A program made the position numbers and the translations under genes. Positions 1-64,000 of a DNA stretch of 64,000 nucleotides are shown one piece after another (position 1 is the first letter of the stretch; every line of letters begins with the position of its first letter). A model generated the notes under the pieces. It searched no databases. It saw nothing but the letters and a program-made list of their open reading frames with translations, and was not told the origin of the DNA. The stretch is from Halobacteria archaeon HArc-gm2 (lineage in GTDB: Archaea > Halobacteriota > Halobacteria > Halobacteriales > Haloarculaceae), in assembly GCA_025517465.1 (NCBI GenBank), contig JAOPKE010000002.1, positions 372,001 to 436,000 of the forward strand, written 5' to 3'.

Positions 1-315
1 GTCGACGCCGCCGGCACCGTTGGTCGCGTCGAATCCGCCAGCCCCGCCGTCGTCGAACGGGTCGTCGTCGGTCGCGTCCGACGGCTGGTCCACCTCGCTC
101 TCGATGCGGGCCTGTGCCGCCGCGAAGGCGTCCTCCGCCGCGTCGTCGAGATCGCGATCCGACGGCCCGGCCGCCGTCGTTCCGTCACGCGCCCCCGCGT
201 CGCTCGTCGTCCCGCCGTTCGTCGAGTCGTCCGTCGACTCGCTCTCGTCGACGTCTCCGTCGTCGCCGCTGACGGCGCGTTCGAACCAGTCGTCGTCGGA
301 GGACTCCTCACTCAT
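1..315 (-). CDS. N-terminal part of an unidentified acidic protein
   Basis: Only the first 105 codons lie in the window. The ATG is at 315 on the minus strand and the frame stays open to the left edge. The visible part starts MSEESSDDDWFERAVSGDD, is rich in Asp, Glu, Ser and Thr, and becomes Gly/Asn-rich near the edge, so no folded domain can be seen. It is divergent from the NAD kinase gene with about 150 bp between them. Haloarchaea place such acidic, disordered segments in front of many kinds of domain, so the product cannot be named from this piece. Confidence 0.6.
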   Translation of the reverse strand, partial: MSEESSDDDWFERAVSGDDGDVDESESTDDSTNGGTTSDAGARDGTTAAGPSDRDLDDAAEDAFAAAQARIESEVDQPSDATDDDPFDDGGAGGFDATNGAGGVD

Positions 316-468
316 CTGTGATCCGGGCCCCGCCAGCGAGCCGTTGGGAGGTAACTCGCGTCGGGACAGATTAACCTTACCCGCCGCGTTCGCGTTCCTG
401 ATAATTCCGTCGCGGCTCGCGGCCGCCCGTGGACGGGTTTATGTGGACCCCGCCGAAAGCCCGAGGCA

Positions 469-1338
469 ATGAAGGTCGGCATCGTCGCCCAGCGGGACAA
501 CCGCCGGGCCACGTCTCTCGCCGGGCGCCTCGGCGTGCGACTCCGTTCGGCGGACGCGACCGTCGTGTTCGACGAGACGACAGCGGCCACGCTCGACGGC
601 ACCGACGGCGACGACGGCGAGTGGGCGGCGGCGAACGAATCGCCAACCGGCGTCGACGTCGACGAGATGGCGTCGTGCGACCTGGTAGTGAGTATCGGCG
701 GCGACGGCACGTTCCTGTACGCCGCCCGCGGCGCGGGGTCGACGCCCATCGTCGGTGTCAACCTCGGCGAAGTCGGGTTCCTGAACGCTGTCTCGCCCAG
801 CGAGGCCATCGACGCCGTCCTCGAGGAGGTCCGCCACTGCCGGGAGAACGGCGGGCCGCGGACGACTGACTTGGCGCGCATCGCCGCCAGCGGCGCGGAC
901 TGGTCGCTATCGCCCGCCATCAACGAGGTCGTCGTCCACGGCCCGCGCCGGGGACACGGCGGCGGCGCGGAGTTCGAAGTGCGCGTCGACGGGTCACTGT
1001 ACACCAGCGGCCACGCCGACGGCGTGCTCGTGGCGACGCCGACCGGGTCGACGGCGTACAACCTCAGCGAGGACGGGCCGCTCGTCCACCCTGGCGTCGA
1101 CGGACTGGTCGTCTCCGAGATGGCCGGCGAGGAGTCGATGCCGCCGCTCGTCGTCGGTGCCGACAGCGAGGTGACGGTACGAATCGAGGGCGCAGAATCC
1201 GGGGTCGTCGTCAGCGACGGGCGCGCGCGACAGCGGGTCGACCCGCCGGAACTGGTGACGCTCACGCGGGCGGACGTCCCGGTGCGGATCGCCGGGCCGC
1301 CACGGGACTTCTTCGGTGCGCTCGGGAAACTGGCCTAA
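469..1338 (+). CDS. nadK: NAD kinase
   Basis: Cytoplasmic enzyme phosphorylating NAD to NADP. The 289-aa product has the family signature [11 protein letters not shown] near residues 77-87, the conserved NEVVVH segment, and the [20 protein letters not shown] block that forms the nucleotide pocket. Length is close to the usual 270-300 aa. A TATA-like box (gtttatg, about 438-444) lies about 27 bp before the ATG, so the transcript is probably leaderless. An acidic insert between residues about 40 and 60 ([19 protein letters not shown]) looks like a halophile-specific loop. The stop overlaps the stop of the convergent downstream gene. Confidence 0.95.
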
Positions 1339-1622
1339 CGACGGCCGATGGCGAAGATGACGGGCGCCATGACGAGCAGCGCCAGGCCGACGAACTTGTA
1401 CATCGCCACGCTCTGGAGGAGGCTCCCGCCTTTCGGCTCGAGCATGTTGCCGGGCAGGACGACGAACAGGAGCCCGAACGTGAGCAGGTGGAGCCCGAAC
1501 AGCTTGTTCGAACGCTGGACGAGGATCCCGATGGCACCGAGTACGGCGACGAGCAGGAGAACGTCACCGATGTTGTAGTTAAACAGGAAGCTGTCGACGA
1601 CTTGCAGCGGTAACGCGAGCAT
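1335..1622 (-). CDS. small membrane protein, conserved hypothetical
   Basis: A 95-aa protein with about three hydrophobic helices (residues roughly 18-35, 42-58 and 72-92) and a short positive tail (IGRR). I do not recognise a functional family; similar small membrane proteins are common in haloarchaea. It is convergent with NAD kinase and the two stop codons overlap at 1335-1338. The frame has haloarchaeal codon use and a clear ATG. The role is unknown. Confidence 0.7.
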
Positions 1623-1750
1623 CCTTGTCCGAATCTCACGATGGCGGAATCAATAAACTTCCGTTCCGCGCCCGCGCGCTCGGTCGTCGGTGGCCAGGCC
1701 GGCGCGGGAGCAAACACACTTATTAGCTGTCGGCCGTGAAACAACTCATT

Positions 1751-2329
1751 GTGCCGGAGTCATCCGCCGACGCGAGCGTGCTGGTCGTCGACGACGAACG
1801 GGACGTCGCCGACGTCTACGCGCTGCGACTGTCAGACGAGTTCGAGACGCGGACGGCCTACAGCGGCGGGGCAGCCATGGAGTCGCTCGACGACGACGTC
1901 GACGTGGTGTTGCTCGACCGTCACATGCCGGAGATCTCGGGCGACGACGTCCTCGAGGAGATCCGCGCGTGCGACGTCGAGTGCCGGGTGATCATGTTGA
2001 CCGCGGTCGACCCGGACTTCGACATCATCGATATGCCGTTCGACGACTACCTCTGCAAGCCCGTCCAGAAGACCGACCTCGTCGCCGCCATCGACCAGCA
2101 GCTGACGGCCCGTCGCTACGACGAGCGCCTCTCCGACTACCTGAAGGCCACCTCGAAGCTCGCGCTGTTGCAGGGCGAGAAGCGGGTCGAGAGCCTCGAG
2201 GCCAACGAGAAGGTGGCGGCCCTCGAACAGCGGGCCAGCCGCATCAGGGGCGAGATGGACGAAGCGCTCGCGTCGTTCGACGACATCGACGCCGCGTTCA
2301 AGGAGATCGGTCGCCACCCCGGCAACTGA
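1751..2329 (+). CDS. response regulator with HalX domain
   Basis: Two-component receiver of the haloarchaeal HalX type. The receiver domain covers about residues 9-125, with acidic pair D14-D15, phospho-acceptor D56 (in VVLLDRHMPE), T84 and the conserved lysine K103 (LCKPV). The C-terminal 75 residues form the HalX helical domain (RYDERLSDYLKATSKLALL onward, coiled-coil-like). There is no DNA-binding domain, so output is probably by protein contact. I chose the GTG at 1751 because a TATA-like box (cttatta, about 1719-1725) lies 27 bp upstream, giving a leaderless start; another in-frame GTG at 1736 would add five residues. Confidence 0.88.
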   Translation: MPESSADASVLVVDDERDVADVYALRLSDEFETRTAYSGGAAMESLDDDVDVVLLDRHMPEISGDDVLEEIRACDVECRVIMLTAVDPDFDIIDMPFDDYLCKPVQKTDLVAAIDQQLTARRYDERLSDYLKATSKLALLQGEKRVESLEANEKVAALEQRASRIRGEMDEALASFDDIDAAFKEIGRHPGN

Positions 2330-2357
2330 CGACCGTCACCGCGGCGACTGACTGCCG

Positions 2358-3113
2358 TTATTCCTCTCGGTCGATCCGTGTGTAGATGACGTAGCCGTCG
2401 GCGCCGCCGCTGGCGGTCCGCACCCGGAACCGTTCTGGCCCCGACGGCGTCCGGCAGGCCAGCGACTCCTCGACCGGGTCACCGCCGGCGACGGCGTCGA
2501 CGACGGCTTCGACCGCCGGATCGTCCTCTTCCTCGGCCATCAGTGACTCGTCGAGCGGCGTCTCGCTGAGGGCGTCGGCCGGCACGTCGAACGTCTCGGC
2601 GAAGGCGTCGTTGGCCGCGAGGACGACCGGTCCGTGGCCCCGGTCGGCGACGTACAGCACCGGATCCGGGTGGTCGTCGAACAGGTCGGCGGGCCGGGGC
2701 GAGGGCGAGTCGTCCGTCTCCATGTCGACGGTCATCGACTCCGACTGGTCGACGTCCTCGCCCCGGGCCTCGGCGGCCAGGAGGTTCGAGACGACGCCGA
2801 TGCCACCGCCGAGCGCGATGCCTAGCCCGATGGCGCCCTGGGCCGCGAGCGGGAATCCGGCGATCAGGAAGGTCGCAGCGTAGCCGACCCCGGCGCCCAG
2901 TAGCGACCCGCCGACCAGCCAGCCGACGAGCCACGTGAGCCCTCGCTTTTCACGCACGTCACCGAGAAAGAGGAGCGACGCCGCCACGGCGAGGCCGTCC
3001 CCGGTCGTGGTGGCGACCAGCGCGCTGGCGACGGCGCCGACCCCCCAGGCGACCGCGAGCTGACGCCCCCACGGCATCCGTTCGCGTTCGCTGTCGTGAC
3101 CCCTTTGTTTCAT
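2358..3113 (-). CDS. membrane protein with C-terminal PAS-like domain
   Basis: 251 aa. The N-terminal half is hydrophobic, with about four helices between residues 18 and 115 (for example LTWLVGWLVGGSLLGAGVGY). An acidic linker follows, then a PAS-like fold from about residue 142 (DLFDDHPDPVLYVADRG..., FAETFDVPADAL, ending GADGYVIYTRIDREE). It probably senses a small ligand or redox state at the membrane, but no kinase, GGDEF or HTH output is attached. The first ATG is at 3113; M13 (3077) is an alternative start nearer the first helix. It is convergent with the HalX regulator 28 bp away, so the two could be functionally linked, though nothing proves it. Confidence 0.75.
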   Translation of the reverse strand: MKQRGHDSERERMPWGRQLAVAWGVGAVASALVATTTGDGLAVAASLLFLGDVREKRGLTWLVGWLVGGSLLGAGVGYAATFLIAGFPLAAQGAIGLGIALGGGIGVVSNLLAAEARGEDVDQSESMTVDMETDDSPSPRPADLFDDHPDPVLYVADRGHGPVVLAANDAFAETFDVPADALSETPLDESLMAEEEDDPAVEAVVDAVAGGDPVEESLACRTPSGPERFRVRTASGGADGYVIYTRIDREE

Positions 3114-3209
3114 CGTATCTGGCTTCTGGATGGCCCGCGGTATAACTGTACCTCACCCGGCCGACGCGTCTCGGGGCCGCCTCCCGGTGCCATCGTGCAC
3201 GCCGGTCCG

Positions 3210-3830
3210 TCAGGCCAACAGGCGCGATTCGATATAGGCGTTGACCTCGTCGGCGACCGCTTCGTGGTCGTGGGCGTCCCCCGTCGTTCGTCGAAAGATG
3301 TTGCCGGCCAGAACGGTGGCGATGAACGTGGCGGCAGCCTCCGGATCGACGGGTTCGAACTCGCCCTGTTCGATCCCGGCGCGAACGATCTCCGAGAGCT
3401 GGTCGGCGAAGATCTCGTCCGCCTCGGTGAACTTCTCGAGGATCGTGTCGTCGCGGACTGCCTGTGCTCGCAGTTCGACGTATGTTCCCACGATCTGGAG
3501 GACCTCCTCGGGTGGGTGGTCGCCGACGTTGGGGTCCAGGCCGACGAGCAGTTCGACGAAGGTACGGAGGTTCTCGACCGGGTCGTCGCCGGATTCGAGC
3601 GAGAAGATCCGTATAAATTCCTCCAGCGTGAAATCCACGAAAGCAGTGAGCAGGTCGTCTTTGCCGTCGTAGTGGTGATAAAACGTGGATTTACTCAGAT
3701 CGGCCTCATCGGCGATCCGCTGGATCGAGAGGCCGGCGTACCCGTATTCGCGCAAGGCGAGGTACGTCGCGCGCATGATCGCCTCCCGTGAGTCTACCGG
3801 TTCGCCCACGAAGGGGAGGTCCTCGTCCAT
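3210..3830 (-). CDS. TetR/AcrR family transcriptional regulator
   Basis: About 206 aa, a typical TetR length. The N-terminal helix-turn-helix covers roughly residues 12-60 (YAGLSIQRIADEADLSKSTFYHHYDGKDDLL), followed by a divergent helical ligand-binding domain. I prefer the ATG at 3830 (MDEDLPFVGEP) because the upstream in-frame extension to 3881 would run over an operator-like palindrome at 3832-3851. The gene is divergent from an exported protein plus MMPL-type transporter operon, and two matching palindromes lie in the shared intergenic region. By family analogy it should repress that operon and itself until an effector binds. Confidence 0.92.
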   Translation of the reverse strand: MDEDLPFVGEPVDSREAIMRATYLALREYGYAGLSIQRIADEADLSKSTFYHHYDGKDDLLTAFVDFTLEEFIRIFSLESGDDPVENLRTFVELLVGLDPNVGDHPPEEVLQIVGTYVELRAQAVRDDTILEKFTEADEIFADQLSEIVRAGIEQGEFEPVDPEAAATFIATVLAGNIFRRTTGDAHDHEAVADEVNAYIESRLLA

Positions 3831-3831
3831 A

Positions 3832-3851
3832 CCGAACGAATATTCGGTCGG
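3832..3851. promoter_or_regulatory. putative TetR operator, site 1
   Basis: A 20-bp palindrome with one mismatched pair, centred on CGAATATTCG (3837-3846) and extending to CCGA...TCGG. It lies immediately before the TetR start codon. It matches site 2 in the form CGAnCGAAnnTTCGnTCG, with centres 74 bp apart. Autoregulation of the TetR gene is the natural inference. Confidence 0.6.
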
Positions 3852-3906
3852 GGCAAAAGGGTCTTTCGGCCCGAACGGCACCGGTCAGAGTCGATAGTTT
3901 GATAAG

Positions 3907-3924
3907 CGACCGAACGTTCGTTCG
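3907..3924. promoter_or_regulatory. putative TetR operator, site 2
   Basis: An 18-bp palindrome with one mismatched pair, centred on CGAACGTTCG (3911-3920), of the same CGAnCGAAnnTTCGnTCG form as site 1. It sits just downstream of a TATA-like stretch (gtttgataag, about 3897-3906), so a bound repressor would block transcription of the efflux operon. Confidence 0.6.
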
Positions 3925-3927
3925 AGT

Positions 3928-4074
3928 ATGGAAAGACGGACGGGTCTCCAGACAGCCGGTGACTCGCGAGCTATCTCTTCCGCCCACCGAACCCGGCCGT
4001 TCCGCAGCGTGCCGAAACCGACGCCGGTCCGGTCCAGCGACCGGCGACCCACCTACCGAGTGACTATCCAATGA
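3928..4074 (+). other. possible leader ORF overlapping the efflux operon start
   Basis: An open frame of 48 codons starts at an ATG about 27 bp after a TATA-like box and ends in a TGA overlapping the next gene's start (ATGA at 4071-4074). The geometry fits a leaderless, translationally coupled leader peptide. Against this, the product (MERRTGLQTAGDSRAISSAH...) is Arg-rich and basic, unlike haloarchaeal proteins, and shows no known motif. It may simply be a 5' untranslated region. Confidence 0.25.
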
Positions 4075-5654
4075 AACGACGCCTCCAGATCGCGATCGCG
4101 ATCGTCGTATTGCTCTCCGTCCCCGGCTTCGCCATGGCCGCAGTAACCGGAAGTCCGGATCTGAGCGTTCACATATCAGACAACAGCCTCGTCCCCGGTG
4201 AGGAGACGACACTCGACGTCGTTCTTCTCAACGAAGGGGAAGTGGAGTCCGGTTCGGCCACCAACCCCTCGCTAGCCAGCGAAGTAACGACTGCTAAAGG
4301 TGTGACGGTGGCGTTAAACAGCGACGACGCCCCCTTCGAGGTTAAGACCAGTCGCCAACCTGTCGGAAACGTCCCGGAGGGCACCTCGCCACCAGTATCG
4401 TTCCGGGTGGTCGTCCCTGAAGACGCCGAGTCTGGCACGTACCGAATCCCTGTCCGAATCGGGTACAGCTATACCGATTATATCTCCGAAGGCGACACGA
4501 ACAGGGATCAGAGCGACGTGCGTCGTACCGAGCACGTCTCGGTCACCGTCGAGGACCGCGCGCGTTTCGACGTCGTCAACGTCTCCTCCGACGTCGGCGT
4601 CGGCTCGTCGGGCACCGTCTCGGTTACCGTCGAGAACGACGGATCGATGACCGCGCGCGAGACCCAGCTCTCGCTGGCGTCGTCGAGTGCGGATCTTACC
4701 TTCGGCGGCGCACAGGAGGGGACCCGCTCGGCAGGGCGGATGGAACCCGGCGAGCAGCGCACGCTCAACTACAGCGTCGCGGCGAGCGCCGACGCAGACA
4801 CGTCGTCGTACCCGCTGACGCTCACGGCCGACTACAAGGACGGCGACGGCCAGCAGTACACGACGAGCGGGACGCGACTGACCGTTACGCCCGAACCCGA
4901 ACAGACCTTCGCCGTCGGCCAGGTCGAATCGACGCTCGCGGTCGGTGACGACGGGGAACTGTCCGGCGTCCTGACCAACACCGGGCCGAGTGACGCCGAC
5001 GACGTCGTCCTGACGTGGGCGAGCGAGCAACAGAACGTCAACCCGACCGAGACGGAGTACGCCATCGGTGCCCTCGAAGCCGGCGAGTCCGCCGAGTTCG
5101 AGTTCGACGTCGAGGTCAGCGACGCCGCCCGGAGCGGCCCGCGCCAGTTCTCGCTCGTCGCCGAGTTCGAGAACGACCAGGGCGACGACCGAACCACCGA
5201 CCCGCTCACCGTGCGACAGGAGGTCGCCGACGCGAGCGACGAGTTCGAGGTCGACATCGTCAACGCGAACGTCTCGGCAGGGGGCAGTTCCACGATCGAA
5301 CTGGAGCTGACGAACACCGCCGGCGAGGAGTTGACCGACATCTCCGCCGCGCTGTTCGCCGACTCGCCCATCTCGGCCGACGACGACGAGGAGTACGTCC
5401 AGTCGCTGGAGCCGGGCGAGTCCGAGACGCTCGTCTTCGGCATCAGCGCGGGCGGCGGCGCGCTCGAGAAGGAGTACCCGCTGTCGATGGACTTCCAGTA
5501 CGACGAACCCGACGGCGACACGGTGACCTCCGATACGTACCGGGTGCCGGTGCAGGTGACCACGCCCGACGGCGGCGGGTCCCCGCTGGCGCTCATCGGC
5601 GGCGCCGTCCTGCTCGTCATCGTCGCCGTCGGAGCCTTCATGCGGTTCCGATAG
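4071..5654 (+). CDS. exported membrane-anchored protein with CARDB-like repeats, partner of RND transporter
   Basis: 527 aa. It has a Sec signal peptide (MKRRLQIAIAIVVLLSVPGFAMA), several extracellular beta-sandwich repeats rich in phrases such as VSVTVENDGSMTAR, GVLTNTGPSDADDV and IELELTNTAGEELTD (CARDB / COG1361-like), and one C-terminal membrane helix (PLALIGGAVLLVIVAVGAF) with a short basic tail. The bulk is therefore outside the cell, anchored at the C terminus. Its stop directly abuts the start of the MMPL transporter, so the two are co-transcribed. It probably acts as an accessory or periplasm-like adaptor for the transporter; the substrate is unknown. Confidence 0.85.
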   Translation: MKRRLQIAIAIVVLLSVPGFAMAAVTGSPDLSVHISDNSLVPGEETTLDVVLLNEGEVESGSATNPSLASEVTTAKGVTVALNSDDAPFEVKTSRQPVGNVPEGTSPPVSFRVVVPEDAESGTYRIPVRIGYSYTDYISEGDTNRDQSDVRRTEHVSVTVEDRARFDVVNVSSDVGVGSSGTVSVTVENDGSMTARETQLSLASSSADLTFGGAQEGTRSAGRMEPGEQRTLNYSVAASADADTSSYPLTLTADYKDGDGQQYTTSGTRLTVTPEPEQTFAVGQVESTLAVGDDGELSGVLTNTGPSDADDVVLTWASEQQNVNPTETEYAIGALEAGESAEFEFDVEVSDAARSGPRQFSLVAEFENDQGDDRTTDPLTVRQEVADASDEFEVDIVNANVSAGGSSTIELELTNTAGEELTDISAALFADSPISADDDEEYVQSLEPGESETLVFGISAGGGALEKEYPLSMDFQYDEPDGDTVTSDTYRVPVQVTTPDGGGSPLALIGGAVLLVIVAVGAFMRFR

Positions 5655-8183
5655 ATGGACTACCAGCGCTACATCGAATGGGCGGACGACCGCATCGTCG
5701 AGGACTCACGGACGGTGATCCTCGTCTTTCTCCTCCTGACCAGCGTGTTCGCCGTCGGCCTGGGGAACATCTCCATGGCGGCCGGGACGTCGCAGTTCAC
5801 GACCGGGCTGCCCGCCGAGGAGGCGCTGACGGACATCAATCGGGAGTTCTCGCCCAGTTTCTCGGCCGACACCGGCAACACGCAGCTGATCCAGGAGGGA
5901 ACGAACGTCCTCTCGAAGGACTCCATGTTGCGGATGTTGCGCGCCCAGGAGCGCGTCGAGGACCACGACGAGTTGCGCGTCACCTCGACGAGTAGCGCCG
6001 CGACTATCGTCGCAACCCAGCTGGACCCGGAGGCGACGACCACGTCGGCCCAGATAGACGCCGTCGAGGAAGCGACGCCGACCGAGATAGACCAGGCCGT
6101 TCGCAGTGCCGACGAGCGGAGTCCCCAGTTCTCGGGGCTCGTGAGCAGCGACTTCAACCGGAAGTCGGCGTCGGCGTCGGCGACCATCGGCCTCGTCGTC
6201 CACGAGATCCCGGCCGGTATCTCCGAGGGGTCGGGTCAGGGCGGGTCGAGCCCGCTGACGTCTATCCAGAAACAGGCTGACTTCACGGTGAGTTCGGCCG
6301 GTCAGGGGACGATCATGGTGTTCGGGTCCGGGATGATCGCCGAGGAGTTCTCGAACGTCATCGTCGACTCGCTGCTGATCGTGGTCCCTGCGGCCGTCCT
6401 CTTTATCTTCCTGTTTCTCACCATCGCGTACCGTGACCTGGCGGACCTGGCGCTCGGGCTACTGGCCCTGTTGATCACGATCATCTGGACGTTCGGCTTC
6501 ATGGGCCTGGCCGGCATCGCCTTTAGCCAGATGCTCATCGCGGTGCCGCCGCTGTTGCTCGCGGTCGGTATCGACTTCGGTATCCACGCCGTCAACCGCT
6601 ACCGCGAGGAGCAGGTCCAGGGGATCCCACCGGGGCCGGCGATGCGGACGACGACCGACCAGTTGCTAGTGGCCTTCTTCATCGTCACCGGGACGACGGT
6701 GATCGGCTTCCTCTCGAACTTCGCCAGCGACCTCGCACCGATCCAGGACTTCGGGCTCGTCGCGTCGATCGGGATCGTCTTCACCTTCTTCACGTTCGGC
6801 GTCTTCCTGCCGGCCGCGAAGGTCGAACTCGACCGGCTCCGGGTCAGGTATCCGATCCCGACGTTCAGCAGGACCCCGCTGGGCTCCGAGGAGTCCAGGC
6901 TCGGGTCCGTGCTCCGGAGCGGCGTCGTCATCGCCACCAACGCGCCGGCGGTGTTCCTCGTGCTCGTGCTGGTCTCCAGTGCGGGCGTGGGCGTCTACGC
7001 CAGCGACGTCGACACCAGTTTCACCCAGGAGGACTTCCTCCCGCCCGAGGAGACCCCCGACTACCTCCAGCAGCTTCCAGAGCCGTTCAAACCCAGCGAC
7101 TACACCGTCACCGAGCAGCTGAACTTCCTCGAGGACAAGTTCGAGTCGACCCAGGGCAGCCAGTCGACGGTGTACGTCGAGGGGCACCTGCAGCGTGACG
7201 ACGCCCTCGAAGAGATCTATCGCGCGGGCGAGGACCCGCCCGAGAGTTTCGTCCGCCAGGACGGGCGCGCAGAGAGCACGTCCATCGTCACGGTGATCCA
7301 GGACCACGCCGAGCGCGACCCCGAGTTCCGCCGCCTGGTCGACCGAAACGATCGCAACGACAACGGCGTGCCCGACGACAACCTGCGGGAGGTCTACGAC
7401 TACCTGTTCGCGTCGTCTGCCGGCGACCAGGCACGCAACTACCTCACCGAGGACCGCCGGAGCACGCGCGTCGTTTACACCGTCGAGGCCGATGCCGAAC
7501 AGGACGAGGTGACGGCGGACACCCGGCAGGTCGCCGACGACTTCCGGATGACCGCGACGGCGACGGGACAGACGGTCGTGTTCAAGGCCGTCTCCGACGT
7601 GATCCTCGAGTCAGCGCTGGTGAGCCTCGCCCTCGCGCTGGTGGGCGCGACGCTGTTCCTCGTGTTCATCTACTGGGTCGTCGAGGGGTCGCCGCTGCTC
7701 GGCGTGGCCAACATGGTCCCGGTGCTGGTCACGGTCGCCCTGGTCGCGGGGTCGATGCGCTACTTCGGCATCGCGCTCAACGCGATCACCGCGACGATCC
7801 TGGCGATCACCATCGGCCTCGGCGTCGACTACTCCGTCCACGTCACCCACCGGTTCGCCGACGAGCGCGAGCGCCACGACCTGGTCACGGCGCTGGACCT
7901 GACGGTCCGCGGGACGGGCGGGGCACTGCTGGGAAGCATGCTCACGACCGTCTTCGGCATCGGCGTCCTGGCCCTGGCGGTGTTCCCCGCCATCGGCCAG
8001 TTCGGCGTCATCACCGGCATGTCCATCGCGTACGCGTTCTTCGCGTCGATGCTGGTCCTCCCGGCGACGCTCGTGGTGTGGGACGCGATCGTCAACGACG
8101 ACGTCAGCGTCCGCTCGCTGTTCCTCCCGGGCGTCGCGAACAAAATCGACCGCGACGAACCATCGGAACGGACGCGGTCGTGA
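5655..8183 (+). CDS. MMPL/RND-family transporter (HAE3-like)
   Basis: 842 aa with RND architecture: one N-terminal helix (about 20-40), an external domain, a helix cluster (about 205-365), another helix near 425, a second external domain, and a second cluster (about 650-825). Conserved features include GIDFGIHAVNRYREE and the equivalent GLGVDYSVHVTHRFADE in the second half, each with the membrane aspartate expected for proton relay. It exports lipids, hydrophobic compounds or drugs in characterised relatives; the substrate here is unknown. The ATG follows the upstream stop with no gap, indicating translational coupling to the exported protein, and the operon is probably TetR-controlled. Confidence 0.9.
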   Translation: MDYQRYIEWADDRIVEDSRTVILVFLLLTSVFAVGLGNISMAAGTSQFTTGLPAEEALTDINREFSPSFSADTGNTQLIQEGTNVLSKDSMLRMLRAQERVEDHDELRVTSTSSAATIVATQLDPEATTTSAQIDAVEEATPTEIDQAVRSADERSPQFSGLVSSDFNRKSASASATIGLVVHEIPAGISEGSGQGGSSPLTSIQKQADFTVSSAGQGTIMVFGSGMIAEEFSNVIVDSLLIVVPAAVLFIFLFLTIAYRDLADLALGLLALLITIIWTFGFMGLAGIAFSQMLIAVPPLLLAVGIDFGIHAVNRYREEQVQGIPPGPAMRTTTDQLLVAFFIVTGTTVIGFLSNFASDLAPIQDFGLVASIGIVFTFFTFGVFLPAAKVELDRLRVRYPIPTFSRTPLGSEESRLGSVLRSGVVIATNAPAVFLVLVLVSSAGVGVYASDVDTSFTQEDFLPPEETPDYLQQLPEPFKPSDYTVTEQLNFLEDKFESTQGSQSTVYVEGHLQRDDALEEIYRAGEDPPESFVRQDGRAESTSIVTVIQDHAERDPEFRRLVDRNDRNDNGVPDDNLREVYDYLFASSAGDQARNYLTEDRRSTRVVYTVEADAEQDEVTADTRQVADDFRMTATATGQTVVFKAVSDVILESALVSLALALVGATLFLVFIYWVVEGSPLLGVANMVPVLVTVALVAGSMRYFGIALNAITATILAITIGLGVDYSVHVTHRFADERERHDLVTALDLTVRGTGGALLGSMLTTVFGIGVLALAVFPAIGQFGVITGMSIAYAFFASMLVLPATLVVWDAIVNDDVSVRSLFLPGVANKIDRDEPSERTRS

Positions 8184-8240
8184 TCAGACGGCGCACGCGC
8201 ACTCGACCCTTTATGGGTGACCCAGACGGTACATCACGAT

Positions 8241-9653
8241 ATGACCCACGTCGTCATCGTCGGCGCCTACGGTAGCGCCGGATCCGCCGTCGCCGAGGAA
8301 CTGGTCGACGAACCCGGGATCGAACTCACCCTCGTCGACGACGGCGACCCCGGCGGCGGCCTCTGCATCCTCGACGGTTGCATGCCCTCGAAGGAGGTCC
8401 TCTCCGCGGCCGAGCATCGGTTCCAGGCCCGCCACGACGACCGACTGGTCGGTGACCTCCCCGAGGTGGACCTGGAGGCGGTCGTCGAGCGCAAGGACGA
8501 CCACACGCTCGGCTGGGCGGCCCACCGCCGACGAGGGATCGAGGAACTGGCCGAGCGCGAGGACGTCGAGTTCGTCCACGAGACGGCCAGATTCGTCGAC
8601 GACCGGACCGTCGCGGTCGGCGACCGCGAGATCGAGGCCGACTACGTCGTCGTCGCCACCGGCTCGGTCGTGAACGTCCCCGACCTGCCGGGCATCGAGG
8701 ACGTCGAGTACATGACTAGCGCCGACGTCCTCGACGCGACCGCGTTCCCGGATTCGGGTATCGTGATGGGCTTTGGCTACGTCGGCATGGAGCTGGTTCC
8801 GTACCTCGCCGAGGCCGGCGGGATGGATATCACGGTGATAGAACACGACGAGCGCCCGCTCGACGAGGCCGACGCCGAGTTCGGCGACGCGCTGCTGGAT
8901 ATCTACGAGGAGCATTTCCCCATCCACGTCCCGACCAGCGTCTACGAACGCGAACTCGAACCGACCGCCGACGGCGGCGTCCGACTCACCGTCGAGCGCG
9001 CGGACGGGAGCGAGGAGACCTACGAGGCCGACCAGCTGTTCTGTTTCACCGGCCGCCGTCCCAGCGTCGACCGCCTGGGCTTCGAGCAGACGGCCATCGA
9101 ACCGGGCGTCGGCTGGGTCGATGAGACGATGCAGGCCCGCGACGACGAGCGTGTCTTCGTCGTCGGCGACGTCAACGGGAAGGAACCCATCCTCCACGTC
9201 GCCAAGGAACAGGGGTTCACCGCGGCCGAGAACATCTTGCGCCATCGTGACGGGCGCGAGGTCCGTGAGTACCACAACGTCCACCACCACGTCGTCTTCA
9301 CCGGCCTGGGCGTCTCCCCCTACGCCCGCGTCGGTCACTCCGAGGAGACCGCCCGCGACGCCGGCCACGACGTCGTCGTCGCGACGCGCCAGGCCAGCGA
9401 CGACGGCGTGTTCAAGGCCAAGGCCGTCCCCGAGGGACTGGCGAAACTCGTCGTCGACGCCGAGGACGGGACGGTGCTGGGCTGGCAGGGCCTGCACTAC
9501 CACGCAGACGTGATGGCCAAGACGATGCAGGTGGTCGTCGAGATGGGGCTGGACGCCCGGGAGATTCCGGACCGGGCGTACCACCCGACGACGCCCGAGA
9601 CCATCGACGGCCTGCTCCGGGACTGCGTGGCACAGCTGGACGACGCCGTGTAA
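8241..9653 (+). CDS. FAD-dependent pyridine nucleotide-disulfide oxidoreductase (dihydrolipoamide dehydrogenase-like)
   Basis: About 470 aa, the usual length for class I flavoprotein disulfide reductases. The redox-active pair is C42-x4-C47 in GGGLCILDGCMPSK. The FAD ATG motif (VVVATGSVVNVP), the NAD-binding segment (IVMGFGYVGMEL), the second FAD motif (VFVVGDVNG) and a C-terminal His-Glu pair (YHPTTPETIDGLL) are present. The N-terminal dinucleotide motif is unusual (GAYGSAG rather than GxGxxG). The start at 8241 follows a TATA-like box (ctttatggg) by about 27 bp; an upstream in-frame GTG at 8217 overlaps that box and is less likely. There is no 2-oxoacid dehydrogenase nearby, so the physiological disulfide substrate is open. 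Confidence 0.88.
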   Translation: MTHVVIVGAYGSAGSAVAEELVDEPGIELTLVDDGDPGGGLCILDGCMPSKEVLSAAEHRFQARHDDRLVGDLPEVDLEAVVERKDDHTLGWAAHRRRGIEELAEREDVEFVHETARFVDDRTVAVGDREIEADYVVVATGSVVNVPDLPGIEDVEYMTSADVLDATAFPDSGIVMGFGYVGMELVPYLAEAGGMDITVIEHDERPLDEADAEFGDALLDIYEEHFPIHVPTSVYERELEPTADGGVRLTVERADGSEETYEADQLFCFTGRRPSVDRLGFEQTAIEPGVGWVDETMQARDDERVFVVGDVNGKEPILHVAKEQGFTAAENILRHRDGREVREYHNVHHHVVFTGLGVSPYARVGHSEETARDAGHDVVVATRQASDDGVFKAKAVPEGLAKLVVDAEDGTVLGWQGLHYHADVMAKTMQVVVEMGLDAREIPDRAYHPTTPETIDGLLRDCVAQLDDAV

Positions 9654-9709
9654 GGCGTCGACTGGGCGTCGACGGCGCCGTGCCGCTCGTATCGGAGAGA
9701 CGTGACGGG

Positions 9710-10417
9710 TCAGCTGGGCCGACGGGCAGCCAGCACCGGCATCTCCTCGATCCGTTCGTCGTCGAGTTCGTCCCAGTCGACGCCAGTCGGCCGGTCGAAC
9801 GGCGTCTCGGTCTCGATAGTCCGCTCGGGCGTCACGAGGTAGTCCATCGGCACGTCGTGGTCGTCGACGGGCCAGTCCGAATCGCTCATCTGTATCTCGT
9901 GGACCGTCGTCGCCACGGTCGTCCCGTCGTCGACCAGGCCGAGTTCCCGCAGGACGGCGTACTCCAGGTCGCTGTACCCCTCGCCCTTGCCGATGCGGGC
10001 GCCGTCCTCGCGGACCGCGACGCTCCCCGAGACGACGAAGTCGACCGACTCGACCGCTTCGGGTCCGACCTGTTGCCCATACTCGTCCATCGAGGAGACC
10101 GTCGGCGCGGCGTCGAGGTCGTCGATCCGTTCGGGGTCGAGTTCGACGAAGCACTTCTCGTCTCGGAGTCTGGGGACCGCCATGTAGACGGTCTTTCCTT
10201 CGTGGAGCGCCCGGCGGCGGACCGGTAACTGTGGCGCGTCGGGGTTGGCCTTGATCGCGTCGGCGGCTTGCCAGGCATCGAGGCCGGCGAGGCGGTCCGC
10301 GGCGTCTCTCGCGCCCGCGAAATTAGGAATGCGGCCGTGGGGCGGGAACGGAAATCGTGCCTGGCCGCTCTCCTCCAGTTCGTCCCAGACCCGCTCACGG
10401 AGGTCCTGTTTGTTCAT
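9710..10417 (-). CDS. 5-formyltetrahydrofolate cyclo-ligase family protein
   Basis: 235 aa. Family hallmarks are the basic N-terminal RVWDELEESGQARFPFPPHGRIPNF-type region, the KTVYMAVPRLRDEKCFVELDP strand, and the signature GSVAVREDGARIGKGEGYSDLEY, which matches the phosphate/ATP-binding GKGGGYYD-like motif. The enzyme would convert 5-formyl-THF to methenyl-THF using ATP, a folate salvage step. Relatives in archaea are often annotated only as family members, so the exact substrate is not certain. It is convergent with the disulfide reductase, and its promoter region abuts the repeat element at 10538-11060. Confidence 0.88.
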   Translation of the reverse strand: MNKQDLRERVWDELEESGQARFPFPPHGRIPNFAGARDAADRLAGLDAWQAADAIKANPDAPQLPVRRRALHEGKTVYMAVPRLRDEKCFVELDPERIDDLDAAPTVSSMDEYGQQVGPEAVESVDFVVSGSVAVREDGARIGKGEGYSDLEYAVLRELGLVDDGTTVATTVHEIQMSDSDWPVDDHDVPMDYLVTPERTIETETPFDRPTGVDWDELDDERIEEMPVLAARRPS

Positions 10418-10537
10418 TATCGGTGAGTGTCGGCCCGTTCCCGGAAGTCGATTCGGATCGCTGGAGGATGGGTCTCGTGTGTCTTAGTATCGTTTGGTAG
10501 GGGTCGAACCAATGACGTGATCACGGATACCACCACC

Positions 10538-11060
10538 TCGAAAGCCCTCGGCGCGCTTCGCGGTCGCTCAGCGGGATACCCTCACGTCCGTTCGGGTAGG
10601 GCCCACTGAGCGACTGCCCTTCGGCGCGAGCCCGCCTCGCCCTTTCAGTCCTCCAGGCCTAGCCTCCCTCGCGCGGGCTTCGCCACGCGCTCGCGATTAG
10701 AACCACCACCCCTCCCCGGTCGCGCCGCGTCCGCGTCGCGACACGCTTCCTGACCGCTCCGCACCCGCTCGGCCGGGAGCGAGTGGCCGAGTGAAAACGA
10801 GGCCCTCGCGACCAGGGGGAGGGCAGGGCTGCGGTGCTGTGCGGACCCTGGAGGACTGAAAGGGCGAGGCGGGGTCCGGGAACCCCGGCCCACCAAGTAC
10901 CGCAACGCAGTGAGGAGCGCAGGTGGGCCGCGGGACCGGAGCGCGCCGAGGGCTTTCTGGTTGTTGGCGGTCTCGATTCCGACTCCAGAGAGCGCGCCGA
11001 GGGCTTTCTGGTTGTTGGCGGTCTCGATTCCGACTCCAGAGAGCGCGCCGAGGGCTTCCT
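10538..11060. repeat. long composite inverted-repeat element, locus R1 (REPIN-like)
   Basis: Fills most of the 759-bp gap between two divergent genes. The left unit (10538-10657) starts tcgaaagccctcggcgcgct and ends ccctttcagtcctccagg. The right unit (10847-10960) is the same type inverted, starting cctggaggactgaaagggcg and ending gccgagggctttctgg. Each has its own stem: GGTCGCTCAG.../...CTGAGCGACT on the left and GGCCCACC/GGTGGGCC on the right. The central core (10658-10846) contains a near-perfect hairpin at 10719-10742 (GTCGCGCCGCG, TC, CGCGTCGCGAC). After the right unit a 51-bp direct repeat occurs twice plus a partial third copy (10941-11060). It is related to loci at 16.6 and 36.8 kb. 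No coding is believed. Confidence 0.88.
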
Positions 11061-11176
11061 ACATCTTGCTGTTCCTGACCCTGACAAAGCAGACGACTCA
11101 AACCACTCATTCAGTAAACACACCCGCCCATCGATCAAAGAGCAAGACGAATAGGCCTGCAGATGATATCGCGTGC

Positions 11177-13702
11177 GTGGACGAGACGATCGCGTGGCTC
11201 CGGGACAGACCGTACTACGAGGGCCAGATCCGGGACGAACGAACCGTGCCCGGCCGCGGCGCCGACTTCGCCGACGTCGCCCTGGACTCGCGACTGGCGA
11301 GCACCCTGGAGTCGGCGGGGATCGAGCGCCTCTACGACCACCAGGCGGGGGCCGTCGACGCCGTCCGCGGGGGAGAGAACGTCGTCCTCGCGACGGAGAC
11401 GGCCAGCGGCAAGAGCCTCGCATACACCGTCCCGGCGTTCGAGCGCGGGATGGACCGCCGGGCGACCACGCTCTACATCGCGCCGCAGGTCGCGCTGATC
11501 AACGACCAGACCGACACGCTCTCCGAGCTGGCCCAGGGGCTGGGCTTCGCCTCCGGCGTGCAGGTCGACCAGTACACCGGCCGGCAGTCCAAGTCCGAGA
11601 AGGAGGCCATCCGGGAGCGCCAGCCCACGGTGTTGCTGACGACGCCGGACATGCTCCACTACGGGATTCTGCCCCACGCCCACCGGCTGTGGAAGTGGTT
11701 CTTCGAGCGCCTGGAGACAGTGGTCATCGACGAGGTGCACGAGTACCGCGGCGTGTTCGGGAGCCACGTCTCGCTCGTGATGCGGCGGCTGAGCCGGATG
11801 GTCGAGCGGTTCGCTGACGACGGGCCTGTGGAAGCGGACGGAAACCCGGAGTGGGTCTGCTGTTCGGCGACCATCGGGAACCCCGTCGAGCACGCTGCCG
11901 CGGTGACGGGCCAGCCCGACGATTCGTTCGCCCTGGTCGACCACGACGCCAGCGCCAGCGGGCCGAGACACTGGCTGCTGTGGAACCCGCCGGAGTACGG
12001 CGGAGGTGGGCTGGGAAACGAGGACGGGGACGGGAGCGCAGGCGGAGGAGGGTGGGGTGACAGCGGCCGCCGCCGGTCGAGCCACGTCGAGGGCAAGAAC
12101 CTCTTCGTCGACCTGGTCGAGCGGGGGCTCCAGACAGTGGTGTTCACCCGGTCGCGCCAGACCGCCGAGCGGTACGCCAGCCAGTGCGCCGACGAGTTGC
12201 AGGACCGGGGAGAGCACGAACTCTCGCGGTCGGTCGGGGCCTACCAGGCCGCGCTCACCGACGAGCGCCGGCGGGACCTGGAGGCCGACCTCCAGTCCGG
12301 TGAACTCCGGGGCGTCTGGAGCACCAACGCGCTGGAACTGGGTGTCGACGTCGGCGGGCTGGACGCCGTGATTCTCGACGGCTACCCCGGCACGCGGATG
12401 CAGACGTTCCAGCAGGCCGGGCGGGCCGGTCGAGGTACCGACCCCGCGCTGGTCGTCCTGCTCGGCGGCGAGGACCAGCTCGACCAGTACGTCATGCGCA
12501 ATCCCGACGTCCTGTTCGACCACCCGCCAGAGCAGGCCGTGACCAATCCCGAGAACGACCAGCTCATGCCCGACCACGTCAACTGTGCGGCCCGGGAGAA
12601 CTGGCTGAGTCCCGACGACGACCGCCACTTCGGCGAGACGTTCCCCGACGTCGTGAGCGACCTCGAAGCGGCGGGGGACCTCGACCGCCGGACCACCGAC
12701 GCCGGCCTCCGCTGGCTCTCGTCGGTCGACGGCAGCCCCCACCACGAGATGAGCCTGCGGACCATCGACTCCCAGGAGATCCGGCTTCTTCACAAGGGCG
12801 ACATCGTCGCCAAGCTTCCGTTCGGCGACGCGCTGCGCGACGCCCACCCGGGCGCCATCTACCACCACCAGGGCCGGACCTACGAGGTGACCGACCTCGA
12901 CCTGGACCGGGGCGTCGCCGAACTCGACCGCACCTGGGCCGACTACTACACCAAAGTCCTCCACGACAAGGAGATCACCGTCGAGACAGACCTGGGCGAG
13001 CAGTCTCTCGACGCCCGCCCGGACGTTCCCGTCCGCTTCGCCGAGGTGACCATGCGCAAGCAGATAACGGGCTACGAGCGCCGGGACGGCCGGAGCGGCG
13101 AGAAGATCGGCGAGCGCTCGCTGGACCTGCCCGAGACCAGCCTGGAGACCAAAGCCCTCTATTTCACCGTCCCCGGCGACGTCGAGCGGGCGATGCTGGG
13201 CGCGGGCGTCGGCGGCGAGTCGGTCGCGGACGGCGGTGACAGCGGCGGGCACTCGCCATCCGGTGACGAGGGAACGCCGTCCGCCCAGCCGGACGGCCCA
13301 GCCCCGGTCGCCGAACTCCCCGACGAACCCGGCGACTTCCCGGGCGGCATCCACGCCGCCGAGCACGCGATGATCTCCATGTTCCCCTTCGAATACCTCT
13401 GTGACCGCCGGGATATCGGCGGGCTGTCGACGCCGCTGCACCCCCACACCGAGGAGCCGACAATCTTCATCTACGACGGCTACCCCGGCGGCGTCGGCCT
13501 CGCGAAGAGCGGCTACCGCGGCGTGGACGAGTTGATGGCGACGACGCTGGACATGCTCCGTTCCTGTGGCTGTGCGGACGGCTGTCCCGCCTGTGTCCAG
13601 TCGCCCCACTGCGGCAACGCGAACGACCCGCTGGACAAGGGGCTGGCCATCTACCTGCTCGACGCGCTGACGGCGTCGGGTTCTCCCCGTGCGATCAGGT
13701 AA
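11177..13702 (+). CDS. DEAD/DEAH-box helicase with C-terminal DUF1998 (Hrq1-like)
   Basis: About 841 aa. The superfamily 2 motor begins near residue 70: Walker A ATETASGKSLAY (about 72-83), DEVH box VIDEVHEYRG (about 184), motif III CCSATIGNP, then helicase C with GVWSTNALELGVDVGGLDAV and QQAGRAGRG. The C-terminal region carries the DUF1998-type cysteine cluster CGCADGCPACVQSPHCGN (about 796-813), which probably binds zinc. Hrq1 relatives are 3'-5' DNA helicases implicated in repair, related to RecQ4. I chose the GTG at 11177 (DETIAWLRDRPYYEGQI follows); the longer open frame upstream only translates the repeat element. A Gly-rich insert lies near residues 275-295. Confidence 0.88.
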   Translation: MDETIAWLRDRPYYEGQIRDERTVPGRGADFADVALDSRLASTLESAGIERLYDHQAGAVDAVRGGENVVLATETASGKSLAYTVPAFERGMDRRATTLYIAPQVALINDQTDTLSELAQGLGFASGVQVDQYTGRQSKSEKEAIRERQPTVLLTTPDMLHYGILPHAHRLWKWFFERLETVVIDEVHEYRGVFGSHVSLVMRRLSRMVERFADDGPVEADGNPEWVCCSATIGNPVEHAAAVTGQPDDSFALVDHDASASGPRHWLLWNPPEYGGGGLGNEDGDGSAGGGGWGDSGRRRSSHVEGKNLFVDLVERGLQTVVFTRSRQTAERYASQCADELQDRGEHELSRSVGAYQAALTDERRRDLEADLQSGELRGVWSTNALELGVDVGGLDAVILDGYPGTRMQTFQQAGRAGRGTDPALVVLLGGEDQLDQYVMRNPDVLFDHPPEQAVTNPENDQLMPDHVNCAARENWLSPDDDRHFGETFPDVVSDLEAAGDLDRRTTDAGLRWLSSVDGSPHHEMSLRTIDSQEIRLLHKGDIVAKLPFGDALRDAHPGAIYHHQGRTYEVTDLDLDRGVAELDRTWADYYTKVLHDKEITVETDLGEQSLDARPDVPVRFAEVTMRKQITGYERRDGRSGEKIGERSLDLPETSLETKALYFTVPGDVERAMLGAGVGGESVADGGDSGGHSPSGDEGTPSAQPDGPAPVAELPDEPGDFPGGIHAAEHAMISMFPFEYLCDRRDIGGLSTPLHPHTEEPTIFIYDGYPGGVGLAKSGYRGVDELMATTLDMLRSCGCADGCPACVQSPHCGNANDPLDKGLAIYLLDALTASGSPRAIR

Positions 13703-13726
13703 GTGAGTCCGAACCGAAGGTGAGAT

Positions 13727-14392
13727 ATGGCCGTCATCACCGAATTCAGCGTCGACCACGTGGAGTTCACCCTCGCGGGCGTCTTCGAGGACTATCCCGA
13801 CGCGACGGTCGAACTCGACCGGGTGGTGCCGACGGACGAGGCGTTCCTCCCGTACTTCTGGGTGTGGGGTGCCGACGTCGCCGACGTCGCCGAGCTGGTC
13901 CGCGAGGCAGACCCCCTTTCCGAGGTCAAACTCGTCGACGAGGTCGACGACGGCGGTCTGTTTCGCGCCTGGTGGACTCGCGACGTGGGTGGGATTCTCG
14001 ACACGATGGGGGCCTCGGGGCTGACGTTGCGGAAGGGGGTCGGGTCGGCCGAGGGCTGGCTGTTCGAACTGCGGGCCGAACACACCGAGGACCTCTCGAC
14101 GTTCCAGCGCTCGCTCACCCAGATCGACGTCGACGCCGAACTCGTCAGGATGTACGAACTCGACGACGACGCGACGACCGGCCGGTACAACCTCACGCCC
14201 GAGCAGCGCGAAGCGCTCGAGACAGCGTACGACCGCGGATACTACGATCAACCCACGGAGACCGACCTCGAATCGATGGCTGCCGACCTGGACATCTCCC
14301 GGTCGGCGTTCAGCGCGCGCCTCAAGCGAGGCTACCGCAACCTCGTCGAGGCCACCATCGCCCACGAACGAGAACCGGACGTCGACCGATAG
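13727..14392 (+). CDS. HTH-10 (bacterio-opsin activator type) transcriptional regulator
   Basis: 221 aa. The N-terminal ~150 residues are the Bat-associated ligand-sensing region without an enzymatic motif. The C-terminal ~55 residues are the HTH_10 domain: LTPEQREALETAYDRGYYD, then TDLESMAADLDISRSAFSARLKRGYRNLVEA. It is a DNA-binding regulator with unknown signal and target. It starts 24 bp after the helicase stop and may be read from the same transcript. Confidence 0.88.
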   Translation: MAVITEFSVDHVEFTLAGVFEDYPDATVELDRVVPTDEAFLPYFWVWGADVADVAELVREADPLSEVKLVDEVDDGGLFRAWWTRDVGGILDTMGASGLTLRKGVGSAEGWLFELRAEHTEDLSTFQRSLTQIDVDAELVRMYELDDDATTGRYNLTPEQREALETAYDRGYYDQPTETDLESMAADLDISRSAFSARLKRGYRNLVEATIAHEREPDVDR

Positions 14393-14470
14393 CTCGCCCG
14401 CTTTTCAATCCCCGACATACTGAAGGCCAACGTTCTCTCCTGTGCGGCGTCTACTCAGACGTGATGTTTT

Positions 14471-14932
14471 ATGGTTGATATGGCCGAGCACGAGACCTCC
14501 CAGTCTGCCGTCGACGCGCGCATCGGGCCCCGCGAGTCGGTCGTCCAGTCGGTTCTCGACGCCGTCCACGCCGCCGCGGGCGAGGACCTGGTCGGTCGCG
14601 ATTCGACCCGGGACGAAGCCAGCACTGTGACGCCGCCCCCGCTCTACGACTTCGTCAATCCGGACGCGCTGGAGGCGCTGTACACCCATGCGCTCGACCA
14701 CAGGGGAACCGCCGAGTGGACGACGACGTTCCGCTACGGCGACGACGTCGTCTCCGTCACCAGCACGGGCACCGTGACGGTCGAACCTCGCGGAGCCCAG
14801 GGTTCGAACCGACGCGGCCACGCGTGCCCCGACTGCGAGGACGCGACCGTCGGCGTGAGCGACGACCGGTTCGTCGTCGGCGCCACCCTGCAATGCCCCG
14901 AGTGCGGTCACGAGTGGGACGTCGCGTTTTAG
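14471..14932 (+). CDS. HalOD1 output domain protein with C-terminal zinc ribbon
   Basis: 153 aa. Residues about 50-105 match the HalOD1 domain (PPPLYDFVNPDALEALYTHA, then WTTTFRYGDDVVSV). The last 45 residues form a zinc ribbon with two cysteine pairs, CPDC and CPEC (RRGHACPDCEDATVGV... and LQCPECGHEWDVAF). HalOD1 is a haloarchaeal domain thought to act downstream of signalling proteins. The fusion to a zinc ribbon is uncommon enough to note. A TATA-like gttttatgg overlaps the first codon, so the true start may be M4 (14480) or later. It lies 78 bp after the HTH-10 gene on the same strand. Confidence 0.8.
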   Translation: MVDMAEHETSQSAVDARIGPRESVVQSVLDAVHAAAGEDLVGRDSTRDEASTVTPPPLYDFVNPDALEALYTHALDHRGTAEWTTTFRYGDDVVSVTSTGTVTVEPRGAQGSNRRGHACPDCEDATVGVSDDRFVVGATLQCPECGHEWDVAF

Positions 14933-14994
14933 GGGGCCTTCACGGGTCCGATGCTCTACGGATGGTGTGCAGTCCTATCCGGAAGACGACGGCG

Positions 14995-15360
14995 CTACTG
15001 CCGGTCCACGTCGACCTCGACGTCCGCGTTCGGATCGACGGCCTCCTCGACGGCGAACTGCGTGATGTCGATGGCGTCGAGGAGGTCCTGATCGCTGTCG
15101 AGTAGCTCCGGTAGCTGCGCTTCGAACTCCCGGTAGTGCTCGGACTCGTTGTGGGCCTCCAGCGCTGCCTCGTCCTCGTACTGTTCGAAGAATCGGACCA
15201 CGTTGGGGTTGGCCACCTCCGTCGTGGCCACGTACTCGATCACTCCCGCTTCCTCTCGCGTTTGTCCGACGAGCTCCTCGACCGCGTCGAGGGCTGCTTC
15301 GCGCCGGTCCGGGTCGACCTGGAGAGCCGCGTGGACGACGATCATGGTCTGACGAGTCAT
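14995..15360 (-). CDS. ABM-domain (antibiotic biosynthesis monooxygenase / YgiN-like) protein
   Basis: 121 aa with a ferredoxin-like ABM fold: MIVVHAALQVDPDRREAALD, GVIEYVATTEVANPNVVRFFEQYEDEAALEAH and the following helix. Relatives are small dimeric quinol or polyketide monooxygenases or heme-degrading enzymes; the substrate cannot be read from sequence. A TATA-like box (ctttatctg on the minus strand, around 15380) lies about 25 bp before the ATG at 15360; M6 (15345) is an alternative. The C-terminal tail is acidic. Confidence 0.85.
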   Translation of the reverse strand: MTRQTMIVVHAALQVDPDRREAALDAVEELVGQTREEAGVIEYVATTEVANPNVVRFFEQYEDEAALEAHNESEHYREFEAQLPELLDSDQDLLDAIDITQFAVEEAVDPNADVEVDVDRQ

Positions 15361-15446
15361 GCAGACAACAGATAAAGGTTGTACACCTTTGCGCGGACGG
15401 CGTCCGAGCGAAAACCACTAGTCTGTCCCCCGACGAATCTGCCGGT

Positions 15447-15572
15447 ATGAACGAGCACGTCGCCGTCTGCCGGGACTGTGAGTGGGAACAGGTGTTCCCG
15501 AAACGGGACATGGCCGAACACGGAAAGCGCGTCCACGAGGACGAGACGGGCCACGCGGTCGTACTGGAGTGA
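15447..15572 (+). CDS. 41-aa zinc-finger-like small protein
   Basis: A short frame, MNEHVAVCRDCEWEQVFPKR followed by DMAEHGKRVHEDETGHAVVLE. C8-x2-C11 and H25...H30 form a plausible C2H2 zinc site of the kind seen in many haloarchaeal micro-proteins. Codon use is haloarchaeal and the product is acidic. It lies between two minus-strand genes with its own upstream region. The function is unknown; nucleic-acid binding or protein contact is possible. Confidence 0.7.
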   Translation: MNEHVAVCRDCEWEQVFPKRDMAEHGKRVHEDETGHAVVLE

Positions 15573-15584
15573 CGGGACCGCGTC

Positions 15585-16508
15585 TCACCGCACCGGTTCG
15601 ACGACCTCCTCGGCGAATCGCGTGAGGTTCGCCGCGGGGTCGTCGCCGCCCGGCGAGACGAGCACGTGGTCGACGCCTAGCTCCGCCAGGTCGCGGAAGT
15701 ACTCGGCGAACCACTCGGTGCCGGCGCGGTAGCCCAGGTGGATCGGTTCGGGTCCGGCGGTCGGGTCGTCCGCGAGTTCTGTCTGCACCGCCATCGCGTA
15801 GGGCTTGTCACCGGCCGCCTCCCGCCAGTCGGCGAGGTAGCTCTCGAGGGTCTCCATCGGAAGGTGGTAGAAGAACCAGCCGTCGCCGTGCTCGGCGATC
15901 CACTCGACCTCCTGGCGGGCGTGACCCGTCGGGAGGAGCGGGATCGTCTCGGTCGTCGGCTTCGGAACCATATCCATCTCGCCGTCGAGCGTGCCCCACG
16001 ACGACTCTATCTCGGGGAAGTCCTCTCGCCAGACCGTCCGCATGACGTCGACGCTCTCGCGGAACAGATCGCCGCGCTATTCGGGGTCGACGTCGAAGGC
16101 CGGGAACTCCGGGTCGCGGTCGCCCGTCGCGACGCCCATCACCAGCCGGCCACCGGAGAGCCGGTCGACGGAGGCGGCGGACTTGGCGACGTGGAGGGGA
16201 TGGCGCAGCGGCAGGACGACGCTGGCCGTGCCCAGTGCGATCTCCTCGGTGTGGGCCGCGGCGTGGCTCAGCCACGGCCACGTGTCGAACGTCTGGCCCG
16301 CGTCGCCGAACCGCGGCCAGTAGAGCGGAACGTCGCGGGCCCACAGCGCGTCGAACCCGACCGACTCGGCGTGAGCCGCCAGTTCCATCTCCTCGTCGAC
16401 AGGCGGCTGGGATTCGTTGATTCCGGTGAGTGGGAAGCCGGCCCCGAAGGTGAGCCCATCGGTGTCGAAGAGTCGCTCCCACCCGGCGTTGGCGTGGCCC
16501 TGTGTCAC
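15585..16508 (-). pseudogene. luciferase-like (LLM class) flavin-dependent oxidoreductase interrupted by an in-frame TAG
   Basis: The reading frame of a bacterial-luciferase-like monooxygenase runs from the ATG at 16508 to the TGA at 15585, broken once by TAG at 16077-16079. The N-terminal part (143 aa) holds FGAGFPLTGINESQPP, EMELAAHAESVGFDALWARD and GTASVVLPLRHPLHVAKSAA with DRLSGGRLVMGVATGDRDPE. Immediately after the stop, in the same frame, comes RGDLFRESVDVMRTVWREDF, the expected continuation. A single substitution (GAG or CAG to TAG) explains it. It is most likely an inactivated gene; two half-proteins or a sequencing error are alternatives. F420 or FMN would be the cofactor. Confidence 0.85.
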
Positions 16509-16634
16509 GTGAGAGGATTTGGTCTGTCGTGTGAAGGGGACTGTGATTTTGGGTGTGTTCGTCGGGTATCGCGTGGGTGAGTATGGCGAACGTTTCGAGC
16601 GCGTCCGCGATCGACTATTGACAGCACAAACACG

Positions 16635-17065
16635 TCGAAAGCCCTCGGCGCGCTCGACTCGCGCGGACCCGCTGCGCTCCGCCGGTGCTTGCGGGTCCGT
16701 GCTTCGTCCACCGCGCCTCGCCCTTTCATTCCTCCAGGGACAGCTGTCGCTCGCGCCACGGAGGCGCTCGCGATTGGCTCCACCAAACCTCCCCGGATTC
16801 GGCGCGTCCGCGCCGAATCACGCTTCCTGACTGCTCCGCAACCGCCCGGCCGGGAGCGAGTAGCCGAGCGAAAGCGAGGCTCTCGTTACCAGGGGAAGGG
16901 CAGGGCTGCGGTGCTGTGCGGACCCTGGAGGAATGAAAGGGCGAGGCGGGGTCCGGGAACCCCGGGCCTTCAAGCACCGGAGCGTAGCGAGGAGCGCAGG
17001 AGGTCCGCGGGACCGGAGCCCGCCGAGGGCTTTCGGGGTGTTTGTGGTCTCGATTACGACTCCTA
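16635..17065. repeat. long composite inverted-repeat element, locus R2 (REPIN-like)
   Basis: Occupies most of the 737 bp between the divergent luciferase pseudogene and a lipoprotein gene. The left unit (16635-16738) holds the perfect stem CGGACCCGC/GCGGGTCCG. The inverted right unit (16924-17037) holds the conserved segment CAAGCACCGGAGCGTAGCGA. The core (16739-16923) carries a perfect 11-bp hairpin at 16796-16819 (GATTCGGCGCG, TC, CGCGCCGAATC). The tail 17038-17065 (ggtctcgattacgactcc) is one copy of the sequence that is tandemly repeated at locus R1. The remaining 180 bp to the next gene shows nothing else. Confidence 0.88.
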
Positions 17066-17245
17066 GCGAGCGTACCTGGGGAGTTCGCTGTAGACGCAAA
17101 ATCAGCACTGTCACGACATGCTCGCCCCGATAGCCTCCTACGAGAAATTGAACGATATCTTTCTCGCCGTCCCGTCCGAGCACCGAAACCAGTCGAACCG
17201 ACCGCACGGAGAAAGCCTCTTCTCGGAGGCGACGAACGCCGGAGT

Positions 17246-17923
17246 ATGCGACGACGATCCGCCCTCGCCGCGTTCGCCTCTCTCGGGGCTGGGGCCTTAG
17301 CGGGCTGTTCGCTCGACCGCGAGGAACTCCACGACGACCCGCCCACCGTCCAGCCGTCGACCGAGACGACCGAGCGGACGCCCACTGCCACGGCCACCCC
17401 GCAGGAGTCGACGCCGCTACCCGGCGACGTCCCCGCCGAGCGTGTCGTCGCGGGGGAAGCCGTCGACGCCGACGGCCTGGCGGTCACCGCGGACCGCTGG
17501 TTCGCGCTGGAGGAGATTCGGTACCAGGACGGCGACGGCCACGACACGGTGACGACCGACGCGGGTTGGTTCGTCGCCTGGGAGTTCACCCTCCGGAATC
17601 GCGGCGACGCGCGACTCGACGCCCTGCCCGACGCCGTGTTCGAACTCGGCGTCGACGGTCAGCGCTACGCCCACGTGCACACCCTCCCCGGCGGCGTCCG
17701 GTTCGAGGACATCGACCAGCCCGACGTCGAGCCAGAGATCCGGGATCTGGCGTGGTACGGCGGCCTGGCCCCCGACGAGGCCGTCTCGCTGCAACTGGTG
17801 TACGAGGCGCCCGTGCGACCGGACTATCGCCACTACCTGGTCTGGGACCACGAGACGACGGTGGACGGGAGCGACGAGCCGGTGTACCTCACCGGCCAGC
17901 GAGCCCTCCCCGACGGGGAGTGA
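17246..17923 (+). CDS. lipoprotein of unknown function
   Basis: 225 aa. The signal peptide MRRRSALAAFASLGAGALAG ends in the lipobox LAGC (Cys about 21), with an arginine pair compatible with Tat export, as is common for haloarchaeal lipoproteins. A Thr/Pro-rich linker (STETTERTPTATATPQEST) is followed by a beta-rich domain with WFVAWEFTLRNRGDARLDAL, resembling DUF4352-like extracellular immunoglobulin-type folds. It should sit on the outer face of the membrane. The ATG at 17246 is chosen because the frame upstream only reads through repeat sequence. Confidence 0.85.
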   Translation: MRRRSALAAFASLGAGALAGCSLDREELHDDPPTVQPSTETTERTPTATATPQESTPLPGDVPAERVVAGEAVDADGLAVTADRWFALEEIRYQDGDGHDTVTTDAGWFVAWEFTLRNRGDARLDALPDAVFELGVDGQRYAHVHTLPGGVRFEDIDQPDVEPEIRDLAWYGGLAPDEAVSLQLVYEAPVRPDYRHYLVWDHETTVDGSDEPVYLTGQRALPDGE

Positions 17924-17950
17924 CTCGCCGGCGAATCGGCGACGGCCGGC

Positions 17951-18187
17951 TCAACCCCGTGCGAGTCGCGAAGCGACGTCGCCCAGCCACTCAGGTTCGT
18001 CGAGGTCGGCGAGGACGCCGTCGCGCCAGCTGGTGACGATCTCCGTCGCGCCGTCGCGCGTGACGTCGACGTGCCACTTCCGGCCGTCCTCCGTGGTAAG
18101 TTCGAACCGCGCGCCGCCGCCCGGGAGCGCGTCGAGGTGTTCGATGGTCACCGACTCGCCCGTGTAGACCTCGATGGTTTCCTTCAT
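17951..18187 (-). CDS. conserved small haloarchaeal protein, function unknown
   Basis: 78 aa, MKETIEVYTGESVTIEHLDA then GGGARFELTTEDGRKWHVDV. It is beta-rich and acidic with no cysteines and no known motif. A TATA-like box (gtttaagtg, about 18210-18218 on the minus strand) lies about 28 bp before the ATG. It is convergent with the lipoprotein gene. Confidence 0.7.
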   Translation of the reverse strand: MKETIEVYTGESVTIEHLDALPGGGARFELTTEDGRKWHVDVTRDGATEIVTSWRDGVLADLDEPEWLGDVASRLARG

Positions 18188-18310
18188 GGGTGGGTTCTGG
18201 TGTCGGGCTCACTTAAACAGCGGCGGGGATTTCGGACCGGCTGTTTCGCCAGGGAGTTAGATTTTGGTCGATGAATAGCGGGCCAAAATTCGGTCTGACC
18301 TTGACCTCTT

Positions 18311-18520
18311 TTAGCTACTGTCGAGACAAAGATTAGCTGTTGCTCGGAGAACGTCATCGTACACCTGAGCCGACACATACGCCTCTTCAAGCGGGCCTTG
18401 AGCGGCCAAAATAGGTAGTAATGCGGCGTGATAAAGCTGGTCTCGCGGGGTTCTAACCGCTGAATGCGGGGGATAGAACTGATCCGGCCCGGGGTGTTCC
18501 CATAGCCTCCACACGCACAC
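18311..18520 (-). CDS. possible fragment of an accessory-element protein
   Basis: A 69-codon frame (MCVWRLWEHPGPDQFYPPHS..., LYHAALLPILAAQGPLEEAYV, YDDVLRATANLCLDSS). The helical second half resembles the tail of small proteins from haloarchaeal mobile elements, but I cannot name a family. The surrounding 18188-18612 gap is AT-richer than the chromosome and marks the start of the island. It could be a truncated gene or chance. Confidence 0.3.
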   Translation of the reverse strand: MCVWRLWEHPGPDQFYPPHSAVRTPRDQLYHAALLPILAAQGPLEEAYVSAQVYDDVLRATANLCLDSS

Positions 18521-18612
18521 CTTCAGTACCCGTCAAGTAGCACTTGATTAATGCAGAATTAGCGAACGGTACTGAGGGTTTAATGTCCACTCTATCAGGG
18601 TTCAACCCGCAC

Positions 18613-19116
18613 ATGCAGATCAAACACCTCATGCAAGACGACGATGCCGTCTCACCGGTTATCGGCGTCATCCTCATGGTCGCGATCACCGTGATCCTCG
18701 CGGCCGTCATCGCATCGTTCGTGCTCGGTCTCGGTGACCAGGCACAGCAGACAACTCCGCAGGCCAGCTTCTCGTTCGATTACGACGGTTCACTGAATGG
18801 AAATAGCGATGGTGGTTTCAACGATGATACAGGAAACCTCACAGCCGCTAGTGGCGCATCCGACTCAGGTGTGCTAACTATCACGCATGATGGTGGGGAT
18901 ACGATCAATGAAAATCGTCTTTCAATCACTGATGATTCTGGTAGTAATCGACCTCACCTACACGACGCATCTAACATTAGCCCGGACCAAGACATTTCGG
19001 CCGGATCATCGCTGAGTGTTGGTATCGATAACAGTGATATAATTCGAATCGTGTACACCGGCGAGTCTGGAGACAGCAGCTCAACTCTCGCAACTTTCGA
19101 AGGACCGGAAGCCTGA
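18613..19116 (+). CDS. type IV pilin-like protein 1
   Basis: 167 aa from the ATG at 18613 ([18 protein letters not shown]). The haloarchaeal pilin N-domain is complete: a short charged leader, [19 protein letters not shown], then the hydrophobic H-domain ending [21 protein letters not shown] prepilin peptidase would cut before the hydrophobic stretch. The rest is a variable, Ser/Asp/Gly/Asn-rich beta domain ending [15 protein letters not shown]. It is first of three tandem paralogues, 6 bp from the next. Earlier in-frame starts exist at 18544 (TTG) and 18583 (ATG). It is a structural subunit of a surface pilus or adhesin; no assembly genes are in the window. Confidence 0.88.
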   Translation: MQIKHLMQDDDAVSPVIGVILMVAITVILAAVIASFVLGLGDQAQQTTPQASFSFDYDGSLNGNSDGGFNDDTGNLTAASGASDSGVLTITHDGGDTINENRLSITDDSGSNRPHLHDASNISPDQDISAGSSLSVGIDNSDIIRIVYTGESGDSSSTLATFEGPEA

Positions 19117-19122
19117 TCGAAA

Positions 19123-19632
19123 ATGAATATCCAACAAATTCTCAAAGACGACGACGCCGTGTCGCCTGTTATTGGCGTCATCCTGATGGTCGCGATCACC
19201 GTGATCCTCGCGGCCGTTATTGCATCGTTCGTGCTCGGTCTCGGTGACCAGGCACAGCAGACTACCCCGCAGGCCAGTTTCTCGTTTGACTACGATGCAA
19301 GCGCGAATGAAAACCTAACAATCACCCATGACGGTGGGGATACAATTGACCCTGCACGTCTTCAAGTAATCTCGTCTGCCGATTTCCACCCCGCTCCAGG
19401 TAATGATACTGGCAGCCATGGGGGGACTCAAGTTGGTAGTTATTACTTGGACGGTCAAGCAGACGCCTCAGGTGGCGGTGCTGCGTGGGTTGGGAGCGAC
19501 GTTACGGCAGGAACAAGCTTCGGCATAGTTCCCGAGTCTAGCCTTGACTCTGCCACCGTAAGAATTGTGTTCGTCGGCGAGTCGGGTGACAGTTCCTCTA
19601 CTCTGGCAACCTGGGAGGGACCTAACGCATGA
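19123..19632 (+). CDS. type IV pilin-like protein 2
   Basis: 169 aa, [18 protein letters not shown] followed by the same hydrophobic domain as its neighbours, nearly identical even at the DNA level (19156-19285). The middle (about residues 62-150) shares little with pilins 1 and 3 beyond [11 protein letters not shown]. The C terminus returns to the common [15 protein letters not shown]. Its stop overlaps the start of pilin 3 (ATGA at 19629-19632), so the three genes form one operon. Confidence 0.88.
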
Positions 19633-20147
19633 ATCTTAAAGAACTCCTTCAAGAAGATGACGCAGTTTCACCAGTCATTGGTGTCATCCTCATGGTCGCA
19701 ATCACCGTGATCCTCGCGGCCGTCATCGCATCGTTCGTGCTCGGTCTCGGTGACCAGGCACAGCAGACCACTCCTCAAGCCAGCTTTTCATTCGATTACA
19801 CGGATGGAACTTCAGATAAATTGTCGATCACACATGACGGCGGTGACACCATTGATGGCGCCAATGTGAACGCCACAGCTGATGGGGTGGCTGACGGAGA
19901 AGGAAACGATGCGTGGGTAGGTGCAGACATATTCACGAGTGAAATCAGTGCAGGAACGGGAGATGCAATTGACAATTCTGTAATAAAAAGCTCAGATGGT
20001 GAAGGTAACACTGGATACCTGAACAACCATGACGACTCATCTGAGACAAATTTGGACCTGTCTGGTGCGACAATCCGTGTCGTTTACGAAGATTCCAGCG
20101 GCGACAGCAGTTCGACCCTCGCGACCTGGGAAGGCCCAGACGCGTAA
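19629..20147 (+). CDS. type IV pilin-like protein 3
   Basis: 172 aa, [18 protein letters not shown], the shared H-domain, then [20 protein letters not shown], a unique middle region, and the common end [15 protein letters not shown]. The pattern of constant N terminus, variable middle and constant C terminus across three adjacent genes suggests recombination between cassettes. The middle is AT-richer than the ends. Confidence 0.88.
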
Positions 20148-20160
20148 TCGTTGACTCACT

Positions 20161-20472
20161 TCATTTTTCGACGTCCACCGACTGAGAGACATCTATCTCG
20201 TAGTAGCTCGGAACGGTCAGTGTCTCCGTGATTTCCTGCTTCTGTACAGTGGTCAGATCATCTCGCGCCAGCACCTGCTGGATCCGCTGGTCGATTCGGA
20301 GGGCATCCTGCCGAGCGTAGCGAGGCAGGGCTCGGGTGACGACCAGCGGGAGTCAGCCGGTGAACTCGGCGGACTTCATGAGCGCCGTGGTCTTGTTGCA
20401 GCTCCAGAACGCCGCTGCCTGGTCGATCGTGTCTTCGCGTCGAGCGTGCTTCCCGTCAGTTCGGATTCGCAT
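20161..20472 (-). pseudogene. small haloarchaeal regulator-like gene (DUF7692-like) with in-frame TGA
   Basis: From the ATG at 20472 the frame reads MRIRTDGKHARREDTIDQAA then AFWSCNKTTALMKSAEFTG, followed by TGA at codon 40 (20353-20355). The same frame then continues 63 codons (ALRIDQRIQQVLARDDLTTV, KQEITETLTVPSYYEIDVSQ) to a normal stop at 20161. The xRIRTDGxxAxRxxxID...CNKTxALxxA layout and the EIDVSQSVD ending match a haloarchaeal family frequent in mobile elements; the DUF number is from memory. A single nonsense mutation is the simplest reading. Confidence 0.65.
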
Positions 20473-20607
20473 GAACGCCGCTCGTACACACGGGGCCGTA
20501 AAACAGGGTCTGCTCGGGTAACTGAACGGGCTTCTGTTTAAGTGATACTCCGTAGCCCATGCCCATCGCCCACCGATCTCCCGACTGAGCCCATCGTCAC
20601 CCACCCA

Positions 20608-20642
20608 ATATGCACACGGACTGAGCGGGCTCGTGTGCATAT
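20608..20642. repeat. perfect 11-bp inverted repeat
   Basis: atatgcacacg (20608-20618) and cgtgtgcatat (20632-20642) are exact reverse complements separated by 13 bp. It lies between the broken regulator gene and the AT-rich membrane protein gene, about 60 bp past the 3' end of the latter. It could be a terminator-like hairpin, a regulator site, or an end of a lost element. No T-tract follows. Confidence 0.6.
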
Positions 20643-20699
20643 CGGAGCGAGTGGTTTTCTCGACGCACAAGTGTTGGGATTTGTACCGAGCGGCCGGTT

Positions 20700-21443
20700 T
20701 TAATCTCGCTGATCCCCGTGGCGCTTCACATAATATTCCTTAATTAATATCTCTACGTACCGGTGTTGTGTAAATGTAAGAAATGACCAAAATACCACTA
20801 CTACTATCGCAATTATAATTGAAACGCCCCACATTGTCCAGAAGAATGGGTCTTTCCAATTGTTGAGAGCAAGTGGGGTATAGATAATCAGGGTACCACC
20901 AGCTGCAATTCTGAGGTTAGTGGAGAAAATAGAAACAGACTGCAACCTCCGTAACCGAGGTGTGAGATGATCATCCATATAGATCAGGAGCAGATCGTAA
21001 ATCTCCCTGGGGCGATTATCCAGAAAATCGACACCCACTTCTGACTCAATATCCTTGCGAAATTCCATCTCTAAACTATTAGTGAGGCGTTCTTCATCAT
21101 CTCGCTCCTCTTGGAAATTCAGTTTATTTGGAAGCATTTCACGAACTTCTACTAAGTAAATATACCAGCGTGGCAGTTTGTCCATCTGATCGGTTTCTTG
21201 ATACACAAAATATCGAAAGCCCATTGGTACTCGAAATAGACCTGCCCGAAGTTGGTCAATGAATTCACCAATGAGATAGGCTGATATTCCTAACAGAACA
21301 TACTGTATTGGCCCATTCGGGAGAATGCTGGGGACGAATATTGTTACTCCAACTATGAAGGGGGCAATGAGTAACATTCCTGGAATGAGCCGTGTCAGGG
21401 TATCTCTCAACGAAAAACCAAGAACTGGTCCACTTTGAGCCAT
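20700..21443 (-). CDS. AT-rich membrane protein of unknown function
   Basis: 247 aa. Hydrophobic segments lie near residues 20-38, 45-60, 182-198 and 205-230, flanking a long charged cytoplasmic domain (about 85-170) with NKLNFQEERDDEERLTNSLE and LIYMDDHLTPRLRRLQSVSI. The protein is less acidic and the gene clearly AT-richer, with AAA/ATA/AAT codons, than the chromosomal genes on both sides, so it was probably acquired by transfer. Its place between pilins and tRNA-Ile fits an integrated island. I do not recognise a family; a stand-alone defence or surface role is only speculation. Confidence 0.78.
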   Translation of the reverse strand: MAQSGPVLGFSLRDTLTRLIPGMLLIAPFIVGVTIFVPSILPNGPIQYVLLGISAYLIGEFIDQLRAGLFRVPMGFRYFVYQETDQMDKLPRWYIYLVEVREMLPNKLNFQEERDDEERLTNSLEMEFRKDIESEVGVDFLDNRPREIYDLLLIYMDDHLTPRLRRLQSVSIFSTNLRIAAGGTLIIYTPLALNNWKDPFFWTMWGVSIIIAIVVVVFWSFLTFTQHRYVEILIKEYYVKRHGDQRD

Positions 21444-21836
21444 ACAAAGGAAAGAGCATTACCTGATAAATATTCTACCCACTGAACCTTTCGATGGAAG
21501 AAATCCACTAATAGTAAACTCTAGTTATACAACAGAACGTGCTTATCTTCGGCTAAAAACTTGATTCGGCCACTTTGACCCGACTACCTGTCTTAAACCG
21601 GCCCACTCGGAACGCGGTGAGTAGCTGCTGAAGGACGGGCAACAGCCCGACAGGCAGTCATACAACCGCAAATGTTCGGACAAATCGACTTCGAGGACGC
21701 CCTCGCGGGCGGCCTGTTCGCAGTCTCGGCCCGAGACGATCATACCCGCCGCTCCAGAATCAGTGTCACACCGAGATGAATTGGCTGGGGAGTTGCGCGA
21801 CCCAGTCGAACGTTCGAGGACCGTTCGGAAGTGGGA

Positions 21837-22166
21837 TGGGCCAACGCGGATTGTGAACCACGCCCAGACGGTCCTGCTCGTTCGCTTCGCTTACTGCGCG
21901 GGCTGCGACTGGTCTACTTCAAATCTGCTCGGTTCATACTTTCCGCTCGGTGGTCTCACTTCGTTCGACACCTCGCGAAAAAGTATGGGCCAACGCGGAT
22001 TGTGAACCAGAGGAAGACGTTCCGGGCGTGCGGCCTCGCTGCGCTCGGCCGTTCCGGGGCTGCGACTTCCAGGGTTCAAATCCGCTCGGTTGTATTTTTG
22101 CTACACTCACGGCTCACGTTCGTTCGCTGTTCGGTAGCAAAAATGGGCCAACGCGGATTTGAACCG
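21837..22166. repeat. tandem palindromic copies of the tRNA-Ile 3' end
   Basis: The 24-bp sequence tgggccaacgcggattgtga+acca occurs at 21837-21860 and 21986-22009, and the corresponding end of the functional tRNA gene begins at 22144. Upstream of the second and third copies is an inverted counterpart: cttcaaatctgctcggttca at 21917-21936 and ggttcaaatccgctcggttg at 22073-22092. The last pair extends into flanking sequence (tatttttgctac opposite gtagcaaaaa), forming a long hairpin. The copies look like attachment-site remnants of repeated integration. The rest of 21444-21836 shows no convincing gene. Confidence 0.75.
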
Positions 22167-22217
22167 CGAACCTCCCGGTTATCAGCCGAGCGCTCAACCT
22201 GATTGAGCTATTGGCCC
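22144..22217 (-). tRNA. trnI: tRNA-Ile (anticodon GAU)
   Basis: 74 nt reading from 22217 to 22144: acceptor GGGCCAA/TTGGCCC with discriminator A, D-arm stem GCTC/GAGC, anticodon stem CTCGG/CCGGG with loop CTGATAA (GAT), and T-arm CGCGG-TTCAAAT-CCGCG. All stems pair. There is no intron and CCA is not encoded. A TATA-like box (cgcttaaca on the minus strand, about 22252-22259) lies upstream. Its 3' end is repeated downstream, as expected for an integration target. Confidence 0.95.
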
Positions 22218-22301
22218 GCTGAGCGCATCAGAATGTATCCGAGGGCTACTGTTAAGCGTTACTACTCCGGCCTCGAATGCGGCACAGTACCACCCGACCG
22301 C

Positions 22302-22865
22302 TCACTCGTCACTCTTCTCCTCGAAGTCGATGTCGGTGGCGTTGTCGTGGTCGAACCCGCTGTTCTCGCCGCCGCCAGCGCCGCCGGCGCCGTCAGGGCC
22401 CGGTCGGCCCATCCCGCCGAAGCCCACGCGGTCGGTGTCGTCGTCGCCGGGGAACCCGCCGATGTAGACGTTCCCCGTCGCGAACCCGCCGGACTTGGCG
22501 TCGATGTAGGGCGTGATGACCCACTTCTTCGCGGCGACGCGGACGGGCCAGCGCGTGAACGGGATGGCCAGCAACAGCGCGAGGGCGTCCGTCACCAGTC
22601 CGGGGGTGAGGAAGAACGCGCCCGCGGCGATGAGCAACCCGCCGTCGATGACTTCGTCGGTCGGGATCTCCCCGCTGGCCAGCTTGCGCTGTATCTCGCT
22701 GAGGGTGTGCCGCCCCTCGGCGCGGACGAGCAACATTCCCAGCAGCCCGGTCAGGACGACCAGGAGGACCGTGATTTGCCAGCCCAGTAGCTGGTCGGCC
22801 ACCACTGCCAGCATGACGACGTCGAGCAGCGGTATCAACAGCAACACCGCGATGACGCGCAGCAT
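22302..22865 (-). CDS. fxsA: FxsA family membrane protein
   Basis: 187 aa from the ATG at 22865 (MLRVIAVLLLIPLLDVVMLA). It carries the FxsA core: helix 1, helix 2 ITVLLVVLTGLLGMLLVRAE, the cytoplasmic stretch EIQRKLASGEIPTDEVIDGG, and a hydrophobic segment GAFFLTPGLVTDALALLLAI. A Gly/Asp-rich acidic tail follows. In E. coli FxsA relieves phage T7 exclusion by F plasmid PifA; the function in archaea is unknown. The longer in-frame extension upstream would read the intergenic region and is not used. Confidence 0.9.
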   Translation of the reverse strand: MLRVIAVLLLIPLLDVVMLAVVADQLLGWQITVLLVVLTGLLGMLLVRAEGRHTLSEIQRKLASGEIPTDEVIDGGLLIAAGAFFLTPGLVTDALALLLAIPFTRWPVRVAAKKWVITPYIDAKSGGFATGNVYIGGFPGDDDTDRVGFGGMGRPGPDGAGGAGGGENSGFDHDNATDIDFEEKSDE

Positions 22866-22975
22866 ACCTCGTCTTGACGGTGGCGCCTCAAACCGTTTTC
22901 GTGCTAGGTGTGCCCATCGCAGGAATATACGGTGGAGATCCGTGAACTGACAGCGCTGTCGAGGTTTCAACAACC

Positions 22976-23250
22976 CGAAAGCCCCGATAGGCTCCACTCG
23001 GGGGGCTCGCTGCGCGCCTCACTCCGTTCGGTGCTTGCGTCGCCCGCCTTCGCGGAGCCTATCGCCCCTTTCAGTCCCACCCACGAGGTCTGTTCGTCCG
23101 GCTGAGTTACTGTGGACTGATGAGTTTTCCAGGTGGGTGGGATCGAAAGGGGCCGACCGCTCGGGGAAGGCGGACGCAGCAAGCACCGAGCGAAGCGAGG
23201 CGCGCAGCAAGTCCCCCGACCCGAGCGGGAGGGGGCTTTCGAGTTGTTGC
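22976..23250. repeat. short inverted-repeat doublet, locus S1 (REPIN-like)
   Basis: Left unit 22976-23083 (cgaaagccccgataggctcc ... cccctttcagtcccaccca) has a perfect stem CGATAGGCTCC (22985-22995) with GGAGCCTATCG (23054-23064). The inverted right unit 23132-23243 (ggtgggtgggatcgaaaggg ... gggggctttc) has stem CCGCTCGGG/CCCGAGCGG and the conserved segment CAAGCACCGAGCGAAGCGAG. Only about 50 bp separates them and no long core is present. It fills the gap between fxsA and the P450 gene. Confidence 0.85.
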
Positions 23251-23294
23251 TGGACGTGATCACAGTCCTCGTTGCACTCCCTCCCCTTCTCACG

Positions 23295-24674
23295 TCACCT
23301 CGCGCGAGGAATCACGTCGATACCGTCGCTCGGCTGCAACGTAATCTGCATCGACAGATCCAGCGGTTGAGTAGTCACGGGGTCGAACTGGAAGCGCTGG
23401 CATAGCGTCGCCAAGATAAGCCTAGCTTCCATCGTGGCGAAGCGCATCCCGATGCAGTGGCGGGGGCCGCCCCCAAAGGGGTAGTAGGCGTACTCGGGCA
23501 GGGCCTCCTCCATCGATTCCGTCCAGCGCTCGGGCCGGAAGGTATCGGGGTCGTCGTACCACCGCTCGTCGCGGTGGACGTTCCACTGGGGGAGCGACAG
23601 CGTCGACCCGGCGGGGATGGTGTACCCGCCGAGTTCGACGTCGGTCGTGGGCTCGCGGAAGATGACGAACGCGGGCGGGTAAAGCCGCAGGGCCTCCTGG
23701 ATGACGCGCTCCAGGTAGGGCAGGTCGGACAGGTCCGCAGCCGTCGGCGTCCCGCTACCCAGCGCGTCCAGTTCCTCGTGGACGCGGACCTGTTTCTCCG
23801 GGTTCGTCGCGAGCAAGAAAATCGCATAGGTCAGCGTCAGCGCCGTCGTCTCGTGGCCGGCGAACAGAAAGGTCATCAGTTGCTCGCGGACGCGCTGGGA
23901 CTCCATCGTCGTCCCGTCCGGGTACTCCCGTTCCAGGAGCAGGGAGAGCAGGTCGTCGCGTTCCTCGTCTTCCGCCTGCCGCTCGGCAATAATCGCGTCC
24001 ACCGCGCCGAAAAAGTCCTGGACGGCGCGCTTGCAGCGGAGGTTGGCGGGCGTGGGGACCCAGAGCGGGAGGTACGCCGAGAACCCCGAGGTGTCGAAGC
24101 GCTCGGCGATAGTCTCGCTGGCGTGCCCGATGGCGGTCTGCTTGTCCCGGACGTCCACGTCGAGCAGCGTCTTGGCCAGGACGTCGAGCGTCAGTCCCTT
24201 CAGGCGGTCGTCGATGCGGACAGGCTCACCCGAGGGCAGGCTATCCGCGAACCCGCTGGCGTACTCGCCCATCATCGGTGCGTGGGTCTCGATGCGCTCG
24301 CGGTAGAACGCGGGCTGGATGAGGTTCCGGTCCCGCTGCCACTCGTCGCCGCTGGTCGAGATGAGTCCCGTCGGTGCGATGGCGCCGATGGACTGCTCGA
24401 CGACGGTCCCCTTGACGAACTCCCGGTCACGCTCGACCAGGACGGTCTGGATGTCGTCGGGATGGGTGAGCATGTAGCCGTTCGTGCCCGCGATGCGGTA
24501 GTGGACGACGTCGCTGTCGAACTCCTCCCGGCAGCGCTCGTAGAACGCGAAGGGGTCGCGGACGAACTGGAAGGTGTTGCCCGCCAGCGGGAGTCCGTCC
24601 GGACCCGGCGGCGTCTCCCCGGGCGCCCGCTCCACCCGTCGCTCGGCCTCGCCGTCGCCGTGGCTGGTTGCCAT
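23295..24674 (-). CDS. cytochrome P450
   Basis: 459-aa soluble P450. It shows the proline-rich start (PPGPDGLPLAGNTFQFVRDP), the I-helix oxygen-activation motif AGHETTA (about 263-269), the K-helix ExxR (EALR), the PERW motif (FRPERW) and the heme loop FGGGPRHCIGMRF with thiolate Cys407. There is no membrane anchor, so it is cytoplasmic and needs separate electron donors; none is adjacent. The substrate is unknown. The start at 24674 is the first ATG before a recognisable P450 N terminus. Confidence 0.95.
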   Translation of the reverse strand: MATSHGDGEAERRVERAPGETPPGPDGLPLAGNTFQFVRDPFAFYERCREEFDSDVVHYRIAGTNGYMLTHPDDIQTVLVERDREFVKGTVVEQSIGAIAPTGLISTSGDEWQRDRNLIQPAFYRERIETHAPMMGEYASGFADSLPSGEPVRIDDRLKGLTLDVLAKTLLDVDVRDKQTAIGHASETIAERFDTSGFSAYLPLWVPTPANLRCKRAVQDFFGAVDAIIAERQAEDEERDDLLSLLLEREYPDGTTMESQRVREQLMTFLFAGHETTALTLTYAIFLLATNPEKQVRVHEELDALGSGTPTAADLSDLPYLERVIQEALRLYPPAFVIFREPTTDVELGGYTIPAGSTLSLPQWNVHRDERWYDDPDTFRPERWTESMEEALPEYAYYPFGGGPRHCIGMRFATMEARLILATLCQRFQFDPVTTQPLDLSMQITLQPSDGIDVIPRAR

Positions 24675-24815
24675 CGTTCGACGGTTGACGCGCCCGTCCC
24701 AAGTCCGTTCCCCCGCGCTGGTGAGGGCCGTTTATGCGATATCCACCGCTGGCCATCTCGGGCGCCCGCCGCCCCAGAGTGCAAGGTACTTTCCGTCCTC
24801 TCACGTAGCGCGAGT

Positions 24816-26504
24816 ATGGACGAGTTCGCTGCGGACACGAAGGTCGAGTGGCGCGAGTGGGGCCCCGCGGCGTTCGAGGACGCCGCCGAGGCCGGCAAGC
24901 CGCTGTTGCTCGCGCTGACGGTGCCGTGGAGTTCGGAGTGTCGCGAGATGGACCGGCGGACCTACGGCGAACCGCGCATCGCCGCCAACGTCAACGACGG
25001 CTTCGTCCCGGTCCGGGTCGACGCCGACCGGCATCCGCGCGTCCGCGAGCGCTACAACATGGGCGGGTTCCCGTCGACGGTGTTCCTCACGCCCGAAGGG
25101 ACGGTGCTCTCCGGCGCGACCTACCTCGGTCCGGACGGCTTCCGGGACATCCTCGACGGCGTGCGCGAGACGTGGGACGCGAAGGGGGAGGAGGCCGGGT
25201 CTGTCCCCCGCTCGGTCGGGGCCGGCGTCCCGCCCGCGGGCGAAGTCACCCCCCGAATCGAGGAGCACATGGTCGAGCAGCTGCTGGGCGCGTACGACGA
25301 GGAGTTCGGCGGCTGGGGCAGCGACGTGAAGTTCCCGATGGCCCGCACCGTCGAGTTCGCGCTCGTCCGCGCACGCGACCAGGCCACCCGCACGCTGGAA
25401 GCCATCCGGACCCACCTCCGGGACACGTACGACGGTGGTTTCTACCGTTTCGCCACCAACCGCGACTGGTCGGAGGCCCGCAGCGAGAAACTGCTCGACG
25501 AGAACGCCGCCATCCTCCGGGCGTTCGCCCACGCCTATCGCTACACCGGCGAGGAGGCCTATCGGGAGACGGCCGAGGGGACGGTGGAGTACCTGACGAC
25601 GACACTCTGGGATGGCGAGGCGCGTAGTGCCTCGGAAAATGCGAGCGGGGAGCAGAGCGACCCGCGAGCAACGCGGGGCGCCTTCGCCGGCAGTCAGGCT
25701 GGCGACAGTTCGTACGCGCAGCTCCAGGCCACCGAGCGGGAGGAATCGGACGCGCCCCACGTCGACGCCACCGTCTTCGCCGACCGCAACGGCGTCGCCG
25801 TCGACGCGCTGTGTACCTACGCCGCCTACACCGACGACGAGCGCGCACAGCGATACGCCGAGCGCGCCCGCGACCACGTCGTCGAACAGCTTGTCGACGA
25901 CGACGGCGCCGTCATCCACTACGCCGACCCGGACGCGGGCGACGTCGGCGAGCGCGGCCTGTTACTCGACCAGGCCCGCGTGCTCCAGGGGCTGACGTCG
26001 TCCTGGCAGGTGCTGGGCGAGGGCGGCCCCGCCACCGCCGTCGCGGACTGGACTTTGGACGAACTGCAGGCCGAGAGCGGTGCGTTCCGCGACGGGCCGG
26101 TGACGGGCGCGGGCCTGCTCTCCGAGCCCCAGTATCCCCTCGACGCCACCGTCGAACTCGCCGACGCACTGGTGGACCTGGCCGAACTCACGGGCGACGA
26201 CGAGTACCGGGAAGCCGCCGAGAGGGCCGTCGCCGCCTTCGCCGGCGCGGCCGACCGGATGGGCGTCGAGGTGGCGGCCTACGCCAGCGTCGCGTCCCGA
26301 CTGCTCGAACCGGCGAGCGTCCGCGTCGGCGCACCGGCGGGCAGCGACCTCCACCGCGCGGCCCTGCGACTGGCGGACCACGAGTCCGTCGTCGTCCCCG
26401 GCGTATCCGATCTGGACGACGTGGCCGAGCAGCGCGTCGACGGCGAGGTGACCGGCACGGCCGAGTCGCCGGCCGAACTCGAAGCGCTCCTGACCGGCGA
26501 GTAG
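24816..26504 (+). CDS. DUF255 / YyaL-type thioredoxin-fold protein with six-hairpin glycosidase-like domain
   Basis: 562 aa from the ATG at 24816 (MDEFAADTKVEWREWGPAAF). The N-terminal ~120 residues are a thioredoxin-like fold (PLLLALTVPWSSECREMDRR, MGGFPSTVFLTPEGTVL). The rest is an alpha/alpha-barrel domain (GGWGSDVKFPM, DGGFYRFATNRDWSEARSEK, LLDENAAILRAFAHAYRYTG). The usual CHWCH-type active site is reduced to SSEC, so redox activity is doubtful. Near residue 268 a 20-residue segment ARSASENASGEQSDPRATRG interrupts the family pattern and looks like an in-frame insertion. It is divergent from the P450 gene, with about 140 bp shared. Confidence 0.88.
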   Translation: MDEFAADTKVEWREWGPAAFEDAAEAGKPLLLALTVPWSSECREMDRRTYGEPRIAANVNDGFVPVRVDADRHPRVRERYNMGGFPSTVFLTPEGTVLSGATYLGPDGFRDILDGVRETWDAKGEEAGSVPRSVGAGVPPAGEVTPRIEEHMVEQLLGAYDEEFGGWGSDVKFPMARTVEFALVRARDQATRTLEAIRTHLRDTYDGGFYRFATNRDWSEARSEKLLDENAAILRAFAHAYRYTGEEAYRETAEGTVEYLTTTLWDGEARSASENASGEQSDPRATRGAFAGSQAGDSSYAQLQATEREESDAPHVDATVFADRNGVAVDALCTYAAYTDDERAQRYAERARDHVVEQLVDDDGAVIHYADPDAGDVGERGLLLDQARVLQGLTSSWQVLGEGGPATAVADWTLDELQAESGAFRDGPVTGAGLLSEPQYPLDATVELADALVDLAELTGDDEYREAAERAVAAFAGAADRMGVEVAAYASVASRLLEPASVRVGAPAGSDLHRAALRLADHESVVVPGVSDLDDVAEQRVDGEVTGTAESPAELEALLTGE

Positions 26505-26586
26505 GCAGGTCCCTCCGACAGGCCGGCAACTGACAACCCGGTCAAACCGGCGGTGCGTTTTTGGATGCGGACCGAGAACGACTGGT

Positions 26587-27390
26587 ATGCCCAACCTGCG
26601 CGACCTCGGCCTCTCGGAGTACGAAGCCCGCGCGTTCCGATCGCTGCTCGACACCGGTCCGACAACGGCCAAGGAGTTGTCTCGCGCGAGCGACGTCCCG
26701 ATGGGGCGCATCTACGACGTGCTCAACAGCCTGGAGACGCTGAACCTCGTCCGGAGCCAGGCCGCCAGCCGGCCCAAGAAGTTCGTCGCCGTCGAACCGG
26801 AGACCGCCCTCGACAGGCTGCTGGAGGACCGCAAACGCCAGCTCGAGGAGAAGGCCAGTCAGTACGAAAGCATCGTCGACGAACTCGCCGACCAGATGGA
26901 GTCCGCCGAACCGGTCGACGAGCCGTTCTGGACGGCCGCCGTCGGTCCGGGAGAGACCGTCGATCTGCTCGTCGAGCGCCTGGCGGCCGCGGACGACCGC
27001 ATCGTCGTGGTCGGTTCGGTCCCCTCCCAGCAGTTCGACGTCACCGAGGCCGCCGACCGCATCGTCGACGAGATCGAACGCGCCCTCGAACGCGACGTCG
27101 AGGTGTTCATGTTGCTCCCGCCGGCGTTCTACGAGCACATCCCGACCGAGCGCGGACGCGACTACCAGCGTCGCCTCCAGAACTACGACCGGTTCAACTA
27201 CCGGGCCAGCGACGAGATAACGTCGACGTTCGAGATCATCGACGACGTCGAGGTCTGTATCGAGGTGCCCCACCCGATGGGCGGGTCGACGTTCGCGATG
27301 ATCGACCTGAAGGACCCCGAGTTCGCCGACGAGGTGTACGAGGAGTTCCGGCCACAGTGGGACGGAGCGCGGAGGGTCTCGGGAGCCTGA
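26587..27390 (+). CDS. TrmB family transcriptional regulator
   Basis: 267 aa. The N-terminal winged helix (LGLSEYEARAFRSLLDTGPT, ELSRASDVPMGRIYDVLNSL) is followed by a coiled coil (ALDRLLEDRKRQLEEKASQY) and the TrmB C-terminal phospholipase-D-like ligand domain (RIVVVGSVPSQQFDVTEAAD ... MIDLKDPEFADEVYEEF). TrmB proteins sense sugars or related metabolites. A TATA-like gcgttttt (about 26552-26559) precedes the ATG by about 28 bp. The target is unknown. Confidence 0.92.
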   Translation: MPNLRDLGLSEYEARAFRSLLDTGPTTAKELSRASDVPMGRIYDVLNSLETLNLVRSQAASRPKKFVAVEPETALDRLLEDRKRQLEEKASQYESIVDELADQMESAEPVDEPFWTAAVGPGETVDLLVERLAAADDRIVVVGSVPSQQFDVTEAADRIVDEIERALERDVEVFMLLPPAFYEHIPTERGRDYQRRLQNYDRFNYRASDEITSTFEIIDDVEVCIEVPHPMGGSTFAMIDLKDPEFADEVYEEFRPQWDGARRVSGA

Positions 27391-27482
27391 CCCACGGCTT
27401 CTACCTGGACCTGACTGCCGACTGACGCGACGTCTCCCCGGAATCGCCCCGTTTATCCACGTCCGGAAGTGACGCTCCGACA

Positions 27483-28211
27483 ATGGAGTGTCGGCAGTGC
27501 GCCTCGTCGCTGGACCGACCGGGCGACTACTGCCTGGTCTGCCGGACGGCCAACGCCGACACCGTCGTGCTGGAACTCGAGAGGGATCGGGCGACCGTCA
27601 CTGCCCTCCTCGACGAGGACGTCGTCGGTGCCCGGACGATAACGACGACGCCGGAGGACGCCGACGACGGCGAGGCGAACGTCGTCGAACTCCGGAACTT
27701 CGCGGGACTGATCGCCGACGAGGTCCGCCGCAAGCGCCCGGAGGAGGTGTACGTCACCGGGGACCGCGACGTCGTCGCGGCGGTCCGCTCGCAGCTTCAC
27801 TATCCGTTCTACCGCGTCGAGGCCGAGAACCCGGTCGAGCACGTCGTCGAACGCCGCGGTGAACCGGCCCTGGAGGTGGTCGAGGCCTCGCTCTCCGAGA
27901 AGCTCGGCGGCTCGCACTCGACGCTCGTCGGCGGCCGTGCGGGCAAGCGCGCCCTCGAAACCGTCGCCGCCCACCCGCACGTGAAGAAGGTCATCCCCGG
28001 CCCCATCGACGCCGGCGGCTCCGGGTCCCGAACCGGCGTTCGGGCCAAGGCGACCCGCGCCGACCAGCACGGCAACGTCCGCCTGCTCATCCGCGACGGC
28101 TCCTCCGTCCAGGAGAACCGCATCGTCACCACCGCCGGGGACCGCGAACTCGGCGAGCGCGTCCGCGCCGACCTCAACGACGCCCTGCAGGAGACTGAGC
28201 TTCAGGAGTGA
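27483..28211 (+). CDS. DUF2103 family zinc-binding protein
   Basis: 242 aa. The N-terminal zinc ribbon uses C3, C6, C17 and C20 (MECRQCASSLDRPGDYCLVC). The central region follows, then a C-terminal domain with GGSHSTLVGGRAGKRALETV and HPHVKKVIPGPIDAGGSGS, typical of DUF2103. It is a predicted cytosolic metal- or nucleic-acid-binding protein. In haloarchaea it commonly sits upstream of the L37Ae-RpoP genes, as here, with a repeat unit between. Confidence 0.85.
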   Translation: MECRQCASSLDRPGDYCLVCRTANADTVVLELERDRATVTALLDEDVVGARTITTTPEDADDGEANVVELRNFAGLIADEVRRKRPEEVYVTGDRDVVAAVRSQLHYPFYRVEAENPVEHVVERRGEPALEVVEASLSEKLGGSHSTLVGGRAGKRALETVAAHPHVKKVIPGPIDAGGSGSRTGVRAKATRADQHGNVRLLIRDGSSVQENRIVTTAGDRELGERVRADLNDALQETELQE

Positions 28212-28237
28212 GGTGGCGATGACCCGACCAATCACGG

Positions 28238-28400
28238 GGTGGGAATGAAAGGGGCGGCGGGCTCGACGACGGCAGCCGAAGTAAGCACCGAGCGTAGCGA
28301 GGCGCGTGGTTCGAGAGAGCGGAGCTCTCTCGTCATCACGAAAATCTCCGATTTTCGGACGACAGCGAGGCTCCCGAGTCGAGCCCGCCGGGGCTTTCGA
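28238..28400 (+). repeat. single REPIN-like unit with nested hairpin block, locus S2
   Basis: One unit in the gap between DUF2103 and L37Ae: ggtgggaatgaaaggggc at the left, ggggctttcg at the right, a perfect 12-bp stem GGCGGGCTCGAC (28256-28267) with GTCGAGCCCGCC (28378-28389), and the conserved TAAGCACCGAGCGTAGCGAG. Inside lie two more hairpins: GAGAGAGC/GCTCTCTC (28313-28331) and CGAAAATC/GATTTTCG (28339-28357). The 19-mer CTCTCTCGTCATCACGAAA (28325-28343) recurs inverted at locus S3. Confidence 0.85.
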
Positions 28401-28505
28401 GTTGTTGTCTACCGTCGCCGTCTCGTTCTCACTGCCGTGCCATCCCGCTGCTCCTGGCCCCAACTCAACAGGTTTATTTGGCCGCTGTGCCGATACCACG
28501 ATACT

Positions 28506-28784
28506 ATGGCCAGTAACAAGGGACGGACCGGCAGCGCCGGTCGCTTCGGGGCCCGCTACGGGCGCGTCGCCCGCCGCCGGGTCGCCGACATCGAGTCCGA
28601 CATGAACGACGACCACGCGTGCCCCGAGTGCGGGAAGGACCGCGTCGACCGCCAGGGAACGGGTATCTGGGAGTGTGGCTACTGCGGCTACAAGTACACC
28701 GGTGGCACCTACCGACCGCAGACCCCCGGCGGAAAGACCGTTCGCCGGTCCATCCGCGCGGCACTCGCCGACGACGAGGAATAA
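28506..28784 (+). CDS. rpl37ae: 50S ribosomal protein L37Ae
   Basis: 92 aa, [20 protein letters not shown], with the C4 zinc ribbon CPEC...CGYC ([20 protein letters not shown] then [12 protein letters not shown]). It is a component of the large ribosomal subunit in archaea and eukaryotes. A TATA-like gtttatttgg (28471-28480) lies about 28 bp before the ATG. Its stop overlaps the start of rpoP (taATG), so the two are translationally coupled. Confidence 0.97.
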
Positions 28785-28918
28785 TGAGCTACAAGTGTTC
28801 CCGCTGCAAGCGCGACGTGACGCTCGACGAGTACGGCGGCGTCCGCTGTCCGTACTGCGGCCACCGCGTGCTGCTGAAGGAGCGCTCGCGCGACGTCAAG
28901 GAAGTCGACGTCAAGTAG
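28784..28918 (+). CDS. rpoP: DNA-directed RNA polymerase subunit P
   Basis: 44 aa, the normal length for archaeal RpoP (Rpb12). The zinc ribbon is C5-SR-C8 and C22-PY-C25 ([40 protein letters not shown]). It is a small structural subunit of archaeal RNA polymerase. The start overlaps the last base of the L37Ae stop. Confidence 0.97.
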
Positions 28919-28933
28919 TCCGAGGGCGGTAGC

Positions 28934-29182
28934 GTGGACCACGAAGCTGTTCTCTCCTTCGAATACGACGACGGTGAGCGGGCGCGCCGGGTCGAGCGGA
29001 GCGTCCGGCCGGAAGTCGGCGACATCGACGGCGACCGCACGACGGCGACGCTCGACCGTGACGGCGCCGTCGTGAGCGTGCGAGTCGCGGCGGCCGACCT
29101 CGTCGCGCTCCGGGCGGGCGTCAACACCTGGTCGACGCTGGTGGGCGTGGCCGAGCGGGCCGGTGCGGCCGATCTGCGGTAG
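28934..29182 (+). CDS. pcc1: KEOPS complex subunit Pcc1
   Basis: 82 aa with a GTG start at 28934. The Pcc1/CTAG fold is seen as VERSVRPEVGDIDGDRTTAT and VSVRVAAADLVALRAGVNTW. Pcc1 is the dimerisation subunit of KEOPS, which makes the universal t6A modification of tRNAs reading ANN codons. It lies 15 bp after rpoP in the conserved archaeal ribosome/transcription group. Confidence 0.9.
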   Translation: MDHEAVLSFEYDDGERARRVERSVRPEVGDIDGDRTTATLDRDGAVVSVRVAAADLVALRAGVNTWSTLVGVAERAGAADLR

Positions 29183-29326
29183 TCGCAGCCGAGCGGGCCC
29201 GTCGACGCACTCGTTCTGGGGCCGGGTCGACGGGGGGTATGGCGGCGAACTATTATACTGTTGTAACTCCGGGTGTCACGTAGATGAACAGATCGTGGGG
29301 GACGACCACGGCGAGGACGCCGACGT

Positions 29327-31684
29327 ATGGTGAGTGAGCTCGAGGCGGACTACCGGGTGGTGCAGGGCGAGGCGGCGACGAGACTCCTCTACGTCGACGC
29401 CGACGAGGAGACGATGGCGACGGTCGCCACGTACGTCGAACGGGAGTACTCAGACGTCGAGCTCGTCGGGACGACGGATGCCGGGGCGGCGGTCGACACG
29501 CTCCGGTCCGCCGGATGGGGCTGTCTCGTCGTCGGCGGCGACCTCCCGGTCGCCGACCGAAAAGCACTGGTCGAGGCGGCGTCGTGCCCCATCGTCTCCT
29601 TCACGAGGGCCGGTCGGGACGCGGACACCGACCCGGTCGTCGCGGCGGCGACGATGGTCCTGGAGAAGGGGACCGACGAGCGGATCCTGGCGATGCTCGT
29701 CGACAAGGCCCGACAGTTCGCCGGGGCGGGACCGGACGGGGACGACGAACCGCTCGCGCGGACGCTCGCCCGGCTGGGGGACGCCGACGAGGACATCGCG
29801 TGTTTCGTCGTCGACGACGGCGACCTCGCCTGGGCCAGCCGGCCCTTCGAGGCGACGTTTCCGGTCGCTGCGGCGGACGTTCCGGACGGGGACTTCGACG
29901 ACCGGCTCGCCGCGGTGTTCGGGGGCGTCCCGGACCCCGGCGCGTCGCTGGTGACCGTCGAGACAGACGACGCGGGCTCGGCCAGCGCGGACTCGGCCGG
30001 CGAGGGTCCAGTGCTGCGCTACTATCGATACGCCAGCCACCGGATCCCGGGCGAGCGCCGGCTGGACGTGTTCGAGGACGTGACCGACAGGGTCGAGCGC
30101 GAGACTCGCTCGGGGCTGTACGAGCTCCTCGTCGAGCAGGCCCGCGACGGGCTCTACGTCTTCGACGCCGACGGCGTCGTCGTGTTCACCAACGAGGCGT
30201 TCGCGTCGATGCTCGGCTACGACCCCGAGGACCTGATCGGGAAACACGCCGCGGAGATATTCGCGGAGGGCGAACTGCACGCGGCCCAGCGGGACATCAA
30301 GAACGTGGTCAGCTCCGAGGACACCGGCGGCGCGGGGGACCGGACGTTCCTCGACTGTCACGGCGACCCGGTCCCGGTGTCGGTCAACTACACCGTCCTG
30401 GCCGGCGACGAGACCGACTTCGACGGGTTCGTCTGCGTCGCGCGCGACGTCACCGAACGTCGAAAGCGCGAACGCGAACTCGCGGCCCGACGCGACGAAC
30501 TGGCCCGCATCAACCGCGCCGATGCGCTGGTGCAGGACGTCGTCCGCGAACTGGGCCAGGTCGCCTCGCGCGACGAACTCGAACGGGCGGTGTGTGAGTG
30601 CCTCATCGAAGTCGACGGCGTGACCCTGGCGTGGGTCGGCAACCGCGAGGGTGCCAGTGACCGCATCGTTCCGGGCACCGTCGTGGGCGAGCCCAGACAG
30701 TACCTCCACGACCTGCTGGCGTCGACGTCCGTGGAAGGGGCGACGGGCGGCCCGGCAATGCGTGCCGTCCGGACGGGCGACGTCAGGCTAGCCGCGGACC
30801 TCCGCGAGGGCGACCGGGAGGACGTCTGGCGTTCGCTGGCGCTGTCCCACGACCTCTACTCGCTGGCGACGATCCCGCTGATTCACGGCGAAACCGTCCA
30901 CGGCGTCCTCGCCGTCTACGGCGACCGACCGGAGGCCTTCGGCGACGCGCTGACCGACCGGTTCCACCTGCTCGGTGACACCATCGGGTTCGCGATGACG
31001 GCCGTCCAGAACAGGCGACTGCTCGAGGAGGACGTCACCGTCGAACTGGAGTTCCGGGCCGACAGTGACGAGGCGCGCCTCGTCTGGCTGGCACAGGCCT
31101 GTGACTGTCAGCTGGAGATCGTCGGCTCGGTCGACCTCGGCGAGGACGTGCTCCAGTATCTCGCCGTCGACGGGGCCTCGGTCGAGGCGGTCGCGGACGC
31201 CGCGGTCGAGAGCGACGCCGTCACCGGCGCCCGCGTCATCCGGGCCGAAGGGTCCGAGGCGGGCGTGGTCGAACTCCGGACGCCCTGGTCGCTACGCTCG
31301 GCACTCTCGGAAGTCGGGGCCCGGCTGGAGGCCGCCGTGATCACCCCTGCATCCACTCGAATCGTCGTCGAAGCGCCCAGCGACGCCGACGTCAGGGCCA
31401 TCCACGAGGCCGTCCGCCGCTCGAACCCGGGCGCGACGCTCGTCACCAAGACCGAGGGTGATCGCTCCAGGCTCGACGGCCGGGAGGGAATCGGCGTGAC
31501 GGAGTCTCTCACCGACCGCCAACAGGAAGTTCTCCAGGCGGCCTACCTGGCGGGCTACTACGCCTGGCCCCATGATACGACCGCTGAGGAACTGGCCGAG
31601 TCCCTCGGCATCGCCTCGCCGACGCTCCACCAGCACCTCCGGCGCGCCGAGCGCAACATCCTGGATGCACTCTTTGGCGAGTAA
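29327..31684 (+). CDS. PAS/GAF sensor with HTH-10 (bacterio-opsin activator-like) regulator
   Basis: 785 aa. A degenerate receiver-like region covers about 20-125 (RLLYVDADEETMATVATYVE; the phospho-Asp is not evident). Next comes a linker with a second PAS-like segment, a clear PAS domain (about 270-390: GLYVFDADGVVVFTNEAFAS), a GAF domain (about 410-560), the Bat sensor module (about 570-720) and the C-terminal HTH_10 (LTDRQQEVLQAAYLAGYYAW, LAESLGIASPTLHQHLRRAE). It is a soluble one-component regulator. The promoter has a strong box (ctattatac, about 29250-29258). The gene and the next separate pcc1 from prefoldin, which are usually adjacent. Confidence 0.9.
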   Translation: MVSELEADYRVVQGEAATRLLYVDADEETMATVATYVEREYSDVELVGTTDAGAAVDTLRSAGWGCLVVGGDLPVADRKALVEAASCPIVSFTRAGRDADTDPVVAAATMVLEKGTDERILAMLVDKARQFAGAGPDGDDEPLARTLARLGDADEDIACFVVDDGDLAWASRPFEATFPVAAADVPDGDFDDRLAAVFGGVPDPGASLVTVETDDAGSASADSAGEGPVLRYYRYASHRIPGERRLDVFEDVTDRVERETRSGLYELLVEQARDGLYVFDADGVVVFTNEAFASMLGYDPEDLIGKHAAEIFAEGELHAAQRDIKNVVSSEDTGGAGDRTFLDCHGDPVPVSVNYTVLAGDETDFDGFVCVARDVTERRKRERELAARRDELARINRADALVQDVVRELGQVASRDELERAVCECLIEVDGVTLAWVGNREGASDRIVPGTVVGEPRQYLHDLLASTSVEGATGGPAMRAVRTGDVRLAADLREGDREDVWRSLALSHDLYSLATIPLIHGETVHGVLAVYGDRPEAFGDALTDRFHLLGDTIGFAMTAVQNRRLLEEDVTVELEFRADSDEARLVWLAQACDCQLEIVGSVDLGEDVLQYLAVDGASVEAVADAAVESDAVTGARVIRAEGSEAGVVELRTPWSLRSALSEVGARLEAAVITPASTRIVVEAPSDADVRAIHEAVRRSNPGATLVTKTEGDRSRLDGREGIGVTESLTDRQQEVLQAAYLAGYYAWPHDTTAEELAESLGIASPTLHQHLRRAERNILDALFGE

Positions 31685-31746
31685 AACCTAGGTGGCTAGG
31701 CGTATTCTTGATAGTTACCACGCGGGTATAGTTCAGACGCGAACCA

Positions 31747-32145
31747 ATGACCGAACAGTCCCCGTCTGGCCCGGAAAGCGAGGACTGGCGCGGCATGACC
31801 CCGTGTGACCGTGGTCTCACCGCGCCGATGGTCGACGACGTATTCGGGTTGCTGGCCGACTGGCGACGCCGGACTGTCTGTCGATACTTCGTGACGACCG
31901 GGTCGAACTCCGCCCACGTCGATACGCTTGCCGCCGCAGTCGCGCGGCGCGTCAGCGACGACGAGATCGAAGCCTCCGAAACGCGCGAACAAGCAATCCG
32001 GGCGTCCCTCGTCCACGACCACCTCCCCCGAATGGACGAAGCCGGCGTCCTGGACTTCGACGCCCGCAGCGAGTCGGTCTGCTACTGGGGGAACCCGACG
32101 CTGGAGAAGTGGGCCGAACACGCCGAGGCCGTCACCGACCGGTAG
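31747..32145 (+). CDS. DUF7344-like winged-helix protein
   Basis: 132 aa. The segment [20 protein letters not shown] is typical of the haloarchaeal DUF7344 winged-helix family, followed by a charged linker, [20 protein letters not shown] and [10 protein letters not shown]. It is probably a small DNA-binding regulator. A hairpin cctaggtggctagg (31686-31699), possibly a terminator, separates it from the upstream regulator; a TATA-like gtatagttc lies at about 31725-31733. Confidence 0.8.
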
Positions 32146-32324
32146 CGTCCCGCACTCCGCCCCGCCGTCAGTCTCCGCGCCGGTCCCGAACCCTGTCCGT
32201 CCCCGCATCCCGTCCCGCACCCTGTCCGTCCTCTCCGTCTCCCGCTGGCGCTCGTCTTCCACCCCCGGGCCGAGTATGGGTGACAAAGCAATGGTTTTTC
32301 AGTGAGGGACTCAACCCTCCGACC

Positions 32325-32714
32325 ATGCAGGGTAATCTGCCGCCGGAAGCACAGGAGAAACTCGAGGAACTGCAGGACCTTCAGGAGACGGCACAGCAGG
32401 TCGCCGCCCAGAAGCAGCAGGCCGAGACGTCGCTGCAGGAGTCCGAGACCGCACTGAACGAACTCGACGACATCGACGAGGACGCCACCATGTACCGCGA
32501 GGTCGGTGAGCTGCTCGTCAAGACCGACTACGCCGAGGCTCAGGAAGACCTCGAGGAGAAGGTCGACAGCCTGGAAGTCCGCACCGAGACGCTCCAGAAG
32601 CAGGAGGACCGCGTCCGCGAGCAGTTCGAGGACCTCCAGAGCGAGCTCCAGCAGATGCTCGGCGGCGGTGGCGGCCCCGGCGGCGCACCGGGCCCGGGCG
32701 CTGGCGGCGCGTAA
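32325..32714 (+). CDS. pfdB: prefoldin subunit beta
   Basis: 129 aa. Two long coiled-coil helices ([20 protein letters not shown] ... [20 protein letters not shown]) flank the beta hairpin with [20 protein letters not shown], diagnostic of prefoldin beta. It forms the alpha2-beta4 hexameric chaperone that passes unfolded proteins to the thermosome. The tail is Gly/Pro-rich. A TATA-like ggtttttc at about 32293-32300 sets the transcript start near the ATG. It is followed at once by DUF3194, the normal archaeal order. Confidence 0.96.
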
Positions 32715-32715
32715 A

Positions 32716-33006
32716 ATGCCGACCGACGGTGAGACGACGGAGCGTTCGACCGACGGCGGGGACGCCCCGGCCGACGGTCCCACCGACGAACAGGTCGTCG
32801 AGACCGCGTCGAGCGCCGCCGAGGGCCTTGTCCTCTCGCGGTACTCGAAGAGCGACCTCGACGACTACGACGTGACCGTCACGTTCGACGACGGCGTGCT
32901 GGAAGTGGACGTCTACGTCCACGCGCCCGACGCGCGGGCCGACGAAGACCAGGTCGCCGAGGACGCCGCGCTGGCGGCCCAGTCGGCCGTCGACGACCTC
33001 TTCTAG
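32716..33006 (+). CDS. DUF3194 family protein
   Basis: 96 aa. It has an acidic N-terminal tail, then EQVVETASSAAEGLVLSRYS and DYDVTVTFDDGVLEVDVYVH, the pattern of DUF3194, a small alpha/beta protein conserved beside prefoldin beta in archaea. Its function is not established. The ATG follows the prefoldin stop by one base, indicating translational coupling. Confidence 0.9.
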   Translation: MPTDGETTERSTDGGDAPADGPTDEQVVETASSAAEGLVLSRYSKSDLDDYDVTVTFDDGVLEVDVYVHAPDARADEDQVAEDAALAAQSAVDDLF

Positions 33007-33083
33007 GCCGTTCCGGCCGCTTTTGCGATACTGTTCCTGTAGCTGTGGGTGGGAGAAATCGGGTTATCGGGCGCCGCGGTCAC

Positions 33084-33341
33084 CTAGAAGTCGGTCCGGT
33101 CGCTGGCGAAACCGGTCCGGAACGCGATCCACGTCAGCACGCTCATGAAGAGGATCGGCGGGAGGATCATGAAGCCCCAGAGCGGGTCCAGTCCCCAGAA
33201 GAGCAAGAGCACGAGGTCGGCGAGGCCGATGAAGAGGAACGGTGAGACGAACAGCAGCGCCTGCTTGCGAGAGATCCCGCTTTCGTCCTCGCGCTCGTCG
33301 AGCAGGTCCCTCGTCTCGACGGCCTCCCCGGTGTCTTCCAT
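33084..33341 (-). CDS. small two-helix membrane protein
   Basis: 85 aa. An acidic cytoplasmic head (MEDTGEAVETRDLLDERED) is followed by two hydrophobic helices (ALLFVSPFLFIGLADLVLLLF and WGFMILPPILFMSVLTWIAF) and a short tail. No known family. It is convergent with DUF3194. Its upstream side faces the S3 repeat locus. Confidence 0.7.
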   Translation of the reverse strand: MEDTGEAVETRDLLDEREDESGISRKQALLFVSPFLFIGLADLVLLLFWGLDPLWGFMILPPILFMSVLTWIAFRTGFASDRTDF

Positions 33342-33513
33342 GGTCTGGACGTTGGGTGGCGATCACGAAAAACGACCCGCTTTGGGACTGTTTTGGACGC
33401 TGGATGCGGGACCGATCCGGTCTCTCGCCCGTTTCCGATGCGCTCACTGTGGAGTACAACTACTGTGTTTCTCACTCGATATTGAGACAGCTACCAATAT
33501 TGTCAACAGAAAT

Positions 33514-33811
33514 GAAAGCCCCGGCTGGCTCCGGTCCCGCGGCTCGCTGCGCGCTCACTCCGTTCGCGTGCTTGCTTCGCCGGGGTTCCCGGAGCCAGCC
33601 GCCCCTTTCATTCCCAACCCTTTCTCCTGTCGAATCAGCAGGCCCGGGTGGGAATGAAAGGGGCCGACCGCTCGGTGAGCGAGATCGTTCGAAAGGCGCT
33701 GCGCGCCTTTCGTGATGACGAGAGAGAGAAGCTCTCTCGAACCAACCCGCAAGCACGGCCGAAGGCCGCGCGCAGCGCGGTTCGCAGCCACCGAGCGGGA
33801 GGGGGCTTTCG
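33514..33811. repeat. short inverted-repeat doublet, locus S3 (REPIN-like)
   Basis: Left unit 33514-33616 has stem GGCTGGCTCC (33523-33532) with GGAGCCAGCC (33591-33600) and ends cccctttcattccca. Right unit 33647-33811 (ggtgggaatgaaaggggc to gggggctttcg) has stem CCGCTCGGTG (33668-33677) with CACCGAGCGG (33789-33798). The right unit carries a nested block with two hairpins, CGAAAGGCGC/GCGCCTTTCG (33690-33712) and GAGAGAG/CTCTCTC (33722-33738), the inverse of the block in S2. It lies in the 627-bp gap 33342-33968; the flanks hold nothing else recognisable. Confidence 0.85.
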
Positions 33812-33968
33812 GGCTGTTGTTTATCGCTCCAATGGCCATCATAGCACTGACTGATCAACACAGTAGTTCAGCCACTCACGGACAGTCTCGCCAGTCCGCA
33901 CTCGGAGACACTCACACTGCCCTCACAACACCGACAGCCAAAAAATCAGGAGGCGGGGACCAGCGCCG

Positions 33969-34124
33969 TCACTGACGCGACGAACGCGCTTCGCGGACGT
34001 CGTTGCCGTCGCGGAGCTTGTCCTCGCAATACGGGCAGACCCGGGGCCCGTCGTGTCCTTCGGGCGTGAACACCCGAACGTACTGCTCGGTGACGAACGA
34101 CTCACAGTTCTGACAGTGCGGCAT
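33969..34124 (-). CDS. 51-aa zinc-finger micro-protein (DUF7563-like)
   Basis: A short frame, MPHCQNCESFVTEQYVRVFT then PEGHDGPRVCPYCEDKLRDG. Two cysteine pairs, C4-x2-C7 and C30-x2-C33, make a zinc ribbon. Closely similar small proteins are widespread in haloarchaea (the family number is from memory). The role is unknown, possibly nucleic-acid binding. The ATG at 34124 is well placed, and an AT-rich promoter (cctatacgtaattgag on the minus strand) lies just upstream. Confidence 0.8.
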   Translation of the reverse strand: MPHCQNCESFVTEQYVRVFTPEGHDGPRVCPYCEDKLRDGNDVREARSSRQ

Positions 34125-34264
34125 TCACAGAGACACTTACTCAATTACGTATAGGCTTTTTGTTCGCCGGATGAGTCATGATACATACCAGTCAGCTACG
34201 TATAGCCGTCGGCCGAATACACGTAGAACTCCGGGCCGATTCTGGGGTTCGACGAAGGAGGAAT

Positions 34265-36724
34265 TCAGCGCCCGTCCCAGAATCGGTCGATCTGTTCGGC
34301 GAGGAACTCGGGGGTCATCCGGGTGAACTCCTCGCGTTCTTCCTCGGGGAGGAACGGGTACACCGAGTGGCGCGCGCCGGGGCAGTACCGGCGGCCGACG
34401 AACGCCCGGACGCCCACTTCGTCGGTTCCCCTGATGACGCGGCCGATGGCCTGACGGGCCCGGCGGACCGCGGGCACCGTCAGCGCGTACTCGAAGGCGT
34501 CGTCCTCGCCGAAGACGTCGCCGTAGGCGCGCTGGACGGCGCGGACGCGGGGCGAGCCGATGTTGACGAGCGGGACGCCGACGACGGCACAGGTCGACAG
34601 TTTCGCGCCGTCGTAGTCGACGCCCTCGGTGAGGGTGCCCCTGGTACTCGTCACGAGCACCTTGTCGCCGCCGCGGAAGAACTGCTGCTTGCGGCGGTCG
34701 GTCTCCTCGTTGCTGGAGGACTCGTCCACGAGGACGGGTTTGGTGACTGCATCTTCCAGATACGCGCCGGCCCAGCGGGCCTCCCGGTAGTTCGGCATCG
34801 AGATCATCACGTTGCCCGGCGAGCGGGCCAGCGCCCGCAGCGCGTGGGCGTACTCGTCGCGCGTAGGGTTCCACCCTTCGCCGAGCGGGCGCATGTCCTC
34901 TGGGTCGCCGCGGTTCCGCGCGGTGAAGGGGCGGCAGTCGACGAGCCACGAGGCGCGGTTCTCCTCGGGGAACGTCAGCCCGTAGGTGCGATCGTAGACC
35001 GGACGCGAGTCCCGGTCCTTGCCGCCCTCTTCGAGGAACGTCAACCCGGAGACGTGGGCGAACACGTCCAGCGGTTCCAGCGTCGCGCTCATCAGCACGC
35101 CCCCACCTAACTCGTCGAAGATGTCCCGGAGCGCGCGGGCGGGCATGCAGTTGTACAGCAGCAGGCCCGGCGTGTACATCTGCTCGTAGTCGGCGTCGAC
35201 GTGGCGCTCGTCGGCCGGCGCGTGTTCGAGTTCGATCTCACGGAGGAAGCTGGCGTGGTCGCGCTCCCACCAGTGGCCCATGATGGCGCCGACGGCGGCG
35301 CAGACCGGCTGGCGGGTCTCGCCGAGTTCGTCGAGGACGTCCTCGACCGCGGCGCCGACCTTCGAGAGCGTCCGCCACAGGCTCCCCTCGTACCCCATCT
35401 CTTCGGCCCACGCCGTCAGGTCGTCCTGGCCCGGCTCTTCGGGGTCCCGAAGCGGGATCTCCTGTTCTCGTTCCGGGAGCGTGGAGGGGTCCGCGCGCCA
35501 GCCCTCGGCCTCGCCGTCGAGGTACTCCCGGACGCGCATGTCGAGCCAGTCGATCAGGTCGTCGTAGAATTCGCGGGCGTCCTTGACGGCGTCGAGGGGG
35601 ACCTCCCGGACCGAGAGGACTTCCTCGACCTGCTGTTTGTGGTCCTGCGTCTGCTGGGCGCGCTGGATCAGGTGGTTGCAGTCGTTGCGCGCCCGCACGA
35701 GCGTCTGTTTGCCCACCCGATCCGAGAGCAGGTCGCGCACTCGCTCTTCGAGGCGGTGAGCCTCGTCCACGATCACGAACGTCTGGTCGTCGAGGATGGA
35801 CGCGAGGAGGGGTCGCGTCTTCGGGTCGAAGAGGTGGTTGTAGTTCCCGACGACGACGTCGGCCTCCTCCAGCATGACGTTCATCACGCGGTGGGGGCAG
35901 GTGCCGCGTTCGACGGACGCGGGGAGGTAGTCGTCGATGGTGACGACGCGCTGGCGGCCCGCCGAGAAGTCTATCGGCGACCCCTTGTTCCGGGCGTACC
36001 AGTCGGCCTCGAACGGGCAGTACAGCGGTGGGTCGTCGCTCTCGGCCAGTTCCTCGGGCGCGCTCGGCTGTGACTTTCGATAGGGTGAGGTCGCGTTCGC
36101 CGTCGCCAGGCTGTCGTCGCCGAAGGACTGCTGGGCCTGCGCTTCCGGCCGCGCGGCCTTCGCCAGGTCGCTGGCGATCTCGGGGTCCCACCACTGGTCG
36201 TCGTCGATTTCGGCCTCGATGGCGGCGCTGGCTGCCGCCGATTCCGTCGCGTTGCTGTCGGCCTCGACGAGTCTGGCGGTGTCCTCTCGCAGGTCCTCAC
36301 ACCGGTCGTGCGTGCTCGCGTCGTCGGGGAAGAGCCCCTCCCGACCGTACGGACAGAGGTCCGGCTTCCCAACGAGCGAGATGCCGTCCATCGGCTCGTC
36401 CATGTGCGCGTTCATCGCCCGAAGGTCCTCGACGAACTGCTGGAGCTGTTGTTTGACCGGCGTCACGACGACGACCCGTTCGTACAGGTCGGTGTCGCGG
36501 ACGAGCGACGTCGCCGCGGTCAGCGCGGCCATCGTCTTCCCGGTCCCGCAGGGCCCCTCCATCGCGAGGTACCCCTTCGACTTGCCCGCCCGGATCGCCT
36601 GCTCGACGGCGTCGGCCTGGTTCGCGTACGGCTCTTCGAACGCGAAGTACTCCCGCCAGGTGGCCTCCCCCTCGGCCGCTGGGTCCCCCTCGGCGTCTCC
36701 CTCCTGGGCCGCGCCGTCACTCAT
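34265..36724 (-). CDS. XPD/Rad3/DinG-family Fe-S DNA helicase
   Basis: 819 aa from the ATG at 36724 (MSDGAAQEGDAEGDPAAEGE). It shows Walker A MEGPCGTGKTMAAL (about 55-68), motif Ia VVVVTPVKQQLQQF, and four cysteines suited to a 4Fe-4S cluster (DLCPYG, RCEDLRED, YCPFEADW, TCPHRVMN). Motif II is VDEAHRLEER and the C-terminal motor has SATLEPLD, TSTRGTLTEGVDYDG and ARQAIGRVIRG. It is a 5'-3' DNA helicase likely acting in repair. A long acidic insert separates the second and third cysteines. The in-frame upstream extension would translate repeat sequence and is rejected. Confidence 0.92.
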   Translation of the reverse strand: MSDGAAQEGDAEGDPAAEGEATWREYFAFEEPYANQADAVEQAIRAGKSKGYLAMEGPCGTGKTMAALTAATSLVRDTDLYERVVVVTPVKQQLQQFVEDLRAMNAHMDEPMDGISLVGKPDLCPYGREGLFPDDASTHDRCEDLREDTARLVEADSNATESAAASAAIEAEIDDDQWWDPEIASDLAKAARPEAQAQQSFGDDSLATANATSPYRKSQPSAPEELAESDDPPLYCPFEADWYARNKGSPIDFSAGRQRVVTIDDYLPASVERGTCPHRVMNVMLEEADVVVGNYNHLFDPKTRPLLASILDDQTFVIVDEAHRLEERVRDLLSDRVGKQTLVRARNDCNHLIQRAQQTQDHKQQVEEVLSVREVPLDAVKDAREFYDDLIDWLDMRVREYLDGEAEGWRADPSTLPEREQEIPLRDPEEPGQDDLTAWAEEMGYEGSLWRTLSKVGAAVEDVLDELGETRQPVCAAVGAIMGHWWERDHASFLREIELEHAPADERHVDADYEQMYTPGLLLYNCMPARALRDIFDELGGGVLMSATLEPLDVFAHVSGLTFLEEGGKDRDSRPVYDRTYGLTFPEENRASWLVDCRPFTARNRGDPEDMRPLGEGWNPTRDEYAHALRALARSPGNVMISMPNYREARWAGAYLEDAVTKPVLVDESSSNEETDRRKQQFFRGGDKVLVTSTRGTLTEGVDYDGAKLSTCAVVGVPLVNIGSPRVRAVQRAYGDVFGEDDAFEYALTVPAVRRARQAIGRVIRGTDEVGVRAFVGRRYCPGARHSVYPFLPEEEREEFTRMTPEFLAEQIDRFWDGR

Positions 36725-36821
36725 TGAACAGGGGTTGATCGTCACCGGATTTGAACCTCCGGAATTTTGGCTAGGAGTTGGTTGGTGTGCTTTCTGGTGA
36801 GCAAGAACTGAGAACAGGACG

Positions 36822-37262
36822 TCGAAAGCCCTCCCGGCGCTCGACCGCTCCGGGGCTCGCTGCGCTCCAGCAGGTGCTTGCGTCGCCCGGGAGGGTTCGA
36901 GCGCCGTTCGCCCTTTCATTCCTCCAGGCACAGCACCGCAGCCCTGCCCTTCCCCTGGTCGCGCGATAAAACGCGCTCCCGGCCGGGTGGTTGCGGAGCG
37001 GTCAGGACGCGTGTCGCGACGCGGACGCGGCGCGACCGGGGAGGGGTGGCGGAGTCAATCGCGAGCGCGTGCCGAAGGCCGCGCGAGCTACGGCTGTCCC
37101 TGGAGGAATGAAAGGGCGAGGCGCGGTGAAGGAAGCACGGACCCATAAGCACCGCAGTGCAACGAGGAGCGCAGTGGGTCCGCGCGAGTTCAGCGGGCCG
37201 AGGGCTTTCCTTTGTTGCCGGTCCCGATTCTGACTGCAGAGTGCGAGCCGAGGGCTTTCGAC
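36822..37262. repeat. long composite inverted-repeat element, locus R3, core inverted
   Basis: Left unit 36822-36928 (tcgaaagccctcccggcgct ... ccctttcattcctccagg) and inverted right unit 37099-37210 (cctggaggaatgaaagggcg ... gccgagggctttcc) with stem GGACCCA/TGGGTCC. The core (36929-37098) is the reverse complement of the R1/R2 core, including the hairpin at 37013-37036 that is identical to the R1 one. Downstream, ccgagggctttc recurs 50 bp later (37198 and 37248), matching the 51-bp tail repeat of R1. It sits between divergent helicase and ribbon-helix-helix genes. Confidence 0.87.
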
Positions 37263-37397
37263 GTCTTCACGGAGACTGATCAATTCCTCCGTCCACTCCG
37301 ATTCCACCCGACTACCCATCGAGAAAATCAGACACGGAAGACGGGCGTCAGACGCCATGGCGGTAGCCTTTTGGGCGCGACGGGCCAACGACGGTCC

Positions 37398-37559
37398 ATG
37401 ACAGCCACCGGATCGACGCCGGACCGCGAGGAGATAACCGTCCGGTTCTCGGAGGGAGTGCTCGACCGGATGGACGAGTCGTGCCGGGCACAGGGCATCG
37501 CGACCCGGAGCGAGTTCGTCAGCGAGGCGCTCGACGACCTCGTCGAGCAAGAAGGGTAG
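37398..37559 (+). CDS. ribbon-helix-helix (CopG-like) regulator
   Basis: 53 aa, MTATGSTPDREEITVRFSEG then VLDRMDESCRAQGIATRSEF. The RHH pattern is complete: a DNA-contacting strand EITVRFSE, helix 1, the turn, and helix 2 (RSEFVSEALDDLVEQEG). It is a small dimeric DNA-binding protein. It is convergent with the CoA transferase gene, and no toxin partner is adjacent. The ATG at 37398 is chosen because upstream sequence is repeat-derived. Confidence 0.85.
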   Translation: MTATGSTPDREEITVRFSEGVLDRMDESCRAQGIATRSEFVSEALDDLVEQEG

Positions 37560-37581
37560 CGCACTCGGTCGTCGATAGTTC

Positions 37582-38772
37582 TCAGTCGTCGCTCTCAGCG
37601 GTCCGCCGCCCCTCGGCCTCGGACGCGTCGTCGCCGAGAATCTCCGCTCGATGCTCGTCGAGCAGCGGTGCGCGGCCGCCGGGCGAGGGCTCGGTCTCGC
37701 TCATCTTGATCGGCGAGCCCGAAATCGTCACGTCCCGGCCGGCGCCGGGTTGTTCGACGTCCACCAGCATGTCCCGACCCTGGACGTGAGAGTCCTCGAA
37801 GATGTCGGCGGTGTTCTGGACCGGTGCGGCGGGGACCTGGCCTTCGAGCGCGTCGACGACGTCCTCTGTCGCCAGGTCCTTCGTCCAGTCGGCGATGGCA
37901 CTCCGAAGCGACTCCCGGTTCGCCATCCGTGACGTTGCGTCCGGGTAGTCCGCGGCGAGGTCCGCCCGGTCCATCGCCTCGCAGAGGCCGCGCCAGTGGC
38001 CGTCTGAGAACGCGGCGATCACGACGTACCCGTCCGCGCACTCGAAGGCGTCGTAGGGAAACAGCGTCGGGTGCGAGTTGCCCTGGCGCGTGGGCGCGTC
38101 GCCGGTGTAGGAGTACTGGTAGATGGCGCGCTCGGTCATCGAGATCATGGCGTCGTACATCGCCGTGTCGACGTACTGGCCCTCGCCGGTGCGGTCGCGG
38201 TGGTGGATGGCCGCCAGGATCCCGACCGCAGACAGCGCGGCCGTGAACAGGTCGCCGATACCGGGGCCGACCTTCGTCGGCGGGCCGTCCTCCTGGCCGG
38301 TAATCTCCATGACGCCGCCGAGCGCTTGCGCGATGAGGTCGAACGACGGCTGGCCCTGCCGTTCGGTCTCGCCGGTCCGCGGGTCGCCGAAGCCCCGGAT
38401 CGAGGCGTAGACGAGTTCCGGGTTGCGTTCGCGCAGGGTCTCGTAGGCGCAGTCGAATTTCTCCATCGTGCCCGCGCGATAGTTCTCGACGACGACGTCG
38501 GCCTCCTCGACCAGCGAGAGGAACGCCTCGCGGTCGTCGGCCGCACCGAGGTCGAGTTCCAGCGACCGCTTGCCGCGGTTGACGCTCTGGAAATACCCCC
38601 CATACGGCTCGTCGCTGCTCTCGGCGAACGGCGGGTTCGGCCGGATGAGGTCGCCGCCGGGGCGTTCGATCTTTACCACGTCCGCGCCCATGTCCGCGAG
38701 CAACATCGTGCAGTACGGGCCGGCGAGGACCTGGGTCAGGTCGAGCACCCGAAGGTCCGATAGGGCTCCCAT
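37582..38772 (-). CDS. mct: class III CoA transferase, probable succinyl-CoA:mesaconate CoA transferase
   Basis: About 396 aa from the ATG at 38772 (MGALSDLRVLDLTQVLAGPY). Class III (CaiB/BaiF) features include ADMGADVVKIERPGGDLIR, GKRSLELDLG and the catalytic aspartate in PSFDLIAQALGGVMEITG. In the methylaspartate cycle of Haloarcula such an enzyme activates mesaconate with CoA from succinyl-CoA to give mesaconyl-CoA. The assignment rests on its position divergent from the glutamate mutase operon and on the family. A further ATG pair at 38799-38802 is too close to the inferred transcript start. Confidence 0.85.
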   Translation of the reverse strand: MGALSDLRVLDLTQVLAGPYCTMLLADMGADVVKIERPGGDLIRPNPPFAESSDEPYGGYFQSVNRGKRSLELDLGAADDREAFLSLVEEADVVVENYRAGTMEKFDCAYETLRERNPELVYASIRGFGDPRTGETERQGQPSFDLIAQALGGVMEITGQEDGPPTKVGPGIGDLFTAALSAVGILAAIHHRDRTGEGQYVDTAMYDAMISMTERAIYQYSYTGDAPTRQGNSHPTLFPYDAFECADGYVVIAAFSDGHWRGLCEAMDRADLAADYPDATSRMANRESLRSAIADWTKDLATEDVVDALEGQVPAAPVQNTADIFEDSHVQGRDMLVDVEQPGAGRDVTISGSPIKMSETEPSPGGRAPLLDEHRAEILGDDASEAEGRRTAESDD

Positions 38773-38892
38773 GGTCTCGGTCTGTGACTGGTGGCACATC
38801 AATCTTGGTGATAAATCATTATAATCTCCTTAAGGTGTATTATCATGAAAAATCATTACGTTTATTGTGGGTGCCCCACCACCAGGTAGTAC
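38773..38892. promoter_or_regulatory. divergent promoter of the methylaspartate-cycle genes
   Basis: A 120-bp AT-rich stretch between two divergent starts. TATA-like boxes lie at 38861-38867 (tttattg, facing the mutase operon, which would then be leaderless at 38893) and 38817-38826 (cattataatc, facing mct). Between them is a palindrome CnCCTTAAGGnG (38826-38837) flanked by ataat and attat, a likely operator that could coordinate both transcripts. gggtgccccaccacca at 38870-38885 overlaps the expected transcript start. Confidence 0.6.
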
Positions 38893-39333
38893 ATGCCCGA
38901 AACGGTCATCCTCGGCGTGATAGGATCCGACGCGCACGTCGTCGGAATCACGATCCTCGAACAGGCGCTGTCGGCCGCCGGATTCGAAGTCGAGAATCTC
39001 GGCGTCCAGAGCTCGCAGGAGGAATTCGTCGAAGCGGCGAAAGCCGAGGACGCGGGGGCTGTACTCGTTTCTTCGCTGTACGGGCACGCGCGCCAGGACT
39101 GCGAGGGGTTCCACGAACGCCTCGACGAGGCTGGACTCGACGTCCTCACCTACGTCGGCGGCAACCTCGCCGTCGGCCAGGACGACTTCGAGTCGACGCG
39201 CGAGCGGTTCCGCGAGATGGGGTTCGACCGGGTCTTCGACGCGGAGACCGACCCGGAGGAGGCTATCGCCTCACTCCAGCGGGACCTCCAGCTGACGACG
39301 ACCGAGCCCGAAGCGGTCAGGGTCGATAGCTGA
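38893..39333 (+). CDS. glmS: methylaspartate (glutamate) mutase, small B12-binding subunit
   Basis: 146 aa. The cobalamin-binding motif D13-x-H15-x-x-G18 (GVIGSDAHVVGITILEQALS), SSLYGH and GGNLAVGQDDF mark the B12 Rossmann domain, with His15 as lower axial ligand. With GlmE it rearranges L-glutamate to (2S,3S)-3-methylaspartate using adenosylcobalamin. It is the first gene of the operon, 2 bp from glmE. Confidence 0.95.
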   Translation: MPETVILGVIGSDAHVVGITILEQALSAAGFEVENLGVQSSQEEFVEAAKAEDAGAVLVSSLYGHARQDCEGFHERLDEAGLDVLTYVGGNLAVGQDDFESTRERFREMGFDRVFDAETDPEEAIASLQRDLQLTTTEPEAVRVDS

Positions 39334-39335
39334 CC

Positions 39336-40799
39336 ATGCTCACCGACACGAGGCTCGCCTCCGACGAGCTACAGCGCATCGCGAACGAGTTGCGCGACAA
39401 CTGGCGCACCGGCCGCGAAGTCGACTTCGAGGAGGCCATCGCCTTCCACGAGTCGCTCCCGCGCTCGAAGGAGTTCGCCACCGTGCTGGAGTCGGCCGAC
39501 GCGCCGCTCCTCCAGCCCAGGGCCGGCGTCCCCTGCCTGGAAGAACAGATCGAGTTACTACGGTATCTCCAGGACGAGGGCGACGCCGACCTGCTGCCGA
39601 CGACTATCGACTCGTACACGCGTGACAACGAGTACGAGAAGGCCGAGGAGGGGTTGGCCGCCTCGCGCAACAGCCCGGACAACGAACTCAACGGTTTTCC
39701 CGCGGTCAACCACGGCGTCGAGGACTGCCGGCGGCTCGTCCGGGCGCTCGACGCCCCTATCGAGGTCCGCCACGGCACTCCCGACGCGCGACTGCTGGCG
39801 ATGGTGACGCTCGCCGGCGGCTTCCAGAGTTTCGAGGGCGGGCCGATCTCGTACAACATCCCCTACACCAAGGAGCACAGCCTGGCGGAGACCATCGAAC
39901 ACTGGCAGTTCGTCGACCGGCTCTGCGGCGCCTACACCGAACGCGGCGTCACGATCAACCGCGAACCGTTCGGCCCGCTGACCGGGACGCTCGTCCCACC
40001 CTCGATCGCTATCACGGTGATGCTGATCGAGGGACTGCTCGCGGCCACGCAGGGCGTCCGCTCGCTCACGCTGGGCTACGGCCAGGTCGGCAACCTCGTC
40101 CAGGACGTCGCCGCGCTGCGGGCGCTGCGCTCCCTGGGTGAGGACTACCTGCCTGAGGAGGTCACAGTCACCACCGTCTTCCACGAGTGGATGGGCGGGT
40201 TCCCGCCGGACGAGGCCCGCGCCAGCGGCGTCATCGGCCTCGGCGGCGCGACCGCCGCGGTCGCGAAGCCGGACAAGGTCATCACCAAGTCCCCCCAGGA
40301 GTTCCAGGGCGTCCCGACGAAGGAGGCCAACGCCTCCGGCCTCCGCACCACCAGACAGCTGATCGATATGATGATCGAACAGGACATCGACCTCGGCGGT
40401 ATCGACGACGAACAGGCCCTCATCGAGCGCACGACGCACGCGCTGATGGACGCAGTGTTCGAGGCGGGCGACGGTGACGTCGTCCAGGGCGTGATCAACG
40501 CCTTCGACTCCGGCGAGCTCGACGTGCCCTTCGCGCCGAGCGACGCCGCGAAGGGCGCGGTCCTTCCCGCCAGGGACGACGACGGCCGCGTCCGCATCTT
40601 CGAGTTCGGCGACCTGGCGCTCCCGGACGACATCAAGCAGATCCACGCCTCACGACTCGGCGAACGCGCCCGCACGGAGGGCCGCGAGGAGTCGTTCCGG
40701 ATGGTCGCCGACGACGTCGACGCCATCAGCGACGGAAAGCTCATCGGCCGTCCGACTGGCGATTCCGATCTCGCCGGAGGTGTCGGCGATGCGGATTGA
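39336..40799 (+). CDS. glmE: methylaspartate (glutamate) mutase, large subunit
   Basis: 487 aa TIM-barrel subunit. Characteristic parts are LQPRAGVPCLEEQIELLRYL, GFPAVNHGVEDCRRLV, IEVRHGTPDARLLAMVTLAG, GGPISYNIPYTKEHSLAETI and TLGYGQVGNLVQDVAALRAL, with arginines that bind the glutamate carboxylates. It works with GlmS as the first step specific to the methylaspartate cycle. Its end overlaps the start of the ammonia-lyase gene by about 11 bp. Confidence 0.95.
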   Translation: MLTDTRLASDELQRIANELRDNWRTGREVDFEEAIAFHESLPRSKEFATVLESADAPLLQPRAGVPCLEEQIELLRYLQDEGDADLLPTTIDSYTRDNEYEKAEEGLAASRNSPDNELNGFPAVNHGVEDCRRLVRALDAPIEVRHGTPDARLLAMVTLAGGFQSFEGGPISYNIPYTKEHSLAETIEHWQFVDRLCGAYTERGVTINREPFGPLTGTLVPPSIAITVMLIEGLLAATQGVRSLTLGYGQVGNLVQDVAALRALRSLGEDYLPEEVTVTTVFHEWMGGFPPDEARASGVIGLGGATAAVAKPDKVITKSPQEFQGVPTKEANASGLRTTRQLIDMMIEQDIDLGGIDDEQALIERTTHALMDAVFEAGDGDVVQGVINAFDSGELDVPFAPSDAAKGAVLPARDDDGRVRIFEFGDLALPDDIKQIHASRLGERARTEGREESFRMVADDVDAISDGKLIGRPTGDSDLAGGVGDAD

Positions 40800-42060
40800 G
40801 GCGGTCAGGGCGACGCCTGGCGTCTCCGGGTTCTTCTTCGACGACCAGCGGGCGATCAAGCAGGGGGCGACACAGGACGGCTTCGACTACGAGGGCGACC
40901 CCGTGACGCCCGGCTTCGAGCGCGTCCGGGAGGCGGGCGAGTCACTCATCGTCGAACTGGAACTCGCAGATGGAACGGTCGCCAGAGGCGACTGCGCCGC
41001 GGTGCAGTACTCCGGCGCCGGCGGCCGCGACCCGCTGTTCCGCGCCGCGGAATACGCGCCCGTCGTCGAAGGACCAGTCGCCGACGAACTCGTCGGCCGG
41101 GACGCGACGGCGTTCGGCCAGAACGCCACCGCCCTCGAATCCCTGGAGCCCGCGAGAACCGACGGCGATCGCCTCCACACCGCGGTCCGCTACGGCGTCT
41201 CGCAGGCGCTGCTGAACGCCGCCGCGCAGGCCACTCACCGGACGCCGACGGACGTGCTCGCCGAGGAGTACGGGACCGTCCCGGCCGCCGAACCGATTCC
41301 GGTGTTCGGCCAGTCCGGCGACGAGCGCTACGCGAACGCCGAGAAGATGATCGTCAAGGGGGTCCCGGTCCTGCCCCACGGCCTGTTCAACTCCGTCGAG
41401 AAGGTCGGCGAGGACGGGGAGAAACTGGTCGAGTACCTCGCGTGGCTCTCCGAGCGGGCGACCGAGCGGGGCGAAGCGTACGACCCGCGCTTCCACGTCG
41501 ACGTCTACGGCATCCTCGGCGAGGTGTTCGGGCCGCCGTACGACCGCGAGGAAGTGGTCTCGTACTTCGAGGAGTTGCGTGAGGCGGCCGCTCCGTACCC
41601 GCTGCAGGTCGAGGGGCCGATGGACGCCGAGGGGCGGGCCGAACAGATCGACGCGATGGTCGAACTTCGCGAAGGGCTGGCCAGCGCGGGCGTCGACGTC
41701 GACCTGGTCGCCGACGAGTGGTGCAACACGCTCGACGACGTGCAGGCGTTCGTCGACACGGGCGCCGCCGACGTCGTCCAGGTCAAGACGCCGGACCTCG
41801 GCGGCATCCAGCGCTCGGCGGAGGCGGTCCTCTACTGCGACGGGACCGACACCCGGGCCTACCTCGGGGGAACCTGCAACGAGACGGTGACGTCGGCGCG
41901 GGCCTGTGCCCACGTCGCGCTAGCGACGAACGCCGCCCAGGTCCTGGCCAAACCCGGGATGGGCTTCGACGAGGGGTTCATGGTCGTCACCAACGAAATG
42001 AGGCGGACCATCGCCCGCCGAGCAGCCGGCGCGACCACGGAGGTGACCGCCGATGACTGA
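40789..42060 (+). CDS. mal: methylaspartate ammonia-lyase
   Basis: 423 aa enolase-superfamily enzyme removing ammonia from 3-methylaspartate to give mesaconate. Active-site elements are the His in LPHGLFNSVEK, Mg ligands in FHVDVYG, QVEGPMD and VADEWCN, and the catalytic Lys in VQVKTPDLGGIQ. The length matches characterised MALs. An ATG at 40789 lies inside the end of glmE; a GTG at 40780 would add three residues. It overlaps the hydratase gene by 8 bp. Confidence 0.95.
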   Translation: MRIEAVRATPGVSGFFFDDQRAIKQGATQDGFDYEGDPVTPGFERVREAGESLIVELELADGTVARGDCAAVQYSGAGGRDPLFRAAEYAPVVEGPVADELVGRDATAFGQNATALESLEPARTDGDRLHTAVRYGVSQALLNAAAQATHRTPTDVLAEEYGTVPAAEPIPVFGQSGDERYANAEKMIVKGVPVLPHGLFNSVEKVGEDGEKLVEYLAWLSERATERGEAYDPRFHVDVYGILGEVFGPPYDREEVVSYFEELREAAAPYPLQVEGPMDAEGRAEQIDAMVELREGLASAGVDVDLVADEWCNTLDDVQAFVDTGAADVVQVKTPDLGGIQRSAEAVLYCDGTDTRAYLGGTCNETVTSARACAHVALATNAAQVLAKPGMGFDEGFMVVTNEMRRTIARRAAGATTEVTADD

Positions 42061-43138
42061 CGACGACGAGTACGAGTGGACCGACGCGGAGACGTTCGCG
42101 GCGGCCCTCGACCGCGCCGAGACGCGCGAGAAGGGCCACTTCTTCGAGTTCTTCGAGGAAGGCGACGAGATCGAACACGGCCCCGGCATCCGACTCGCGC
42201 GGTCCGGTAACGAGCAGTGGATGAGCCAGACGCTCAACCACGACCCGGCCTACTGGCGGACCGACGTCGCACAGGAGCGCGAGTTCGAGGAACCGCCGAT
42301 ACACCCCGACTACCTGCTCGCATGCGTGATGGGTCCCTCCGTCGAGGACCTCTCGGAGAAGGGCGGCTACTTCCTGGGCCGGACGAACGTTCACTTCCAC
42401 GAGACGGTGTACCCCGGCACCGAGGTCCACGTCCTGTCGACGGTCGTGGACACGCGAACGTCGTCCTCGCGGCCCGACTACGGCATCGTCACCTGGCAGA
42501 CGGAGGGATACGACGCCGACACCGGTGACGTGCTCGTCAGCTACGAGCGGACGAACATGATCCCTCGCCGGAATCCGGCGGCGACCGACGGCGGTTCCAC
42601 TGAGCGGAGCGAGACGTACACCGCCTCCGACGTCCCGAACATCCCCGAGACCTTCGTCACGCCGGAGGGCGGCTACCTGGAGGACTTCCGGGCCGCGCTG
42701 GATCGGGCGGAATCGGAGGGAACCGCCGTCGCCTACCGCCACGAGCGCGGGCGGACGATGGACGATACACTGGTCGCGGGCCTCCCGCTCGCGACGCTGA
42801 ACACCGCCCGCCAGCACCACAACCGCGACGAGATGGCCGACTCGCCCTCGGGCGACATCGTCGCCTACGGCGACGTGACCCGGTCCGTCGCGCTTGCTCA
42901 CGCGCGCTCCGACGAAGCGACCTACCGCGAGCGGCGCTTCGAGAACGAGCGCTTCCACGACTTCGTCACGCTGGGGGACACCATCTACGGCTTCACGCGC
43001 GTGCTCGACGCCGACAGACCGGTGGCCGACGCCGACGCGGGCGCCGTCACGTTCCAGCACGTCGCCTTCAACCAGGAGCACACGCCCGTCTACTCCGGCG
43101 AGCGGACGGCGCTCGTCCGGTGTGCACCGACGGAGTGA
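42053..43138 (+). CDS. mch: mesaconyl-CoA hydratase (MaoC-like)
   Basis: 361 aa with two hot-dog (MaoC-type) halves: HGPGIRLARSGNEQWMSQTL, GGYFLGRTNVHFHETVYPGT in the first and GDIVAYGDVTRSVALAHARS, GDTIYGFTRVLDADRPV in the second. It hydrates mesaconyl-CoA to beta-methylmalyl-CoA. It overlaps mal (start 42053, mal stop 42060), so translation is coupled. The assignment is supported by the complete pathway around it. Confidence 0.92.
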   Translation: MTDDDEYEWTDAETFAAALDRAETREKGHFFEFFEEGDEIEHGPGIRLARSGNEQWMSQTLNHDPAYWRTDVAQEREFEEPPIHPDYLLACVMGPSVEDLSEKGGYFLGRTNVHFHETVYPGTEVHVLSTVVDTRTSSSRPDYGIVTWQTEGYDADTGDVLVSYERTNMIPRRNPAATDGGSTERSETYTASDVPNIPETFVTPEGGYLEDFRAALDRAESEGTAVAYRHERGRTMDDTLVAGLPLATLNTARQHHNRDEMADSPSGDIVAYGDVTRSVALAHARSDEATYRERRFENERFHDFVTLGDTIYGFTRVLDADRPVADADAGAVTFQHVAFNQEHTPVYSGERTALVRCAPTE

Positions 43139-43224
43139 CCGACGACCGAACGACGAGCCACACCAGCAACACACGAACGACACACCAACGACACACCAAC
43201 GGCAAACCAAACGACACACCACCC
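43139..43224 (+). promoter_or_regulatory. A/C-rich intercistronic leader with short direct repeats
   Basis: This 86-bp gap is almost free of T and poor in G, with repeated acgacacacca / aacgacacaccaac motifs (43170-43220). It is the only real gap in the otherwise overlapping operon. It would give an unstructured mRNA segment before the lyase start, possibly a translation enhancer or mRNA processing site. No TATA-like box is visible. Confidence 0.4.
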
Positions 43225-44265
43225 ATGACACGACTCTGCCGCACGTTCCAGACCGCACCGGCCGCCGTCCCGAAGGAGGACAGCGCGAAGTATCTGAAGT
43301 CCGGCCTGACCGCCGAGGGGTTCCAGTCGCCCGACTGGCTCGTCCCCGATATCGAGGACGGTACGGCGCCGAACATGAAGGCCGAGGCCGTCGAGAACGT
43401 CGTCGAGTTCGTCCCCGAGCACGCGTCCAACTTCGGCGGCGAGATCTGGCCCCGCGTCGAGTGGAGCTACGCCGACTCGGGATTCCGGGAACGCGGGAGC
43501 GACCAGATCCGGACCCTCGTCGACGAGGCAGGCGACCACATCGACGGCGTCGTGGTGCCGAAGGTCGGCCGCCTCGCGGACGTCGAGCGGGCGCTGTCGG
43601 CCGTCGCGGAGGCCGAGCGCGAGTTCGGCCACGACGACGGGAGTATCGGGCTCTCGATCATCGTCGAGACGGCCCGCGCCTGGTCGGACCTCCGAGAGAT
43701 CGCAATGCTCGGCGAGGACGGCCGACTGACTGGCCTGATATTCGGGCCTGTGGACTACACCGCGGAACTGGGCGGCCGGGCGCTCGACGGCGAGCGCCCG
43801 CGCTGGGACGCGATGCTCGAACACCTCTCGAACGAGGCCAGCGCCAGCGACCTGGTCTGCGTCGGCGGCCCCTTCGACCGACTCTTCCACGAGCGCGCCG
43901 GCGTCACGTACTTCAACGCGCCGGGCTACGCCGACCAGGTGACCCACGAGGCGAAGATCGGCATCGACGGGTCGTGGTCGCTCCACCCCAAGCAGACGGT
44001 CCAGGCCAACCGGATCCACATGCCGACGAGCGAGGAACTCGAACGCGACGTCTCGAAGATAGAGCGGTTCAACGAGGCGAAGGCGGAGGGGACGGGCGCC
44101 GTCGTGCTGGACGGCCAGATGGTCGACGAGGCGACGTTCAAGAACTTCGCCAACACCGTCGAGAACGCCCGGGCGATCGACGAGGCCCACCCCCAACAGA
44201 CGGCGGAGTTCTACGACGACGAGTTGCTGGAGCGGACGCGCGAGCTCGACGTCGGGTTCGCGTGA
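43225..44265 (+). CDS. citE1: beta-methylmalyl-CoA / malyl-CoA lyase (CitE-like)
   Basis: 346 aa, MTRLCRTFQTAPAAVPKEDS. HpcH/HpaI/CitE TIM-barrel features include LVPDIEDGTAPNMKAEAVEN, PRVEWSYADSG, GVVVPKVGRL, LSIIVETARAWSDLREIAML and GIDGSWSLHPKQTVQANRIH. It cleaves beta-methylmalyl-CoA to glyoxylate and propionyl-CoA. Glyoxylate then condenses with acetyl-CoA through malate synthase, which is not in this window. It is the last gene of the cluster. Confidence 0.93.
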   Translation: MTRLCRTFQTAPAAVPKEDSAKYLKSGLTAEGFQSPDWLVPDIEDGTAPNMKAEAVENVVEFVPEHASNFGGEIWPRVEWSYADSGFRERGSDQIRTLVDEAGDHIDGVVVPKVGRLADVERALSAVAEAEREFGHDDGSIGLSIIVETARAWSDLREIAMLGEDGRLTGLIFGPVDYTAELGGRALDGERPRWDAMLEHLSNEASASDLVCVGGPFDRLFHERAGVTYFNAPGYADQVTHEAKIGIDGSWSLHPKQTVQANRIHMPTSEELERDVSKIERFNEAKAEGTGAVVLDGQMVDEATFKNFANTVENARAIDEAHPQQTAEFYDDELLERTRELDVGFA

Positions 44266-44269
44266 ATCC

Positions 44270-44536
44270 TCAAACGGAGTCGTCAGCCTGCTCGCCGTCG
44301 CTCGCACCGCGACCGTCGCGATCTGGTGCGTCGTTCCGGCCCGGATCGTCCATCTCTGCGATCACGTCGAGCGCGTTCAGGGCCAGGTAGATGGTGCCAC
44401 CGACGATGGCTGCGCCGCCGACGACGCCCCCGCCGTGAGAATACTCGATCGAAGCGAGTTCGACCGCGATGACGCCGAGGACGACCAGGAGCAGGGCAGT
44501 ACACCGTCGGACGGTTTGCTGGAGGGCTTCGGTCAT
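44270..44536 (-). CDS. small two-helix membrane protein
   Basis: 88 aa: MTEALQQTVRRCTALLLVVL begins a first helix; a second follows (GGVVGGAAIVGGTIYLALNA), then an acidic Asp/Gly/Arg tail. No family is recognised. It is convergent with citE1, separated by only 4 bp. Confidence 0.65.
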   Translation of the reverse strand: MTEALQQTVRRCTALLLVVLGVIAVELASIEYSHGGGVVGGAAIVGGTIYLALNALDVIAEMDDPGRNDAPDRDGRGASDGEQADDSV

Positions 44537-44642
44537 ACCACCTCGTGGTCCCAGGCGGACCGAATAGCTTCCGGCTGTGGCGTCCCGTCGGTACCCTGGC
44601 GGGCCAGAGAATACTTATCACCTGGCTGAACGAATGCCCAGT

Positions 44643-45182
44643 ATGCAAACCATCGTCGCCGGCACCCAGATAGACGCGCCGCGCGCCGACGTGTTCGCCT
44701 TCTTCGAGCGGATGAACGACCGGCGCTACCGCGCCTGGCACCCCGAGGCCCACCGTGATTTCCGGTACGTCAGCGGCGACCGCATCGAGACCGGGACGGT
44801 CGCGCACTTCGAGGAAGTCGTCGGCGGCGACCACCACTCCTTCGACGCGGAATACGCGGCCGTCGTGCCCGACCGCCTGATCGAGTTCCGCCTGACGCAT
44901 CCGGTGTGGCGGCTGTTCCTCCCGACGGTACGGCTGGAATTCCGAGACTCCGGCCGTGGGAGCCACTTCGTCCAGAAGCTGTTCCTCCGGTCGGGCCCGG
45001 TTTCGGCGCACTCGGCGCGGGTCCAGGACGAACTCGCTACCGTTCACCAGCACGTGGTCGAGGAGGGCGAGTACCTGCGAGACGTCGTGGAGAACGACCG
45101 CATCGACGCCATCGACGCGGGGTCGGATCCCGCCGCCGTCGGGGGGCCGTCGGCACAGAGGCTAAACGTCCAGACACCTTAG
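44643..45182 (+). CDS. SRPBCC (START-like) family protein
   Basis: About 179 aa (MQTIVAGTQIDAPRADVFAF). The SRPBCC fold is seen in the opening strand, RYRAWHPEAHRDFRYVSGD, GTVAHFEEVVGG and the long C-terminal helix. It would bind a hydrophobic ligand in the cytoplasm; the ligand is unknown. The ATG at 44643 lies about 27 bp after a clear TATA box (atacttatc, 44611-44619), giving a leaderless message; the ATG at 44634 is an alternative. Confidence 0.82.
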   Translation: MQTIVAGTQIDAPRADVFAFFERMNDRRYRAWHPEAHRDFRYVSGDRIETGTVAHFEEVVGGDHHSFDAEYAAVVPDRLIEFRLTHPVWRLFLPTVRLEFRDSGRGSHFVQKLFLRSGPVSAHSARVQDELATVHQHVVEEGEYLRDVVENDRIDAIDAGSDPAAVGGPSAQRLNVQTP

Positions 45183-45194
45183 CGAAATTGAACG

Positions 45195-45581
45195 ATGGAA
45201 GAACTCGAACTCGGCAAGGCGACGATCGTGTACGAGGACCAGGATGGCGAGATAGTCGAGGAGACTGTCGACAACGAGATGGTCGTCTACGCGCGCGACC
45301 ACTGGATGCTCAAGTCCGGCACCGACGACGACGGCAACGACCTGATGAGCCAGATACCCCGGGACCGGGTCGTCCGCGTCGACAGGAACGTCGAGAAGTT
45401 CGAAGATCAGGCCCGGACCGTCCGCCGACGCGTCGTGTCCTTCGCCGACGAACTCCGCGAGAAGCTCCCGGTCGACGTCGGCGACGGCCGCGGCGGCGGG
45501 CCCCACCGGAGTGGTGACCGGCACGAGCCACAGAGCCAGACCATCCCCGTCGAGGAAGGGGACGAGGGCGACGGACGATAG
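45195..45581 (+). CDS. conserved haloarchaeal protein, function unknown
   Basis: 128 aa: MEELELGKATIVYEDQDGEI, VVYARDHWMLKSGTDDDGND, then VEKFEDQARTVRRRVVSFAD and a hydrophilic tail with Gly, His and Glu. There are no cysteines, signal or membrane helix. The beta-rich first half and helical middle suggest a small cytosolic protein. A TATA-like ggctaaacg (45160-45168) lies about 28 bp upstream. Confidence 0.65.
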   Translation: MEELELGKATIVYEDQDGEIVEETVDNEMVVYARDHWMLKSGTDDDGNDLMSQIPRDRVVRVDRNVEKFEDQARTVRRRVVSFADELREKLPVDVGDGRGGGPHRSGDRHEPQSQTIPVEEGDEGDGR

Positions 45582-45598
45582 CTATCGTGGTCGGTCGG

Positions 45599-46618
45599 CT
45601 AAACAATCTGGAGGAGCGCGTAGGCACCGATCGAGAACGCGTAGAGGGGGATCAGGTACTCCAGCAGGCGACCGGGGAGGACGCGAACGAGATAGGGCGC
45701 AGCGATGGCGGCGAAGAAGGCGCCGGTGAACAGCGACGGGAAGAGCCCGTAGCTGATCGGAAAGCCGGCGGCGAACAGGCCCACGTACGCGAGCGCGCCG
45801 ACCAGCGAGACGATTCCTTCCGACAGGGACGTGATCGCAGTCGCGGTCTTCTCGTAGACGCCGGCGTAGATCTGTCCGAGCGTCGCGACGGGGCCGTATC
45901 CGCCCCCGGAGATACCCTTGTTCAGGCCCGCCAGGAGCGCGAATCCGGCGAGTCGTCGCGGCCGGTAGGTCATCTCCCTGGGCAGGAACTGTCGCAGGAG
46001 GCCGAAAACGCCCATGGCGATGACGAGCACGGCGACGTAGATCTCGATGGCCCGTGCCGGCAACGCGACGACGAGGTACGCCAGCCCGATGGCGAGGAGC
46101 GTTCCGGCGGTGCCGAACCCGACCAGCACGAACACCGCCCTGGTGGCCTCCGTCACCGGTCGCCTCGCCGAGAACGTCACGTTCTCGAACTCGTGGTGGA
46201 GAACGCCGGCGAGCAGTCCGGTCGCGGTTTCCGTAACGAACAGCACCGGGACCACTTCCAGGGGCGCATAGCCCAACGAGAACAGGAGCGGTGCCAGGGA
46301 CGTTCCGAACCCCATTCCGGAGGCGGAGTCGAGCGTCTCGAAGACGAACCCGGCGAGGAGGACGACCGGGACGAACAGCGACGGAGCGGTCTGAACGACG
46401 TTTCCACGCCCGCTGAGGCCGACGACGCCCACGGCGAGGGCGACCAGATAGCCCGCCAGCAACACCGCGATCCGGCGGCGCGTCCGTCGCGGGAGTCGCA
46501 TCCGTTCGCGGATCGGTCTCTCGTCGAGTCGCCGCGCTTCTCTGTCGATTTCAGATTCGTCGTACTCGACGGAGTCCACGCGCTCGACCACCGTCTCTGA
46601 GAGATCTGGCATCGACAT
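45599..46618 (-). CDS. TauE/SafE-family membrane permease
   Basis: About 339 aa from the ATG at 46618 (MSMPDLSETVVERVDSVEYD). A charged N-terminal ~60 residues precede eight to nine hydrophobic helices. The two TauE/SafE half-repeats are visible: LDSASGMGFGTSLAPLLFSL and AGLNKGISGGGYGPVATLGQ. Relatives export sulfite, sulfoacetate or related anions; the substrate is unknown. A TATA-like box (gataaacaa on the minus strand, about 46664-46672) lies upstream. Confidence 0.88.
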   Translation of the reverse strand: MSMPDLSETVVERVDSVEYDESEIDREARRLDERPIRERMRLPRRTRRRIAVLLAGYLVALAVGVVGLSGRGNVVQTAPSLFVPVVLLAGFVFETLDSASGMGFGTSLAPLLFSLGYAPLEVVPVLFVTETATGLLAGVLHHEFENVTFSARRPVTEATRAVFVLVGFGTAGTLLAIGLAYLVVALPARAIEIYVAVLVIAMGVFGLLRQFLPREMTYRPRRLAGFALLAGLNKGISGGGYGPVATLGQIYAGVYEKTATAITSLSEGIVSLVGALAYVGLFAAGFPISYGLFPSLFTGAFFAAIAAPYLVRVLPGRLLEYLIPLYAFSIGAYALLQIV

Positions 46619-46906
46619 CTCGGGTCGACCGTCTGTCCCCCGGTACACCAGACGCGCACATTGTTTATCGCCGCCTATTCCCGGGTTGCCTCGCGTTAGA
46701 CTCCCGATCGAAGTCCCACAGGCGGCGCGTAGCGGGCAGACCGGGGGTTGACCGAGACGCCGTCGCCGAACGAGGCGGTAGGCTCACGTGGATTTGCAGA
46801 TGGTCGCGGTTAGCCGGGCGCGGACGTCTGTGGGTCCGTCGCCGTGCTCGCCATACTGAATCGCAAGGCGCCTATAACAAAAACGATAGACTGCGTAGCG
46901 ATACGT
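46619..46906. other. intergenic region between divergent genes
   Basis: 288 bp between the TauE-like and HdeD-like genes. It holds the minus-strand promoter near 46668 and a plus-strand TATA-like cctataac at about 46870-46877, roughly 30 bp before the HdeD start. I see no RNA gene or repeat in the GC-rich middle. Confidence 0.5.
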
Positions 46907-47515
46907 ATGGCAGAGTCATCGACTTATCGACCGCGAACCGACGGTGAATCGACGCCCGGACTGGAGACCAGCTGGCGCTCCCTCGAAGTCGGCGGGGTAC
47001 TGATGGTACTCCTCGGATTGCTGGCGGTACTGTTCCCGTTCGTAGCGGGTGTGTCCATCTCGCTCGTCCTCGGCGGGTTGCTCGTCGTCGGTGGCGTCGT
47101 CCACGTCGCACACGCCTTTCGGGCGCGCGGCTGGACCGGGTTCGCCGGGCAGGTCCTGCTCGCCGTCGTCTACGTCTTCGCCGGCATCTCGCTGCTCGCG
47201 AACCCGGTGCTCGGTCTGACGACGCTGACGCTGTTGCTCATCGCGTACTTCCTCGTCTCGGGGCTCGTCGAGGTGGCAGTCGGACTACAGCTGCGAGGAC
47301 AGCCGAGGTGGACGCTCCTCCTGGCCAGCGGACTCCTCTCGCTGGTCCTCGGCGGTCTGCTGGTCGTCGGCTTCCCGTCGACGGCCGCCTGGGTCGTCGG
47401 GCTGTACGTCGGCGTCAACCTGATCGCGACCGGCGTCTCGATGGTACTGATGGGCAGGGACGTCCACCGGGCGGTCGCGTCAGTCAGCGGGGACACCGGC
47501 GGCGTCGCGCACTGA
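46907..47515 (+). CDS. HdeD family membrane protein
   Basis: 202 aa with six hydrophobic helices in three pairs: VGGVLMVLLGLLAVLFPFVA, ISLVLGGLLVVGGVVHVAHA, GQVLLAVVYVFAGISLLANP and so on. The repeated G-L-L-V-V-G-V-V-H/FP pattern is typical of HdeD / DUF308 proteins, linked to acid resistance in enterobacteria; the role here is unknown. The ATG at 46907 is chosen over an upstream in-frame one at 46844 because of the TATA box between them. Confidence 0.85.
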   Translation: MAESSTYRPRTDGESTPGLETSWRSLEVGGVLMVLLGLLAVLFPFVAGVSISLVLGGLLVVGGVVHVAHAFRARGWTGFAGQVLLAVVYVFAGISLLANPVLGLTTLTLLLIAYFLVSGLVEVAVGLQLRGQPRWTLLLASGLLSLVLGGLLVVGFPSTAAWVVGLYVGVNLIATGVSMVLMGRDVHRAVASVSGDTGGVAH

Positions 47516-47602
47516 GACCGGCGCTTTTCCACGCATTTCCTACCCATCGACGCGCCCGCACTGGCGGGGCGATTCCGGCCTCGGGCCGGCCGAGCGCCTC
47601 GC

Positions 47603-48721
47603 TCACTCGAAGTACTCGACGAGTCGCTCGGCGGCCTCGTCCACCGTCGGCGTCACGAGGGCAAAGCGGATCCACTCCCGGCGCGACTCGCCGAATGCCT
47701 CGCCGGGCATCCCGGCGACGCCGGCCTGGTCGATCAGTTCGAAGACGTTCTCGAAGGAGCCCGGGAACCCATCGAAGCGTGCCATCACGTAGAACCCGCC
47801 CTCCGGGCGGTCGTACTCGGCGCCCACCGCGTCGAGTGCCTCACAGAACGTGTCGAGTCGACCCTGGAGTCGGTCCCTGTTTTCCGCGTAGTAGTCCGGC
47901 CCGGTCGTCTCCAGCGCCCTGTACACGGCGTACTGGGCCGGCCGCGATCCGGTCACGTTGACGATCATGTGCCGGGTGCGAGCGCGGTCGAGCAACTCGC
48001 CCGTCGGGCCGTCCTCTGGCGGGAAGACGGCGTAGCCCACCCGGAAGCCCGTGATGGCCATCGACTTCGAGAAGGCGTTCGTCGCGACGACGTTGGGCGA
48101 GTCGAACTGCAACGCCGAGGCGAACCGGCCGGTGTAGTCGAAGTGGTCGTACACCTCGTCGCTGACCAGCAGCGCGTCGTTCTCCTCGGCGATGGCGACG
48201 AACTCGGCCATCGCCTCGGCGTCGTACACCGCGCCGGTGGGGTTGTTGGGCGAGTTGACGACGATCACTGCGGTGTCGTCGCTCGCGGCCTCGCGCACCC
48301 GCTCGGGGTTCAGGTGGCCGTCGTCGTCGACCGGGACGAAGTCGACGTCGGCGCCGACGAAGTTCGCACGGCCGGCGTAGTAGGGGTAGACCGGGTCGGC
48401 TAGCAGTATCTCGTCGCCGGAGAAGCGTTCGAGGCCGCCGACCATCGCGAGGTGGTTCGCCTCGCCAGCGCCGTTGGTGACGACGATGCGGTCGCGGTCG
48501 ACGCCGCGTCGCTCGGCGATCTCGGTCCGTAACTCCGGCAGTCCGACGCTCGCGGTGTACTGGAACTCGTCGGCGCCCAGGTCGGCGTACTCGCGGAGTC
48601 CCTCCCGCAGGCCCGCTGGCGGGTCCCAGTCGGGACTCCCCGACACCATGTCGACGACGTCCCGGTCGGCGCGCCGCGCGTACTGGATGACGCGGTAGAA
48701 CTGCGGCGTCTCGTAGTCCAT
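47603..48721 (-). CDS. PLP-dependent class I/II aminotransferase
   Basis: 372 aa from the ATG at 48721 (MDYETPQFYRVIQYARRADR). Fold-type I features are VTNGAGEANHLAMVGGLERF, NSPNNPTGAVYDAEAMAEFV, SDEVYDHFDY and the PLP lysine in NAFSKSMAITGFRVGYAVFP. The C-terminal arginine is in WIRFALVTP. It transaminates an amino acid with 2-oxoglutarate or similar; the substrate is not determined. An earlier in-frame ATG at 48769 would add 16 residues unlike the family. Confidence 0.92.
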   Translation of the reverse strand: MDYETPQFYRVIQYARRADRDVVDMVSGSPDWDPPAGLREGLREYADLGADEFQYTASVGLPELRTEIAERRGVDRDRIVVTNGAGEANHLAMVGGLERFSGDEILLADPVYPYYAGRANFVGADVDFVPVDDDGHLNPERVREAASDDTAVIVVNSPNNPTGAVYDAEAMAEFVAIAEENDALLVSDEVYDHFDYTGRFASALQFDSPNVVATNAFSKSMAITGFRVGYAVFPPEDGPTGELLDRARTRHMIVNVTGSRPAQYAVYRALETTGPDYYAENRDRLQGRLDTFCEALDAVGAEYDRPEGGFYVMARFDGFPGSFENVFELIDQAGVAGMPGEAFGESRREWIRFALVTPTVDEAAERLVEYFE

Positions 48722-48814
48722 ATCTCCCGGGTCGGGACAGTCGGTCTTCGGTGTTGCGGTGGCCCACACGCCTCGGCTATCCGGTGGCCGAACGCGACGC
48801 GTCCGGGGAGGATG

Positions 48815-49081
48815 TCAACGACTGAAGACGACGACGTCGTTGTCCTGAATCGCGACAGTGTAGCCGCAGTACTCGAACGCGACGGTGCCGACGCGCTCGT
48901 CACGGAAGATCCGGTCGAGTGCGTCGGGTTCGACAGCGTCGTAGAGGGGCGGGAGGTCGCCCGGCTCCATCTCTTCGGCGTCGGCGACCGCTTCCGCGAC
49001 CGCCACACTCGGGAGCACGTCCTGGATCGGCACGACGGTGGTGATTTCAGCGCGTTCGTCGGGACTCACTTTCGAATCCAT
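48815..49081 (-). CDS. HalOD1 output domain protein
   Basis: 88 aa. It matches the HalOD1 pattern: VPIQDVLPSVAVAEAVADAE, LPPLYDAVEPDALDRIF then TVAFEYCGYTVAIQDNDVVV. It is a small stand-alone haloarchaeal signalling-output domain, the second one in this window. Partner unknown. Confidence 0.82.
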   Translation of the reverse strand: MDSKVSPDERAEITTVVPIQDVLPSVAVAEAVADAEEMEPGDLPPLYDAVEPDALDRIFRDERVGTVAFEYCGYTVAIQDNDVVVFSR

Positions 49082-49353
49082 GGCGTCCTCGCGGGAAAAG
49101 ACCGGATATCGTTCACCTTCGTTTAAACGGCGACGTCGGCGATATCTAGCGCCGGGTAGAAGTTGACTGAGATGGCGGTACAGCGGCCGAATCGGTTGTT
49201 ATCAATTCCAAAAACGACTTTCGCGAGCGATGGTCCACCGTATCCGGTGGTTCGTCGGCGGTCGGGTTGGGAGTGACCCCCCTCGACGGCGGCCGGACCG
49301 AAACCGGACACCGTTGGGCCGGACTTTTGGCGCTGCCAGTCCAGCCTTCGGGT

Positions 49354-49863
49354 ATGAGCGAGTCAGAAGCGCCGGCCGAGGAGCGCGTGGGTGAGGTGCT
49401 GCGGGAGCGGGGAGAGACGGTCGCCGTCGCAGAATCGTGTACGGGCGGCCTCATCGGGTCGCTGCTGACCGACGTGGCTGGGTCGAGCGACTACTTCGAC
49501 CGGTCGGTGGTGACCTACTCCTACGACGCCAAACGAGACGTGCTCGCGGTGTCCCGGGAAGCCCTCGACGGCCACGGCGCGGTGAGCGAACCAGTGGCCA
49601 GAGAGATGGCGCGGGCGGTACGGGACACCGCGGATACGACGTGGGGCGTCGCGACGACGGGTGTCGCGGGGCCCACGGGCGGGAGCGAGGGGACGCCGGT
49701 CGGAACGGCCTACATCGGCGTGGCGTACGCGGCGCCGTGGGGGTCGGGAGACTCCGAAACGACCGTCGAGCGCTACGAGTTCGACGGCGACCGGGAGGCG
49801 GTCAAGCAACAGGTCGCCGAGCAGGCGCTGTCGGATCTGCTCGACGCCGTCGAAGCCCGGTGA
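49354..49863 (+). CDS. pncC: CinA C-terminal domain protein, NMN deamidase-like
   Basis: 169 aa, MSESEAPAEERVGEVLRERG. Characteristic motifs are TVAVAESCTGGLIGSLLTDV, GSSDYFDRSVVTYSYDAKRD and TTGVAGPTGGSEGTPVGTAY. PncC hydrolyses nicotinamide mononucleotide to NaMN, recycling pyridine nucleotides. The start at 49354 follows a TATA-like gacttttgg (49322-49330) by about 27 bp; the extension to 49267 is not used. Confidence 0.92.
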   Translation: MSESEAPAEERVGEVLRERGETVAVAESCTGGLIGSLLTDVAGSSDYFDRSVVTYSYDAKRDVLAVSREALDGHGAVSEPVAREMARAVRDTADTTWGVATTGVAGPTGGSEGTPVGTAYIGVAYAAPWGSGDSETTVERYEFDGDREAVKQQVAEQALSDLLDAVEAR

Positions 49864-49897
49864 GAGTACCGCTCGCCAGCGCGAGAATCGGGGTCGC

Positions 49898-50659
49898 TCA
49901 GTACACCTTCACGTCGTCGAACTGGCCGCCGTAGGCGACGTGGTCCGGGTGGGTGGCCGCGGTTCCCTGGAGCATGATCCGGTCGAACTTCGACCAGGTG
50001 TTCTCGTAGCCGAGGTGGCAAAACTCCAGCCCGCAGCGGAACGCGTGGAGCGGGCCGTTCCGGTGGAAGATACGCCGTGGTTCGCCGTCGCGCAGGGCGC
50101 CGACGAACGACGTCTCGTCGGTCAGCGGCCGGTCGAAACTGACCCACGCTTCGCCGACCGTCCCCCGGAGGTGGGCGTACGACGACGTGAACGTCGGGAG
50201 GCCGATCGACCGCGCCAGCTCTCGTGCGCGTTCGTTGTGGTGGGGCAGATGCTTGGGGTTGTACACCTCGAGGCCGTGGATGCGGTCCTCGTACCGGCGG
50301 ATCTGGTCCTCGGTGAGGCTCACCGTGAGAAACTCCGGGTGGGGGACCAGCACCGCGGCGTCCTGCCGGTCGAGTTCCGCCATCGTCCCCTCGAGCGTGA
50401 GAAAGTCCGGAACGGGGTCGTCGAGGCCGAGCGCGAGGACGTGACGCCGCTGTTGCCAGCTACCGGTGAACAGCTCCCGTGCCGGGACCACCGTCAACTC
50501 GTCGTCGGAGAAGCGCTCGGCGCGCTCCCGGACGTCGGGTAGCCGCGTGAAGTGCGGCGCGTAGACGAGCGCGTTCAGGCCACGCGCCTTGGCGCGCCGG
50601 ACGACGGCCTCGTCCAGGACCTTCACGTGCATGTCGACCGCGAACCCCTCGTCAGTCAC
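49898..50659 (-). CDS. PHP domain phosphoesterase-like protein
   Basis: 253 aa if started at GTG 50659 (followed by TDEGFAVDMHVKVLDEAVVR). PHP-type metal positions are partly visible: DMHVK (the usual HxH pair is reduced), LVYAPHFTRLPD, VVPARELFTG, VLVPHPEFLTV and AHLRGTVGEAW. The family includes nucleic-acid and histidinol phosphatases; activity here is uncertain because the first motif is degenerate. The start is inferred from a TATA-like gaaatcca (minus strand, about 50690); the frame is open to 50719. Confidence 0.8.
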   Translation of the reverse strand: MTDEGFAVDMHVKVLDEAVVRRAKARGLNALVYAPHFTRLPDVRERAERFSDDELTVVPARELFTGSWQQRRHVLALGLDDPVPDFLTLEGTMAELDRQDAAVLVPHPEFLTVSLTEDQIRRYEDRIHGLEVYNPKHLPHHNERARELARSIGLPTFTSSYAHLRGTVGEAWVSFDRPLTDETSFVGALRDGEPRRIFHRNGPLHAFRCGLEFCHLGYENTWSKFDRIMLQGTAATHPDHVAYGGQFDDVKVY

Positions 50660-50946
50660 GCCCACACCTACTGCCAGCCCGGTGTTATGGATTTCTATGC
50701 GCCGACGGCCCGCCACCACAGAATGTTATCAGTCGAGAGAACTATAATGGTAACAATTCTGTCTCTCTCGGAGAATAGAGAGGGGCGGTCACGTCACGGG
50801 GTTTGCGCCGGGAAGATATTAAATAATTGGAGCGTTTGTAGGATTTTTATCGCTATCAGTTCTACATCTGGTAGCGTTCGGCCCGGACGACGCGCCCCCG
50901 TGCGCGGATGACATCCCGGCCCGAATAGCTGCGGTTGTCTCAGCCC
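50660..50946. promoter_or_regulatory. divergent intergenic region with AT-rich promoter
   Basis: Contains a notably AT-rich tract (agatattaaataattgg, 50814-50830) and tttttatcg (50843-50851), plausible promoters for the downstream gene, and an inverted repeat ctctc...gagag around 50763-50782. Several in-frame stops rule out coding. The leader before the next ATG would be about 70-100 nt, longer than the leaderless norm here. Confidence 0.45.
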
Positions 50947-51513
50947 ATGATTGGATACTACGCATTCTGCCACAGGAGTGGCGCACCGCTCTCCGAGCCA
51001 ACTCACTACGACGAGGACGGACGTGCCTGGCGGTCGGTGCTCTCCGGCGACGGCGACGACGACGATAGACGGGTCGGTGAGCTAACCAACGGAGCGGTCC
51101 GTTCCACGCGGCAGGCGCTCGTCACGTACTTTCGCAGGACGCACCGCCGTCACTGCGAATTCGACGCGGAACTGTACAGGCGGGCGGCGCTCGCCATCTC
51201 GCGACTCAAACGCGCCGCGACTGGCGAGCAGGCGGCCGACCGGTACGTCTGGTACGCCCTCCAGCACCGGTTCGACGAACTCGGCTACGACGTCCAGTGG
51301 ATGCACGCCCACGCGGGACTCCGCTGTCCGGGCTGTCACGGTCGGCTGAAGTTCGACGACGACCACGACGGCGTCGTCCACGCCGAGTGCGGCACGAACT
51401 GTGACGGCACGACCGACGACCAGATGACGCGGATCCGTGAGACCGTCGCGTCGCTGTACACGGCGGCCTTCGACGGATCCGCTGCCCAGCCCGACGAGGT
51501 ACTCCAGTTCTGA
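50947..51513 (+). CDS. conserved protein with zinc-ribbon-like C-terminal region
   Basis: 188 aa from the ATG at 50947 (MIGYYAFCHRSGAPLSEPTH). The middle is Arg-rich and helical (ALVTYFRRTHRRHCEFDAEL); the C-terminal part holds cysteines able to bind zinc (LRCPGCHGRLKFDDDHDGVV then HAECGTNC). I do not know the family, though I believe similar haloarchaeal proteins exist. A TTG at 50935 could add four residues. Confidence 0.7.
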   Translation: MIGYYAFCHRSGAPLSEPTHYDEDGRAWRSVLSGDGDDDDRRVGELTNGAVRSTRQALVTYFRRTHRRHCEFDAELYRRAALAISRLKRAATGEQAADRYVWYALQHRFDELGYDVQWMHAHAGLRCPGCHGRLKFDDDHDGVVHAECGTNCDGTTDDQMTRIRETVASLYTAAFDGSAAQPDEVLQF

Positions 51514-51584
51514 TGGATCGGAGTCGCCTGGTTCGTCCGTCCGACGTCCAGCAACTGCCCCGTTACGGGTGTGAGTAACGAGGG

Positions 51585-52652
51585 ATGGCACGACAGGACT
51601 TGCGCGTCGTCGAGGTCCTCACGCTCACCCGGGCCGCCCGGGAGGAGGTCGTGGGGGTCCTCGATGCCAACGAACTGGAGTACGTCCTCACCGACGAGAG
51701 CGGCGGGGACTCCGAGATGGCGACCATCTCGTTCCCCCTCCCGACACAGACCGTCGAACACATCCAGACGAGACTGGAGGAACTCGACATCGACGACGAG
51801 CTGTACACCATCGTCATCGACCCCGAAGCGGTCGTCTCCGACCGCTTCGGCGACTCCGACGACCCTTACGACGAGGTCCGGGGCCTCGGCTACCAGGGTA
51901 TCTCCCGGAGCGAACTGATATCGACGGCGACCGACATGGTCCCCGACCGGACGATCTACCTGCTGATGACCGCCATCAGCGCCGTCGTCGCGACGGCGGG
52001 AGTCCTGTTGAACTCCCTGTCGGTGCTCGTCGGATCGATGGTCATCGCCCCGCTGATCGGGCCGCTGATGGCGACGAGCGTCGCGACGGTGCTCGACGAG
52101 CCGAACCTGTACCGCCGCAGCGTTCGATATCAGATCCAGGGCGGTGCGGTGGCGCTGGCGAGCGCCATCGGCTTCGCCACCATCGTGAAGTTCACCGACC
52201 TGGTCGATGCGGGGTTCAACGTCAGTCACCTGCTCCAGGTGAGCAGCCACACGGCCCCGAACTTCCTGCTCGTCGTCGTGGCGCTGGGCGCGGGCTTCGC
52301 CGGCGCGCTGAGCCTCTCGACGAGCGGGACCATCGACCTCGTCGGCGTGATGATCGCCGCCGCAGTGATGCCGCCCATCGGCGTCGTCGGCGTCGGCGTC
52401 GCGTGGGTGAGTCTCTCCGCGGTCGTCGGCGGCGTCGCCGTCGTCCTCATGAACGTGTTCTCGATGACGCTGGCGGCGATTATCAGCCTCTGGTACCTCG
52501 GGTATCACCCCGAGAGTATGGCCGACGTCCGGCGGGCCCGCGGGACGATGCTCGTCCGGATCTCGACGCTGGGCTGTGCCATCGTCGCGCTCGTCATCCT
52601 GCTCGCGCGAGTGACCAACAGCGGTCTGACCGAGGCCATTCCGCTGCTATGA
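51585..52652 (+). CDS. DUF389 / TIGR00341 membrane protein
   Basis: 355 aa. The N-terminal ~125 residues form an ACT-like cytosolic domain (VVEVLTLTRAAREEVVGVLD). Six hydrophobic helices follow with the DUF389 signature LNSLSVLVGSMVIAPLIGPL and later GALSLSTSGTIDLVGVMIAA. The function is not established. Its stop overlaps the start of the next gene (52649-52652), indicating coupling. Confidence 0.9.
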   Translation: MARQDLRVVEVLTLTRAAREEVVGVLDANELEYVLTDESGGDSEMATISFPLPTQTVEHIQTRLEELDIDDELYTIVIDPEAVVSDRFGDSDDPYDEVRGLGYQGISRSELISTATDMVPDRTIYLLMTAISAVVATAGVLLNSLSVLVGSMVIAPLIGPLMATSVATVLDEPNLYRRSVRYQIQGGAVALASAIGFATIVKFTDLVDAGFNVSHLLQVSSHTAPNFLLVVVALGAGFAGALSLSTSGTIDLVGVMIAAAVMPPIGVVGVGVAWVSLSAVVGGVAVVLMNVFSMTLAAIISLWYLGYHPESMADVRRARGTMLVRISTLGCAIVALVILLARVTNSGLTEAIPLL

Positions 52653-53812
52653 GCGACGACACACGCCCAGACGAGGATGCGGACGAGACGTCGGCGGCCG
52701 GCTTCCAGCGGGTCCTCGTCGACGCGATGGCCTCGACCGGCACGGTACTGTTCCTCGTGGCTCGCCTCCTGTTCGTCACCGGCCGGTTCGTCGCCGTCGG
52801 CGCCGCCATCGCCGGCGCGACGCTCGCGGACGACGGCCTCCAGGCGTCGGTGCGCCGCTGGTTCCTGCTCGACGGCAATCGCTGGGTCATCGCCGGCGGC
52901 CTGACTGCGTTCGCCTTCGTCGGCACGTTCCTGCTGTCGGCGACTGGTTTCGTCGGCGTCGCAGAGGGCGGCTTCGTGACCACCATGTTCAGCGCGTTCA
53001 TCTCCGGGCTGTTCTCGTTAGTCCCAATCGTGGTATCCGTCAACCAGCTGACGGTCTCCCGGGTCGTCGGGTCGATCTCGGAGATACAGGAGCAGATGGA
53101 CAGCGCGCGCGGGTTCCAGCGACAGGTCGCATCGATGGGTGTCGAGACGGAGATCGTCTCGACCAAGCCGGCGCCGTTCCTCGGGGCGGTCATCTCGCTG
53201 CTCCGAAACCGCGCCGAGGGGCTCCAGCGGGCCGTCGACGACGGGTCGACGGCCATGCAGACGGCCGTCGACGAGTACGTCGCGATCCTCCAGACCCAGG
53301 CCGGACACGTCGAAAAGCGGTTCGACGGCGACCGGCAGCGGCTCGGCGACCTGCTGGTGCCCATGATGGGAGACAACTACCCGCAGAACGTCCAGGACGC
53401 GCGCCGCATCGAGTCGTCCTACGCGGACGAACTGTCAGACCACGCCTGCGAACTGCTGCAGGACCTGCAGGACCTCTCGACGACGCTGGACCTGCTCCGG
53501 CAGTACTACAAGGCGATGTACATCCAGCAGGAGCTCTCCCGGCTCTCCCGGTGGATCGGCTACACCGGCATCGGCGCGTTCTTCGTGTCCATCGTGGTCG
53601 TGATGGGCTTCGCCCAGGGACAGCCCTTCGCCGGCTGGCCGCTCCTGCTGGACCTCTCCGTCAGCTTCGCCCTCGCTTCCGTGGTGCTCCCCTTCGCCGT
53701 GTTGCTCTCCTTCGTCGTGAAGATCGCGACGATCACGGCACGCACCGCTGCGCCCGGTCCCTTCACGCCGCTGCGGGAGACGCCCGCTTACGCTCGGCAC
53801 CGGGACGATTGA
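52649..53812 (+). CDS. membrane protein of unknown function, coupled to DUF389 gene
   Basis: 387 aa. There are hydrophobic segments near 30-55, 80-105, 110-135, 300-325 and 330-360. A long cytoplasmic or external helical domain lies between (SISEIQEQMDSARGFQRQVA ... LLQDLQDLSTTLDLLRQYYK), with coiled-coil character. I do not recognise the family; similar proteins appear as conserved haloarchaeal membrane proteins. The start codon overlaps the DUF389 stop, so a joint function is likely. Confidence 0.78.
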   Translation: MSDDTRPDEDADETSAAGFQRVLVDAMASTGTVLFLVARLLFVTGRFVAVGAAIAGATLADDGLQASVRRWFLLDGNRWVIAGGLTAFAFVGTFLLSATGFVGVAEGGFVTTMFSAFISGLFSLVPIVVSVNQLTVSRVVGSISEIQEQMDSARGFQRQVASMGVETEIVSTKPAPFLGAVISLLRNRAEGLQRAVDDGSTAMQTAVDEYVAILQTQAGHVEKRFDGDRQRLGDLLVPMMGDNYPQNVQDARRIESSYADELSDHACELLQDLQDLSTTLDLLRQYYKAMYIQQELSRLSRWIGYTGIGAFFVSIVVVMGFAQGQPFAGWPLLLDLSVSFALASVVLPFAVLLSFVVKIATITARTAAPGPFTPLRETPAYARHRDD

Positions 53813-53863
53813 CCGCTCGCCGACCGACGACCGACGGCTCGCTTTCCCCGCCGCTTCGAATCC

Positions 53864-54655
53864 ATGCAACTCGATCACTCTCGGTCACTCGACCGACTGG
53901 AACGACGACTGGACAGTGTACAGATACCCCCGGTTACGCTGGGGGTCCTCGCCGTCACGCTCTCTCTGTGGGTCGCCTTGCTCGCGGGCTGGGTGCCCAT
54001 GCCCATGCCCGCGGATCTCCCCATGTCCGCCCCGGGCGCGATGGAGCGCGCCGCGCTTCACGGCGGTGCCATCGGTACGTACCTGGTGATGTGGGGTGTG
54101 ATGATGGCGGCGATGATGTACCCGGCGATGCTCCCGTTCGCTCGCCGGTACGCGAGCGCGATGGAAGGCGACTGGCCGGCGCGTGCGGCGGCGCTGGCGA
54201 CGTTCTTCGCGACATACGGGCTGGTGTGGACGGCCACTGGGGCCGTCCCGCTCGCAGTGGACGCTATTGTGGACGTCCACGCGCTGGTCGTGAACGCCCC
54301 GGAGCTGGTGTACGGGTCGACGCTCGTGTTCGTCGGCTGGTACCAGCTCTCCGGGTTCAAGGGCGCGGCCCTGGACGACTGCTGTGACAGGGTCTCGGTC
54401 GACAGTCCGGCCCTCCGGACGGCAGCGGGACTGGGCCTCCGGCACGGCCGGAACTGCGTCCTGGCCACGTGGCATCTGTTCGCACTCATGGTGCTCGTCG
54501 GGTCGATGAACCACTTCTGGATGCTTGGACTGACCGGCATCCTCGTCACCGAACGGTTCCCCGTCTGTGGCCGAGAGATATCCCGGGCCGTCGGCCTCCT
54601 CGCCGCGGTCGCCGGCGTCCTGATCCTCCTGCCGGTCCCCTTCCCGTTCCTATGA
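53864..54655 (+). CDS. DUF2182 metal-binding membrane protein
   Basis: 263 aa with about seven hydrophobic helices. DUF2182 features are MWGVMMAAMMYPAMLPFARR, LVFVGWYQLSGFKGAALDDC, LGLRHGRNCVLATWHLFALM and MNHFWMLGLTGILVTER. Conserved Met, His and Cys (DDCC, GRNC, TWHLF) suggest metal binding in the membrane, possibly copper. It opens the metal/oxidase cluster; its stop overlaps the next start (54652-54655). Confidence 0.88.
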   Translation: MQLDHSRSLDRLERRLDSVQIPPVTLGVLAVTLSLWVALLAGWVPMPMPADLPMSAPGAMERAALHGGAIGTYLVMWGVMMAAMMYPAMLPFARRYASAMEGDWPARAAALATFFATYGLVWTATGAVPLAVDAIVDVHALVVNAPELVYGSTLVFVGWYQLSGFKGAALDDCCDRVSVDSPALRTAAGLGLRHGRNCVLATWHLFALMVLVGSMNHFWMLGLTGILVTERFPVCGREISRAVGLLAAVAGVLILLPVPFPFL

Positions 54656-55632
54656 CGCAGGGGTCCTCCCGGGTGTCACGCCGACAGTTCCTCGCCACCA
54701 GTGCCGCGGCCGCCGCGGTCGGCCTGGCTGGCTGCGGCTCCGACGACCAGACCAGGTACGGCTGGAACGTCGTCGAGACGCCCACGCGGAAGGGACTCAC
54801 CGACGCCGCGATGACGACCGACGGCCCCTACGCCGTCGGGGAGAGCGGCCTCGTCCTCACCCGGCGCGGCGACGAGTGGCAGACGGTCGTCCAGAACGGA
54901 CCCGACGGCTCGAACAACGGGCTCTCCGGAATGGACGTCACCGACGACGGGAAGAAGCTCTGGGTCTGCGGCTCAAGCGGCGCGCTCGGCCGCTACGACG
55001 TCGTCGCGGGCGAGATGACCGACTTCACCGCGCCCAGGCAGAAGACGAGTAGCTGGGCGGACGTGGCCGTCGACGGCCGAAGCGGTTCCGAACTCGTCTA
55101 CCTGGTCAACGGCTCCGGTGAACTGCTCCCCGGTCGCTGGAGCGGCCAGCGGATGAACTGGGCCGAGGTGACAAAGCCCACCGGTGGCGAGAGCGCCGCG
55201 GCCGTCGACACGGCCAGCGGCGTCGTCTACGTCACCGACACCGGCGGTGGCGTCTACCGACACGAAGAGAAGTCCGAGGACGGCTGGACGGCCGCCGGCA
55301 TCCGCGGCGTCGACGCCTCGCTCCGCGACGTGGCTGCAGTCGACGGCGACCTCGTCGACGTCGCCGCCGACGACGGCTCCATCTACGTCTACAACGGCTA
55401 CAACTGGCTCCAGTTGCGCGCGGGCGAACACCCACTCCACGGCATCGACAGGGACCGCCACCGCGGCCTGGCCGTCGGGAACAACGGGAGCGCCCACGCC
55501 ATCCAGGAGAACAACTGGCAGACCGAGTCGACGCCCACGACGAAGACGCTCCAGGGCTGTGCCCTGGGGAACGCCTCCCACTCCGACGTCGCGGTCGGCA
55601 ACGACGGGACGATACTCGAGCGGTTTGGGTGA
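54652..55632 (+). CDS. Tat-exported lipoprotein with propeller-like repeats
   Basis: 326 aa. The N terminus MTQGSSRVSRRQFLATSAAA has a Tat motif (SRRQFL) and a lipobox (LAGCG, Cys about 32). The mature part consists of repeated blades such as PYAVGESGLVLTRRGDEWQT, GMDVTDDGKKLWVCGSSGAL and RGLAVGNNGSAHAIQENNWQ. It should sit on the outer face of the membrane. It is clearly paralogous to the cytoplasmic-looking protein at 61813-63111. Coupled to DUF2182. Confidence 0.87.
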   Translation: MTQGSSRVSRRQFLATSAAAAAVGLAGCGSDDQTRYGWNVVETPTRKGLTDAAMTTDGPYAVGESGLVLTRRGDEWQTVVQNGPDGSNNGLSGMDVTDDGKKLWVCGSSGALGRYDVVAGEMTDFTAPRQKTSSWADVAVDGRSGSELVYLVNGSGELLPGRWSGQRMNWAEVTKPTGGESAAAVDTASGVVYVTDTGGGVYRHEEKSEDGWTAAGIRGVDASLRDVAAVDGDLVDVAADDGSIYVYNGYNWLQLRAGEHPLHGIDRDRHRGLAVGNNGSAHAIQENNWQTESTPTTKTLQGCALGNASHSDVAVGNDGTILERFG

Positions 55633-55697
55633 GCCGGACCGTCCAGGGAACTGGCAAATTCTGCCTATTTATTCCGCTCCCGCCCCTACACCGGTTG

Positions 55698-55901
55698 ATG
55701 TCGGAGTTCATACTCGAAGTCGACGGCATGACGTGCATCAACTGCGAACAACTCGTCGAAGAAGAAGTCGCGAAGCTCTACTCCGTCGACGGCGTGACGG
55801 CGAACGCGACGAAGGGTTGCGTTCGCGTCGAGGGCTCGCCCAGCGCGGTGAGCGCCGTCCAGGAGGCCATCGACGACATCGGATTCGACGTCGAACAGTA
55901 G
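55698..55901 (+). CDS. HMA-domain metallochaperone
   Basis: 67 aa, MSEFILEVDGMTCINCEQLV. A complete heavy-metal-associated fold with metal-binding MTCINC, a second-half GCVRVEGSPSAVSAVQEAID and the closing GFDVEQ. It probably carries Cu(I) or a similar soft metal in the cytosol. A TATA box (ctatttatt, about 55664-55672) lies 27 bp before the ATG, so it starts its own leaderless transcript. Confidence 0.93.
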   Translation: MSEFILEVDGMTCINCEQLVEEEVAKLYSVDGVTANATKGCVRVEGSPSAVSAVQEAIDDIGFDVEQ

Positions 55902-56011
55902 CGAGACAGACGGACGTTCTCCCGTGACGGTCAGGTTGACCCCCTCACCCGTCGCACCTCTCTCCGACGCCCACCGGGGCCGTCGGACCGCTTCAGACCA
56001 CAACGAGATTC

Positions 56012-57643
56012 ATGTACATCGAGACCCTGGCACGCGCAGTCGAACTCGTCGCCGAAATGACGTGGGACACCTGGTGGGCGCTGGTGCTTGGCCTGACCAT
56101 CTCCGGCGCCGTCGAGGTGTTCGTCAGCGAGGAGCAGTTGACCGGCCTGCTGGGCGGCGACGGCTGGCGCGAGGCGTCGATCGGTGCGGCCTTCGGCGTC
56201 GCCTCCTCCAGTTGCTCGTACTCGGCGGTCGGCACGACGAAGACGCTGTTCAAGAAGGGCGCCTCCGGGGCGGCCTCACTCGGCGCGTTCATGTTCGCCA
56301 GCACCGACCTCGTCGTCGAACTCGGTCTCGTGCTGTGGGTGCTGCTCGGCTGGCAGTTCGTCGTCGGCGAGTACCTCGGCGGCGTCGTCGCCGTGGCCGT
56401 CATGGTGCTGCTCTTCCGCCACGTCATCCCCGAGTCGTGGGTCGAGGCCGCCCGCGAGCACGTCCGCACGCACGACGAGTCGGTCTGTGCCACCTGCGAC
56501 ATGACCGTCGAGCCCGACGCCGAGGACGTCGTCGTCGAGGACGTGGACGGCCGCACCGAGTACTTCTGTTGCTCGGGCTGCCTGCAGGTGTATCGCTCGA
56601 CGGGAGACGGCGGCGCCCTCTTCTCCCGGGCCGGCTGGACGAGCGCGGCCAGCGCGACCATGAAGGACTGGGAGATGATCGGCCGGGACCTCGTCCTCGG
56701 CTTCGTTATCGCCGGCGTCGTCGGCGCCGCCGTCCCGGAGACCTGGTGGACGGCGCTGTTCGGCACCCAGGGTACCTTCGAGGGCGTCCTCCTCAACTCG
56801 ATCATCGCGGTCCTCATCGGCGTACTGACGTTCATGTGCTCCGTCGGGAACGTCCCCTTCGCGCTAGTGCTGTGGCGCAACGGGCTCCCCTTCGGCGGCG
56901 TCCTGGCGTTCATCTACGCCGACCTCATCATCCCGCCACTCGTCAATCTCTACCGGCGGTACTACGGGACCCGCATGGCCGCGACGCTGTTCGTCTCGCT
57001 GTTCCTCGCGGCGGTCGTCGCCGGCGTCGTCGTCCACTACCTGATGACCTGGGCCGGCATCGTGCCCTCTCAGGGCGTCGTCGGCGGGACCATCTCGAAC
57101 GAGTACACTACCGTCCTGAACCTGATATTCACGCCTATATTCGCGGGGCAGGTCGTGGCGACCTACGGCCGCGACGCCGTCGCGGCGAAACTGCGCGCCT
57201 GGGTCGGCGAGGTGCGCTACGTCCTCCTGCTCGCCTGGATCGGGCTCTCGCTGGGCTTCCTCGTCGTCGCCGGCGCCCTCTACTGGCTCCGCGCCCGGCT
57301 CGTCTCGGTCCACGCGTCGCTCGCGACGGCCCACCGGCGAACGGCAGCGGGATTCGACCGGCTGCTCGACCGCGTTCCCACCAGTTTCCTCCCGACTGGC
57401 GACCCGGGCGGTGACGGATCGGCGCACGAACCCGAATCCGACCGGGAGACCACTCGCCGGCGGGCGGAGTACTACGCCTGGCTGGTCGTGCTCGGAGTCT
57501 CGCGAGTCGCCCGGGCCGTCTGGCGAGCGGTGGTCGCGGTCGGGACCGGAATCCAGCGCCTCGCCGCGACCGCGTGGTCGCTGGTCCGCGCCGGCGCGAG
57601 CGCCATCCGCCGGGCCTGGTTCCGCGTGCGGTCGTGGCGATGA
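56012..57643 (+). CDS. permease (DUF318/YraQ, SO_0444-like) with inserted Cys-rich metal domain
   Basis: 543 aa. Permease core: about ten hydrophobic helices in two blocks (SSSCSYSAVGTTKTLFKKGA and TFMCSVGNVPFALVLWRNGL are the paired signatures). Between the blocks, about residues 155-195, lies a TRASH/YHS-like metal site: CATCDMTVEPDAEDVVVEDV then EYFCCSGCLQVYRS. A basic, amphipathic C-terminal extension follows (WRAVVAVGTGIQRLAATAWS). Relatives export Cu or Zn. Its stop overlaps the next start (57640-57643). Confidence 0.86.
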   Translation: MYIETLARAVELVAEMTWDTWWALVLGLTISGAVEVFVSEEQLTGLLGGDGWREASIGAAFGVASSSCSYSAVGTTKTLFKKGASGAASLGAFMFASTDLVVELGLVLWVLLGWQFVVGEYLGGVVAVAVMVLLFRHVIPESWVEAAREHVRTHDESVCATCDMTVEPDAEDVVVEDVDGRTEYFCCSGCLQVYRSTGDGGALFSRAGWTSAASATMKDWEMIGRDLVLGFVIAGVVGAAVPETWWTALFGTQGTFEGVLLNSIIAVLIGVLTFMCSVGNVPFALVLWRNGLPFGGVLAFIYADLIIPPLVNLYRRYYGTRMAATLFVSLFLAAVVAGVVVHYLMTWAGIVPSQGVVGGTISNEYTTVLNLIFTPIFAGQVVATYGRDAVAAKLRAWVGEVRYVLLLAWIGLSLGFLVVAGALYWLRARLVSVHASLATAHRRTAAGFDRLLDRVPTSFLPTGDPGGDGSAHEPESDRETTRRRAEYYAWLVVLGVSRVARAVWRAVVAVGTGIQRLAATAWSLVRAGASAIRRAWFRVRSWR

Positions 57644-58953
57644 CGGACGGATCCGACCGCCACACCGACGTCGAGAACCTGGAGACGGCAGGGCCGCTCC
57701 CCGAACCCGGTCGCGGTGACGACGCCAGTCCGACAGTACCTGCCCGGAACCCACGGGATGACGGCGACGAGCCACGGACGCCGGATGCGTCGCACTTCGT
57801 CGCCGTGCTGGCGTCCACAACTGGCTTCGAGGCGGCGGTGTGGGTCCTCCTCCGCTACGTCCCGGAATACCTCCAGGCGACGGGCGTCGGCGCCCCGGCC
57901 ATCGGGGCGTTCGGGACGTTCTGGCTCGCCGCTCGCTGGTTCGGTCGCGGCCGGAACGCGCCGGCCCGCTGGCGGGTCATCGCCGGCGCCGCGGCGGCGG
58001 CCGTCGGCCTCTCGCTGTGGGCGCTCATCCCGGAACTCGTCGCCGGCTCCGCGGTGACCGCCTGGCTGCTGGTCGCGGCCGGTGGCGTCGGCGTCGCCGC
58101 CTGGGCCCACGCCGGCCCGGACGGCCCCGTCGGGCAGTGGTCCCTCGACGACGGGGACGGCACCGCGACGCCGGACCGGGCGGGCTGGGCGCTGGCCGCG
58201 CTGGCTCCGTCCGTCGCGATATTCGCGCTGGCCCGCTCGTTCCAGGCCGGCTATCGCGTCTCGCTGGCGCTCGCCGCCGCGCTCGGGCTGACCGTCGCGG
58301 TGCTCTGGGCGGCCGGCGGCCTGGACGTCTCGCCACCTGGCAGGTCGTCCAGTCGCCCACGACGGCGGGCCTCCCTCGGCGACGTCGTCGGGCGGTTCGG
58401 CCTGACGACCGTCTCGCTGTTCGTCGTCGTCGCCGTCACCTCGCTCCCCGACCTGTCCGTCGTCGTCCTCGGCCGCCGACTCGCGCCGGCGGCGACGTTC
58501 GGCCTCTTCCTCGCAGCCGAACTGGTCACGGGGGCCGCCGTCGCCCGCGTGGGCCCGCGCGTCGTCGACGCCGTCGGGGTCCGCGCGGCGACGGCGTACG
58601 CCAGCGTCGCCGCGGCCGCCTTCCCGCTCCTGGTCGTCACCGCGCCCGCCAGCCCGCTGGTGTTCGGCGCGCTCTTCGCCGTTTACGGGTCGCGGTCGCT
58701 CGGCCGGGTCGCCCGGGAACGCGCCGAAGCGCTTCCCGAACCGGCCGAGGCGCTCCCTGCCCGAGCCGGGGCCGACCGCGACGACTCTGCCCCGGACAGG
58801 CGGGAACTCCTCGTGGCGACGGCCCCGCTGCTGGGTGGCGTCCTCTACGCCGTCAACCCGGTCCTCGCGTTCGGGGCCGCCACGGCCATCGGCGCCGTCG
58901 GTGGCTGGGAACGCGTCCGTGCCGTCGACGCCGACGCTTCCGCAGACCGATGA
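57640..58953 (+). CDS. MFS-like membrane protein
   Basis: 437 aa. A hydrophilic N terminus (~45 aa) is followed by ten to twelve hydrophobic segments (SHFVAVLASTTGFEAAVWVL ... VGAPAIGAFGTFWLAARWFG). Ala/Val/Leu-rich helices separated by Arg-rich loops are consistent with a diverged MFS transporter, but no substrate motif is visible. It is translationally coupled to the metal permease and 27 bp before the oxidase gene. Confidence 0.72.
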   Translation: MTDGSDRHTDVENLETAGPLPEPGRGDDASPTVPARNPRDDGDEPRTPDASHFVAVLASTTGFEAAVWVLLRYVPEYLQATGVGAPAIGAFGTFWLAARWFGRGRNAPARWRVIAGAAAAAVGLSLWALIPELVAGSAVTAWLLVAAGGVGVAAWAHAGPDGPVGQWSLDDGDGTATPDRAGWALAALAPSVAIFALARSFQAGYRVSLALAAALGLTVAVLWAAGGLDVSPPGRSSSRPRRRASLGDVVGRFGLTTVSLFVVVAVTSLPDLSVVVLGRRLAPAATFGLFLAAELVTGAAVARVGPRVVDAVGVRAATAYASVAAAAFPLLVVTAPASPLVFGALFAVYGSRSLGRVARERAEALPEPAEALPARAGADRDDSAPDRRELLVATAPLLGGVLYAVNPVLAFGAATAIGAVGGWERVRAVDADASADR

Positions 58954-58980
58954 CGAACGCCGTGACACCACCTCAGATCC

Positions 58981-60597
58981 ATGACGAACACCCAGACGCC
59001 CACGAAACCGACCGGCGTGAAGCGGTGGCTGACGACCGTCGACCACCGCGACGTCGGGCGGCTGTACATCGCGCTCGCCGCGGTGGCGGGCGCGTGGGGA
59101 GGCCTCGACGCCATGGCGGTCCGGACGGAACTCGTCACGCCGGGGACTGGTGTCTGGGGGGCACAGACCTACGACGCCTTCTTCACGACCCACGGGTTGA
59201 CGATGCTGTTCTTCTTCGCGACGCCGCTGGCGTTCGGGCTGGCGAACGTCGTCGTCCCGCTGCTGATCGGCGCCGACGACATGTCGTTCCCGCGGGTCAA
59301 CGCCCTGGCCTTCTGGCTCTTGCCGCCGGCCTTGCTCCTCGTGCGTGCGGGCACCATCGGCCAGCTGGCCGGTATCTCGTGGCTAGCGCCGCCCGCGACG
59401 GGGTGGACGATGTACCCGCCGATGAGCGCGGAACAGGCGGGCGTCGGCCTCGACTTCGCGCTGATCGGGCTCCACCTGAGCGGCATGTCGACGGTGGCCG
59501 GCGCGATCAATCTGGTGGTGACCATCGTCGCCGAGCGCGGCGACGGGACGCCGTGGCACCGGCTGGACATCTTCACGTGGTCGATGCTGACGACCGCCGG
59601 GCTGGTGCTGTTCGCCTTCCCCGTCCTCGGGAGCACCGTGGTGATGCTCTTGCTCGACCGGAACGTGGGGACGACCTACTTCGCCGTCGAGGGCGGCGGA
59701 CCACTGTTGTGGCAGCACCTCTTCTGGTTCTTCGGCCACCCGGAGGTGTACATCCTCGTCCTGCCCGCGATGGGCATCGTGAGCCTGCTGTTGCCGCGCT
59801 TCGCGGGCCGAAAGCTGTTCGGCTTCCGCTACGTGGTCTACTCGACGCTGGCCATCGGCGTCCTGAGTTTCGGTGTCTGGGGCCACCACATGTTCGCGAC
59901 GGGCATCGATCCCAGGCTTCGCGCCTCGTTCGTGGCCGTCTCACTGGCCATCGCCGTGCCGAGCGCGGTCAAGACGTTCAACTGGATCGCGACGCTGTGG
60001 AACGGCCGGGTCCGGCTCACGGTCCCGATGCTGTTCTGTCTCGGGGCGGTCGGGACGTTCGTCCTCGGCGGCGTGACGGGCGTGTTCCTCGCCGCCGCGC
60101 CCGTCGACCAGGTGCTCCACGGCACCTACTACGTCGTCGGTCACTTCCACCTCGTCCTGGTCGGGATGATCGTCTCGGCCCTCTTCGCGGCGACCTACTA
60201 CTGGTTCCCGCTGGTGACGGGGCGGCTGTACGACGTCCGGCTCGGCCGCGTCCACTTCTGGCTCACGCTGGGCGGAACATTGCTAGCGTTCGTCCCGATG
60301 TTGCTCGTGGGCCAGCTCGGACTCCCCCGCCGGATGGCGACGTACCCCGAGGCGTTCGTCCCGCTTCAGACGGTCGCGACGGTCGGCGCGTACGTCCTCG
60401 GGATCGGACAGGTGGTCTGGCTATGGAACGTAGGCAGCGCGTTGTGGCGGGGTGACCGGGTCGAGGCCGCCGACGTCGGTCCCGGTCACCGCGGCGTCGG
60501 TGCGACTCCCGAGTGGACGGCGCTGGATTCCCCCGACGCGGAACCGGACGGCCGTCGCGGGGACGCGGCGCCGTGGGACCGACGGCGCGAACGCTGA
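58981..60597 (+). CDS. coxA: heme-copper oxidase subunit I (A-type)
   Basis: 538 aa with twelve expected helices. Ligands present: low-spin heme His in TTHGLTMLFFF, CuB His with cross-linked Tyr in WFFGHPEVYI, CuB His pair in VWGHHMFATG, and heme His pair in VVGHFHLVLVG. The K-channel lysine is in AVPSAVKTFNWI, and the GHPEVY glutamate supports a proton-pumping type. It would reduce O2 to water. There is no subunit II (CuA) or III gene adjacent, which is unusual. The hydrophilic tail is Arg/Asp-rich. Confidence 0.93.
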   Translation: MTNTQTPTKPTGVKRWLTTVDHRDVGRLYIALAAVAGAWGGLDAMAVRTELVTPGTGVWGAQTYDAFFTTHGLTMLFFFATPLAFGLANVVVPLLIGADDMSFPRVNALAFWLLPPALLLVRAGTIGQLAGISWLAPPATGWTMYPPMSAEQAGVGLDFALIGLHLSGMSTVAGAINLVVTIVAERGDGTPWHRLDIFTWSMLTTAGLVLFAFPVLGSTVVMLLLDRNVGTTYFAVEGGGPLLWQHLFWFFGHPEVYILVLPAMGIVSLLLPRFAGRKLFGFRYVVYSTLAIGVLSFGVWGHHMFATGIDPRLRASFVAVSLAIAVPSAVKTFNWIATLWNGRVRLTVPMLFCLGAVGTFVLGGVTGVFLAAAPVDQVLHGTYYVVGHFHLVLVGMIVSALFAATYYWFPLVTGRLYDVRLGRVHFWLTLGGTLLAFVPMLLVGQLGLPRRMATYPEAFVPLQTVATVGAYVLGIGQVVWLWNVGSALWRGDRVEAADVGPGHRGVGATPEWTALDSPDAEPDGRRGDAAPWDRRRER

Positions 60598-60639
60598 CGG
60601 CACGACGTCGTGGCCCAGCGGACCGCGGTCGCCGTCCCG

Positions 60640-60708
60640 GTCGCGTCAGGTATTCAGGCCGCCGCCGGGTTCGATTCCCGGGCGCGACAGTGGCGGGATT
60701 CCCCGCCA
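60640..60708 (+). ncRNA. tRNA-like structured leader (acceptor plus T-arm) and hairpin
   Basis: GTCGCGT (60640-60646) can pair with GCGCGAC (60682-60688), one G-T wobble, followed by A as a discriminator would be. Just inside is an exact T-arm: CCGGG-TTCGATT-CCCGG (60665-60681). Only 18 nt joins them, so D and anticodon arms are missing. Next comes a perfect hairpin TGGCGGG-ATTC-CCCGCCA (60691-60708), ending 10 bp before the regulator ATG. It is either a tRNA remnant or a structured regulatory leader. Confidence 0.35.
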
Positions 60709-60718
60709 GTATCGACGC

Positions 60719-61126
60719 ATGAACGACGAAACGGGCGAGAAAGCACGTATCGGCATACAACCAACCAAGTGTCCCGACGACCTGCGAGCGATCCTCGACG
60801 TGACTGGCTTCCAGCGGGACCTCCTCCTCACCGTGGCCAGCGCCGGGAACTCGTACCCGTGTGGTCAGGCGGTCCACACGGCCCTGGAGACCGTCTGGGG
60901 GAAGGAGGTCAACGAGAGTCGGGTCTACCAGAACCTCAGCGAACTGAAGGGCAACGACCTGATCTCGAGCTATCCCATCGACGGGCGGACCAAGGGATAC
61001 CGAGTGACGGACAGGGGGCGGTCGCTCGTCTGTGCGTACTGTTCGTGGGCGATGGCCTGCCTCTCGGAGGCCACTGACGGGGAATCGGATGCCGACCCCT
61101 GTTCGGAGTTCGAGACGGAGCCCTAG
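60719..61126 (+). CDS. PadR-like winged-helix regulator
   Basis: 135 aa from the ATG at 60719 (MNDETGEKARIGIQPTKCPD). The winged helix covers about 25-100: GFQRDLLLTVASAGNSYPCG, NESRVYQNLSELKGNDLISS, then TKGYRVTDRGRSLVCAYCSW. Extra cysteines (VCAYCSWAMAC) could sense metal or redox state, fitting the surrounding metal/oxidase genes. The upstream in-frame extension reads through the tRNA-like leader and is rejected. Confidence 0.83.
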   Translation: MNDETGEKARIGIQPTKCPDDLRAILDVTGFQRDLLLTVASAGNSYPCGQAVHTALETVWGKEVNESRVYQNLSELKGNDLISSYPIDGRTKGYRVTDRGRSLVCAYCSWAMACLSEATDGESDADPCSEFETEP

Positions 61127-61207
61127 GTCGACGACAGCGTCGAGAGCGACGCCAGCAGTCGATCGCGGACGTCCCCGGAGACGGGACGGTACTTCTGAAC
61201 CGACAGT

Positions 61208-61471
61208 ATGACGAGAAACTCCTGGAACCGACCGACCGAGCGCGCACAGACCGATCCGCAGACGACCACGCCGGTTCGCGGGGACCGGCGCGGGCCAGCT
61301 GTGGACCGAACCGACGAAAAACGAGTTCCGGCCGAACCGCTGGATGATCCGAGCGAACGACCGGATGGACCGAACGACCGACTGAGCGAGTCCGCCGACG
61401 ACGTGGTGCTCCGGACCAGCGACGAGGCCGACCGCGTCGAGGGCGTCGCGCGGGACGAGCACACCCGGTGA
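61208..61471 (+). CDS. short hydrophilic hypothetical protein
   Basis: 87 codons, MTRNSWNRPTERAQTDPQTT then charged sequence ending LRTSDEADRVEGVARDEHTR. It is low-complexity, Arg/Asp/Pro/Thr-rich, with no hydrophobic core, so a folded domain is doubtful. It lies 8 bp before the next membrane gene and in the same direction. It could be a real disordered protein or a non-coding spacer. Confidence 0.4.
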   Translation: MTRNSWNRPTERAQTDPQTTTPVRGDRRGPAVDRTDEKRVPAEPLDDPSERPDGPNDRLSESADDVVLRTSDEADRVEGVARDEHTR

Positions 61472-61478
61472 ACGGGTC

Positions 61479-61805
61479 GTGTTCCTCATCCACGTCGTCG
61501 CCGGATTCGTCGCTGCGTTCCTGCTGTTCGGCCCGGCGATTTACACGGGATTACAGCTCCTGCCCGGGGAGCCGGCAGTCGAGTACCCGGTCGCCGCTGC
61601 GACGGCGCTCGTCGGCGTCCTGGTCGCCGGGCTGATCGACGGACTGCTCGGCTGGCTTCCCGTCGTCGGCGTCCTCCTCGCACCGCTCGCCTGGAGCGCC
61701 GTCGTACGGCGGTTCGGACGCGCCTCGTGGCCTGCGAGCTTCGCCGTCGGCTTCGCCACCTGGGCGCTCTCACGACTCCTCTACGCCGGGCTCTCCGGAC
61801 TATAA
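61479..61805 (+). CDS. small polytopic membrane protein
   Basis: 108 aa with a GTG start. Four hydrophobic helices: LIHVVAGFVAAFLLFGPAIY, YPVAAATALVGVLVAGLIDG, PVVGVLLAPLAWSAVV and SFAVGFATWALSRLLYAGLS. No family is known to me. It sits 8 bp before the second propeller gene, so the two are probably co-transcribed. Confidence 0.72.
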   Translation: MFLIHVVAGFVAAFLLFGPAIYTGLQLLPGEPAVEYPVAAATALVGVLVAGLIDGLLGWLPVVGVLLAPLAWSAVVRRFGRASWPASFAVGFATWALSRLLYAGLSGL

Positions 61806-61812
61806 CGACCTC

Positions 61813-63111
61813 ATGAAACCATTTGACTCACTACAGACGACGATCGATAGCCTCACGAACGAAGCGAAACGCCGGACGGAAGGCGCCGATACCGGGACGC
61901 CGAGTTCCGCGTCCGGATCCGCAGCGAGCGACGACCCCTACGCGGCGTCGACCGGCCGAGACGACGACTCCCCGACCGACCGCGAGTCGGTCGACCACGG
62001 CTCGTCGAACAGCTCGCGAACACCGCCGTCGGCCGATTCCAGAGCACCGCCGTCCGACGGCGACAGACCGACGCCCTCTGGCTCGGGCGACGACGGCGAC
62101 GCGGAGACGGCTGACGGAACCTGGCGCGTCGTCGACACCGACGTCGAGAAGACGATGTACGACGTCACCCGGACGGCGAACGGCGTCTACGCCGTCGGCG
62201 ACAGCGGGACCGTCGCCAGCCGCGGGGCCGGGGGCGAGTGGACTGTCGCCATCCCGGGCGGTCCGGCGGTCAAGCGCAACACGCTGACTGGCGTCGACGT
62301 CACCGACGACGGCGAGCGGATCTGGTTCGCGGGCGCCAGCGGCGCCATCGGGATGTACGACACGACCACCGGCCGCAAGTACGACTACTCGGCGCCCATG
62401 GAGATGACGAGCACCTGGGAAGCGATCGGTATCGCCGGCGAGCGCGGCGACGAACGCCTCTTCCTCGCGAACGGCTCGGGCGAGGTGCTCGAGGCCACGG
62501 TCGACGATGACGGCTGCCCCGAATTCGGCGACCCGGTCAAGCCGGGAAGCGGGTCCACCATCCCCGCGCTGACCGTCCGCGAGGACGTCACGTACGCCGT
62601 CGACACGAGCGGAAACGTCTTCGAGCGACGGGACGGCGAGTGGGCGACCGTCGGCATCGAGAACGCCCAGATCAACTTCACCGACGTCGACGTCGGTCCC
62701 GACGGAAGCGTGCTCGTCACGGGCGGGGGCGGCATCGTCTATCGCTACGACGCGACCTGCGGGAACTGGACGCCGGTCGCGGTCGGCACGGTCGTCCTCC
62801 GCGGGATCGACCGGTGTGAAGGGCGCCTCGCCGTCGTCGGCGACGGCGGCCACGCCTACGAACGCAGACCTCGCGAAGGCTGGACCGGCGTCGAGACGGG
62901 CGTCGAGGCGACCCTGCACGGCATCGCGCTCGGCGAGACGGACGTCGCCGTCGGCGAAGGCGGCGTCATCGTCGAGCGCGAGGCTGGCAACCGGGCCGAC
63001 GGTGCGACCGAGGACCGGACCGATGCAGAGACCGGCGGCCGGGCGGAGACCGACTCGAACGTGGTGGTCGGTCCACGCTCCCTCGACGGCGACGACGGGG
63101 GTGACTCGTGA
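61813..63111 (+). CDS. cytoplasmic propeller-like protein, paralogue of the Tat lipoprotein
   Basis: 432 aa, MKPFDSLQTTIDSLTNEAKR. There is no signal peptide or lipobox. The first ~100 residues are acidic and Ser/Asp-rich. The blade region (about 105-400) parallels the lipoprotein at 54652: NGVYAVGDSGTVASRGAGGE, GVDVTDDGERIWFAGASGAI and GIALGETDVAVGEGGVIVER. A pair of related propellers, one outside and one inside, brackets the oxidase genes. Its stop overlaps the next start. Confidence 0.82.
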   Translation: MKPFDSLQTTIDSLTNEAKRRTEGADTGTPSSASGSAASDDPYAASTGRDDDSPTDRESVDHGSSNSSRTPPSADSRAPPSDGDRPTPSGSGDDGDAETADGTWRVVDTDVEKTMYDVTRTANGVYAVGDSGTVASRGAGGEWTVAIPGGPAVKRNTLTGVDVTDDGERIWFAGASGAIGMYDTTTGRKYDYSAPMEMTSTWEAIGIAGERGDERLFLANGSGEVLEATVDDDGCPEFGDPVKPGSGSTIPALTVREDVTYAVDTSGNVFERRDGEWATVGIENAQINFTDVDVGPDGSVLVTGGGGIVYRYDATCGNWTPVAVGTVVLRGIDRCEGRLAVVGDGGHAYERRPREGWTGVETGVEATLHGIALGETDVAVGEGGVIVEREAGNRADGATEDRTDAETGGRAETDSNVVVGPRSLDGDDGGDS

Positions 63112-63422
63112 GCGTCGACGTCGCGACGGCGCTGTTCCAGATGGTGGCGCTGGCCGTGCCACCCATCGCCGTCCTGATCCAGATGCTGCGCAAGTCGGAG
63201 AACCTCCCCTGGCGTTACCGGAAGTGGAGTTTCGGGCTGGCGATCCTGAGCGTCGTCTCCTTCATCGCCACGGGCGCGCTGGTCGCCGCGTATCTGATCA
63301 TCCACACCGGTCCGCCTCTCCTCCTGCAGGCCGGCCTCGCGCTCGCCATCCTGGGACTCGTCCCCTTCTCGCTGTTCACCGGAATCCTCTACAAGGAACA
63401 CAAGTCCGAGCACGGACCCTAG
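63108..63422 (+). CDS. small three-helix membrane protein
   Basis: 104 aa, GTG start overlapping the propeller stop (63108-63111). Hydrophobic helices at about 8-25 (FQMVALAVPPIAVLIQML), 42-66 (FGLAILSVVSFIATGALVAA) and 72-95 (LLLQAGLALAILGLVPFSLF). No known family. Translational coupling suggests it works with the propeller protein, perhaps as its membrane partner. Confidence 0.75.
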   Translation: MSVDVATALFQMVALAVPPIAVLIQMLRKSENLPWRYRKWSFGLAILSVVSFIATGALVAAYLIIHTGPPLLLQAGLALAILGLVPFSLFTGILYKEHKSEHGP

Positions 63423-63493
63423 CCCGGTCCGTCCGGTGAACGTCGAGCGACGGGGATGAACGTTTTTAACCTCCGGTCGCATGCGTTTCCACA

Positions 63494-63799
63494 ATGCCAC
63501 GCTGGGAGTGCGCCATCGAAGCCGACGGCGAAGTGTTCGACCGGGTCGAGGACCTCATCGTCCACCAGTCGACGAAACACGACCGCATCGAGTGCGAGGT
63601 CTGCGGTGCCGTGCTCCCCGATGGCTTCTTCGCCATCCGGCACGCCTTCGACGAACACAGCAGGGCCGAGTACGTCCGCGCCTACGACGCCGACGCCTCG
63701 GAGGTCCGCCGCCGCGAGAAGGTCAAGGAACGCATCGAGGCCGCGGCGGACATCCGCGAGGTCATCGACCGGCTCGAAGGCGGCGACGGCTCGATCTGA
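63494..63799 (+). CDS. conserved small protein with C2H2-like metal site
   Basis: 101 aa, MPRWECAIEADGEVFDRVED. C34-x2-C37 (CEVCG) followed by H49 and H55 (IRHAFDEHSRAEYV) could bind zinc, and LIVHQSTKHDRIECEVCGAV is a pattern I associate with haloarchaeal small zinc proteins. The C-terminal half is helical and charged. A TATA-like gtttttaac (63464-63472) lies about 27 bp before the ATG, so it has its own promoter. Confidence 0.75.
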   Translation: MPRWECAIEADGEVFDRVEDLIVHQSTKHDRIECEVCGAVLPDGFFAIRHAFDEHSRAEYVRAYDADASEVRRREKVKERIEAAADIREVIDRLEGGDGSI

Positions 63800-63888
63800 G
63801 CGGCGTTCCCGGCGCTCCTCTCGACGCGATTCCGACTCGCTCGTCCGTCCGTTTTTCAATACACACGCTATTCGGTTGCTAACTCTGG

Positions 63889-64000
63889 TTAGGCTCCCTG
63901 GCCGTCGGTTCCGACCGTCACGCTCGTCGTGGCTTCGACGGGCAGGCCGTGCTCGTCTATCCACAGCAGCTTCGCCGTCTCGGTGTCGGCCCCGAACCCC
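63889..64000 (-). CDS. C-terminal end of an unidentified protein
   Basis: The last ~36 codons of a minus-strand gene enter from the right edge and stop with TAA at 63889-63891: TETAKLLWIDEHGLPVEATT then SVTVGTDGQGA. The beta-strand-like, acidic end has haloarchaeal codon use. Too little is present to name a product. The 90 bp between it and the zinc protein hold AT-rich sequence, possibly a terminator for both. Confidence 0.5.
   Translation of the reverse strand, partial: GFGADTETAKLLWIDEHGLPVEATTSVTVGTDGQGA

Follow-up and report, generated by a model that had tools for sequence, protein, structure and literature searches.

Structured intergenic repeats in a family of paired hairpins

The window analysed here is a stretch of 64,000 nucleotides (G000:C11:372001-436000) from a draft haloarchaeal genome of 4.25 Mb in 18 contigs. 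It contains dispersed intergenic repeats with the look of paired hairpins, which raises the question of what these repeats are and how copies come to occupy their sites. The original prediction was of eleven units at six intergenic loci, and all eleven proved to be real. The left box GGAATGAAAGGG has 11 matches in the window with at most two mismatches, against 2.05 expected, a count reached in none of 100 shuffles; genome-wide, exact matches number 62 for the box and none for its backward control. Five of the loci are inverted doublets and one, at 28242, is a singlet, just as had been stated. The description of a unit as a box-to-box hairpin stood for the unit itself but needed extending in two respects: the elements run on for 45-75 nt past GGGCTTTC, and the units at 28242 and 33651 hold a nested two-hairpin insert of about 60 nt. 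The features of the window are as follows.

10540-10651, minus strand: unit 1, A type, left half of a doublet, read from the sequence
10652-10852, no strand: A-type spacer of about 200 nt, with a conserved GGGCAGGGCTGCGGT side and a GCGCG side
10853-10957, plus strand: unit 2, A type, the doublet's right half, covariance-model match at C11:382847-382971
10939-11077, plus strand: tandemly duplicated right end with a 51-nt period (repeat family D8)
16637-16732, minus strand: unit 3, A type
16733-16929, no strand: A-type spacer with 89% identity to its sister-species ortholog, while both units differ there
16930-17034, plus strand: unit 4, A type
22977-23077, minus strand: unit 5, B type, its stem that of the right-hand unit at the same site in the sister species
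23140-23240, plus strand: unit 6, B type, with box GGATCGAAAGGG, its stem that of the sister species' left-hand unit
28242-28398, plus strand: unit 7, B-type singlet with nested insert
28307-28364, plus strand: nested two-hairpin insert of about 60 nt, core TCGTCATCACGA; the orthologous unit lacks it
33458-33468, minus strand: outer end AACTACTGTGT, an inverted copy of 33858-33868
33514-33614, minus strand: unit 8, B type, core 99% identical to the unit at L010:3172, with different flanks
33651-33810, plus strand: unit 9, B type with nested insert
33685-33744, minus strand: nested two-hairpin insert of about 60 nt in unit 9, in the opposite orientation
33858-33868, plus strand: outer end ACACAGTAGTT, which recurs at the ends of several B-type doublets
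36824-36922, minus strand: unit 10, A type, 95% identical to a sister-species unit elsewhere and 62% to its ortholog
36923-37104, no strand: A-type spacer
37105-37209, plus strand: unit 11, A type

Anatomy and fold of the units

Units extend from GGAMTGAAAGGG to GGGCTTTC and measure 96-118 nt, or 148-167 nt where they carry the nested insert. Terminal pairing of GAAAG with CTTTC closes the hairpin, above which lie, from the base upward, a G-rich or GA internal loop, a lower stem that varies, a GAA/GA loop and a middle stem that likewise varies; the upper part consists of a conserved loop, AAGCAC.../...GAGCGCAG, below a short apical hairpin. The internal loops AAGCAC / GCGCAG and GAAAG / CTTTC are invariant, and unit 1 has an alternative middle module, CCCTACCCGA..GAGGGTATC. 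Two subtypes can be told apart: A (CGAGG..CCGAGGGCTTTC), with doublet spacers of about 170-250 nt, and B (GGGGCGG..CCGGGGCTTTC), with spacers of about 36 nt. The element ends, 45-75 nt beyond the right box, are specific to subfamilies, those of A type differing and a subset of B elements bearing ACACAGTAGTT at both ends. The motif CTCCTAG is enriched near the ends, and we rejected it as an element-end motif because it is too varied to serve as a boundary. Tandem duplication of A-type right ends with a period of about 51 nt was also seen at 37190-37260 and at L009, L011, L015, L027 and L039, in both species.

Folding of 52 units of this genome with RNAalifold gave 31 base pairs, 19 of which show two-sided compensatory change. 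We then applied the same fold to 55 distinct units from named species of many genera (Natronococcus, Natrinema, Haloterrigena, Halopiger, Haloarcula, Haloferax gibbonsii, Halococcus, Halobaculum and others), in which 93.5% of cells are paired and two-sided changes number 281; shuffles give 84, and sliding the structure gives 45-89. Units of different genera thus share a single conserved structure, with strong compensatory change. Stem mismatches on the GGAMTGAAAGGG..GGGCTTTC strand are G.T rather than A.C by 69 to 11, in a test that leans slightly towards the strand of the prediction, and C(GNA)G apical triloops, which are exceptionally stable in single-stranded DNA, cap 57 of 81 and 44 of 69 units and none on the opposite strand. 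The GGAMTGAAAGGG..GGGCTTTC strand is therefore the better-folding one, which could reflect either RNA or single-stranded DNA. Because the fold also has conserved loops, selection acts on more than pairing, and the fold probably has a role that involves protein or RNA.

Copy number, distribution and genomic place

The whole-unit pattern, which misses diverged units, finds 161 units in the genome under study, and with a covariance model made from 52 units the count is at least 150, of which 149 have E below 1e-12. Searching other haloarchaeal genomes with such a model had been proposed as a check, and the family does extend far beyond the window, with its fold conserved elsewhere. Of 146 genomes from the taxonomic family to which this genome belongs, 105 have units, at 1 to 161 each, with no matches for the backward controls. 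Among 393 genomes sampled from the phylum all matches are confined to the haloarchaeal order, and no unit was found outside that order among the genomes sampled. Counts per genome within the genus are 0, 0, 0, 1, 14, 142 and 161. The change from 0 to 142-161 copies between G059, G060 and G062 on one side and G063, G064 and G000 on the other points to recent amplification or loss on the scale of species.

None of the 59 sites examined lies inside a gene. All 57 close pairs in the genome under study are inverted with heads inward, which bears out the claim of a dispersed, structured, intergenic family arranged in inverted doublets. The polarity of the doublets is reversed in some genera: G003, a related species, and one other genus have tail-to-tail doublets, and no head-to-head ones were found there. 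The assembly is a draft, so that some doublets could be mis-assembled, but not all twenty.

Ten doublets lie between convergent genes, 10 between divergent and 16 between tandem ones, so no gene orientation is preferred, and we discarded a role as bidirectional terminator between convergent genes for that reason. Gene calls beside the window sites were checked with Pfam. The 80 proteins adjoining units are ordinary or housekeeping proteins, and among the families listed for them none recurs and none is a transposase, in agreement with the earlier statement that no transposase lies near any copy. We also looked for an autonomous parent element, in which two units would enclose a transposase, and rejected it, as no minus-plus pair with a gene-sized gap belongs together and the neighbours are housekeeping genes.

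Two features of the neighbouring genes were recorded in passing. Three tandem paralogues at 18544-20147 have archaeal type IV pilin N-termini (Pilin_N), their DNA being 84-87% identical over 178 nt at a spacing of about 508 nt. Near the doublet at 16637, a 143-amino-acid fragment (16080-16508) matches the luciferase-like monooxygenase profile, 314 positions long, at positions 16-120 only and is possibly a broken gene.

Hairpins appear to be replaced at inherited sites

The sister species G064 is 90-95% identical to the genome under study and collinear with it over long stretches. At the 16 sites common to both, the docking architecture and the flanks are kept, but the unit interiors are not. 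Interior identity of 20 orthologous units averages 0.697, against 0.706 for random pairs (p 0.64), while the outer flanks retain orthology (p 7e-4) and spacers stand at 0.71 against 0.62. With about half of the G064 units covered, the best match of a unit at a shared site nearly always lies at another site: the unit at 36922 is 0.95 identical to one elsewhere in G064 and 0.62 to its ortholog, and that at 16930 is 0.96 and 0.62, respectively. In the doublet at 22977-23240 the two arms have exchanged places between the species with the spacer and outer flanks unmoved, and in the other B doublet compared at least one arm has crossed over.

When units from separate sites are compared over the two genomes, 67 pairs have cores at least 92% identical and flanks near background, and in alignments of near-identical units the identity begins at GAMTG and ends at CTTTC. 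Modules within the hairpin recombine as well, 27 pairs sharing an identical middle stem and differing in the apical part. Since near-identical units have unrelated flanks, and orthologous units have random-like interiors between orthologous ends and spacers, the docking sites are inherited and the single hairpins in them behave like cassettes that can be exchanged. The entity copied would thus be the single unit and not the doublet. Sister species hold different hairpins at the same place, and swapping among fixed sites is probably fast.

Natronococcus pandeyae has eight near-identical units at eight sites, each beside either of two element ends, and at six of the eight the partner hairpin is absent, leaving a closed box. 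Empty boxes of this kind, GAMTGAAAGGGG(G)CTTTC, are present in 10 genomes out of 142, and the backward control has no matches. They are joined at the GGGG that flanks the hairpin on both sides, the expected product of slippage at the hairpin base. A comparison of empty and filled sites in close relatives, suggested with the original prediction, was informative mainly about loss: the polymorphic sites examined in the two species mostly resemble deletion or decay, and none is a precise new insertion with a target duplication. Turnover between the two species, as far as their sequences tell, appears to be largely deletion.

The nested insert of about 60 nt has the form TGGTTCGA..TCGTCATCACGA..CGACA and is found in both orientations, in unit loops and in one spacer. 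Its presence varies between orthologous units, and further copies lie beyond the window at L013, L014, L016, L017, L023 and L043.

A proposed model of box-bounded exchange

We propose that the units are hairpin cassettes that undergo ectopic, box-bounded exchange within non-autonomous palindromic intergenic elements, a reading to which we assign a probability of roughly 0.58. Each element would carry one or two cassettes of about 100 nt, with GGAMTGAAAGGG and GGGCTTTC as their limits, and the docking positions would be inverted. The folded form may act as single-stranded nucleic acid on the GGAMTGAAAGGG..GGGCTTTC strand; a hairpin extruded during replication or repair would be cut, or skipped, to its base, and the resulting gap would be refilled from a copy of another unit. 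As homology would be provided only by the terminal boxes and the conserved internal-loop patches, exchange would end at the boxes. Candidate actors are host proteins for recombination and hairpin processing, or a dedicated enzyme that has escaped recognition. Two observations weigh against this model: ordinary gene conversion would have only a short homology to work with, 12-20 nt on each side, and inversion fits the reciprocal arm swap at 22977-23240 better than one-way conversion does. A further proposal is that haloarchaea have a dedicated, fold-recognising mechanism that continually replaces the one or two hairpins of fixed, inherited docking sites from a genomic pool, a shuffling system unlike transposons, REPINs and integrons and unlike ordinary gene conversion; we hold this version tentatively and regard it as doubtful.

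The same elements might instead be a structured non-coding RNA family, with transcribed units whose RNA fold is selected for protein binding, mRNA processing or stability and whose DNA copies spread by conversion. The very strong covariation, the invariant internal loops and a stable fold on one strand that tolerates G.U over A.C all agree with this, but the units have no preferred orientation relative to genes, the heads of B doublets are about 36 nt apart and leave scant space for two divergent promoters, the apical loops are mostly C(GNA)G triloops, and there is no Rfam match (Rfam 15 models run against 10400-37400 returned only a tRNA and chance matches). We therefore consider it unlikely. 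An invertase- or integron-like system of dedicated site-specific recombination, with the terminal boxes as the points at which doublets are inverted and cassettes swapped, would explain why tracts end exactly at the boxes, the crossed arms of both B doublets compared, including the reciprocal swap, and the occurrence of the Natronococcus cassette at either element end. No recombinase gene recurs beside units, however, and the recombination of modules within hairpins is unexpected of a fixed-site enzyme, so that this account is very unlikely to be correct.

Two further readings assign movement to transposases. Archaeal REPINs, that is, inverted doublets that a Y1 (RAYT-like) transposase moves as a whole and in trans through its action on single-stranded DNA, would match hairpin doublets that are inverted, intergenic, high in copy number and folded strand-specifically. 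The Y1 searches led us to reject this REPIN/RAYT reading, which we judge highly improbable. The copy-richest genome has a single Y1 gene, located in an IS200/TnpB element, and this sole Y1 transposase has no flanking unit, contrary to the TnpA-like gene with its own unit that had been envisaged; Y1 and unit numbers show no correlation over 89 genomes (Spearman -0.15, p 0.15); and seven genomes with at least five units have no Y1 at all. Moreover, the GTAG foot is absent, the 5' box being GGAMTGAAAGGG and units about 105 nt long, and it is single units that move, with different partners and flanks. Alternatively, the units could be IS605-type relics, either PATEs or the small mobile repeats (SMRs) of Haloquadratum, moved by other elements. 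The hairpins of the units are near the element ends, not at them, and the terminal stretches vary between subfamilies; PATEs and SMRs have near-terminal palindromes and terminal stretches of 20-75 nt, PATEs having neither inverted terminal repeats nor a target duplication, and SMR-A, of about 110 bp, likewise has inverted repeats and no known mover (PMC3119063). Next to three TnpB genes there is a hairpin edged by the same 8-mer as the units, GAAAGCCC, but it is all that is shared: the loci around all 12 TnpB genes of the genome are free of units, on which ground we set this candidate aside and can uphold the view that the units are not degraded pieces of a known insertion sequence. In addition, PATEs and SMRs are sequence-identical or transposon-tied within a genome, whereas the units keep their fold while their stems diverge, and several unit-rich genomes lack Y1. 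An origin of this kind is quite unlikely.

At the three TnpB loci (L047:1348, L209:558 and L207:2626), GAAAGCCC, which is identical to the units' outer box, is followed by a short hairpin and GGGATGAA and adjoins the TnpB gene. This is possibly chance, or possibly a link to IS605-type ends.

We found no prior description of the family in the open-access literature, and the units add a large, order-wide structured element, absent from Rfam, to archaeal genomes. Because two species hold different cassettes at the same site, the rate of exchange, the donor and the enzyme are directly measurable. If hairpin cutting and repair drive the exchange, the units would be a genome-wide record of hairpin breakage in haloarchaea; if it is enzymatic, they would represent a new kind of mobile element. 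They also carry a warning, in that covariation in repeats can accumulate fast through cassette exchange and not by slow compensatory mutation.

Comparison with known systems

BOX- and ERIC-type bacterial repeats are structured, modular and intergenic and take up internal insertions, as the units do. The units have no sequence link to them, and cassette replacement at orthologous sites is, to our knowledge, not a described property of such repeats.

The REPs of REP-RAYT (REPtron) systems are hairpins of 20-40 bp with a GTAG or GTGG foot, and the cognate RAYT gene usually has such repeats on its flanks (PMC3116915, PMC6006769). The units resemble REPINs (PMC3116915, PMC6006769) in being inverted, gene-free hairpin doublets between genes, with many copies and common singlets. 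They differ in their length of about 105 nt, in having several conserved internal loops and freely diverging stems, and in being confined to haloarchaea; the exchange of hairpins at fixed sites is also unlike how bacterial REPINs are described. The REPIN comparison made in the original prediction therefore survives for the inverted doublet form and the intergenic location and not for the RAYT, the GTAG foot or copying at the level of the doublet, and we regard the elements as partly REPIN-like without classing them as REPINs. GTAG- and CGTC-tagged REP dimers (PMC3733652, a paper in which the word archaea is confined to the reference list) are similar in forming head-to-head and tail-to-tail dimers and heterodimers with conserved or structured spacers, and differ from the units in their tags and stem sizes.

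Within archaea, the PATEs and SMRs of Haloquadratum walsbyi (PMC3119063) are, like the units, transposase-free and palindromic, the SMRs being also about 110 bp long and without a known mover, and the nested insert resembles SMR-A repeats, which target palindromes. SMR copies are usually over 95% identical (PMC3119063), whereas units of the same type are about 70% identical in their interiors. Judged by published descriptions only, the units are set apart from PATEs and from SMR-A and SMR-B (PMC3119063) by conserving structure over stem sequence, by forming doublets and by their order-wide distribution.
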